Source: Verrucomicrobium sp. BvORR106 (GTDB lineage Bacteria > Verrucomicrobiota > Verrucomicrobiia > Verrucomicrobiales > Verrucomicrobiaceae). Taken from it: 33,547 nt of DNA. The first letter of the stretch is position 1. The number at the start of each line of letters is the position of its first letter. The DNA lies in NCBI RefSeq assembly GCF_000739655.1, contig NZ_BATR01000090.1, positions 1-33,547 on the forward strand, given 5' to 3'. Both the position numbers and the translations under genes were made by a program. The notes under the pieces were generated by a model that saw only the letters and a program-made list of their open reading frames with translations, ran no database searches and was not told the origin of the DNA. Positions 1 to 33,547 of this stretch are shown piece after piece.

Positions 1-23
1 TGATTCATTGCTATGACATCAAG

Positions 24-50
24 AGTTAAAAGTTAAGAGTTAAGAGTGAA
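24..50. repeat. Short A/T-rich direct repeat upstream of the first gene
   Basis: The word GAGTTAAAAGTTAAGAGTTA and a following GAGTG form a loose tandem repeat of a 7-8 base unit in an otherwise GC-rich region. A related word, complementary in sense, occurs at about 12827-12850 (CATAACTCATAACTTTTAAC). It looks like intergenic repeat material rather than a promoter. No other feature is visible in bases 1-111. Confidence 0.4.
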
Positions 51-111
51 AATGGGGGAGGGCGCGGGGTGGGTTCATGGACGGCCTGTTCCCCGTGTGA
101 CCTCTCGAACC

Positions 112-1398
112 ATGAAAACACCGCGTTTCCTCGGCTCCCTGGCCGCCAGCCTCGTGCTGGCGGGTTCCCTGCTTCCGCTGGTTCAGGTACAGGTTCACGG
201 GGCCAACTGGCCCTCCTGGCGGGGGCCCAATGGTGATGGGGTCACGGAGGAGACCGGCCTGCCCACCACCTGGAGCGCCACCTCCGCCAATGTGAAGTGG
301 AAGGTGCCCCTCCCGGACCGGGGCAACTCCACTCCCGTGGTCTGGGGGGACAAGGTCTTCCTCACCCAGGCTGCCCCCGGCAACCGTCGCGAGCTCATGT
401 GCCTGGACCGCAAGACGGGCAAGGTGCTCTGGCAGCAGGGCGTGACCTTCAACGAACCCGAGACCACCCACGCCACCAATCCCTACTGCTCCGCCTCACC
501 CGCCACCGATGGCGAGCGGATCGTGGTGTCCTTCGGCTCCGCCGGGCTCTATGCCTACGACTTCGCCGGGAAGGAGCTCTGGCACCGCACGGATCTCGGG
601 AAACAACATCACATCTGGGGCAATGCCGCCTCACCCGTGCTGGCCGGTGACCGGGTATTCTTGAACTTCGGCCCCGGGGAGAACACCGCCCTGCTCTGCG
701 TGGACAAGAAGACCGGCAAAACCCTCTGGGAGCACAAGGAACCCGGCGGCGCTTCGGGCGAGGAGGGGAACAAAACCTGGCTCGGCTCCTGGAGCGATCC
801 ACTGCTGCGGAAGGTCGGCAGCCGCTACGAGCTCATCATGACCTACCCGGGGCGCGCCTGCGCGTTCGACCCCATGACGGGCAAGGAGCTCTGGACCTGC
901 GCCGGGCTGAACCCCCTGGTGTACAATTCTCCCCTCTATGCCGATGGCATCGTGGTTGGCATGGGCGGCTTTGGCGGCATGGCCCTCGCCGTGAGGGCCG
1001 GCGGCAGTGGCGATGTGACCGCCACCCACCGCCTCTGGCACCTGCCCAAGGTCAGCCAGCGCATCGGCAGCGGTGTCCTCTACGAAGGGCGGCACTACAT
1101 TCTTAGCGATGGCGGTATCGCCGAGTGCCGCGACCTCAAGACCGGCGAGATGGTCTGGAGCGAGCGCCTCAAAGGCCCCGGCCCCAGCGGGCAAAACTGG
1201 TCCTCCCTCGTCCGCAGCGGCGATCTCCTCTACGCCGTGAACCAGGGCGGTGACACCTTCATCTTCAAAGCAGGTCCCAAGTTTGAACTTGTTTCAACGA
1301 ACTCCCTCGGCGAGCGCGTCATCGCCTCCATCGCCGTGTCAGACGGGGAGCTGTTTATTCGCGGGTACAAAAACCTTTGGTGTATAGGCCGGGAGTGA
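112..1398 (+). CDS. Secreted PQQ-like beta-propeller repeat protein
   Basis: The 428-residue product begins MKTPRFLGSLAASLVLAGSL, a typical export signal with likely cleavage near residue 30 before the GANWPSWRGPNGDG segment. That WPSWRGPxxxG opening, followed by repeated blades such as CLDRKTGKVLWQQ, YDFAGKELWHR, CVDKKTGKTLWEH and FDPMTGKELWTC, is the signature of PQQ-binding-like beta-propellers abundant in Planctomycetes and Verrucomicrobia. These propellers resemble quinoprotein dehydrogenases and BamB, but the enzyme-specific metal and PQQ residues cannot be recognised here, so no substrate is claimed. The ATG at 112 is preferred over the in-frame ATG at 46 because the upstream 22 residues would bury the signal peptide. 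The gene stands alone on its strand. Confidence 0.85.
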   Translation: MKTPRFLGSLAASLVLAGSLLPLVQVQVHGANWPSWRGPNGDGVTEETGLPTTWSATSANVKWKVPLPDRGNSTPVVWGDKVFLTQAAPGNRRELMCLDRKTGKVLWQQGVTFNEPETTHATNPYCSASPATDGERIVVSFGSAGLYAYDFAGKELWHRTDLGKQHHIWGNAASPVLAGDRVFLNFGPGENTALLCVDKKTGKTLWEHKEPGGASGEEGNKTWLGSWSDPLLRKVGSRYELIMTYPGRACAFDPMTGKELWTCAGLNPLVYNSPLYADGIVVGMGGFGGMALAVRAGGSGDVTATHRLWHLPKVSQRIGSGVLYEGRHYILSDGGIAECRDLKTGEMVWSERLKGPGPSGQNWSSLVRSGDLLYAVNQGGDTFIFKAGPKFELVSTNSLGERVIASIAVSDGELFIRGYKNLWCIGRE

Positions 1399-1524
1399 TT
1401 GGAGGTGGGGGTGCGGTCAGTGGCTTCGGAGCCCAGTGCGTCAGTGGGCAGTGCGTCAGTGGTCAAGGTGTTTGACGATCAATCTAGACGAAGACGCCCA
1501 TCACCTTGCGGAAGCTGGATGCTG

Positions 1525-1607
1525 TTCGTAGTACAAACTTTAGTTTGCTCAGGACGTGGTGAGCATCTCCTGACCGCCTAAATGCGGAGCTCCAACCCTG
1601 GTGCGGA
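1525..1607 (+). repeat. Composite hairpin repeat, forward copy (modules P and Q)
   Basis: Module P carries the near-perfect palindrome CAAACTTTAGTTTG (1534-1547) preceded by GTTCGTAGTA. Module Q carries CCGCCTAAATGCGG, followed by a tail that reads CTCCAACCCTGGTGCGGA. The same two modules recur at 1696-1850 and 28312-28516, and module P alone at 24998-25029. The family has no coding content and its function is unknown. Confidence 0.75.
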
Positions 1608-1695
1608 TCTACAACAAAGTGAGGTGTCCTCTCCCGCTGCTCAAGTTTCAGGAAACCTAGAACAGGGCATTTTCACTTCCAAGCTGTCCGCTGCA

Positions 1696-1850
1696 TTCGC
1701 ACCGTGGTTGGAGTTCCGCCTTTAGGCGGTGAAGCTGAAGTTCCATTTGCCGTCACCGGAACAATGTGCGGTCGCATCGGTTTACGCCTGCCCGCCAACC
1801 TGAAGCTCGCAACCGACCGCCTGAGGCAAACTGAAGTTTGAACTACGAAC
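1696..1850 (-). repeat. Composite hairpin repeat, inverted copy (modules Q and P)
   Basis: This is the reverse-complement arrangement of the 1525-1607 element. Module Q (GGTTGGAGTTCCGCCTTTAG, then GCGG) comes first at 1696-1730, and module P (CTGAGGCAAACTGAAGTTTG, then AACTAC) lies at 1821-1850. About 90 bases of unrelated sequence separate the modules. Together the two copies form a large inverted repeat between the converging genes. Confidence 0.75.
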
Positions 1851-1892
1851 ATAACCCCAGTCTCCGACCGTGCCGCGCCCAAGCACTACGCA

Positions 1893-2675
1893 CTACGCAC
1901 CAACCACCTTCCCCGCCCTAAACGCCCCGGGCGGCAACCCGGTCATCCTGCGGAAATGCCGGGTGAACGCGCTCTGATCGCAAAACCCCGTGGCCACGGC
2001 GATGTCCGTGAGGCTGTCATCCGTCTGCGCCAGCAGGTGCAGGGCTTCATCCAGACGGATCTTCATGATGAGCTGCCGCGGGGTGATGTGAAACAACCTT
2101 TCCACGAGCTGGCCAAAGTGGTGCGCCGTCAGCCCGCTGAACTCCGCCAGCTCCTCCACGGAGGGCGGATTCGCCAGATGGGCCTGCACATGATCCAGCA
2201 CCGCCGCGAGTTCCGGGAAACCACGGGCGGCTTCGCCCTTGGCATGCGTCTCCACATCCCGGGACACACCCATCACACCCGCGGGTTGCCCGGTCTTGGG
2301 AGTGGTCAGAGGGTACTTGTTGGTCAGACACCAGCCCCGGCGACCGCTGGGGTACAGGTGCAGCTCCAGTTGATCCAGCAGCGGCTTGCCCGTCTGCATC
2401 ACCCGCTCATCCTGCTTCTCATATCGCGAGGCCAGCGCAGAGGGAAAGAGTTCGCCCGGACGCCTTCCCAGCAGCGCCGCCTTGTGCGCAAACCCGCAGC
2501 GCTCCACCAGCGTCCGGTTCACGCACCGGTAGCGGCCCTGGGGATCCTTGATGAAGAAGACCAGGTTGGGCAGATCGTCAAAGAGCCGCTCCAGCGGCAG
2601 CGCCACCGCTTCATTCACCGCCCCCACACCCGCCAGGGCGGCCAGGAAGTTGGGTGGGGTGGGGTCGTTGGACAT
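1893..2675 (-). CDS. PAS-domain AraC-family transcriptional regulator
   Basis: The 260-residue protein has an N-terminal PAS sensor fold at about residues 28-145, with LPNLVFFIKDPQGRYRCVN and a closing GVSRDV strand. A C-terminal AraC/XylS double helix-turn-helix spans about residues 155-252, including PSVEELAEFSGLTAHHFGQL and DIAVATGFCDQSAFTRHFRR, ending in the typical PPGAFR. PAS-AraC proteins of this layout are common in Verrucomicrobia, and their ligands are mostly unknown. The start at 2675 (MSNDPTPPNF) is chosen because the frame stays open far upstream only by running antisense through the aminotransferase gene. The gene is divergent from the aminotransferase operon, with 162 bases between the starts, so it is the obvious candidate regulator of that operon. 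This link is inferred from position only. Confidence 0.88.
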   Translation of the reverse strand: MSNDPTPPNFLAALAGVGAVNEAVALPLERLFDDLPNLVFFIKDPQGRYRCVNRTLVERCGFAHKAALLGRRPGELFPSALASRYEKQDERVMQTGKPLLDQLELHLYPSGRRGWCLTNKYPLTTPKTGQPAGVMGVSRDVETHAKGEAARGFPELAAVLDHVQAHLANPPSVEELAEFSGLTAHHFGQLVERLFHITPRQLIMKIRLDEALHLLAQTDDSLTDIAVATGFCDQSAFTRHFRRMTGLPPGAFRAGKVVGA

Positions 2676-2688
2676 GAGCACATGGTAG

Positions 2689-2702
2689 CGGCGGACCCGC
2701 CG
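2689..2702. promoter_or_regulatory. Inverted repeat in divergent promoter region, candidate operator
   Basis: CGGCGG-AC-CCGCCG is a perfect 6-base inverted repeat 13 bases upstream of the regulator start. It may be an operator or an mRNA-leader hairpin. No experimental or family-specific motif supports either reading. Confidence 0.35.
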
Positions 2703-2733
2703 TGGACAAGCAGGATGAGAGGCCTTCGCTCCG

Positions 2734-2749
2734 GGGGAGACGTCTCCCC
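2734..2749. promoter_or_regulatory. 16-base perfect palindrome, candidate operator
   Basis: GGGGAGACGTCTCCCC is a perfect 16-base palindrome. It sits between the regulator start (2675) and the aminotransferase start (2838), the position expected for a shared operator. AraC proteins usually bind direct repeats, so a palindrome may belong to another regulator. Confidence 0.45.
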
Positions 2750-2837
2750 AAAACATTTCCAATATTCGGCTTTGTTGCTGGGGCGGACCTGGGCACACTG
2801 CGATCGTTCCCTTCCCAGCAGACTTCTCAGGATTTGC

Positions 2838-3977
2838 ATGTCCCCCTCTGTTTTTCAACCTCCCGCCGGATTCCCCGTCACGGTCAGCATGCTGCCACCT
2901 CTTGACCGTTTTGTGGCAGAGTTGAGAGACATCTGGGACAGCCACCGGTTGACCAATGCGGGGCCGAAGGTGCAGGATTTTGAAGCGGCCCTCCGTGACC
3001 AGTTGGGCACCCCCCATTGTTTGACCTTTTGCAACGGCGGGGCGGCCCTCCTGGCGGGGATCGCGGCGCTGAAGCTGGAGGGGGAGGTGGTGACCACGCC
3101 TTTCACGTTTCCCGGCACCACGCACTGTCTGGCGCTCAACCGTCTGACGCCCGTCTTTGCGGATGTGGATCCCGTCACGTACAATCTGGACCCTGCGGCG
3201 ATTGAGGCGGCCATCACGCCGCGCACCTCGGCCATTCTCGCGGTGCATGTCTTTGGGCAGCCCTGCGATGTGGAGGCCATCGAGGACATCGCGCGCCGTC
3301 GCGGGGTGAAGGTGATCTATGACGGAGCGCATGCGTTCGGCGTCCGGGTGCGAGGAAGAAGCATCGCGGACTTCGGGGATGTGCAGATGTTCAGCTTCAA
3401 TGCCACCAAGCTCCTGACCACCGGGGAGGGGGGCTGCCTTGTGTACAAGGATGCCGCGCTGGAAAATGATCTGCGGCGTCTCCGACGCTGGGGCATGCTG
3501 GAGGAGGGGGATGTGACCATGCCCGGGGCCAACGGTATGCTCTCGGAAATCCATGCCGCGCTCGGCATCTGCAACCTGGAGCAGCTCGAAGAGGAAAGAC
3601 GGCTGCGGAAAGAGGTGGTCGCGGCCTACCGGGAGCACCTGGCCGGGTTGCAAGGTGTGGAGCTTCCCTTTGAGGCGCTGGAGATTGAGCCGGCGCTCGC
3701 GTACTTTGTCATCCGCATCACGCCCGAGTTTGGGTGCAGCCGGGATGCCGTGTTGCAACGGCTGCGGGACCAGGGCGTGATGGCGCGGCGGTACTTTTAC
3801 CCCCTGTGCAGCCGTCTGCCATGCTACGCCCACCTGCCCGGGGCGGAACCAGGGGCCACCCCGCAGGCTGCCCGGATTGCGGAGGAGGTTATGTCCTTGC
3901 CGCTGTATGGAGGTCTGGGAAGGGCGGGGGTGGAACAGGTGTGCCAGATCATCGCAACCGCACAAGCTGACCGATGA
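2838..3977 (+). CDS. DegT/DnrJ/EryC1/StrS-family PLP aminotransferase
   Basis: The 379-residue length is typical for the family, which aminates keto-sugars bound to nucleotides using glutamate or glutamine and pyridoxal phosphate. The PLP lysine is K191 in FNATKLLTTGEGG, and the cofactor aspartate is D162 in YDGAHAFG. The segments FCNGGAALLAGIAAL and TTPFTFPGTTHCLAL fit the phosphate-binding and substrate regions. Start MSPSVFQPP at 2838 is chosen, with M18 (2889) as an alternative. Upstream in-frame codons run antisense to the regulator gene and are rejected. It is the first gene of a four-gene cassette, and its stop overlaps the next start by 4 bases (ATGA). The exact keto-sugar cannot be read from sequence, and no sugar dehydratase or nucleotidyltransferase lies nearby to define it. 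Confidence 0.88.
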   Translation: MSPSVFQPPAGFPVTVSMLPPLDRFVAELRDIWDSHRLTNAGPKVQDFEAALRDQLGTPHCLTFCNGGAALLAGIAALKLEGEVVTTPFTFPGTTHCLALNRLTPVFADVDPVTYNLDPAAIEAAITPRTSAILAVHVFGQPCDVEAIEDIARRRGVKVIYDGAHAFGVRVRGRSIADFGDVQMFSFNATKLLTTGEGGCLVYKDAALENDLRRLRRWGMLEEGDVTMPGANGMLSEIHAALGICNLEQLEEERRLRKEVVAAYREHLAGLQGVELPFEALEIEPALAYFVIRITPEFGCSRDAVLQRLRDQGVMARRYFYPLCSRLPCYAHLPGAEPGATPQAARIAEEVMSLPLYGGLGRAGVEQVCQIIATAQADR

Positions 3978-5104
3978 TGCCGCGAGTCTCTGTCATCATC
4001 CCAAGCTACAATCACGAGGCCTTCGTGGCAGAGAGCGTGCAGAGCGTGCTGGATCAGACCGGGGTGGAAGTGGAGGTCGTCGTGTGTGACGACGCGTCCA
4101 CCGACTGCTCGGTGTCGATCCTGCGGGGCATCCGCGATCCACGGTTGAAGCTGTTGGTTCACCCCCACAACCTTGGGGCCTCTACAGCAGCCCGGCATGC
4201 CCTGGCGGTGGCCACCGGGGACTACGTGGCCCGGCTGGGCTCTGATGACGTGTGCCTGCCCGGCCGGCTGGCGTTGCAGGCGGCCTATCTGCAGGCGCAT
4301 CCGGAAGTGGGCAGTGTGCTCGGCCAGCCGGAGTTCATTGACGACCAGAGCCATCCCATCGCGCCGCCTCCGCTTTTTGACGGGCTGTTTGCGATGGAAA
4401 ACCGCCGCCGGGAAGCGTGGCTGCAGCGGTTCTTCGTGCATGGGAACTGCTTCTGCATGCCCACCTCCATGTTCCGCCGGGCCGAGGCTGCCCACGTGGA
4501 TCCACCGCGGGACACCTTCCGTCATCTGCCGGACTTCGAGTACTGGGTGCGCTATTGCCTGAAGGCGGAGGTGCACATCCTGCCTGACAAAGTGACGGGA
4601 TTCCGTCTGCGGACGGACAATGGCAACCTCTCCGCGCCCGGCCCGGAAAAGGAGGCGGAGAAGGTGATGGAGGAGCTGGCGGTGCTTCGACATTTCATCG
4701 AACCCGAAGGGCTCGTGGCCATGGAGCTGCCTCCGGGTGCGGCCGGGAGGCTGGAGCTGGTGGAGCGGGCGATGGCGACGGGTCGGCCGGCGCATCGTCT
4801 CTTTGCCCTGCTCACCGCAGTGGAGACAGACTTCACCGGCGAGAACGAGACCACAAGGCAGGAGCTCGTGCTGCGGGCCAATGCGCTGCTGCGGGGCAGT
4901 GACGCGCTGGAGATGCTGGAGCGCGCACGGTTGAAGGCCGGCAATGCGGCCCTGCGCCGCTCACGGGACAAGGGGCGGGAAAAACAGGCCCGGCTGGAGA
5001 AGGAACTGGCCAGATGGCGCAGCTCCTGGGCGGGCCGGCTGCTGGGCAGGTGGATGCGTCCCCACGGGAACAAGGAGTCAACAAACAGGGAGGGGCAGCC
5101 GTGA
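3974..5104 (+). CDS. Family 2 glycosyltransferase with basic C-terminal helix
   Basis: The 376-residue protein opens with the classic GT-A start RVSVIIPSYNHEAFVAESVQ, with nucleotide-binding aspartates in VVVCDDASTD (D39, D40) and a metal-binding SDD at 90-92 in ARLGSDDVCLPGRL. GT2 enzymes transfer sugar from a nucleotide sugar to a growing glycan or other acceptor, usually at the inner membrane face. There is no predicted membrane segment. Residues about 320-365 are rich in Arg, Lys and Glu and may form an amphipathic helix or short coiled coil. The start overlaps the aminotransferase stop (ATGA) and the end overlaps the next start (GTGA), so translation is probably coupled. It likely transfers the amino-sugar whose precursor the upstream enzyme aminates, by inference from context. 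Confidence 0.87.
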   Translation: MMPRVSVIIPSYNHEAFVAESVQSVLDQTGVEVEVVVCDDASTDCSVSILRGIRDPRLKLLVHPHNLGASTAARHALAVATGDYVARLGSDDVCLPGRLALQAAYLQAHPEVGSVLGQPEFIDDQSHPIAPPPLFDGLFAMENRRREAWLQRFFVHGNCFCMPTSMFRRAEAAHVDPPRDTFRHLPDFEYWVRYCLKAEVHILPDKVTGFRLRTDNGNLSAPGPEKEAEKVMEELAVLRHFIEPEGLVAMELPPGAAGRLELVERAMATGRPAHRLFALLTAVETDFTGENETTRQELVLRANALLRGSDALEMLERARLKAGNAALRRSRDKGREKQARLEKELARWRSSWAGRLLGRWMRPHGNKESTNREGQP

Positions 5105-6330
5105 AGATTCTCCTGCTTGGGGCCGCCCGCCACCAGGTGCCCGCGATTGAAGCCGCCCTGCGTGAAGGGTGGGAGGTCTTCACCGCGGACAATGTTCCCG
5201 CGAACCCGGGCCACCGGCTGGCGACCCGGAGCTTTGACGTCAGCGCCGCAGATCCGGATGCCGTCACGCGACTGGCGGAGGAGCTTGGGGTGGATGGGGT
5301 GCTCGGCTGTGCCTCGGAGGTGTGCGCCCGCACGGCTGCGCAGGTGGCGGCGCGACTCGGGTTGCCGGGTTCACCTCCAGAGGCAGTCGAGACTCTTTCC
5401 TTCAAGGATGCCTTCCGGAAGTGCACGCAGTCGGCGGGTTTGCAAACGCTTGCCTGGAGGTGCTGGGGTCGGGACGAGGCAGAAATGGCGGAGGCCTGGG
5501 CGGGCCGGATATCAGCGGGGGTGGTGGTGAAGCCGGTGGACAGCAGCGGGGGGCGTGGGGTCACGGTTCAACCCGATCACTTTCGCGATGCCTTTGAGCG
5601 GGCCATGGCGGCCTCACGAGTGGGGCGCGTGGTGGTGGAGGAACGGGTAGTGCCGGTGGGCGGTCAGTTCGGGGGTGATGGGTGGATGGAGCAGGGCCGC
5701 TTGAAGTTTTTGCACTGCTTTGACAATGCCACGCTGCCGCCTCCGGATAATGGGGCTGCCATCCAGGAGACCTTTCCCTGCGGGCACGATGCGGGGTCGT
5801 TGGAGGTTATGAGGACCCATCTGGAAGCGTTGATGAAGGCGTGCGGTTACACCCGGGGGCCTTTCAATTTTGACGGTTGTTTCCTGAAGGACGGCCGTCC
5901 GTTTGTGTTTGAGATCGGCCCGCGCAACGGGGGCAACTTCATCCCCCACCAGATTCAGCAGCAGACGGGCGTGGATCTGACCACCGCGGCGGTCCGGTCG
6001 GCGGTGGACCTGGAGTTTGAGTTGGCAGTGCCTGTGCCTGGGCGGGGTGAGGGCGGGGAGCCACGTTTCCATGCGACCTGGGTGGTGCATGCCCGCCAGA
6101 CCGGCATCTTGAGGGAGGTCAAGCTGGCGCAAGAGCTGGCCCCGTATGTCCAGGAGTTGATTCCCTATGTCTCCCCCGGAGCGCCCGTGCGTCCCTTTGC
6201 CATGTCTGGCGATGCGCTGGGCATGCTTTTACTTCAGTTTCCCAATCGCGCAGAAATGCACGGGGTGATGGCGCGGATGCCCGCCTTGTGCCAGATACAT
6301 CTAGAACCTACCCCCTCTCATGAGCCATGA
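5101..6330 (+). CDS. ATP-grasp ligase
   Basis: The product is 409 residues from a GTG start at 5101, chosen because it overlaps the glycosyltransferase stop as GTGA and follows a purine-rich GGGAGGGG sequence. An N-terminal pre-ATP-grasp Rossmann-like part (about 1-100) begins KILLLGAARHQVPAIEAALR. The ATP-binding part follows, with K144 in VVVKPVDSSGGRGV (glycine-rich loop) and a metal-binding end containing D258 (GPFNFDGCF), E271 and N276 (FEIGPRNGGN). Such enzymes join a carboxylate, activated as acyl phosphate, to an amine or other nucleophile. Beside a sugar aminotransferase, a plausible reaction is acylation or aminoacylation of the new amino group, but this is inference. The next gene overlaps its stop by 4 bases. 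Confidence 0.85.
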   Translation: MKILLLGAARHQVPAIEAALREGWEVFTADNVPANPGHRLATRSFDVSAADPDAVTRLAEELGVDGVLGCASEVCARTAAQVAARLGLPGSPPEAVETLSFKDAFRKCTQSAGLQTLAWRCWGRDEAEMAEAWAGRISAGVVVKPVDSSGGRGVTVQPDHFRDAFERAMAASRVGRVVVEERVVPVGGQFGGDGWMEQGRLKFLHCFDNATLPPPDNGAAIQETFPCGHDAGSLEVMRTHLEALMKACGYTRGPFNFDGCFLKDGRPFVFEIGPRNGGNFIPHQIQQQTGVDLTTAAVRSAVDLEFELAVPVPGRGEGGEPRFHATWVVHARQTGILREVKLAQELAPYVQELIPYVSPGAPVRPFAMSGDALGMLLLQFPNRAEMHGVMARMPALCQIHLEPTPSHEP

Positions 6331-7109
6331 GTGAACTCCTCGCAGACTCCCTGGCGCATGCGACTCTGGATGGCACCTGGATGGGGAAGCCTGCCAGCGC
6401 CACGTTTGCCGCGCTGGATGCCACGCTGGAACTGCACGGCTACGCCTTTGCCTGCGCGATGGGCATGTGGGGCATGGACGGGTATGATGCCGAAGCCTAT
6501 GCCGCCGCCTGCCAGCCGTATGCGCGGCTGGTGCCGGTGGCGGGATTCAAGCCGGAGCGCTCGCAGACCTTGCGTGGGGAGCTCACGCGGCTGAGGGAGC
6601 TGGGCTACCGGGGCATCAAGCTGCACCCGCGCTTCTCCAGGCTGGATATTGCAGACCCCTTGATTGGGAAGACGATGGAGATCGCCGGGCAGCTTGGCCT
6701 GGTGGTCTTCTGGTGCACGTTGCTGCATACCACGATCGACGAGTGGCAGGAGGCCGATCCGCTTTTGACGCTCGTCCGGCAGTTGAAGGCCGCGCCCTCG
6801 GCCCGGGTGATCCTGCTGCACGGCGGGGATGTGGATCTCATGCGGTACATGCAACTGGTGCGGTTCAATGACCGGCTGCTGCTGGATCTCTCCCACACGA
6901 TTGCCAAGTATCCCGGGAGTTCGCTGGAGTTGGATATTCAGTATCTCTTCCGGCACTTTGACCAGCGCCTGTGTCTGGGGACTGACTGGCCGCAGTTTTC
7001 CCATGCACAACTCCGGGGGCTCTATGAGCGCTTCTCGGAGGGGTTGGAGGAAGGGAAGCGCGTGAATATCGCGCATGGGAATCTGGCACGCTTCTTGGGC
7101 GTAGGGTAA
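6327..7109 (+). CDS. Amidohydrolase_2-like TIM-barrel protein with non-standard metal motif
   Basis: The 260-residue protein carries family landmarks in order: GYRGIKLHPRFSRL (K98, H100), VILLHGGDVD (H165) and LCLGTDWPQF (D220), ending in the usual NLARFLG helix. These resemble metal-dependent hydrolases and decarboxylases of the amidohydrolase-2 family. The usual N-terminal HxH signature is absent, and only H11 in DSLAHATLDG is present. The usual His-x-Gly after the fourth strand is replaced by FWCTLLHTT. It may therefore use an altered metal site or be non-catalytic. Start ATG at 6327 overlaps the ATP-grasp stop (ATGA), tying it to the cassette. It could process or proofread the product of the ligase, but no function is assigned. 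Confidence 0.7.
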   Translation: MSELLADSLAHATLDGTWMGKPASATFAALDATLELHGYAFACAMGMWGMDGYDAEAYAAACQPYARLVPVAGFKPERSQTLRGELTRLRELGYRGIKLHPRFSRLDIADPLIGKTMEIAGQLGLVVFWCTLLHTTIDEWQEADPLLTLVRQLKAAPSARVILLHGGDVDLMRYMQLVRFNDRLLLDLSHTIAKYPGSSLELDIQYLFRHFDQRLCLGTDWPQFSHAQLRGLYERFSEGLEEGKRVNIAHGNLARFLGVG

Positions 7110-7158
7110 GTGACACAGGCGTCCCGCCTGTGGGTGCTACCGGCATCTTGCCGGTTGG
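7110..7158 (+). repeat. Triloop hairpin repeat pair, copy 1
   Basis: Two perfect 7-base stems with 3-base loops: ACAGGCG-TCC-CGCCTGT (7115-7131) and ACCGGCA-TCT-TGCCGGT (7139-7155). The leader GTGACAC is shared with copies at 17616 and 33390. Confidence 0.8.
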
Positions 7159-7210
7159 TTTGGTGGTGATTGGGGTTCGAGGTAATGGAGGAGAAATTGG
7201 GGTGAACTGA

Positions 7211-7336
7211 GCCGACCAAAGTCGGTACTCCAATCCTGCTGGCGGAATGGAGGGGGGAAGTTCCGCTCTTAGGCGGTGAAGCTGGTGTCTCCCGCGAAGT
7301 GGGTCAGTGTTGGAGTACCGACTTTAGTCGGCCGTA
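7211..7336. repeat. Inverted pair of CCGAC/GTCGG hairpin repeats
   Basis: GCCGACCAAAGTCGGTACTC continues as CAAT at 7211, and its inverse, GAGTACCGACTTTAGTCGGC, lies near 7313-7332. Between them is a partial module-Q-like word, CCGCTCTTAGGCGG (about 7263-7276). The design matches the P/Q repeats elsewhere in the window, but the hairpin sequence differs. Confidence 0.65.
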
Positions 7337-7421
7337 GCTTTGCTCTGCGCCAAGGGAAGCAGTTTCAGCATCGAACCCAAGCCGATCCCCCGGCTCATGT
7401 CTTCCAGTCTTCTGTCTCCCC

Positions 7422-8666
7422 TTACCGATCCGGAGACAACATCTCGAACCCGTCAAACCCGGCGGGCTCCCGATCCACGAGGCGACCTACCACCTCACCC
7501 GTGACCGGTGCCAGGCTCAAGCCCATCATGCCATGGCCGGTGGCGATGACGAGGTTGTCTGCAGCCTGGGTGCGGCCGAGATAGGGGAGGCCATCCGGCG
7601 GGCAGGGGCGGAAGCCGTACCAGGGGGCCACGCCTTCGAAGTGTTCGCGGCGGAACCTGGGGTAGTACTGGGGCACGGCTTTCAGGATGCCCTCGATGCG
7701 GCGGCGGGCCACGGTTTCATTCATGCCGGCGATCTCCATGGTGCCGCCGATGCGCAGGCTGCTGCCCATGGGGGTGGCGGCGACGCGGGCCTCGGTGAAG
7801 ATGGCGCAGATCTGCGGCAGTTCCACGGGGGCGGGAAGGGTGAGGCTGTAGCCCTTGCCCGCCTGCATGGAGAGGCGCAGGCCGAGGTCGTGCACAAGTC
7901 CTGGCGACCAGGCGCCGCTGGCGAGCACGAACTCGTCCCCGGCGATCTCGTCGCCGGTGGAGGTGAGGGCCGCGACCACCCGCTTGCCTGATTTCCTGAA
8001 ACCCGTCACTTCCACTTCATCCAGCACCTCGCCTCCCGCTGCCCGGATCAGTCTCAGCAGCGTGTTCACATACCGGTCCGGCTGGAGGTGGCAGTCTTGC
8101 GGAAAATACACGCTGCCGGCAATGTCCATGGTCACGGCGGGGTCCAGCTCGGCCGTGGCTCGGGCGTCCAGGATTTCGGCAGGGATACCCAGTGCGCGTG
8201 CTTTCTTCGCCGTCTGTGCCTCCTCGTCCAGACCGTGTTGCGTCTTGCAGAGCATCAGCAGGCCCTTTTTCACCAATCCAAATTCCTCTTTCTCCGCCAG
8301 GTCCGCATACAGCTTGCGGCTCGCGAGGCTCAGATCCCGCAGCAGCGGGGCACTACGCTCCACATGCGCTTTCGTGCTGGCCCGCCAGAACTTCAGACCC
8401 CAGGTGATCAGATCCCAGTCCAGACGTGGTTTGATGTAAAACGGCGACTCCGGGCTCAGCATCCACTTTAGCCCCATGGCCACCATGCCGGGTGCGGCCA
8501 GCGGGACAAAGTGGCTGGGCACCACCATCCCCGCATTCCCCAGGGAGGCCCCGCGACGCTGCGGATCCCGCTCGATCACCGTCACCCGGTGGCCGCGCTT
8601 CAGGCAGGCCAGAGCGGAGCTCAGGCCGATGACGCCGCCGCCGAGGATGACAATATGCCGTGACAT
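7422..8666 (-). CDS. FAD-dependent D-amino-acid dehydrogenase, probably D-hydroxyproline dehydrogenase
   Basis: The 414-residue protein belongs to the DAO/DadA flavoprotein family. The N-terminus is a dinucleotide-binding fold, HIVILGGGVIGLSSALA with an acidic strand end in VTVIERD. A DadA-like SLGNAGMVVPSHFVPLAAPG loop follows, and the closing FAD motif is NLVIATGHGMMGLSLAPVTG. Such enzymes oxidise D-amino acids to imino acids and pass electrons to the respiratory chain. The co-directional epimerase and DapA-family genes suggest the substrate is cis-4-hydroxy-D-proline, giving 1-pyrroline-4-hydroxy-2-carboxylate. The substrate is inferred from context, and D-alanine or D-proline remain possible. 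The start at 8666 gives MSRHIVIL directly before the fold. Upstream lies a long polypyrimidine leader on the coding strand with no Shine-Dalgarno sequence. Confidence 0.88.
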   Translation of the reverse strand: MSRHIVILGGGVIGLSSALACLKRGHRVTVIERDPQRRGASLGNAGMVVPSHFVPLAAPGMVAMGLKWMLSPESPFYIKPRLDWDLITWGLKFWRASTKAHVERSAPLLRDLSLASRKLYADLAEKEEFGLVKKGLLMLCKTQHGLDEEAQTAKKARALGIPAEILDARATAELDPAVTMDIAGSVYFPQDCHLQPDRYVNTLLRLIRAAGGEVLDEVEVTGFRKSGKRVVAALTSTGDEIAGDEFVLASGAWSPGLVHDLGLRLSMQAGKGYSLTLPAPVELPQICAIFTEARVAATPMGSSLRIGGTMEIAGMNETVARRRIEGILKAVPQYYPRFRREHFEGVAPWYGFRPCPPDGLPYLGRTQAADNLVIATGHGMMGLSLAPVTGEVVGRLVDREPAGFDGFEMLSPDR

Positions 8667-8715
8667 GGGAGGGGGAGGGAAGAGGGGGAAGGGATAAGGG
8701 AAGAGGGAAGAGGGA
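8667..8715 (+). repeat. Polypurine G-rich tract with G-quadruplex pattern
   Basis: The plus strand reads almost only G and A, in runs such as GGGAGGGGGAGGGAAGAGGG. It fulfils the usual four-run quadruplex pattern (runs of at least 3 G with loops of 1-7). It touches the start codon of the minus-strand dehydrogenase, so the G-rich strand is the template strand and the mRNA leader is pyrimidine-rich. Confidence 0.6.
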
Positions 8716-8719
8716 ATAA

Positions 8720-10201
8720 CTAACTGATTCCCGAGGTCCACTTGCGGAATGGTTTGGCCAGCATCAGCAGCACCAAGGCACCGAGGCCGGAGGTGATGGC
8801 CACCTGCAGGAACACTCGTGGCATGGCATCGGGGGACTCGTGGTCTGTCGCTGCACCCGCGAGCAGTCCGGCCAGAAGATTGCCCGTGGCCGAGGAAAGG
8901 AACCAGATACCCATGCACTGCGTGGTGAGACGGCTGGGGGCCAGCTTGGTGACGAAGCTCAATCCCACCGGGCTCAGGGTCAGCTCCCCCCAGGTAAGCA
9001 GGAGATATGTGCCCAGCAGCCAGACGGGCAGCACCTTCCCCTGGGCCAGCGCCAGCTTGGCGGCAAATTGCAACACCACAAAGCCCAGCGCCAGCAGGAG
9101 CAGCGCTGAGGCAAACTTGGCTGCCACCGAGGGGAACCATCCGCGACAGGCCAGGGCCAGCCACAGCCAGGAAAATGCCGGGGCAAAGAGGATGACGAAA
9201 ACGGGATTGATGGACTGGAACCAGCCCGTGGGGATCTCACTGCCAAACATCTGCCGGTCCGTGAAGCGCTCTGCAAAGAGGTTCATGGAAGAACCCGCCT
9301 GCTCAAACCCGGACCAGAACAGGGCGGAGGCGACAAAGAGGATGGCCAGCACACCGAGGCGCTTTTTCTCCTCCCCAGTGAGCCCGCCAAAGGCAAAAGC
9401 CCAGCCAAACCAGAGCACCGCCATGCCGACCAGCACCAGGCTGGTGTACTTGGCCACCAGCAGGGGATTGATGACCAGCACGCCGCTCAGCGCCAGCCCG
9501 GCCACCAGGATCACCACCCCAATCGCCGCTCCCACCGCGGTCCAGTGTCGTCTCGGTGTAGAGCTGGGATGAGCCGGTCGCACGCCTGCATCGCCCATGT
9601 GGTGCTGGGTCAGCGCATACTGGATCACCCCGGCGATCATGCCCACACCAGCGGCACCGAACCCCCAGTGCCAGTCCCATTTCTCCCCCAGCCAGCCGCA
9701 GATCATGGGACCGAGGAAACCACCCACATTCACTCCCATGTAGAAGAGCGTGAATCCCGCGTCTCGCCGCGCGCCACCTTCAGGGTAGAGCTGGCCCACT
9801 AGCGAGCTCGCACAGGGCTTGAGCAAGGCGGTGCCCATCACCACCAGCAGCAGCCCGGTGAAAAAGGTCGTGTTCCCCGGTATCGCTAGGCTCAGGTGGC
9901 CCATCGCAATGATGATGCCGCCGTACAGCACCGCCTGCCGCGGAGAGATCAACCGGTCCGCCACCCAGCCACCGGGCAGCGCCACCAGATACACCCCACA
10001 AACATAAAGTCCGTAGATCGCCGCCGCCATCTTGTCCGGCAACCCCATGCCTCCCTCCACAGGCAGCGCCGTCATGTAAAGGATCAGCAGCGCCCGCATC
10101 CCGTAGTAGCTCATGCGCTCCCACATTTCCGTGAAGAAGAGCGTGTAGATGCCGCGGGGGTGGCGGAGCGAAGCGGAGCTGGCGGGTGGCGTGGCTGTCA
10201 T
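8720..10201 (-). CDS. POT-family proton-coupled di/tripeptide transporter
   Basis: The 493-residue polytopic inner-membrane protein has the diagnostic POT/PTR2 proton motif ExxERxxxYG at residues 25-34 (FFTEMWERMSYYGMRALL). The second family signature is also recognisable, as FTLFYMGVNVGGFLGPMICG. Many hydrophobic helices follow, with a late GELTLSPVGLSFVTKLAP segment. POT proteins import di- and tripeptides with protons. Lying between the secreted dipeptidyl-peptidase and the D-amino-acid dehydrogenase, it would carry Xaa-Pro or Xaa-Hyp dipeptides into the cell, by inference from context. The gap to the dehydrogenase gene is 53 bases. Confidence 0.92.
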   Translation of the reverse strand: MTATPPASSASLRHPRGIYTLFFTEMWERMSYYGMRALLILYMTALPVEGGMGLPDKMAAAIYGLYVCGVYLVALPGGWVADRLISPRQAVLYGGIIIAMGHLSLAIPGNTTFFTGLLLVVMGTALLKPCASSLVGQLYPEGGARRDAGFTLFYMGVNVGGFLGPMICGWLGEKWDWHWGFGAAGVGMIAGVIQYALTQHHMGDAGVRPAHPSSTPRRHWTAVGAAIGVVILVAGLALSGVLVINPLLVAKYTSLVLVGMAVLWFGWAFAFGGLTGEEKKRLGVLAILFVASALFWSGFEQAGSSMNLFAERFTDRQMFGSEIPTGWFQSINPVFVILFAPAFSWLWLALACRGWFPSVAAKFASALLLLALGFVVLQFAAKLALAQGKVLPVWLLGTYLLLTWGELTLSPVGLSFVTKLAPSRLTTQCMGIWFLSSATGNLLAGLLAGAATDHESPDAMPRVFLQVAITSGLGALVLLMLAKPFRKWTSGIS

Positions 10202-10407
10202 GGGTGCGGCGGTCTGTGAGTGCCAGTGGGCAGTTGTCAGTGGTCAAGGTGTCGCAACTGGCGTCCTGAGTGGGGCTGGCTTCGGCTTCCTGATGCTTGA
10301 AGTTTGAAGTTTGAAGTTTGTCGCGGCCCAGTGCCTCAGGTTCATGACTGCCACAGCAGGCTTGGGACCGAATTGATGCTCCATTCCTAATTCCTCATTC
10401 AGCATTC
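10202..10407. repeat. Intergenic low-complexity repeats
   Basis: This holds a variant of the CAGTGGGCAGT word (10222-10245, related to 1434-1470), the tandem 7-mer TTGAAGT repeated three times at 10297-10320, and an AT-rich run built on ATTCCTAATTCC (about 10383-10413). There is no gene and no clear terminator. Confidence 0.55.
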
Positions 10408-12735
10408 CTAATTTTTCCCCGCTCCCAGCCAGCGTGCAAAAAACTCCGCCCTCCTCCGGCTCGCATACGGTGTTTCTGCCGCGCCATGTCCGGTGTTGGT
10501 CATGATGAGCAGCTCGTAGTCCTTGTCCGCCCGTTGCAGGGCGTTTGCCACCTGCAGGGTGGAGGCCGGGTCCACGTTCTTGTCCAGCTCACCCACCACC
10601 AGCATGAGGTGCCCCTGCAGCTTGCCGGCGTCTTCCACATTGGAGTTGAGTTTGTAGCTGTCATCCATCGGCCAGCCCAGCCACTGCTCGTTCCACCAGA
10701 TCTTGTCCATGCGGTTGTCGTGGCAGCCGCAGTCCGCCACGGCCGCTTTGTAGAAGTCGTGATGATCCAGCAGGGCTCTCGTGGCGCTCTGCCCCCCGGC
10801 AGAGCCGCCATAGATGCCCACGCGGTTCACATCCATCCAGGGCCTGGTGGCGGCCGCCGCCTTGATCCAGGCGATGCGGTCCGGAAAGCCGGCGTCTTTG
10901 AGGTTCTTCCAGCTCACGTCGTGGAAGACCTTGCCACGATGGTTCGTGCCCATGCCATCTGCCTGCACGATCACAAAACCCATCTGCGCCAGGGTTTGCT
11001 GCCGGAGCAGGCGACCAAATTCCTTGGGGGCAAAGCTGCCGTGCGGCCCGGCATAGATCTCCTCCAGCACGGGCGAGGGCTTTTTGGCATCCATGCCCGC
11101 TGGCTTGATGATGATGCCGTGGATGTCCGTCTTGCCATCGCGACCCTTGGCCACAAAACGCTCCGGCATGGACCAGCCCGTGGCCAGCAGGGCGGAGATG
11201 TCCGCGCGCTCCAGTTCCTTGATCAACGTGCCGTCGGCACTGCGACGCAGCTCCGTGACCGGAGGCTGGTCGGCGCGTGACCAGGTATCGATGAAACAAG
11301 CCCGGTCGGGGGAGAATGTGATCTTGTGCGTGCCGTCGCCCTCCGTCAGCCTCACAAAGCCTGTGCCGTCCAGATTCACCCGGCAGAGGTGGAGGTGGTA
11401 GGGATCCTCCTCCGGCCGCACGCCTCCGGCCAGGAACCACACCTGGCGTTTCACGGCATCCACGTGCTCCACCTTCCGCACCACCCAGGAGCCTTTGGTG
11501 ATCTGGAGCTTGGGCTGACCGGTCGCCACGTCGTAGAGCCAGAGGTGGCACCAGCCATCGCGCTCACTGGTCCAGAGGAGTTCGCCCGTGCCCTCCAGCC
11601 ACTCGCGGTAGGTCTTGTTCGTGTAGTCGATGAACGTCTTGCTCGTCTCCTCCACCACCGTGCGCACGGCGCCCGTGGCGGCATTCACCGCGAGGATGCG
11701 GTAGAGCTGGTGGCCGCGCTGGTTGTAGTTGAAGTAGAATTCATCGCCCTTCTCCGACCAGCGCACATCCAGATCCGGGCCCTCCGCAAAGGGATTGGGA
11801 AACAACGCGTTGTCCGGCAGCATCGCCCGCCGCTCCGCCACCTGTACCAGCACCGGCCGCGGCCGGGGCAGTTCATCGCCCGGTTTCAGATAGTTCAGTG
11901 TCTGCACCCTGGGTTGCAACTGGTCGGCCGGGGAGGACTGCACGATGCTAATCTTGCGTCCCGGGATCTCGTGCTGGCGCATGAAGACCACGTGCCGGGA
12001 GTCAGGGGCCCACTCCACCGGACCGCTGCAGCGGGTCTTGTCCTCTGCGGGCAGCTCCAGCTTCGAGGCCTCGTTGTTCTCCAGATTCACGAGGTAGGGC
12101 TGGTCATCGCGGAACTCCAGGCGCCATTTCTTGTCGGGGGAAAGACGGTTGTGCTCCTGCTTCTCCGTGCGCGGATCTTTGGGCGGTTCGCCCGTGCCAT
12201 CGATTGCCACCTCCAGCGTGCCCTCCCGGGCCTCGAACGCGCGCAACGGCTTGCCCAGCGCATTCACCACCACCCAGACGTGGCCGGCAAAGGTCTCCAG
12301 TTCCCGGTCATCGCCCGCCTGGATGCGTCCGTAGCTGCGCCGCTGCCCGTCTAAGTCGCTCCAGAAGAGTTCCACAGGTTCCTTCGTGTGATTCAGCACG
12401 CGGAGCTGGCTTTTGGGGCCAGTGCTGCGGGTGCCTCGGATCGCCGGCAGGTCCACCTCGCGACCATTCGTTGGCAAGCCCAGCTCTTCCACTGTCGCGG
12501 CCCGTTTCACGGTCCCGGTGATGGAATCCACCAGCGCGTACTCCCGGTTCTTCGGCCCCGTGTTCACGCTGTACCAGAACTTGCGCCCGTCCTCCAGCCA
12601 GTGCGGGCTCACCTCCGCGCGGAAGATCGTGTTTTCCGTGCGAGAGGCCAGGGCGCGTGCTTCAGGGTAATCCAGCGGGGCAGCGAGGGCCAGCACGGGC
12701 AGTGCGAGTGAGACGAGGAGGGGCGTGTAGTACAT
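10408..12735 (-). CDS. Secreted S9 dipeptidyl-peptidase IV-like serine protease with inserted VHL-like beta domain
   Basis: The 775-residue protein begins MYYTPLLVSLALPVLALAAP, an export signal. An 8-blade DPP-IV-type propeller (to about residue 540) includes LLWTSERDGWCHLWLYD. The C-terminal alpha/beta-hydrolase has nucleophile S645 in YGGSAGGQS, D718 in GELDKNVDP and H750 in TNTGHGAAE, in canonical order. Family enzymes remove N-terminal dipeptides, often Xaa-Pro, outside the cytoplasm. The nucleophile elbow is GGSAGG, not the GWSYGG of classical DPP-IV, and I cannot find the double-Glu motif that anchors the peptide N-terminus, so exact specificity is open. Residues about 108-176 are extra to the family and resemble the pVHL beta domain (separate entry). 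Neighbours are a peptide transporter and hydroxyproline genes. Confidence 0.88.
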   Translation of the reverse strand: MYYTPLLVSLALPVLALAAPLDYPEARALASRTENTIFRAEVSPHWLEDGRKFWYSVNTGPKNREYALVDSITGTVKRAATVEELGLPTNGREVDLPAIRGTRSTGPKSQLRVLNHTKEPVELFWSDLDGQRRSYGRIQAGDDRELETFAGHVWVVVNALGKPLRAFEAREGTLEVAIDGTGEPPKDPRTEKQEHNRLSPDKKWRLEFRDDQPYLVNLENNEASKLELPAEDKTRCSGPVEWAPDSRHVVFMRQHEIPGRKISIVQSSPADQLQPRVQTLNYLKPGDELPRPRPVLVQVAERRAMLPDNALFPNPFAEGPDLDVRWSEKGDEFYFNYNQRGHQLYRILAVNAATGAVRTVVEETSKTFIDYTNKTYREWLEGTGELLWTSERDGWCHLWLYDVATGQPKLQITKGSWVVRKVEHVDAVKRQVWFLAGGVRPEEDPYHLHLCRVNLDGTGFVRLTEGDGTHKITFSPDRACFIDTWSRADQPPVTELRRSADGTLIKELERADISALLATGWSMPERFVAKGRDGKTDIHGIIIKPAGMDAKKPSPVLEEIYAGPHGSFAPKEFGRLLRQQTLAQMGFVIVQADGMGTNHRGKVFHDVSWKNLKDAGFPDRIAWIKAAAATRPWMDVNRVGIYGGSAGGQSATRALLDHHDFYKAAVADCGCHDNRMDKIWWNEQWLGWPMDDSYKLNSNVEDAGKLQGHLMLVVGELDKNVDPASTLQVANALQRADKDYELLIMTNTGHGAAETPYASRRRAEFFARWLGAGKN
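12208..12414 (-). other. VHL-like beta domain inside the S9 peptidase (residues about 108-176)
   Basis: Residues 115-154 align without gaps to human pVHL 78-117 with a constant offset of 37. Identities include N78, W88, D92, G93, Y98, G104, R107, G114, H115 and W117. Of the five residues known to line the 4-hydroxyproline pocket of pVHL (W88, Y98, S111, H115, W117), the counterparts are W125, Y135, T148, H152 and W154. Four are identical and one is a conservative Ser-to-Thr change that keeps the hydroxyl. Key segments are FWSDLDGQRRSYGRI and TFAGHVWVV. That this domain binds hydroxyproline is an inference from residue identity and gene context. Confidence 0.8.
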
Positions 12736-12862
12736 CGGAGAGATCAGTGCGTCAGTACGTCGGTGCGTCAGTGGACAGGGCGTTGGTATCGAAATTGTAC
12801 GGAGTACATGCTTCAGCTTGCGTTTGGCTCATAACTCATAACTTTTAACCCCTCACCTCCTC

Positions 12863-13801
12863 TCACCTGATACCCCAGCAGAAGGGGTCGGTGGCGTCGA
12901 GTAAAAGCGTGGCTTCCGCGCACACATGCGCCGTGCCGCTGATCCGGGGCAGGAGGGTGCCGGCCTCACGGTCCAGCCAGGTGTAGCAGGCGGTGAAGGT
13001 GCTGCCGATGATGCTTTCCTGAACCCAGGGGATGTCTGGACCCAACAGCCCCCGCGTGGCCAGGCTGGCCAGCTTCGCGCTGGTGCCGGTACCACAGGGG
13101 GAGCGATCATACGCTCCGCCGGGACAGAGCACGAAGTTCCGCGAATGCCCGCCCGACTGCGGCGGGCCGAAGAGCTCCACGTGATCCACCTCCGGGTGCC
13201 CTTGTTCATTCACCGCCTGGCGGATGTTTCCTGAAACTTCGAGCAGGCGCGGGATGTTGGCGCGGGAAAGTTCCTCCCCATGCCGGGTGACGAGGAAAAA
13301 CCAGTTCCCGCCCCAGGCCACATCCCCGGTCACCTCTCCGAGACCGGGCACCTGCACGGTGACATCCTGCGCCTTCAGAAACGCAGGCACATTGGTGAGG
13401 CTGGCCTTGTTGCCGCCCTCCCAGTGCGCCTGCACCACCCCGGCGGGGGTCTCGATGCTGAGCGGGCCTGGCTGGATGCGACCCTGATGGCCAAGTGTGA
13501 TGACCACCCCCAGGGTGCCGTGGCCGCACATGCCCAGATACCCCACGTTGTTGAAGAAAATCACTCCGGCTGTGCACGTGGGATCGCTGGGGGGCACCAG
13601 CAGTGCGCCCACGATCACATCATTGCCGCGGGGTTCATTCACCACCGCGCGACGGAAGGCATCCTGCGTCTCGCGAAACACCACGAGCTGTTCCGCCACA
13701 GTGCCGCCACCCAGATCCGGACCGCCGCTGATGACGGTGCGCGTCGGCTCGCCTCCCGTGTGGGAGTCGATGACCTGCACGCGTTGAAGCGGTACATTCA
13801 T
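12863..13801 (-). CDS. 4-hydroxyproline 2-epimerase (proline racemase family)
   Basis: The 312-residue protein carries both catalytic cysteines of the proline racemase family: C92 in GMCGHGTLG and C236 in DRSPCGTGTSA. A Thr at the second site would mark trans-3-hydroxyproline dehydratase, so an epimerase or racemase is indicated. The N-terminus VIDSHTGGEPTRTVISGGP and the absence of the longer C-terminal parts of true proline racemases favour 4-hydroxyproline epimerase, which converts trans-4-hydroxy-L-proline to cis-4-hydroxy-D-proline in the cytoplasm. Its start overlaps the Xaa-Pro aminopeptidase stop by 4 bases (ATGA), linking release of the imino acid to its catabolism. The gene symbol varies between organisms and is left blank. 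Confidence 0.88.
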   Translation of the reverse strand: MNVPLQRVQVIDSHTGGEPTRTVISGGPDLGGGTVAEQLVVFRETQDAFRRAVVNEPRGNDVIVGALLVPPSDPTCTAGVIFFNNVGYLGMCGHGTLGVVITLGHQGRIQPGPLSIETPAGVVQAHWEGGNKASLTNVPAFLKAQDVTVQVPGLGEVTGDVAWGGNWFFLVTRHGEELSRANIPRLLEVSGNIRQAVNEQGHPEVDHVELFGPPQSGGHSRNFVLCPGGAYDRSPCGTGTSAKLASLATRGLLGPDIPWVQESIIGSTFTACYTWLDREAGTLLPRISGTAHVCAEATLLLDATDPFCWGIR

Positions 13802-15111
13802 CGAGGGCGTTTCCCTCCCTTGGCATTCCGGTTCATGAGCTCCTCGATCGCCGCTGCCTCCATCGGGATGTCATGCATCAGGCTCTGGGCGCCGTCTTCG
13901 GTGATGAGCAGCGTGTCCTCCAGGCGCACCGCCAGGCCTTCCTCCTTGATGTAGATCGCCGGTTCGCAGGTCATCACCCAGCCGGGTTGCAGCGGGGCAT
14001 CCACCGGCTGCACATCGTGCACATCCAGGCCGATCGGATGGCCCACGCCGTGCATGAAGTATTTCATGAGCGCCTTCTTCTCCGGACCCTGGGCACGCAC
14101 CTGTTTCAGGGTGATGAGCTTCAGGTCCACCAGTTCCTTCTGCACCGTCTCCTGAGCAAAGGCCCGCCAGTCCTTGGCCAGCAGCCCCGGTTTCAAGGCG
14201 GCGGCGCAGGTGGTGTAAGCGCGGAACACGGCGTCATACACCTGCCGCTGGCGTGGGGTGAACCGCCCGCTCACGGGGATGGTCCGCGTCATGTCGGAGC
14301 AATAGTTGCCGTACGAGGAGCCAACGTCCAGCAGCAGCATCTCGCCCTCCTGGCACACGGCGCTGTTCTGGATGTAGTGCAGCCCCAGCGCATTCGCCCC
14401 GGAGGCGATGATCGGGCTGTAGGCAAACTTTGCGCCCTGGGAGATGAACTCATGGGCAAACTCCGCCTCCACCTGGTTCTCCGTCACGCCGGGTTTCACA
14501 AAGCGGGCCACACGTGCGAACCCGTCCCGCGTGATCGTGCAGGCGTTCCGGATCAGATCCACCTCGGTGGCGGACTTCACGGGGCGCAACTGGTGCAGCA
14601 GCCGCGCCAGCCGGTGGCAGGTGTGGAGCGGGTAGCGTTCCCGCGTCTCTTTGACAAACCGTGCCTCCCGCGTCTCCACCACCACCTGGGCACGGGGATG
14701 TTCGTTGGCATTCAAGTACACGCCCTCCGCCTCACACATGAGGGCGTGAAAAATGGCAGGGAAAGCCCCCAGCCACTCCACCCGGGCGATGCCGCTGATC
14801 TTGGTCGCCTTCTCCCTGCTGAGCTTTGCGCCCTCCCAGATCTGCACGTGCTCCGTGGGCTCTCGCAGAAAGAGGATCTCGCGGTTCTTCGCCTCATGGG
14901 AACCGGGAAACAACACGAGGAGGCTCTCCTCCTGCTCCACACCGGTGAGGTAAAAGAGATCTGCCCCCGGATGCAACACCAGCGAGCCATCCGCATTGGT
15001 CGGCAGCACATCATTGTTGTTCACTACCGCCAGGCAGTTGGACTGCATCAGCGCCGAGAGACGGGCGCGGTTCTCAACAAACAAACCAGAATCAATCGGC
15101 GAGTGCTTCAT
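13798..15111 (-). CDS. pepP: Xaa-Pro aminopeptidase (M24B)
   Basis: At 437 residues it is close to E. coli PepP. The C-terminal pita-bread fold shows all five metal ligands: D262 (LLLDVGSSYG), D273 (CSDMTRT), H358 (HGVGHPIGLDVHD), E383 (CEPAIYI) and E398 (VRLEDTLLI), plus the conserved H245 in GLHYIQN. The N-terminal aminopeptidase-P domain includes FYLTGVEQEESLLVLFPG. It binds two metal ions, usually Mn, and removes an N-terminal residue before proline, or before hydroxyproline in some family members. No signal peptide is seen, so it is probably cytoplasmic, acting on imported peptides. A clear Shine-Dalgarno run (AAGGAAGGGA) lies about 8 bases upstream. The gene is coupled to the epimerase downstream. 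Confidence 0.93.
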   Translation of the reverse strand: MKHSPIDSGLFVENRARLSALMQSNCLAVVNNNDVLPTNADGSLVLHPGADLFYLTGVEQEESLLVLFPGSHEAKNREILFLREPTEHVQIWEGAKLSREKATKISGIARVEWLGAFPAIFHALMCEAEGVYLNANEHPRAQVVVETREARFVKETRERYPLHTCHRLARLLHQLRPVKSATEVDLIRNACTITRDGFARVARFVKPGVTENQVEAEFAHEFISQGAKFAYSPIIASGANALGLHYIQNSAVCQEGEMLLLDVGSSYGNYCSDMTRTIPVSGRFTPRQRQVYDAVFRAYTTCAAALKPGLLAKDWRAFAQETVQKELVDLKLITLKQVRAQGPEKKALMKYFMHGVGHPIGLDVHDVQPVDAPLQPGWVMTCEPAIYIKEEGLAVRLEDTLLITEDGAQSLMHDIPMEAAAIEELMNRNAKGGKRPR

Positions 15112-15144
15112 ATATCGTCCCTTCCTTTGAGGTTCTAGAATGGG

Positions 15145-16053
15145 TCATGCCACCGTCGGTGCGCCCGCGATGCCCTCGTGAATGACCTTGAGCACAGCCT
15201 CCCGCTCTGCGCCGCTCAGTGGCAGGCGCGGTGCGCGCGTCCACTCCTTGCCCAGGCCGCATTCCTGCACGCAGAGTTTGATGTACTGCACAAACTTGAT
15301 GTGCACATCCAGGTGCAGCAGCGGGGTGAACCACCGGTAGATCGCCACGGCCTCCTGCCAGCGGCCAGCCTGCATGAGGTCCCAGAGATGTTGATTCTGT
15401 TTGGGGAAGGCGATCCCCGTGCCCGCCACCCAGCCGTCGATGCCTAGAACCGCGGACTCCAGTGCGAGGTCATCCACCCCGGTGAAGATGGCGTAGCGGT
15501 CGCCCACGGTGTTGCGCAGGTCCGTGATGCGGCGCGTGTTTCCGGAGCTCTCCTTCAGCGCCACGAAGTTCTTCGTCTCCGCCAGTGCGGCGAACATCTC
15601 CGGCGTGATGTCATTTCCGTAGCTGATCGGGTTGTTGTAGATCATGATGGGCAGCCCGGTGGTGCCCGCCACGTGGCGGAAGTGCGCTAGCGTCTCCTCT
15701 GGATCCGGCGTCTTATAGCACATGGCCGGCATGAGCATGAAGCCATCCACCCCGGCGGCCTCGCAATCTTGCACATAGGTGGCAGCTTCTGCCGTGCTCG
15801 TCTCCGCCACGCCGGTGACCACGGGGATGCGTCCCTTGACGGCGTGCACCATTTCCTTCATCACCAGACGCTTCTCGGCGGCGGAGAGCATCTGGTTTTC
15901 CCCCAGGGAGCCCAGGAAGATCAGGCCGCGGATGCCGCTCTGGATCAGGACTTCCGCATGGGCGGCGGTCGCGTCCAGGTCGAGGGAGCCGTCGCGGTGC
16001 ATCTGGGTGGTGATGGCCGGAAAGACGCCGGTCCAAGGGTGGGTGGTGCTCAT
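15145..16053 (-). CDS. DapA/NAL-family aldolase or deaminase, probably 1-pyrroline-4-hydroxy-2-carboxylate deaminase
   Basis: The 302-residue (beta/alpha)8 protein has Schiff-base lysine K167 in VALKESSG and the proton-relay tyrosine Y139 in IMIYNNP. The first-loop motif is GSLGENQML instead of the GTTGE of true dihydrodipicolinate synthase, so it is a paralogue with another substrate. In bacterial hydroxyproline catabolism, a DapA-family enzyme deaminates and dehydrates the imine made by the D-hydroxyproline dehydrogenase, giving alpha-ketoglutarate semialdehyde. Position 33 bases upstream of pepP and the epimerase supports that role, but the sequence alone does not exclude other keto-acid lyases. 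The start at 16053 (MSTTHPWTGVFPAITT) follows a GGAGG sequence with a rather short spacer. It is the first gene of the six co-directional genes. Confidence 0.82.
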   Translation of the reverse strand: MSTTHPWTGVFPAITTQMHRDGSLDLDATAAHAEVLIQSGIRGLIFLGSLGENQMLSAAEKRLVMKEMVHAVKGRIPVVTGVAETSTAEAATYVQDCEAAGVDGFMLMPAMCYKTPDPEETLAHFRHVAGTTGLPIMIYNNPISYGNDITPEMFAALAETKNFVALKESSGNTRRITDLRNTVGDRYAIFTGVDDLALESAVLGIDGWVAGTGIAFPKQNQHLWDLMQAGRWQEAVAIYRWFTPLLHLDVHIKFVQYIKLCVQECGLGKEWTRAPRLPLSGAEREAVLKVIHEGIAGAPTVA

Positions 16054-16174
16054 CGTCCTCCACGCTAGCCACTTCTGTGGCCGGGATCTTGTCTGAATTC
16101 CCTGTCCAAAGTGGGATTTTTTCACAATCACTTCGCCGGATGCGGTCATAGACTTTGGAACCGACCCCTTTTCC
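16054..16174. promoter_or_regulatory. Divergent promoter region between the DapA-family gene and serine dehydratase
   Basis: These 121 bases separate two divergent starts and must hold promoters for both. A run GATTTTTTCACAATC (about 16116-16130) stands out in the GC-rich surroundings. It shares the TTTTTCACAA core with the palindrome upstream of nuoD (30035-30052). No confident -35/-10 pair can be named. Confidence 0.4.
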
Positions 16175-17554
<1,380 letters not shown>

Positions 17555-17615
17555 CCGCACTTCGCGCGGAGACATCAGACTGCCAGACGCCAGACTTCAG
17601 ACCTGAGGTCAGTCA

Positions 17616-17764
17616 GTGACACGGGCTTCCAGCCTGTGCGTGGTACCGGCGTCCCGCCGGTTCAGTGCGAGGGCATCTTGTGCCTCCTCCACCCTGGAGC
17701 TCCGCTCCCACTGCATTGGAGAGCGCACGCATCCTGCGTGCCGTTCCCGGCATCTTGCCGGGAA
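17616..17764 (+). repeat. Triloop hairpin repeat cluster, copy 2
   Basis: Four stems with TCC or TCT loops: CGGGCT-TCC-AGCCTG (one G-T pair), ACCGGCG-TCC-CGCCGGT (17645-17661), ACGCA-TCC-TGCGT (17727-17739) and TTCCCGGCA-TCT-TGCCGGGAA (17744-17764). The first 50 bases match the copy at 33390-33439 at nearly every position. Confidence 0.8.
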
Positions 17765-17868
17765 TCTCAGGGGAGGGGAGCGGAGAGATGGCACGAATCA
17801 GAACGAAATCCCGGCCTGTCACCAAGACCATCATGATGACTTGCCCGTTGCCCCCTCCGTTCACCATC

Positions 17869-17893
17869 GGCGGTTGTGCAAGCACAAACCGCC
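17869..17893 (-). terminator. Strong hairpin downstream of the delta-60 gene
   Basis: GGCGGTTGTGC and GCACAAACCGCC pair across a 2-base loop with one bulged base. It sits 18 bases beyond the stop of the minus-strand gene, where a terminator would be expected. There is no T-run, so intrinsic termination is uncertain, and it may be another repeat hairpin. Confidence 0.4.
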
Positions 17894-17910
17894 GCTCCTT
17901 GGGCTACATC

Positions 17911-20900
17911 TCAACTCCCGCCGCCATTCACCGTTACTTTCATGAACCGCAACCCACCGGCCAGCGGGATCTTGTACTCATGCACGCCTCCCGTTCCCGT
18001 ATTGGAAACAGGCATCCAGGAATCCACCGCCAGCGTCGCGCTAGCCTGGGCTCCATAGGTCAATCCGGCGGCCACTCCAGCCGCAGGCGGTGTGAACCGG
18101 ATCACCAGGTATTCGCCTTCCACCACCGGCTCCGGGAGCTTGGCTGCTCCGTTGGAAACGTTGCCTGACTTTGGATCCAGATCGAAGGCAAACTCCATCA
18201 GGTTGGCCAGGCCGTCCTTGTCAAAATCCGCCAGATCCGCGGCATCGCCGGAGTTGTTGGCGGTGTTGAAGTGCTGGTAGCGCCATCCCTGCTGCGCGGT
18301 CACACCCGTGCCAGCCAACTCCACGAGGAACGGGCTTTCATCGGTGTCATTGCTGGTGATCTGCAGTATGGTGGTGCGTGTGCCCAGAGTGGCCGGAGTA
18401 AACGTGACCGTGACCACGGTGGATTGCACGCCCGTCAAGCTCGCGGCGGGAGTCGTCGTGATCACGAATTCGCTCTGCTGGCCGCCCGTGGTGGTGGCGC
18501 TGACATTGAGCGTGCCGCCGATGGTGTTGCGCAGGGTGAACGACCGCGACACGGCTGCGTTCTGCGCCACCAGACCGAAGTTGTAGAACGCGCTCTCCAC
18601 CTGCAGGTCGGCCCCGCCTGGTGCCTCGACCGCCAGTTCCGGGGCGCTGGAGTCGTACGCCTGCACATACTCCACGAGACCGCTGCTGCCGTTGTAGCGT
18701 CCACCCACCACCCGGGCCCTGGCGCGGATCAAGCCGGTGGTGGGCATGGTGGTACCCGTTATTTCCCATTCTCCATTGGCCGCCCGGCTGCCCTGGCCCA
18801 GTCGTGTCCATGTCTGGCCTGAGTCACCTGAGGCATCAAAGGTGACCGAATCCGCCTCCGGTGCCCCGCCGCCGCGCTTCCAGCGGATGGCGTTCTGGCT
18901 GGTGCGGTGCAGATGGTTGGTGGGGGAGTTGGTGACGAACAAGGCCAGACGTTGAGCGGGAAGTCCGCCGTAGTTGGTGAAGGGGCCTGCGGCGAGCGCT
19001 TTGCCGGACGATAACAGGCAGAGGTGCTCGACATAACCCGTCCCGGTTCCTACGCTCATTTGGAATGCAGCGTCTTCGGCTCCGTTAAATTGCAGGCGGC
19101 GCAGTCTGGAGCCACCGGGCGTTGCGTAGCTTTCGGGATTCGCCCAGTTGAAGGGGGCGTGGCCGTTCAGGACTGACAATACTGCGCCGTCGGCTTGCAA
19201 CACCGCGGGAGCCATTCCAGCACCTCCGCTGTGCGTGTACTCTGCCACTGCGCCGTCCGCCGACCAGCGCATCACGTTTCGTTCGCCTCCTCCTCCGGCA
19301 ATCACTTTTCCGTTCGGAAGCATGCCAACTCCACCCACCAGAAACTTTGCGTCGGCTGTCTGGGCAATCATTCCGATGAGGACCCCATTTTCGGCGAACC
19401 GGAAAGCGTGAGGGCGGGCCATGATCAGTCCAGGAGTGCCCGTGGGATAGGCGTAGTACATCCTCCCCGCTATTACCAACGTGTTGTCTGGGGCGACCCC
19501 GATGGTGTTGATTTCTCCAGCGAAGGTCACGGGGCGTCCTTCCCGATTGAAGAGGAATGTCGTGTCGTCTGCACCATCAGGCAGGAGTCGACGAACACCC
19601 AGTTCATTGGCACCCCCTACGAGAATCCTACCATCCGGGAGGACGCGCAGGACATTCACAGTTTTCGTGATGGTGGGTGCATTGAAGGTGAAATCTACTG
19701 AGCCATTCGGCAGGAGGCGCACCAGCTTGGGTCGGGTGGCTCCATTGAAAGTATCAAAGATGCCCCCCACGAGAATCTTGCCATCGTCGAGCACTGCCAC
19801 ACAGTACACACCGTTCACGTTGGGGCCGGTGCCTGTGTCAAAGGTCGGGTCGACATTGCCCGCAGCGTCGATACGGAGAAGACGGCGAGCCGAACTCACG
19901 TTGTTGTCACCCCCGATGAGAATCTTGCCATCCGGCTGTTCCGCCATGGCATGCACCGTGATATCGGGAGGGGGCACGAAGTTGCGGTCCAGTTGGCCCG
20001 GATTGAGCAGCACCAACACGATGTCGTTGCCGGTGCCCCCGTCGTACCGGATTTGTAGTTTCACCGGACTCGAGCCGTAAGTGACACTGTAGGTGCCTTC
20101 AATGATGCTGCGATCCGGCAGGCCTGAGAACTGCCCCGTCACCAGGCTGGATGAGGTGTTGTTTACCAGCACCAACTCGGTGCTGGCATTTGCATTCAGA
20201 TCCAGAATGATCGTGCCTAGGACATGTCCCGTGGCGTCGAAACCCTCGGATTGAACAGCGCCGCTCGTCGGATCAGTGAAAGTGCGATTCCACGTGCTGG
20301 CGGTGGCGCTGCCCGTGAGGGCGATGTCGAAGGATGATTCGTCCGCGTCATTGCTGGCAATGTGAAGTGCGGCGCTGTAGTTCCCAACGCTGGCGCGTTG
20401 GAACTTTACCAAGAACGTGGTGGCCTCCCCAAAGCCCAGTGCTGCGGCGGGCGGGGCTATGACTTGAAAGGCACTGGCTTGGGAACCTGTGATGGACGTG
20501 TTGACTCCTGTGAGCGTGCCGGGCCCCGTGTTGACGATGGTGAAGCTTCGCGTCGTGGCGGTACCGGGAGTGCCGTCTGTGAAACTTACCGTCGAGGCAT
20601 TGTCCGCGAGATTGCTGCCCTGTTGACTCACCGCGATTTCTGGGGAGGGAGTTCCCAAGGGTAGCGTCTGCACATCGTGATGACCGGCCCAGGCAGCACG
20701 CGCTTGAATCGCACCATTGCCAGTGGGGATGATGCCTGCCCATTCCCAGTAGCCCGATCCGTAGGTCGGGAACACAGTAGAGGTCACCGTGCCCTGGGCA
20801 TTGAGGAAATCAAATGCCACACGTGATGGGGCACCACTGGCGCCCGTGCGAGTCCAGCGCACTTTGCCAGCTTGTGGAATGGTCAGTTGTCGCGTGCCTG

Positions 20901-22089
20901 CGTCATTGAGCCGTCTCTGCACGCGTTCAGGGAACTGCCCGGCCACCACCAACGTCCCATCGTGATGAAGCGCCATGGCGGAGACGTTTTGACCTGTATT
21001 CCCAACAAAGGTGGTGTCGCGTGTGCCGTCACTGTTGAAGCGCAGCAAGTTCCCCGGCCAAGCCGCATCGGTTGGCAGGGTGCCAGGGAGGGAAAGCACG
21101 TATTTGCCATCGCTCTGGAGCGCGGCTCTCAAAATGTAGTATGGGGAGCTAACAACCGGCAGGCTTGTGAAACCGGTGTCCCGAGCCCCATTGGTGAGGA
21201 GGCGTGTGACCTGGACGTAGGAGGTCTCGCCCTCATACCTCATGACGCCCACGGCAATCAATTTGCCATCGGATTGGACCAAGATGTCCTGGATCTCGTT
21301 GTACGGATGAATTTCGAGCACCGGGGTGAATGCGGCATCGATCGAGCCATCAGCGTTGAGTCGGCTGATGTTGGGGCCGGCACCATAAGTGGATCCGGCA
21401 TAAAATGACTCGAAGCTGCCTGCGACGAGAATCTTGCCATCTGGTTGTAGAGCGAGGGACTTGATGGTGCCCCCATCAAAGAAGTAGTCCCGATCAAAGC
21501 TCGTATCGAAAGTCCCGTTGGCATTCAGCCGGCGTAGGTAGGCTCTGCTGAAAGAGCTGTACTGCTCCACCTCACTGACGAGAATTTTTTTATCCGGACT
21601 CAACAGGATCGATACGTGACGTGTGTTTCCCGACTCCCAAAGGCCGCGGAGGATGGGGGCCTGGAAAGTAGTGTCGAGTCTCCCATCAGTGAAATATCGG
21701 ACGACTGTGGGGCGGGGAGTTTCAGACGTCGAGGTCGACAGGATGCCTGCCGCCAGGATCTTGCCGTCACTCTGCACTGCCAGAGAGCTGACTTCGGCTC
21801 CCGGGTAAGTCTCGGGCTGGAAGGTGATATCCGGCGTGCCGTCCGCATTCAACCGAAACAGCCCGTGGCGAACTCGACCACTGACCAGGAATGATTTTCC
21901 GGCCAGGACAACCTTCCTATCGGGCTGGACGGCGATAACTGTCGGAGCCTGATCAATGGTGAGTCCGGAGCCAAAGCTGGTGTCCAAATCTGCTGGCGCC
22001 GCCATCGAAGCCGCGCACCAGGCGCAGACGATGGTGAAGGCAGCAAGTAGAGTTAGACGGCGGGCGACAGAGGGGGAGATGGATTGCAT
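17911..22089 (-). CDS. Large secreted delta-60-repeat protein with choice-of-anchor-D domains
   Basis: The 1392-residue protein has a long N-terminal signal (to about residue 31, ending CAASMAAP). About 15 delta-60-type units are seen, marked by LQPDGKILVAGSF and RLNADGSIDAAF-like words, in two blocks (about 35-395 and 698-1050). Each block is followed by a beta-rich segment with an xxRWxRxG start (about 408-470 and 1068-1145) and an ASPM-SPD-2-Hydin/choice-of-anchor-D domain (about 480-595 and 1148-1262, each with a SNDxDES word). A linker at 600-697 contains RYDGGTGNDIVLVLLN. The C-terminus has DFDKDGLANLMEF, a calcium-binding-like Asp motif, and probably a surface-sorting tail. Such proteins are large surface or secreted structures of unknown role. 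No catalytic motif is seen. Confidence 0.88.
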   Translation of the reverse strand: MQSISPSVARRLTLLAAFTIVCAWCAASMAAPADLDTSFGSGLTIDQAPTVIAVQPDRKVVLAGKSFLVSGRVRHGLFRLNADGTPDITFQPETYPGAEVSSLAVQSDGKILAAGILSTSTSETPRPTVVRYFTDGRLDTTFQAPILRGLWESGNTRHVSILLSPDKKILVSEVEQYSSFSRAYLRRLNANGTFDTSFDRDYFFDGGTIKSLALQPDGKILVAGSFESFYAGSTYGAGPNISRLNADGSIDAAFTPVLEIHPYNEIQDILVQSDGKLIAVGVMRYEGETSYVQVTRLLTNGARDTGFTSLPVVSSPYYILRAALQSDGKYVLSLPGTLPTDAAWPGNLLRFNSDGTRDTTFVGNTGQNVSAMALHHDGTLVVAGQFPERVQRRLNDAGTRQLTIPQAGKVRWTRTGASGAPSRVAFDFLNAQGTVTSTVFPTYGSGYWEWAGIIPTGNGAIQARAAWAGHHDVQTLPLGTPSPEIAVSQQGSNLADNASTVSFTDGTPGTATTRSFTIVNTGPGTLTGVNTSITGSQASAFQVIAPPAAALGFGEATTFLVKFQRASVGNYSAALHIASNDADESSFDIALTGSATASTWNRTFTDPTSGAVQSEGFDATGHVLGTIILDLNANASTELVLVNNTSSSLVTGQFSGLPDRSIIEGTYSVTYGSSPVKLQIRYDGGTGNDIVLVLLNPGQLDRNFVPPPDITVHAMAEQPDGKILIGGDNNVSSARRLLRIDAAGNVDPTFDTGTGPNVNGVYCVAVLDDGKILVGGIFDTFNGATRPKLVRLLPNGSVDFTFNAPTITKTVNVLRVLPDGRILVGGANELGVRRLLPDGADDTTFLFNREGRPVTFAGEINTIGVAPDNTLVIAGRMYYAYPTGTPGLIMARPHAFRFAENGVLIGMIAQTADAKFLVGGVGMLPNGKVIAGGGGERNVMRWSADGAVAEYTHSGGAGMAPAVLQADGAVLSVLNGHAPFNWANPESYATPGGSRLRRLQFNGAEDAAFQMSVGTGTGYVEHLCLLSSGKALAAGPFTNYGGLPAQRLALFVTNSPTNHLHRTSQNAIRWKRGGGAPEADSVTFDASGDSGQTWTRLGQGSRAANGEWEITGTTMPTTGLIRARARVVGGRYNGSSGLVEYVQAYDSSAPELAVEAPGGADLQVESAFYNFGLVAQNAAVSRSFTLRNTIGGTLNVSATTTGGQQSEFVITTTPAASLTGVQSTVVTVTFTPATLGTRTTILQITSNDTDESPFLVELAGTGVTAQQGWRYQHFNTANNSGDAADLADFDKDGLANLMEFAFDLDPKSGNVSNGAAKLPEPVVEGEYLVIRFTPPAAGVAAGLTYGAQASATLAVDSWMPVSNTGTGGVHEYKIPLAGGLRFMKVTVNGGGS

Positions 22090-22231
22090 GGGGGCGTGCA
22101 GGAGGGTAGCTTAAGCAAAATCCTGACGCAGGAAAGCGCTTTTTGCCTTGCTTCCTCCACAATAAGCTCCTCCAGGTCCTTGCCCCCCGACCTCAAGTCT
22201 TGCGTCTTGTGTCTCCGCCGCAGTCTGGTGT
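22090..22231. other. Intergenic region upstream of the delta-60 gene
   Basis: The 142 bases between two minus-strand genes contain the run GAAAGCGCTTTTTGCC near 22132-22147, which includes a short AAAGCGCTTT palindrome, and a CTCAAGTCTTGCGTCTTGTG word. The latter is roughly the inverse of the ACACAAGACACAAGACTTGA word at 24966-24985. This is probably the promoter of the delta-60 gene, but no elements are confidently assigned. Confidence 0.4.
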
Positions 22232-24067
22232 CTACCGTTCCACCACCGGATCCAGCCACACTCCCCAGTCGGAACCATTGCCATTGCCGCCGTCGGTCAC
22301 TTTGAACTCCAGCTTCTGCACACCTTTCACCTCCACGTCGAACTCCACGGCGCTCCCATCCTGGAGCTTGGGGCTGCGCCAGAGGGCGCGACCATCGCCG
22401 ATGATGAGGCAGTTCACGGAGCCATCGTGTCCCGTGGCCAGTCCGGCGACACCTTTGACGCGGGTCCACTTGCCACCCAGATCCCAGACATGGCGGGCGG
22501 GTGCATGGGCATAGAGACCACGGGGGTAGAGGCGGCTGCCGGCGATCAAGAGGTCGTCTGGGGCAGGCAGGCGGTTGATCAAGGGGCGACCGTAGCCCAC
22601 TTCTACCTCCAGGGTGGCGGCATCGGAGAGGTGGCAGACATTGCCGTCCACCTGGGAGGGGTGGGGGCCAGCCTTGCCCTGCAGGGTATTGGCCAGCACC
22701 TGCGCGGTTTCCAAGATGCGGGGCTCCACGCGCTGGTTCGCCAGTTCGTCTAGCGCCAGGCGCACGCCCACTTCTTGCCGGGCGTTCACCGCCTTCATCA
22801 GCGGAGCCAGGGCCTCGGCCGCGTGCGTGGCGCTCAGGTCCACCCGGCCATCAGCCTCCACATAGTAGGGAAAGGTCCGCTCTGCCCCGGGCGAGGCAAA
22901 AGAGCTCATCGCCCCGTTGGCCTGGGCGGCCACGATCCCCAGCATGCCTGCGCGTCCGCTTTTTAAGGCATTGCACTCCAGCGTGAAGCGACCTTCCCTG
23001 TCCGGCACCGCAGTGCGCGTGGTCGCGTCATAATTGCTGCCGCCCGCGGGGTCCATGTAGCCGATCACCGCATACACCGGCGGATCCGCCGTGACGCGTC
23101 CGCTGAAGGTGAAGGACTTGCCATCCGCCGAGGGCGTGAGCTTTGCCTCGCTGATCACGGCATTGGGTTTGACATCGAACCCCTTCACCGATCCGCAGAA
23201 GACGGGGTGGGAGGCAAGCCGCAGTGCCTCGCCGAGGGCGAGGAAAGTACCCTTGCCTTCCCCGCGCAGCTCCTCGCTGTACGTGTGATTTCCTGATCCC
23301 ATGAGCGCCGTGCCCCAGAGGGCGGACTGGTCGGCCCGTGCCTTGTTGTGGGGCAGCCCCAGGGCGTGACCCACCTCGTGTGCTACTCCGCCGATGAAGA
23401 TGGTGTTGTAGCGGCCGTAGGAGATCTTGCCGTACTGGCCATCCTGGAGGAAGGGCTCCTTGTCATCCAGGAGGTCCAGGTCCAGCAGCGGGGAGTCCAC
23501 CTGCCAGGCGGTGCCGCTGCGGTTGGTGCCGCCTGCGTAGTAGGGGCTGTTCTGGGACATCGTCTGCTTGATGGGGTCCCAGTTGGACATGTTGCAGAAG
23601 ATCACGATCGTTTCCTTCTCCGCATCCAGGCCCGCCTTCTCCAGCACGGGCAGGCACTCCTTGCGGATCTTGCCGCCGCTCTGCACCGAGTAGTCTGAGT
23701 AGGGGGCGTCTCCCTTCACGAGATGGATCTTCACCAAGCCGTCCGTCTCATGTTGGAGCTTGATGGTGCGAGGTCCCAATCCGTTGCGCTCCATCTCCCT
23801 GGCATAGAACGCCTGGATGTGCCCCAGGATCTTCGTGAGCCGCTCCCGGTATCTCGGGGCGGGTTCCCGGTCCTTCGGGGTCCAGTACACCAGATGCAGG
23901 TAGCGTTCCTCTTTCTGTGGCTGATCCGCCTGCCAGGTGTCCAGGATCTTCCGGGCAGCGGGCACCTGACTGGCGATCTCCTCCTGCGGCGTGGCTGCGC
24001 CCGCATCGAGCGAGAGGCAAAGACCAAGTCCGCAGAGGACGAGGAAGGGGCGGAGGGAGAGGGACAT
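22232..24067 (-). CDS. Secreted metzincin-type zinc metalloprotease with NPCBM-like C-terminal domain
   Basis: The 611-residue protein has a signal peptide (MSLSLRPFLVLCGLGLCLSL, cleavage near residue 25). The metzincin zinc motif is perfect: H230-E-V-G-H234-A-L-G-L-P-H240, with E231 as general base and a likely Met-turn at M256 (TALMGSGN). The preceding domain includes HLVYWTPKDREPAPRYRERL. The middle part (about 290-400) looks beta-rich. The last 140 residues (about 470-611), with LIAGSRLYPRGLYAHAPARH and VEFDVEVKGVQKLEFKV, resemble the NPCBM domain of glycoside hydrolases, which binds carbohydrate. The combination suggests an extracellular protease aimed at glycosylated or glycan-bound protein. 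The substrate is unknown. A dimetal collagenase or mucinase role would be speculation. Confidence 0.85.
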   Translation of the reverse strand: MSLSLRPFLVLCGLGLCLSLDAGAATPQEEIASQVPAARKILDTWQADQPQKEERYLHLVYWTPKDREPAPRYRERLTKILGHIQAFYAREMERNGLGPRTIKLQHETDGLVKIHLVKGDAPYSDYSVQSGGKIRKECLPVLEKAGLDAEKETIVIFCNMSNWDPIKQTMSQNSPYYAGGTNRSGTAWQVDSPLLDLDLLDDKEPFLQDGQYGKISYGRYNTIFIGGVAHEVGHALGLPHNKARADQSALWGTALMGSGNHTYSEELRGEGKGTFLALGEALRLASHPVFCGSVKGFDVKPNAVISEAKLTPSADGKSFTFSGRVTADPPVYAVIGYMDPAGGSNYDATTRTAVPDREGRFTLECNALKSGRAGMLGIVAAQANGAMSSFASPGAERTFPYYVEADGRVDLSATHAAEALAPLMKAVNARQEVGVRLALDELANQRVEPRILETAQVLANTLQGKAGPHPSQVDGNVCHLSDAATLEVEVGYGRPLINRLPAPDDLLIAGSRLYPRGLYAHAPARHVWDLGGKWTRVKGVAGLATGHDGSVNCLIIGDGRALWRSPKLQDGSAVEFDVEVKGVQKLEFKVTDGGNGNGSDWGVWLDPVVER

Positions 24068-24127
24068 CAGAACAAATGGCCTGAGTTTCAGATCTGTGAC
24101 GCGGTTCAGGGCGCGACACGCTGTCTA

Positions 24128-24167
24128 GACAGGATTAACAAGATTTTGGCCAGATTAACAAGATGGG
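24128..24167 (+). repeat. AGGATTAACAAG tandem intergenic repeat, copy 1
   Basis: Two related units, ACAGGATTAACAAGATTTTG and CCAGATTAACAAGATGGG, lie between divergent genes. The same doublet recurs at 25658 and 28255. Confidence 0.8.
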
Positions 24168-24249
24168 AATTGGGGAGGCATTCGGCGTGAAGAAGGGGTT
24201 TTTCTGGTGCGTACTGGAGGCGCTTCTGGTTTTCTTACGCGTATTTCCC

Positions 24250-24957
24250 ATGAAAATCCGCCCTCTCTCCCTCCTCCTCGCGCTGGCCTTGGTATCTCCG
24301 CTGCTAGCGGCGGATTCCGTGAAACCCTTCAATGGCGAAGACCTTACTGGTTGGGAGGCAAAATCGGGGAAAGGTACCAACAAGTGGGTCGCTTGTGAGA
24401 CGGGCCTGGACAAAGAGAATCCGCAACTCTTGCTCGAGATGATTTCAAGTCCTCGTCAGGAGGGTTCATTCGAGCTCGTAAACCTCGCTACAAAGCACGG
24501 AGACAGCGTGGATCTCTACACGAAGCAGAAGTTTGGCAACTGCCGCATCGAGCTGGAGGTCATGGTGCCCAAGGGGTCCAACTCCGGCATCTATGTCATG
24601 GGCGAGTACGAGGTGCAGGTGTATGACTCCTTTGGCAAAGCCAAGATGGAGCCCAGCGACATGGGCGCGATCTATGGCGCAGCCGTCCCGTCGGTCAATG
24701 CCAGCAAGGCCCCCGGCCAGTGGCAGAAGTATGTCATCGAGTGGCAGGCCCCCAAGTTCGACGCCGCCGGCAAGAAGATCGCCAATGCCAAATTCCTCAA
24801 GGTGGAGCTCAATGGCCAGGTGCTGCACAAGGATCTGGAGATGCCCGGGCCCACCCCCGCAGGTGTGACCGGCAAAGAGGCGGCAGAAGGCCCGCTCATG
24901 TTCCAGGGTGATCACGGGCCCGTGGCGTACCGGAACATTGTGATCACGCCGATGTAG
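24250..24957 (+). CDS. Secreted DUF1080 (3-keto-disaccharide hydrolase-like) protein
   Basis: The 235-residue protein begins MKIRPLSLLLALALVSPLLA, a signal peptide with cleavage after about residue 20. The mature part starts with the usual FNGEDLTGWE and continues through YTKQKFGNCRIELEVMVP, GSNSGIYVMGEYEVQVYDSF and the closing GPLMFQGDHGPVAYRNIVI. This is the concanavalin-like DUF1080 family, whose characterised members act on 3-keto-glycosides. Verrucomicrobia and Planctomycetes carry many copies. The ATG at 24250 is chosen over the in-frame ATG at 24163 because it places the signal peptide at the N-terminus. No 3-keto-glucoside oxidoreductase gene is nearby, so substrate and pathway remain open. 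Confidence 0.88.
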   Translation: MKIRPLSLLLALALVSPLLAADSVKPFNGEDLTGWEAKSGKGTNKWVACETGLDKENPQLLLEMISSPRQEGSFELVNLATKHGDSVDLYTKQKFGNCRIELEVMVPKGSNSGIYVMGEYEVQVYDSFGKAKMEPSDMGAIYGAAVPSVNASKAPGQWQKYVIEWQAPKFDAAGKKIANAKFLKVELNGQVLHKDLEMPGPTPAGVTGKEAAEGPLMFQGDHGPVAYRNIVITPM

Positions 24958-24997
24958 GAACAGAGACACAAGACACAAGACTTGAGCGCAGCCGAAG

Positions 24998-25029
24998 CTG
25001 TTCGTAGTTCAATCTTTAGATTGCTCAGG
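24998..25029 (+). repeat. Hairpin repeat module P, solo copy with compensatory change
   Basis: The palindrome here is CAATCTTTAGATTG (25010-25023), whereas other copies have CAAACTTTAGTTTG. The A-to-T change in one arm is matched by T-to-A in the other, so the stem is preserved. Confidence 0.7.
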
Positions 25030-25141
25030 GTGCGAAAGAGCGTTTGAGGCGTAGTTGCGGTTCGATTCCTCCACCTCGTCATTGCATCACTTGCGCAGGA
25101 GCACCATTGCAACTCGGGCCGCGTTCTGCTAAACCCACGCC

Positions 25142-25657
25142 ATGGCCGAAAAACCCTCCAAGAAATCGGCGAAGGTCGCAAAGAAGACCCCGTCGGCAAA
25201 GAAGACAAGCAAAGCTGCCACCAAGTCCGCGCCACTCAAGCCGGCGAAACCTGGTGAAGTGGTCCTGCTCTCTGGTGGCAATCCGCAGATCGCCAAGGGC
25301 GATGGCGACGTACCCGTGCAAGCCTACATCGCCGCCATGCCCGGCTGGAAGCGTGACGTTGGCCGTCGCCTGGACGCGATCATCCAGCGCACGGTGCCGA
25401 AGGTGTACAAGGCCGTGAAATGGAACTCACCTTTCTACGGTCTGGAAGGGCAGGGGTGGTTCACCGCCTACCACTGCTTCAACAAGTACGTTAAAGTCAC
25501 TTTCTTCCGGGGCCTTTCCTTGAACCCCGTGCCCCCTGGTGCTTCGAAGAGCCAGGACACCCGCTATCTCGACATCTACGAGGACAAGCCCTTCGATGAG
25601 GTGCAGTTCGCGGACTGGGTGAAGCAAGCCAGTCTGTTGCCCGGGGAGAAGTTGTGA
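25142..25657 (+). CDS. DUF1801-domain protein with Lys/Ala-rich N-terminal tail
   Basis: The 171-residue protein starts with about 38 residues rich in Lys, Ala and Ser (MAEKPSKKSAKVAKK, KKTSKAATK), resembling a histone H1-type tail. The DUF1801/YdhG-like fold follows: VPVQAYIAAMPGWKRDVGRR, VKWNSPFYGLEGQGWF and YLDIYEDKPFDEVQFADWV. DUF1801 proteins are small cytoplasmic alpha/beta proteins of unknown biochemical role. The tail suggests binding to nucleic acid or another polyanion, by inference only. The gene stands alone, and a tandem repeat begins at the very next base after its stop. Confidence 0.82.
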   Translation: MAEKPSKKSAKVAKKTPSAKKTSKAATKSAPLKPAKPGEVVLLSGGNPQIAKGDGDVPVQAYIAAMPGWKRDVGRRLDAIIQRTVPKVYKAVKWNSPFYGLEGQGWFTAYHCFNKYVKVTFFRGLSLNPVPPGASKSQDTRYLDIYEDKPFDEVQFADWVKQASLLPGEKL

Positions 25658-25700
25658 GACAGGATTAACAAGATTTTTGACAGATTAACAAAATGGGGAG
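25658..25700 (+). repeat. AGGATTAACAAG tandem intergenic repeat, copy 2
   Basis: GACAGGATTAACAAGATTTT and GACAGATTAACAAAATGGGG start at the base after the DUF1801 stop codon. Confidence 0.8.
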
Positions 25701-26156
25701 CAGGGTGAGTCTTCGCTTGTCGGCCTCATTCCGAAGCTAATCCCTGAAAGGGATTTGTAGCACAGCCCAACGTTGGACGAGCCTTAAGCGAGTCAACGTT
25801 GGGTGCCTCCGCAGAGGAAAATCAGGGGGGAAGGCCGACAGCATCCGCTTTCTCCTCATCGCCATCAACGCCTCCAAGTCGCCCCCCAGGTTCCTTGGCA
25901 GGCACTAACTGAAGCGTCTGCGAGCTTCGCCTTGCCGATGATGTCACCAAGTTCCGATAGACTCAGGCATCATAGCGCACCCAGCGTCGGAGAGTGTCCC
26001 ACCTCCCCGCCCCAACTTTTTTTGATTCTTTTTCCCGAAATGTCGAAATGGGTCTGGGTGACCCGTCATCGATGCGGGGTGTCGATGGCGCGGCCTGCGC
26101 TTCGGCACCGATCCTTCCTGCAATCCAACCCCACCCCTTCAGTCGATTCGATCCCT
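25701..26156. other. Intergenic stretch upstream of the YCII gene
   Basis: Apart from the REP-like element at 25733-25805, I see nothing coding here. An in-frame extension of the YCII reading frame covers part of it, but its predicted protein is Pro/Arg/Ser-rich and resembles no family. A short AT-rich run (CTTTTTTTGATTC, about 26017-26030) could be part of a promoter. Confidence 0.5.
25733..25805. repeat. REP-like double-hairpin intergenic element
   Basis: A short stem AATCCC-TGAAA-GGGATT is followed after a 10-base spacer by a long hairpin with perfect arms CCCAACGTTG (25766-25775) and CAACGTTGGG (25794-25803). The same two-part architecture starts again at about 33510 at the window edge. 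Confidence 0.7.
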
Positions 26157-26516
26157 ATGAAATACGCTCTGCTTGTGCACATGAACAAAGAGGCTGGCGA
26201 CCAATACGATGTCGCCAGCGCGAGAGCCGCCGGCATGGCCTATGGCGAGGCGCTGCGGGCTGCGGGCGTTTTTGTCGCCGGCGCTGGGCTGGATGCTCCG
26301 GAGAAGTCCACCATGGTCACCCTGAGGAACGGTCAACGCGAAGTGCATGATGGCCCCTATGCCGAGACCAAGGAGTTCCTCGGCGGGTTCGTCGTGATCG
26401 ATGTGCCCCAGCATGAGGACGCCCTCGAGTGGGCTGCCCGTCATCCCTCGGCCGCCTTTGCCTGCATCGAGGTGCGCGCCCTCGCGGGTTCTTATTTCGC
26501 CACCAGCGGGAAGTAG
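26157..26516 (+). CDS. YCII-related (DGPF) domain protein
   Basis: The 119-residue protein MKYALLVHMNKEAGDQYDV... contains the family hallmark DGPYAETKEFLGGFVVIDVP at residues about 63-82 and ends in ARHPSAAFACIEVRAL. YCII-like proteins have a ferredoxin-like fold. Many are encoded beside ECF sigma factors, but none is visible here. The ATG at 26157 is chosen because the family fold begins immediately after it. Function is unknown. Confidence 0.87.
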   Translation: MKYALLVHMNKEAGDQYDVASARAAGMAYGEALRAAGVFVAGAGLDAPEKSTMVTLRNGQREVHDGPYAETKEFLGGFVVIDVPQHEDALEWAARHPSAAFACIEVRALAGSYFATSGK

Positions 26517-26561
26517 CCCCGCTCTGCAACGGATCATTTCACAACGAAGGGACCTCACCTG

Positions 26562-26945
26562 ATGACCTCCATTCTGCTCACCTTTCTGGTGACCGCATTG
26601 ATCTTTGGCGCTGCCGTGGCTGTGGGCTTCCGGCTCGCGCGCTCTCCCAAGCCCTATCCGCTCGGCTGGCTGGGTTTTCACATCGCTCTGTTCTTCGTGA
26701 TCGCCATGGCCATTGGGGCCTGCATGAGCGCGATCGAATCTGTGCTGGGCAGCGCCACCATGTCGCCGAGCATCACCGCCCTCTCCTGCGCGGGGCCATC
26801 ACTGATCGCCCTGTTCATCAGCGGCATCGTCATGCTCTTTGGCAAAAAGAAACGCCGCGCATGGATCATGGTCCACAAGGTGGCGATGTATCTCCTCGCC
26901 CTGACGCTTGGCACCGCGGGTGTCCTGGCTGTGATGGGACGGTGA
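26562..26945 (+). CDS. Small four-helix membrane protein of unknown function
   Basis: The 127-residue protein has about four hydrophobic helices: residues 4-24 (LLTFLVTALIFGAAVAVGF), 37-60 (LGFHIALFFVIAMAIGA), 72-95 and 104-125 (HKVAMYLLALTLGTAGVLAV). A basic loop, FGKKKRRAWIMVHK, lies before the last helix. I do not recognise a family. It lies 45 bases after the YCII gene on the same strand, so they may be cotranscribed. Confidence 0.72.
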   Translation: MTSILLTFLVTALIFGAAVAVGFRLARSPKPYPLGWLGFHIALFFVIAMAIGACMSAIESVLGSATMSPSITALSCAGPSLIALFISGIVMLFGKKKRRAWIMVHKVAMYLLALTLGTAGVLAVMGR

Positions 26946-27035
26946 GCCGTTGGCCCTTCAATCATTTACGTGCGTTCACGTCACTCACTGCATCGCTCGT
27001 GGAAACAATGCGGTCGGCAGCGTCGTAGTCGAAAG

Positions 27036-28253
27036 ATGATCCGACGCTTCTTCATTCTCAGCCTTGCCTGCCTCGCGGCATCCCCGCTTTTTGCTGAACC
27101 AGTCAGACGAATCGATGCCGCCGCCTATCCGTCGTTGCAGGCGGCGGTCAATGCTCTCCCGCCGACCGGTGGCGTCGTGATCATTCCAGCAGGGGAGCAT
27201 GTGCTGATGGAGCCTCTCATCATCAAGGGCGGTGAGATCCGCATCACCGGCGATGGCCCGGCGACTCGCCTCATCAACAAGAATGAGCAGGGGCAGCCCG
27301 CCATCTCCATCCGTCCTCCCGCAGACCCGAACGCAAAGACGAACAAGAAACCGGAGCTGTGGCGCGTGCAGATCGACAACCTGCGCCTCAGCGGCAATCC
27401 CAAGAGCGGCGACGGCATCTACGCGGAGCGCACCATGGAGATTCTCCTCCGCGCCCTGTCCATCGATCACCATGGCGGTAACGGCGTGACCCTGGACTAC
27501 TGCCTGGAGAACCCACGGGTGAATGACTGCAGCTTCACCTACAATGCCAAAGCGGGCCTGGAGGTGATCGGCTGCCACGACATCATTGTGAACGGCAGCC
27601 AGTTCGAGGAAAATCAGGACGGCCTCCGCTGCAAGGACGGCTTCAACCTCACCTGCAACGGCAATAACATCGATGACCACCTGCGCCATGGGATCGTCAT
27701 CGAAAACACCGCTTACAGCGTGTGCAGCGGCAACATGATCGAGGAGTGCCGTGGCACCGGCGTCATTCTGGATTCCGACTGCTTCGGCATCACCGTGAGC
27801 GCCAACATCATCACCCATCACCTCGGCGGCGGCATCGACCTCGTGGATGCCAACGGCTGCGCGATCAGCGCGAACACCTTCATGCTCTGCCATGGCTTCG
27901 CCGTGCGGTTGGGCAAGGAGAGCGGCAGAAACAGCATCAGCGCCAACACTTTTGCCAACAGCCACGTTGGCACCGGCGGAGACAAGGTCAAGAAGCGGGA
28001 TGACAAGGATCCCATGCAGAATGACACCGGCTCCGGCATCGTGATCGAAGGAGCCAAGGACCTCACCATCACCGGCAACAGCTTCTCCGGCCTGGAGACT
28101 CAGGCCGTGAATGCCACCGGCGGCGCCTCAGGGGTGCTCGTCAGCACGAACAAACTCACCGACTGTGCGAGGAAGCTGCCCGCAGGCACGAAGTGGATCG
28201 ATCTCGGTGATGCGACGGAGTCGATGGAGAAAGATAACTTGGGGGCAAACTAG
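27036..28253 (+). CDS. Secreted right-handed parallel beta-helix protein
   Basis: The 405-residue protein has a signal peptide (MIRRFFILSLACLAASPLFA). The next segment, AAAYPSLQAAVNALPPTGGV, is typical of pectate-lyase-like folds. About ten rungs with NDCSFTYNAKAGLEVIGCHD, GNNIDDHLRHGIVIENTAYS and ITGNSFSGLETQAVNATGG follow. This matches the NosD/beta-helix-fold repeat group that includes polysaccharide lyases and epimerases. No catalytic residues can be named with confidence. The ATG at 27036 places the signal at the N-terminus, and the in-frame ATG at 26970 would bury it. A repeat doublet starts 2 bases past the stop. Confidence 0.85.
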   Translation: MIRRFFILSLACLAASPLFAEPVRRIDAAAYPSLQAAVNALPPTGGVVIIPAGEHVLMEPLIIKGGEIRITGDGPATRLINKNEQGQPAISIRPPADPNAKTNKKPELWRVQIDNLRLSGNPKSGDGIYAERTMEILLRALSIDHHGGNGVTLDYCLENPRVNDCSFTYNAKAGLEVIGCHDIIVNGSQFEENQDGLRCKDGFNLTCNGNNIDDHLRHGIVIENTAYSVCSGNMIEECRGTGVILDSDCFGITVSANIITHHLGGGIDLVDANGCAISANTFMLCHGFAVRLGKESGRNSISANTFANSHVGTGGDKVKKRDDKDPMQNDTGSGIVIEGAKDLTITGNSFSGLETQAVNATGGASGVLVSTNKLTDCARKLPAGTKWIDLGDATESMEKDNLGAN

Positions 28254-28254
28254 A

Positions 28255-28297
28255 GACAGGATTAACAAGATTTTGGAAGGATTAACAGGATGGGGAG
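28255..28297 (+). repeat. AGGATTAACAAG tandem intergenic repeat, copy 3
   Basis: GACAGGATTAACAAGATTTT and GGAAGGATTAACAGGATGGG begin within 2 bases of the beta-helix gene's stop codon. Confidence 0.8.
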
Positions 28298-28311
28298 GGG
28301 TGGGCTCTGTT

Positions 28312-28516
28312 GGTAGTTCAAACTTTAGTTTGCCTCAGTACGTCGTGGACATTCCGGATCGCCTAAAGGCGGAACTCCAACCCTGGTGCGAATGTTTCCT
28401 GGAAACAACACGTTCGTTTCCGCTGCTCAGGCTGCGATGCCTCGTCATCAGGGTTGCAGTGCTTCCATATGAGATTTTGGAGGCGCACCAGGGTTGGAGT
28501 TCCGCCTTTAGGCGGG
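28312..28516. repeat. Composite hairpin repeat P-Q with inverted Q'
   Basis: Module P (GTAGTTCAAACTTTAGTTTG, 28313 onward) and module Q (CGCCTAAAGGCGGAACTCCA then ACCCTGGTGCGAA, about 28360-28394) are followed at 28485-28516 by an inverted Q (GCACCAGGGTTGGAGTTCCG then CCTTTAGGCGG). The two Q copies form an inverted repeat around a 90-base centre. Confidence 0.75.
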
Positions 28517-28596
28517 TCAATAGGCATCGTGCCCGTGACGCCATCCTCCGCCCCTGAATGCCCGCCTATCCCCCATGTCTTCTGTCTGCCACCTGC

Positions 28597-29811
28597 CTAC
28601 TGCGCCGCCGCTCTCCCATACACCTCTACCGCCGCTTTCTGCAGCGCCGCCCGCATGTCTGACTTGTCAGAGTTCGGCAGGTTGGCGCGCTGGATCAGGA
28701 GCACGATGCCCAGGCCGCGGGTGGGATCGATCCAAGCCTGAGTGCCGTAAGCGCCGCCGTGGCCGAAGCTGCCGGGGCTGAGGGCGGCGGTCACGCCCTG
28801 GGGTTCATTCACGATGTGGAAGCCCAGGCCCATGTGCATGCCGTCGGAGAAGCTCACCTTCATGTCGCCGGTCTGGTTGGTGGTCATTTGCTTGAGCGTC
28901 TCTGCCTTCAGATACCGCTTCCCGTCCAGTTCCCCGCTGTTCAGGATCATGCGGTAGATCCGGGCGAGATCGCCCGCGGTGGAGAAGAGTCCGCCCGCCG
29001 CCAAGGCCATGCGCTTGCGGTCAGAGAGGGGAGGGGTGAGGTACTTCACCGTGGTCTCTTCCAGACCAGGAGTCTTGTCCGCCTTGGGCTGGTAGGACTT
29101 CGCGATCCGCGCCATTTGGGCATCCGTGGGCCAGAAGGTCGTGTCCTTCATGCCCAGCGGGGTGAAGAATCGCTCCTGCATGAACTCGGCATACGGCTGG
29201 CCACTCACCACCTCAATGATCCGTCCCAGGGTGTTGATGCCCGGGTTGCAATACTGCCACTTGGACCCCGGCTCGAACTGCAGGGGGCTGATCGCGTAGG
29301 TGAAGACCGCCTCCCGCAGCGACAGCGCATCCAGCGCCTGATCTTCCAGCGGGCTCTTGCCCACCAGACCGCTCGTGTGGGTGAAGAGATCCTTCACCGT
29401 GATGGGCCGGGCCGGCTTCTTCAGCACCACCTTGTCAGCGGTCCTCTCCTCCACCAGCATCTGCCCTTTGAACTCCGGCAGGTACTTCGACACCGGGGCG
29501 TCCACCTGCACCTTGCCCTCCTCCACCAGCATCATCACCCCCATCGCCGTCATCGGCTTGGTCATGGAGGCGATCCAGAACATCGCGTCCTCCGTCATCG
29601 GCTTCTTGGCCGCCAGATCCGCCTGGCCGAAGGCCTCCAGGGTCAGCACCTGATCCTTGTTCACCACCAACGCCACCGCCCCGGAGATCGTCTGGTCCGC
29701 CACAAAGGGCATCAGGCTGGCGTGAATCGGTGTGACCGGCTTCTCCGCCCGGCAGGGCAGCCAGCTGATCGAGAGAGCAAGAAGGGGGAGGAGGAGAAAG
29801 TGCGGGCGCAT
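28597..29811 (-). CDS. Secreted serine hydrolase of the beta-lactamase class C / S12 family
   Basis: The 404-residue protein has a signal peptide (about 1-22, ALSISWLPCRAE). The three penicillin-recognising motifs are present: S82-x-x-K85 (IASMTKPMTAM), Y187-C-N189 (KWQYCNPGIN) and H351-G-G353 (SFGHGGAYGTQAWIDP). This set marks esterase, D-aminopeptidase or carboxypeptidase members of the family. HGG in place of KTG makes a true beta-lactamase less likely. It is probably periplasmic or lipid-anchored through the cysteine in LPC, although the lipobox is imperfect. The substrate is unknown. It is transcribed away from the nuo genes. Confidence 0.9.
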   Translation of the reverse strand: MRPHFLLLPLLALSISWLPCRAEKPVTPIHASLMPFVADQTISGAVALVVNKDQVLTLEAFGQADLAAKKPMTEDAMFWIASMTKPMTAMGVMMLVEEGKVQVDAPVSKYLPEFKGQMLVEERTADKVVLKKPARPITVKDLFTHTSGLVGKSPLEDQALDALSLREAVFTYAISPLQFEPGSKWQYCNPGINTLGRIIEVVSGQPYAEFMQERFFTPLGMKDTTFWPTDAQMARIAKSYQPKADKTPGLEETTVKYLTPPLSDRKRMALAAGGLFSTAGDLARIYRMILNSGELDGKRYLKAETLKQMTTNQTGDMKVSFSDGMHMGLGFHIVNEPQGVTAALSPGSFGHGGAYGTQAWIDPTRGLGIVLLIQRANLPNSDKSDMRAALQKAAVEVYGRAAAQ

Positions 29812-29839
29812 CGTGCGGAGGATACGGGGCGGGAGGGGG

Positions 29840-29988
29840 AAACTTCAAAAGCCAAACTTCAAAGTTCAAAATTCAAATCTCAAAGGCCGGGAATCGAGGG
29901 GGGCAGTCTGCTGGCAGGAGTCGCGCTCTGAGGAGGTCGGCGATGCAGGGACTCAGTTTTGAATTTTGAAGTTTGGCTTTTGAAGTTT
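29840..29988. repeat. Long AT-rich inverted repeat
   Basis: The left arm reads AAACTTCAAAAGCCAAACTT and onward to 29877. The right arm (29958-29988) is its reverse complement except for a missing 7-base stretch, and ends AGTTTGGCTTTTGAAGTTT. The spacer is about 80 bases. The TTGAAGT words are related to the tandem repeat at 10297-10320. Confidence 0.7.
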
Positions 29989-30034
29989 GCCTGCCCCGAT
30001 TTTCTCTTCGCCCCCGACCCCCACCGCCCCTCGC

Positions 30035-30052
30035 TTGTGAAATTTTTCACAA
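30035..30052. promoter_or_regulatory. 18-base palindrome upstream of nuoD, candidate operator
   Basis: TTGTGAAA-TT-TTTCACAA is a perfect inverted repeat 75 bases before the nuoD start. Its spacing suits a homodimeric regulator. The core TTTTTCACAA also occurs in the 16054-16174 divergent region. Confidence 0.45.
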
Positions 30053-30127
30053 ATTAGGCTTGCCGCTGTCGCCAGTTCGCGCACTGTCCGTTTTAGTAGA
30101 GTAGTCCCAGACTTCCCGCCATCTCGC

Positions 30128-31387
30128 ATGCCCACGACGGTCCAAGAAATCGAAGCGCCCGACAACGCAGCCAAGGCTGCGCAGTATGCTCAGGGTCACG
30201 AAGAAGCCGTGTCGGACATGATCGGCGAGAAACTGGTGCTCAACATGGGCCCCTCCCACCCAGCCACCCACGGGGTGCTGCGTCTGGTGTTGGAGCTTGA
30301 TGGTGAGATCATTACGAAGGCGGATCCGGACGTTGGTTACTTGCATCGCGGCGATGAAAAGATCGCTGAGAACATGCACTACAACCAGTTCGTCCCGTAC
30401 ACGGACCGCCTGGACTACCTGGCCCCTCTCGCCAACAACGTGGCGTACGTCATGGCGGTGGAGAAGCTCATGGGCTGGAAGTTGCCCGAGCGTGGCGAAG
30501 CCATCCGCGTGATCTGCTGTGAGATGGCCCGCCTCTCGTCCCACCTCCTCGGGGTGGGTGTGTTCGCCATGGACGTGGGCGCCATGTCCGTCTTCCTCTA
30601 CACCTTCACGGAGCGTGAGAAGATCTACAACCTGAGCGAGCAGCTCACGGGCGCCCGGTTCACCACCAGCTACACCCGCGTGGGTGGCCAGACGCGGGAC
30701 ATGAACGAGGCATTCATCTCCGGCCTCAAGACTTTCCTCAAGGAACTGCCCCCGGTCATCGATGAGATGGACGCGTTGCTCTCCCGCAACCGCATCTTCC
30801 TCGATCGTACCCAGGGCCTCGGCATCATCACCAAGGAGGACGCCCTTTCCTTCGGCATCTCCGGCCCGAACCTGCGCTGCACCGGCATCGATTTCGACAT
30901 CCGGAAGGCGCACCCGTACCTCGGCTATGAGAAGTACGAGTTCGACATCCCCGTCGGCACCACCGGCGACAGCTACGACCGCTACCTCTGCCGCATGGAA
31001 GAGATGCGCCAGAGCATCCGCATCCTGAACCAGGTGCTGGCCGATCTGCCTGGCGGACCCATTAACGTGGGCGACCCCAAGAACCGCCTGCCCAAGAAGG
31101 AAGGCGTGCTCATGAAGATGGAGGAACTCATCCACCACTTCATCGTCGCCACCCAGGGTCTCGATGCCCCTGCCGGGGAGGTTTACTTCGGTGCGGAGAA
31201 CCCCAAGGGCGAACTCGGTTTCTACATTTGCAGCAAGGGCGGCGGCGTCCCGTATCGCCTGAAGATCCGCAGCCCCTCCTTTGTGAACCTGAGCATCCTG
31301 CCCAAGATTCTGCCCGGGCACATGCTCAGTGACGTGCCCGCCATCCTTGGCAGCTTTGACTTCGTGATGGGCGAGTGTGACCGCTAA
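30128..31387 (+). CDS. nuoD: NADH-quinone oxidoreductase subunit D (complex I)
   Basis: The 419-residue 49-kDa subunit of the peripheral arm helps form the quinone site. The start of the core shows LNMGPSHPATHGVLRL, with the quinone-site histidine region at residues 44-48, then DVGYLHRGDEKIAE and RDMNEAF. The end, LPGHMLSDVPAILGSFDFVMGECDR, is the canonical terminus with GE(C/V)DR. The first 35 residues are a somewhat longer acidic leader than usual. The genes that normally precede it (nuoA, nuoB, nuoC) are not upstream, and a serine hydrolase gene is divergent instead. The gap to nuoE is 36 bases. Confidence 0.97.
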   Translation: MPTTVQEIEAPDNAAKAAQYAQGHEEAVSDMIGEKLVLNMGPSHPATHGVLRLVLELDGEIITKADPDVGYLHRGDEKIAENMHYNQFVPYTDRLDYLAPLANNVAYVMAVEKLMGWKLPERGEAIRVICCEMARLSSHLLGVGVFAMDVGAMSVFLYTFTEREKIYNLSEQLTGARFTTSYTRVGGQTRDMNEAFISGLKTFLKELPPVIDEMDALLSRNRIFLDRTQGLGIITKEDALSFGISGPNLRCTGIDFDIRKAHPYLGYEKYEFDIPVGTTGDSYDRYLCRMEEMRQSIRILNQVLADLPGGPINVGDPKNRLPKKEGVLMKMEELIHHFIVATQGLDAPAGEVYFGAENPKGELGFYICSKGGGVPYRLKIRSPSFVNLSILPKILPGHMLSDVPAILGSFDFVMGECDR

Positions 31388-31423
31388 GCCCCTATTTTCC
31401 GGATCGTACGTTCCCTTTCCCTT

Positions 31424-31924
31424 ATGGCGTTAGAAGTGCCCGCAGCGTTGGAAGCCAAGATCGACGAGGTAATCACGCATTACCCCGTCTCAAAACGCAG
31501 TGCCGTGCTGCCTCTGCTTCACCTCATGCAACATGAGTACCGCTACATCACGGATGATGCGGTGAACTGGGTGGCGGCCAAACTCGGCCTGCAGCCCATT
31601 CAGGTGCTTGAGGTGGTTACCTTCTACCCCGGCTTCCGCCAGAGCGCCCCGGGCAAGTTCCACATCCGCGTCTGCCGCACGCTCTCCTGCGCCATGGCTG
31701 GCAGCTATGAGCTGATGGAGTCCCTTTGCAAGGCGGCGGATATCGACCGCTCCCATGTGGACCACCACCACCCCATCGCCGTCAGCGCCGATGGGAAGTA
31801 CAGCATCGAGTTCGCCGAGTGTCTCGCGAGCTGTGGCTTCGGCCCCGTGTGCATGGTGGAAGATGATTTCCATGAATCCGTGAAGCCTGAGGCCGCGGCA
31901 GAACTTTTGAAGCAATATCAGTGA
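31424..31924 (+). CDS. nuoE: NADH-quinone oxidoreductase subunit E (complex I)
   Basis: The 166-residue thioredoxin-like 2Fe-2S subunit of the NADH dehydrogenase module carries ligands C84 and C89 (VCRTLSCAMAG) and C133 and C137 (AECLASCGFGP), with the usual spacing. The N-terminal helical part includes ALEAKIDEVITHYP and PIQVLEVVTFYPGF. Cluster N1a would be bound here. The stop codon overlaps the nuoF ATG by one base (TGATG). Confidence 0.96.
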   Translation: MALEVPAALEAKIDEVITHYPVSKRSAVLPLLHLMQHEYRYITDDAVNWVAAKLGLQPIQVLEVVTFYPGFRQSAPGKFHIRVCRTLSCAMAGSYELMESLCKAADIDRSHVDHHHPIAVSADGKYSIEFAECLASCGFGPVCMVEDDFHESVKPEAAAELLKQYQ

Positions 31925-33315
31925 TGAGCGCCGCCATTACCTACAAAGCCGGCAAGCAGCCCCACCCGCGGGAGCATCGCCTGATTTTCCGCAACATCGA
32001 TCGTGAAGGGTTCAATCCCTCCATCGAGTGCTTCGTGGCGAACGGCGGTTACGAGATGCTCAAGAAGGCCCTGGGCATGGAGCGCCAGGCCATCATTGAC
32101 GAGGTCAAGAAATCCGGTCTGCGTGGCCGCGGCGGTGCGGGTTTCCCCACCGGCGTGAAGTGGGGTTTCATCCCGCCCACGAACACGAAGCCCGTGTACC
32201 TCATCTGCAACGCAGACGAGTCCGAGCCCGGCACCTTCAAGGACCGCTACATCCTTCACCAGGATCCGCACCAGCTCATCGAGGGCATGGTCATCGCCTG
32301 CTTCGCCGTGAAGGCCACCCTGGCCTACATCTACGTGCGGGAGGAGTTTCCTGAAGCCGCCATCATCCTGGAGAAGGCTCTGGCTGAGGCCCGTGCCAAC
32401 AACTTCCTGGGCAAGAACATCCTCGGCAGCGGTTATGATCTGGACATCTTCGTCCACCGCGGTGCCGGTGCCTACATCTGCGGTGAGGAAACCGGCCTGA
32501 TCGAGTCCCTGGAAGGCAAGCGCCCCTATCCGCGCATCAAGCCTCCGTATTTCCCGGCCGCCCTCGGCCTCTACATGTGCCCCACCATCGTGAACAACGT
32601 GGAGTCTCTCTGCCACGTGAAGCACATCCTGGAAATGGGCGGTGAGGAGTACGCCAAGCTGGGCACGCCCAACAACACCGGCACCCGCATCCTCTGCGTG
32701 AGCGGCGATGTGCAGAGGCCTGGTTACTTTGAAGTCCAGGTGGGCAAAGTCACCATGGGCGAGGTCATCAACGACCTCTGCGGCGGCTTGAAGCCCGGCC
32801 GCAAGCTCAAGGCGATCATCCCCGGCGGATCCTCCGCCAAGGTGCTGCGCGCCGATGAAGTCTTCAAGCTGCGCGACGGTCGCGAGCTGGGCATCATGGA
32901 CATCCCGATGGACTTCGACACCATGGCCGCCTGCGGCTCCATGGCCGGGTCCGGCGGTGTCATCATCATGGACGACAGCCGCTCCATGACCTGGGTCATC
33001 AACAACCTGAACAACTTCTACGCCCACGAATCCTGCGGCCAGTGCACGCCCTGCCGTGAAGGTTCCCTGTGGATGAAGAAGATCAGCGACCGCATCGTGG
33101 CCGGCGAAGCCAGCCCGTCCGACGTGGCCGAGCTGGAGCGCGTGGCGAACAACATCGAAGGCAAGACCATCTGCGCCTTCGGTGAAGCCTGCTCCTGGCC
33201 CACCCAGAGCTTCGTGAAGAAGTTCCGCGAGGAAATGATCGGCGACACCAAGCCCGAGCTGGAAGACACCATCAAGAACCCCGAGTCCATCCTGGCAGCG
33301 GCCAGTTTGAAGTAG
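31924..33315 (+). CDS. nuoF: NADH-quinone oxidoreductase subunit F (complex I)
   Basis: The 463-residue 51-kDa subunit binds NADH, FMN and 4Fe-4S cluster N3. The glycine-rich nucleotide loop GLRGRGGAGFPTG (about 65-77) and NADESEPGTFKDR (96-108) match the family. GAGAYICGEETGLIESLEG follows. The cluster ligands are C371, C374 and C377 (SCGQCTPCREG) and C417 (TICAFGEACSWP). ATG at 31924 is chosen over the GTG immediately before it. nuoG does not follow, because an intrinsic terminator lies 33 bases downstream. Confidence 0.97.
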   Translation: MSAAITYKAGKQPHPREHRLIFRNIDREGFNPSIECFVANGGYEMLKKALGMERQAIIDEVKKSGLRGRGGAGFPTGVKWGFIPPTNTKPVYLICNADESEPGTFKDRYILHQDPHQLIEGMVIACFAVKATLAYIYVREEFPEAAIILEKALAEARANNFLGKNILGSGYDLDIFVHRGAGAYICGEETGLIESLEGKRPYPRIKPPYFPAALGLYMCPTIVNNVESLCHVKHILEMGGEEYAKLGTPNNTGTRILCVSGDVQRPGYFEVQVGKVTMGEVINDLCGGLKPGRKLKAIIPGGSSAKVLRADEVFKLRDGRELGIMDIPMDFDTMAACGSMAGSGGVIIMDDSRSMTWVINNLNNFYAHESCGQCTPCREGSLWMKKISDRIVAGEASPSDVAELERVANNIEGKTICAFGEACSWPTQSFVKKFREEMIGDTKPELEDTIKNPESILAAASLK

Positions 33316-33348
33316 GGGGAGCAAGTTTTCGGTTCCAAGTTTTAAGAG

Positions 33349-33377
33349 GGGGAAGCAGCGATGCTTCCCCTTTTTTT
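33349..33377 (+). terminator. Intrinsic terminator after nuoF
   Basis: A 9-base perfect stem GGGGAAGCA/TGCTTCCCC closes a GCGA tetraloop and is followed at once by seven T residues. This is a textbook rho-independent terminator for the nuoDEF transcript. Confidence 0.92.
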
Positions 33378-33389
33378 GGATCGAGGAAA

Positions 33390-33439
33390 GTGACACGGGC
33401 TTCCAGCCTGTGCGTGCCACCGGCGTCCCGCCGGTTCAG
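33390..33439 (+). repeat. Triloop hairpin repeat pair, copy 3
   Basis: It nearly matches the first half of the 17616 copy: the GTGACAC leader, GGGCT-TCC-AGCC, then ACCGGCG-TCC-CGCCGGT. Confidence 0.8.
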
Positions 33440-33499
33440 TCGCGAGCAGGGGATGTGCCCCAGCGCTTTCCACTTCGCATCTCGGCAAACAAACTCGGG

Positions 33500-33547
33500 G
33501 GAGATCCCTCGAACCCGGAGGGTTCACCATGAATAGCCCCGGGTTGA
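33500..33547 (+). repeat. Partial REP-like double-hairpin element at the window edge
   Basis: AACCC-GGA-GGGTT forms the short stem, followed by a 12-base spacer and CCCCGGGTTGA, the start of the longer arm. The arrangement parallels 25733-25805. The window ends inside it. Confidence 0.55.

Follow-up and report, generated by a model that had tools for sequence, protein, structure and literature searches.

A VHL beta domain with a conserved hydroxyproline-type pocket in a probably secreted S9 peptidase, encoded within an apparent operon for hydroxyproline peptides

Introduction

Human pVHL, the substrate receptor of the CRL2-VHL ubiquitin ligase, carries in its beta domain a hydroxyproline (Hyp) pocket that we take to consist of W88, Y98, S111, H115 and W117, with N67 and R69 presumably making the flanking contacts to the bound peptide. 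VHL orthologues have a patchy distribution, with none reported from ctenophores and, among sponges, a few demosponges only (PMC5800844); as far as the consulted part of that paper goes, this distribution fits a patchy history and is silent on a bacterial origin. A bacterial VHL beta domain, also predicted to be secreted, has been described in Litorilituus sediminis (PMC9002001). Unlike the protein reported here, it stands alone without a peptidase, and the portion of that article available to us discusses tumour suppression, not Hyp catabolism.

On the peptidase side, the closest described enzymes are the S9B dipeptidyl peptidases IV, such as P. gingivalis DPP4 (5olj) and P. mexicana DPP IV (5yp4), in which a DPPIV_N propeller is combined with an S9 domain bearing a Ser-Asp-His triad. 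Catabolism of 4-Hyp draws on four enzyme superfamilies (PMC4113996, in the part consulted), and a collagen-utilisation cluster of Colwellia (PMC7883544, likewise in part) has a layout similar to that of the present locus, with an M9 collagenase there and an S9-VHL peptidase here; the main text of that paper contains no instance of the word 'vhl'. Bacterial VHL domains were already known; among the open-licence PMC literature matches listed, none dealt with a peptidase of the VHL-S9 type or with a part played by VHL when bacteria use Hyp.

We describe a VHL-S9 fusion in a window of 33,547 nucleotides (the whole stretch of DNA analysed) from Verrucomicrobium sp. BvORR106. The initial annotation of this window had proposed that a Hyp-reading VHL-like domain is inserted in a bacterial dipeptidyl-peptidase lying beside Hyp genes.

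Results

The S9 peptidase and its parts

The gene and the parts of its product are as follows.

10408..12735, minus strand: S9/DPPIV-type peptidase with VHL domain (open reading frame of 775 aa; Pfam domains)
12679..12735, minus strand: signal-peptide-like N-terminus, residues 1-19 (hydrophobic run ending ALAA; AF2 pLDDT <50 at residues 1-4 and 13-20)
12190..12441, minus strand: VHL beta domain as modelled, residues 99-182 (AF2 model, profile, conservation)
12259-12396, minus strand: Pfam VHL stretch, residues 114-159 (PF01847)
11260..12018, minus strand: DPPIV N-terminal beta-propeller, residues 240-492 (PF00930, 137.5 bits)
10423..11004, minus strand: Peptidase S9 catalytic domain, residues 578-771 (PF00326, 158.6 bits)

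The protein shares propeller, S9 domain and triad with the S9B enzymes; what sets it apart is an additional VHL domain close to the propeller's N-terminal part. The full-length AF2 model (pLDDT 89.3) found 5olj DPP4 as its best VIA match (Z 35.1, rmsd 6.2, 606 aligned). The catalytic triad (S645, D718, H750) was kept in 65/65 aligned rows, so the peptidase looks active; it is probably exported. 'Dipeptidyl-peptidase' is a family label for this protein, not a stated cleavage specificity. In DPPIV-type peptidases a Glu-Glu motif holds the substrate N-terminus; no such motif was visible near residues 216-251, where it was expected, in those rows that cover this region (11 of the 14 printed), as read from the sequence rows alone. 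The nearest rows to the window gene in a tree of the S9 part were from Verrucomicrobiota.

Homology and predicted fold of the VHL domain

The domain had been placed at 12208-12414, which corresponds to residues 108-176 of the peptidase and overlaps the stretch matched by Pfam. That match, PF01847 over residues 114-159, scored 26.2 bits (E 8.3e-6), above the gathering cut-off of 21, and no other VHL match with E up to 1 was present in the 8.69-Mb genome. When 78 homologous domains were combined into a profile, it retrieved pVHL from the PDB sequences (E ~2e-11) with an alignment that has no gap across the pocket; of the 25 PDB sequences matched at E up to 1, 24 were pVHL and one was fibronectin (E 0.003). 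The constant offset of 37 between the peptidase and pVHL held as well: peptidase residues 99-100 are aligned to pVHL 62-63, and the alignment stays free of gaps beyond the pocket.

The isolated domain (84 residues) was modelled with AlphaFold2 from the alignment of 78 rows, giving a pLDDT of 88. All of the 50 Foldseek and 50 VIA rows shown for this model were pVHL chains. The best VIA match was 8zv8_C, pVHL 63-154 (Z 13.5, rmsd 1.3 A, 82 residues), and similar superpositions were obtained on 1lm8, pVHL with a HIF peptide (Z 12.9, 1.6 A, 83 residues), and on 4awj, pVHL with capped Hyp (Z 13.1, 1.6 A, 83 residues). The predicted backbone thus follows that of pVHL along 82-83 residues, and the pocket positions fall into register. 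The alpha domain of pVHL with its Elongin C box was absent: the structural matches stop at pVHL 154, and the Pfam domain that follows is the propeller of the peptidase.

Scanning contigs of GTDB genomes for homologues yielded at least 590 relatives. The domain was present in 77 of the best 80 loci; L029 is cut by a contig end, while L074 and L081 have an S9 peptidase without the domain, as has a second S9 copy in L061 (3302-5776). These three domain-less rows join at the same place of the alignment, in keeping with a domain described as inserted; the alignment reads equally well as gain or as loss. Chance or convergent similarity, for which the modest single-sequence Pfam score (26.2 vs 21 bits) might speak, was ruled out by the profile hit to pVHL, the match of the predicted fold and the recurrence of the domain in the homologous loci, and we consider it extremely improbable. 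On this profile and model evidence the region is a true VHL beta domain.

The hydroxyproline-type pocket

The pocket positions, with coordinates computed from the open reading frame, are as follows.

12361-12363, minus strand: W125 = pVHL W88
12331-12333, minus strand: Y135 = pVHL Y98
12292-12294, minus strand: T148, replacing pVHL S111
12280-12282, minus strand: H152 = pVHL H115
12274-12276, minus strand: W154 = pVHL W117
12274..12363, minus strand: span of the five pocket positions (conservation in 78 rows)

As the initial annotation had it, the W, Y, H and W residues are identical to those of pVHL and Ser is replaced by Thr at 148. The five positions were nearly invariant among the 78 domains: W125, Y135 and H152 in 78/78, Thr or Ser at 148 in 78/78 (Thr 72, Ser 6) and W154 in 77/78. 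All five columns were among the seven of lowest entropy of the 71 covering residues 102-172 (hypergeometric p 1.6e-6; the limit of seven columns was set after inspection); the remaining two were N115 and G151. Position 147, equivalent to pVHL H110, was His in 67/78 and is Glu in the window's own domain, and the equivalents of the presumed flanking contacts N67 and R69 were not conserved in the bacterial domain. Besides these contacts, the window protein differs from pVHL in having no alpha domain and in its host, a bacterial and probably secreted peptidase; the predicted beta-sandwich and the pocket are what the two have in common.

Two other roles for these residues have to be weighed. The VHL domain could be a structural or oligomerisation module whose conserved residues hold the fold or a propeller interface without binding Hyp. 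The constant place of the domain in the S9 alignment is compatible with that role, and so is N115 (pVHL N78), invariant as a structural residue would be; the existence of domain-less S9 copies speaks against it. Or the pocket, although of pVHL type, could bind peptides through a different ligand: proline, Hyp bearing a glycan, or some other residue that is hydroxylated or small and polar. The prevalence of Thr148, the variation at position 147 and the loss of the flanking contacts count in favour of this alternative. Gene context and the partners of the domain bear on both.

The gene cluster around the peptidase

In minus-strand order, the genes are those for a DHDPS-family enzyme, an Xaa-Pro aminopeptidase, a 4-Hyp epimerase, the S9-VHL peptidase, a POT peptide permease and a DAO-family D-amino-acid dehydrogenase. 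The neighbours of the peptidase gene are as follows.

15145..16479, minus strand: DHDPS-family enzyme, putative deaminase (PF00701, 196.7 bits; NCBIfam dapA best, below cut-off)
13798..15111, minus strand: Xaa-Pro aminopeptidase, M24 with AMP_N (Pfam; NCBIfam PRK10879 best, below cut-off)
12863..13801, minus strand: 4-hydroxyproline epimerase, proline racemase family (PF05544, 323 bits)
8720..10201, minus strand: POT-family oligopeptide:H+ symporter (PF00854, 219 bits; TIGR00924, 380 bits, above cut-off 130)
7422..9164, minus strand: DAO-family D-amino-acid dehydrogenase, proposed D-Hyp dehydrogenase (PF01266, 226.7 bits; NCBIfam D-amino acid dehydrogenase best, below cut-off)

Pfam confirmed the families of the three neighbours named in the initial annotation (Hyp epimerase, D-amino-acid dehydrogenase and DapA-family enzyme), and with the exception of the permease the best NCBIfam models matched the cluster genes below their cut-offs. 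For the epimerase the best such model was 4-Hyp epimerase at 378 bits, under its equivalog cut-off of 450, and both expected active-site Cys residues are present (MCGHG, SPCGTG), the two-Cys rule for this enzyme being that of PMC4113996 (part consulted). Since the DHDPS domain begins only at residue 150 of its open frame, the real gene start is probably near 16030; similarly, the DAO match starts near residue 170, which places that gene start probably near 8660. Epimerase, DAO and DHDPS make up 3/4 of the superfamilies of the published 4-Hyp pathway, as given in the consulted part of PMC4113996, and the deaminase role proposed for the DHDPS-family enzyme is taken from that pathway. The Xaa-Pro aminopeptidase and the POT permease, which the initial annotation did not mention, complete the cluster. 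The cluster is an apparent operon for Hyp peptides.

Recurrence of the epimerase link

An epimerase-family gene was found in the fetched flank of 21/80 homologues, many of these loci being cut by contig ends, and 15 of the 21 also had a DAO or DHDPS gene. A quick tree of the S9 part, with 22/83 inner branches drawn open, was made from 86 rows (the window gene, the 80 loci plus a second copy from one of them, and four additional loci). Its tips divide into 24 linked to an epimerase, 37 unlinked (two of them, the L061 second copy and L081, without a VHL domain) and 25 unclassable, and the link changes state at least 8 times on the tree. Outside the main clade (27 rows), 5/39 classed tips were linked, namely L049 (Armatimonadetes), L053, L080, L181 and L182, with differing gene orders; L181 and L182 entered the set because the two genes had been noticed near each other.

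Epimerase loci were also approached from the other side. In VHL-negative genomes, 0/28 epimerase loci had an S9 relative (phmmer, E up to 1e-10, with some loci cut by contig ends; the sample comprised 20/33 loci available in the window's phylum and 8/34 in Planctomycetota, the phylum of G406). In VHL-positive genomes, 3/10 fetched epimerase loci had an S9 relative, all three with the VHL domain (L181-L183), and 7/10 had no adjoining S9 relative.

Co-occurrence at the genome level

Among 387 genomes of the window's phylum, a VHL domain over the cut-off was found in 21, the Pro_racemase family in 40 and both in 7; Pro_racemase was present in 7/21 VHL genomes vs 33/366 others (one-sided Fisher p 0.003), and the two genes lay within ~3 kb of each other in 4/7 genomes with both. 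Among 274 genomes of Planctomycetota, VHL was found in 37, Pro_racemase in 47 and both in 13, that is, Pro_racemase in 13/37 VHL genomes vs 34/237 others (p 0.004); for S9-VHL genomes alone, sorted by hand, the counts were 11/25 vs 36/249 (p 0.0009). In that phylum the VHL and Pro_racemase genes were never on one contig, and the control family PF00221 showed no excess (20/37 vs 160/237, p 0.14). Neither relatedness nor genome size enters these tests, and because genomes and rows are phylogenetically non-independent the p-values are optimistic; the Pro_racemase family, moreover, includes enzymes other than 4-Hyp epimerase.

In 50 genomes with an S9-VHL gene unlinked to an epimerase, the Pro_racemase family was present elsewhere in 28 and absent in 22. 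The proposed co-occurrence with Hyp genes stands for part of the family, where the genes lie side by side, and genome-wide in two phyla, but does not extend to the many holders without the epimerase family. The many members away from Hyp genes agree with a structural module, which leaves the Hyp-gene association itself unexplained. The 22 holder genomes without a Pro_racemase gene likewise favour a ligand other than Hyp, against which stands the fact that the gene family associated is that of the Hyp epimerase.

VHL domains on other partner proteins

In the sampled genomes VHL domains were found on S9 peptidases, on a putative metallopeptidase with the motifs HEFAH...YWAE, on sulfatases, on SASA esterases and on a kinase, and also stand-alone. 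With near-duplicates collapsed, the full pocket was present in 112/116 S9 domains, 7/10 putative metallopeptidases, 3/3 stand-alone domains, 0/10 sulfatases and 3/14 others, the last group including five repeats that belong to a single protein (L110). A profile derived from S9 domains, as this one is, could favour S9 in this comparison. L115 was placed in S9 by its DPPIV_N match, and the tally omits the AraC-type L161, L162 and L166, whose match ends before the last three pocket positions, as well as the 85-aa fragment L020. The sulfatase group was sorted by hand, the Pfam sulfatase domain being confirmed in 10/10; some of its VHL domains were below the Pfam VHL cut-off or had no Pfam VHL match (L159, L160). 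In one S9 protein (L096), whose N-terminus lies outside the locus, the VHL domain is at the C-terminus.

The residue equivalent to H115 is Ala in 8/10 sulfatase domains, and sulfatase and other fusions still match the VHL profile despite loss of H115, Y98 or S111, so the VHL fold does not need the pocket. By these alignments, the pocket is kept in S9 peptidases though the fold tolerates its loss. This weakens the proposal that the pocket residues are only structural, since they appear dispensable for the fold, and we regard a purely structural or oligomerisation module as unlikely. That the domain occurs on sulfatases, SASA esterases and a kinase suggests that the fold may serve several ligands, and in this respect favours a different ligand in the S9 peptidases too; the full five-residue pocket in nearly all S9 domains argues the other way, and we give this alternative only a small chance.

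The HEFAH/YWAE partner is tentatively taken to be a metallopeptidase because it has an HExxH motif and because two members, L142 and L137, match zincin-type families in Pfam, though below the cut-off. The Pro_racemase family was found in 1/9 genomes with this fusion.

Separately, AraC-type regulators near Hyp clusters were observed to have a weakly VHL-like C-terminus (E 0.0025-0.016); Pfam VHL, checked on two of them, gave no match at E up to 5.

Discussion

We consider it reasonably probable that the protein is a secreted S9 peptidase in which the VHL domain serves as a Hyp-reading, substrate-docking module. Pocket conservation and gene context make 4-hydroxyproline in peptides the most likely ligand of the domain. 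Several results weigh against this reading: the few linked tips outside the main clade, the holder genomes without the epimerase family, the lack of any VHL and Pro_racemase pair on one contig in Planctomycetota, the epimerase loci of VHL-positive genomes with no adjoining S9 relative, the rarity of that family in genomes with the metallopeptidase fusion, and the departures from pVHL at positions 147 and 148 and at the flanking contacts. The exported peptidase would capture Hyp-bearing stretches through its VHL domain, a step suggested by the same pocket conservation and gene context, and hold the chain near the S9 chamber. Its substrates may be hydroxylated proteins, either collagen or the Hyp-rich glycoproteins of plants and algae. 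Released di- and tripeptides would be imported through the POT permease and trimmed by the Xaa-Pro aminopeptidase, which would help to free Hyp, and the epimerase, the proposed D-Hyp dehydrogenase and the DHDPS-type deaminase would then in turn route Hyp towards alpha-ketoglutarate semialdehyde.

If the domain binds Hyp, it would be a Hyp reader outside ubiquitin ligases, fused to a protease to form a one-chain system that recognises and degrades. Such modules could also supply Hyp-affinity reagents for proteomics, and the bacterial family would provide a lead on the origin of the VHL fold and its pocket. We offer tentatively, as a possible rather than a probable history, that the Hyp pocket of VHL did not arise with oxygen sensing in animals. 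It would be a targeting module that directs two unrelated types of secreted bacterial peptidase, the S9 serine peptidases and the putative HEFAH metallopeptidases, to hydroxylated proteins of the matrix or wall; eukaryotic VHL would have adopted this older Hyp reader. For the soil and water bacteria that carry it, a Hyp-binding S9-VHL peptidase would open a route to the use of hydroxylated proteins.

VHL domains beyond the S9-VHL arrangement

Among the loci fetched from other genomes (numbered L, with coordinates within the locus), the VHL beta domain was also observed on a putative secreted metallopeptidase family, found in L124, L117, L142, L141, L116, L134, L152, L132, L137 and L031 (L031:11790-13514). 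The members (n = 10) carry HEFAH or HEFGH together with a YWAE-type motif, which in L031 takes the variant form EYFAE. The VHL domain is C-terminal in this family, except in L031, where it is N-terminal. The full hydroxyproline (Hyp) pocket, that is, all five positions matching pVHL W88, Y98, S111 (as Thr or Ser), H115 and W117, was present in 7 of the 10 VHL domains.

Two sulfatases with VHL domains (L013:5534-9132) lie directly upstream of a 4-hydroxyproline epimerase-family gene and an S9-VHL gene; neither sulfatase domain has the full pocket. The full pocket was likewise found in none of the five VHL-like repeats of a single protein (L110:1-1818). A protein kinase (L156:2933-4654) combines MORN repeats with a VHL domain. 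Near Hyp-catabolism genes, the C-terminal stretch of three AraC-type regulators (L161:4554-5759, L162:722-1984 and L166:14011-15258) showed weak VHL-domain likeness (E = 0.0025–0.016), and Pfam VHL gave no match at E up to 5 in the two regulators checked.

In the window itself, a 1392-aa ORF (17911-22089) contains DUF5122 propeller repeats and Cep192_D4/ASH-type domains, the latter familiar from centrosome and cilium proteins.

Fusion and taxonomic placement of S9-VHL genes

Two loci, L027 and L042, come from public MAGs whose titles give Klebsiella pneumoniae and a proteobacterium. Their S9-VHL gene groups with that of L031, from Verrucomicrobia, in the 86-row tree of the S9 part. These are perhaps mislabelled bins; as the basis is one gene, transfer is the alternative. 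Elsewhere, an S9/DPPIV peptidase (L096:434-2128), whose N-terminus lies outside the locus, carries its VHL domain C-terminally, possibly reflecting an independent fusion.
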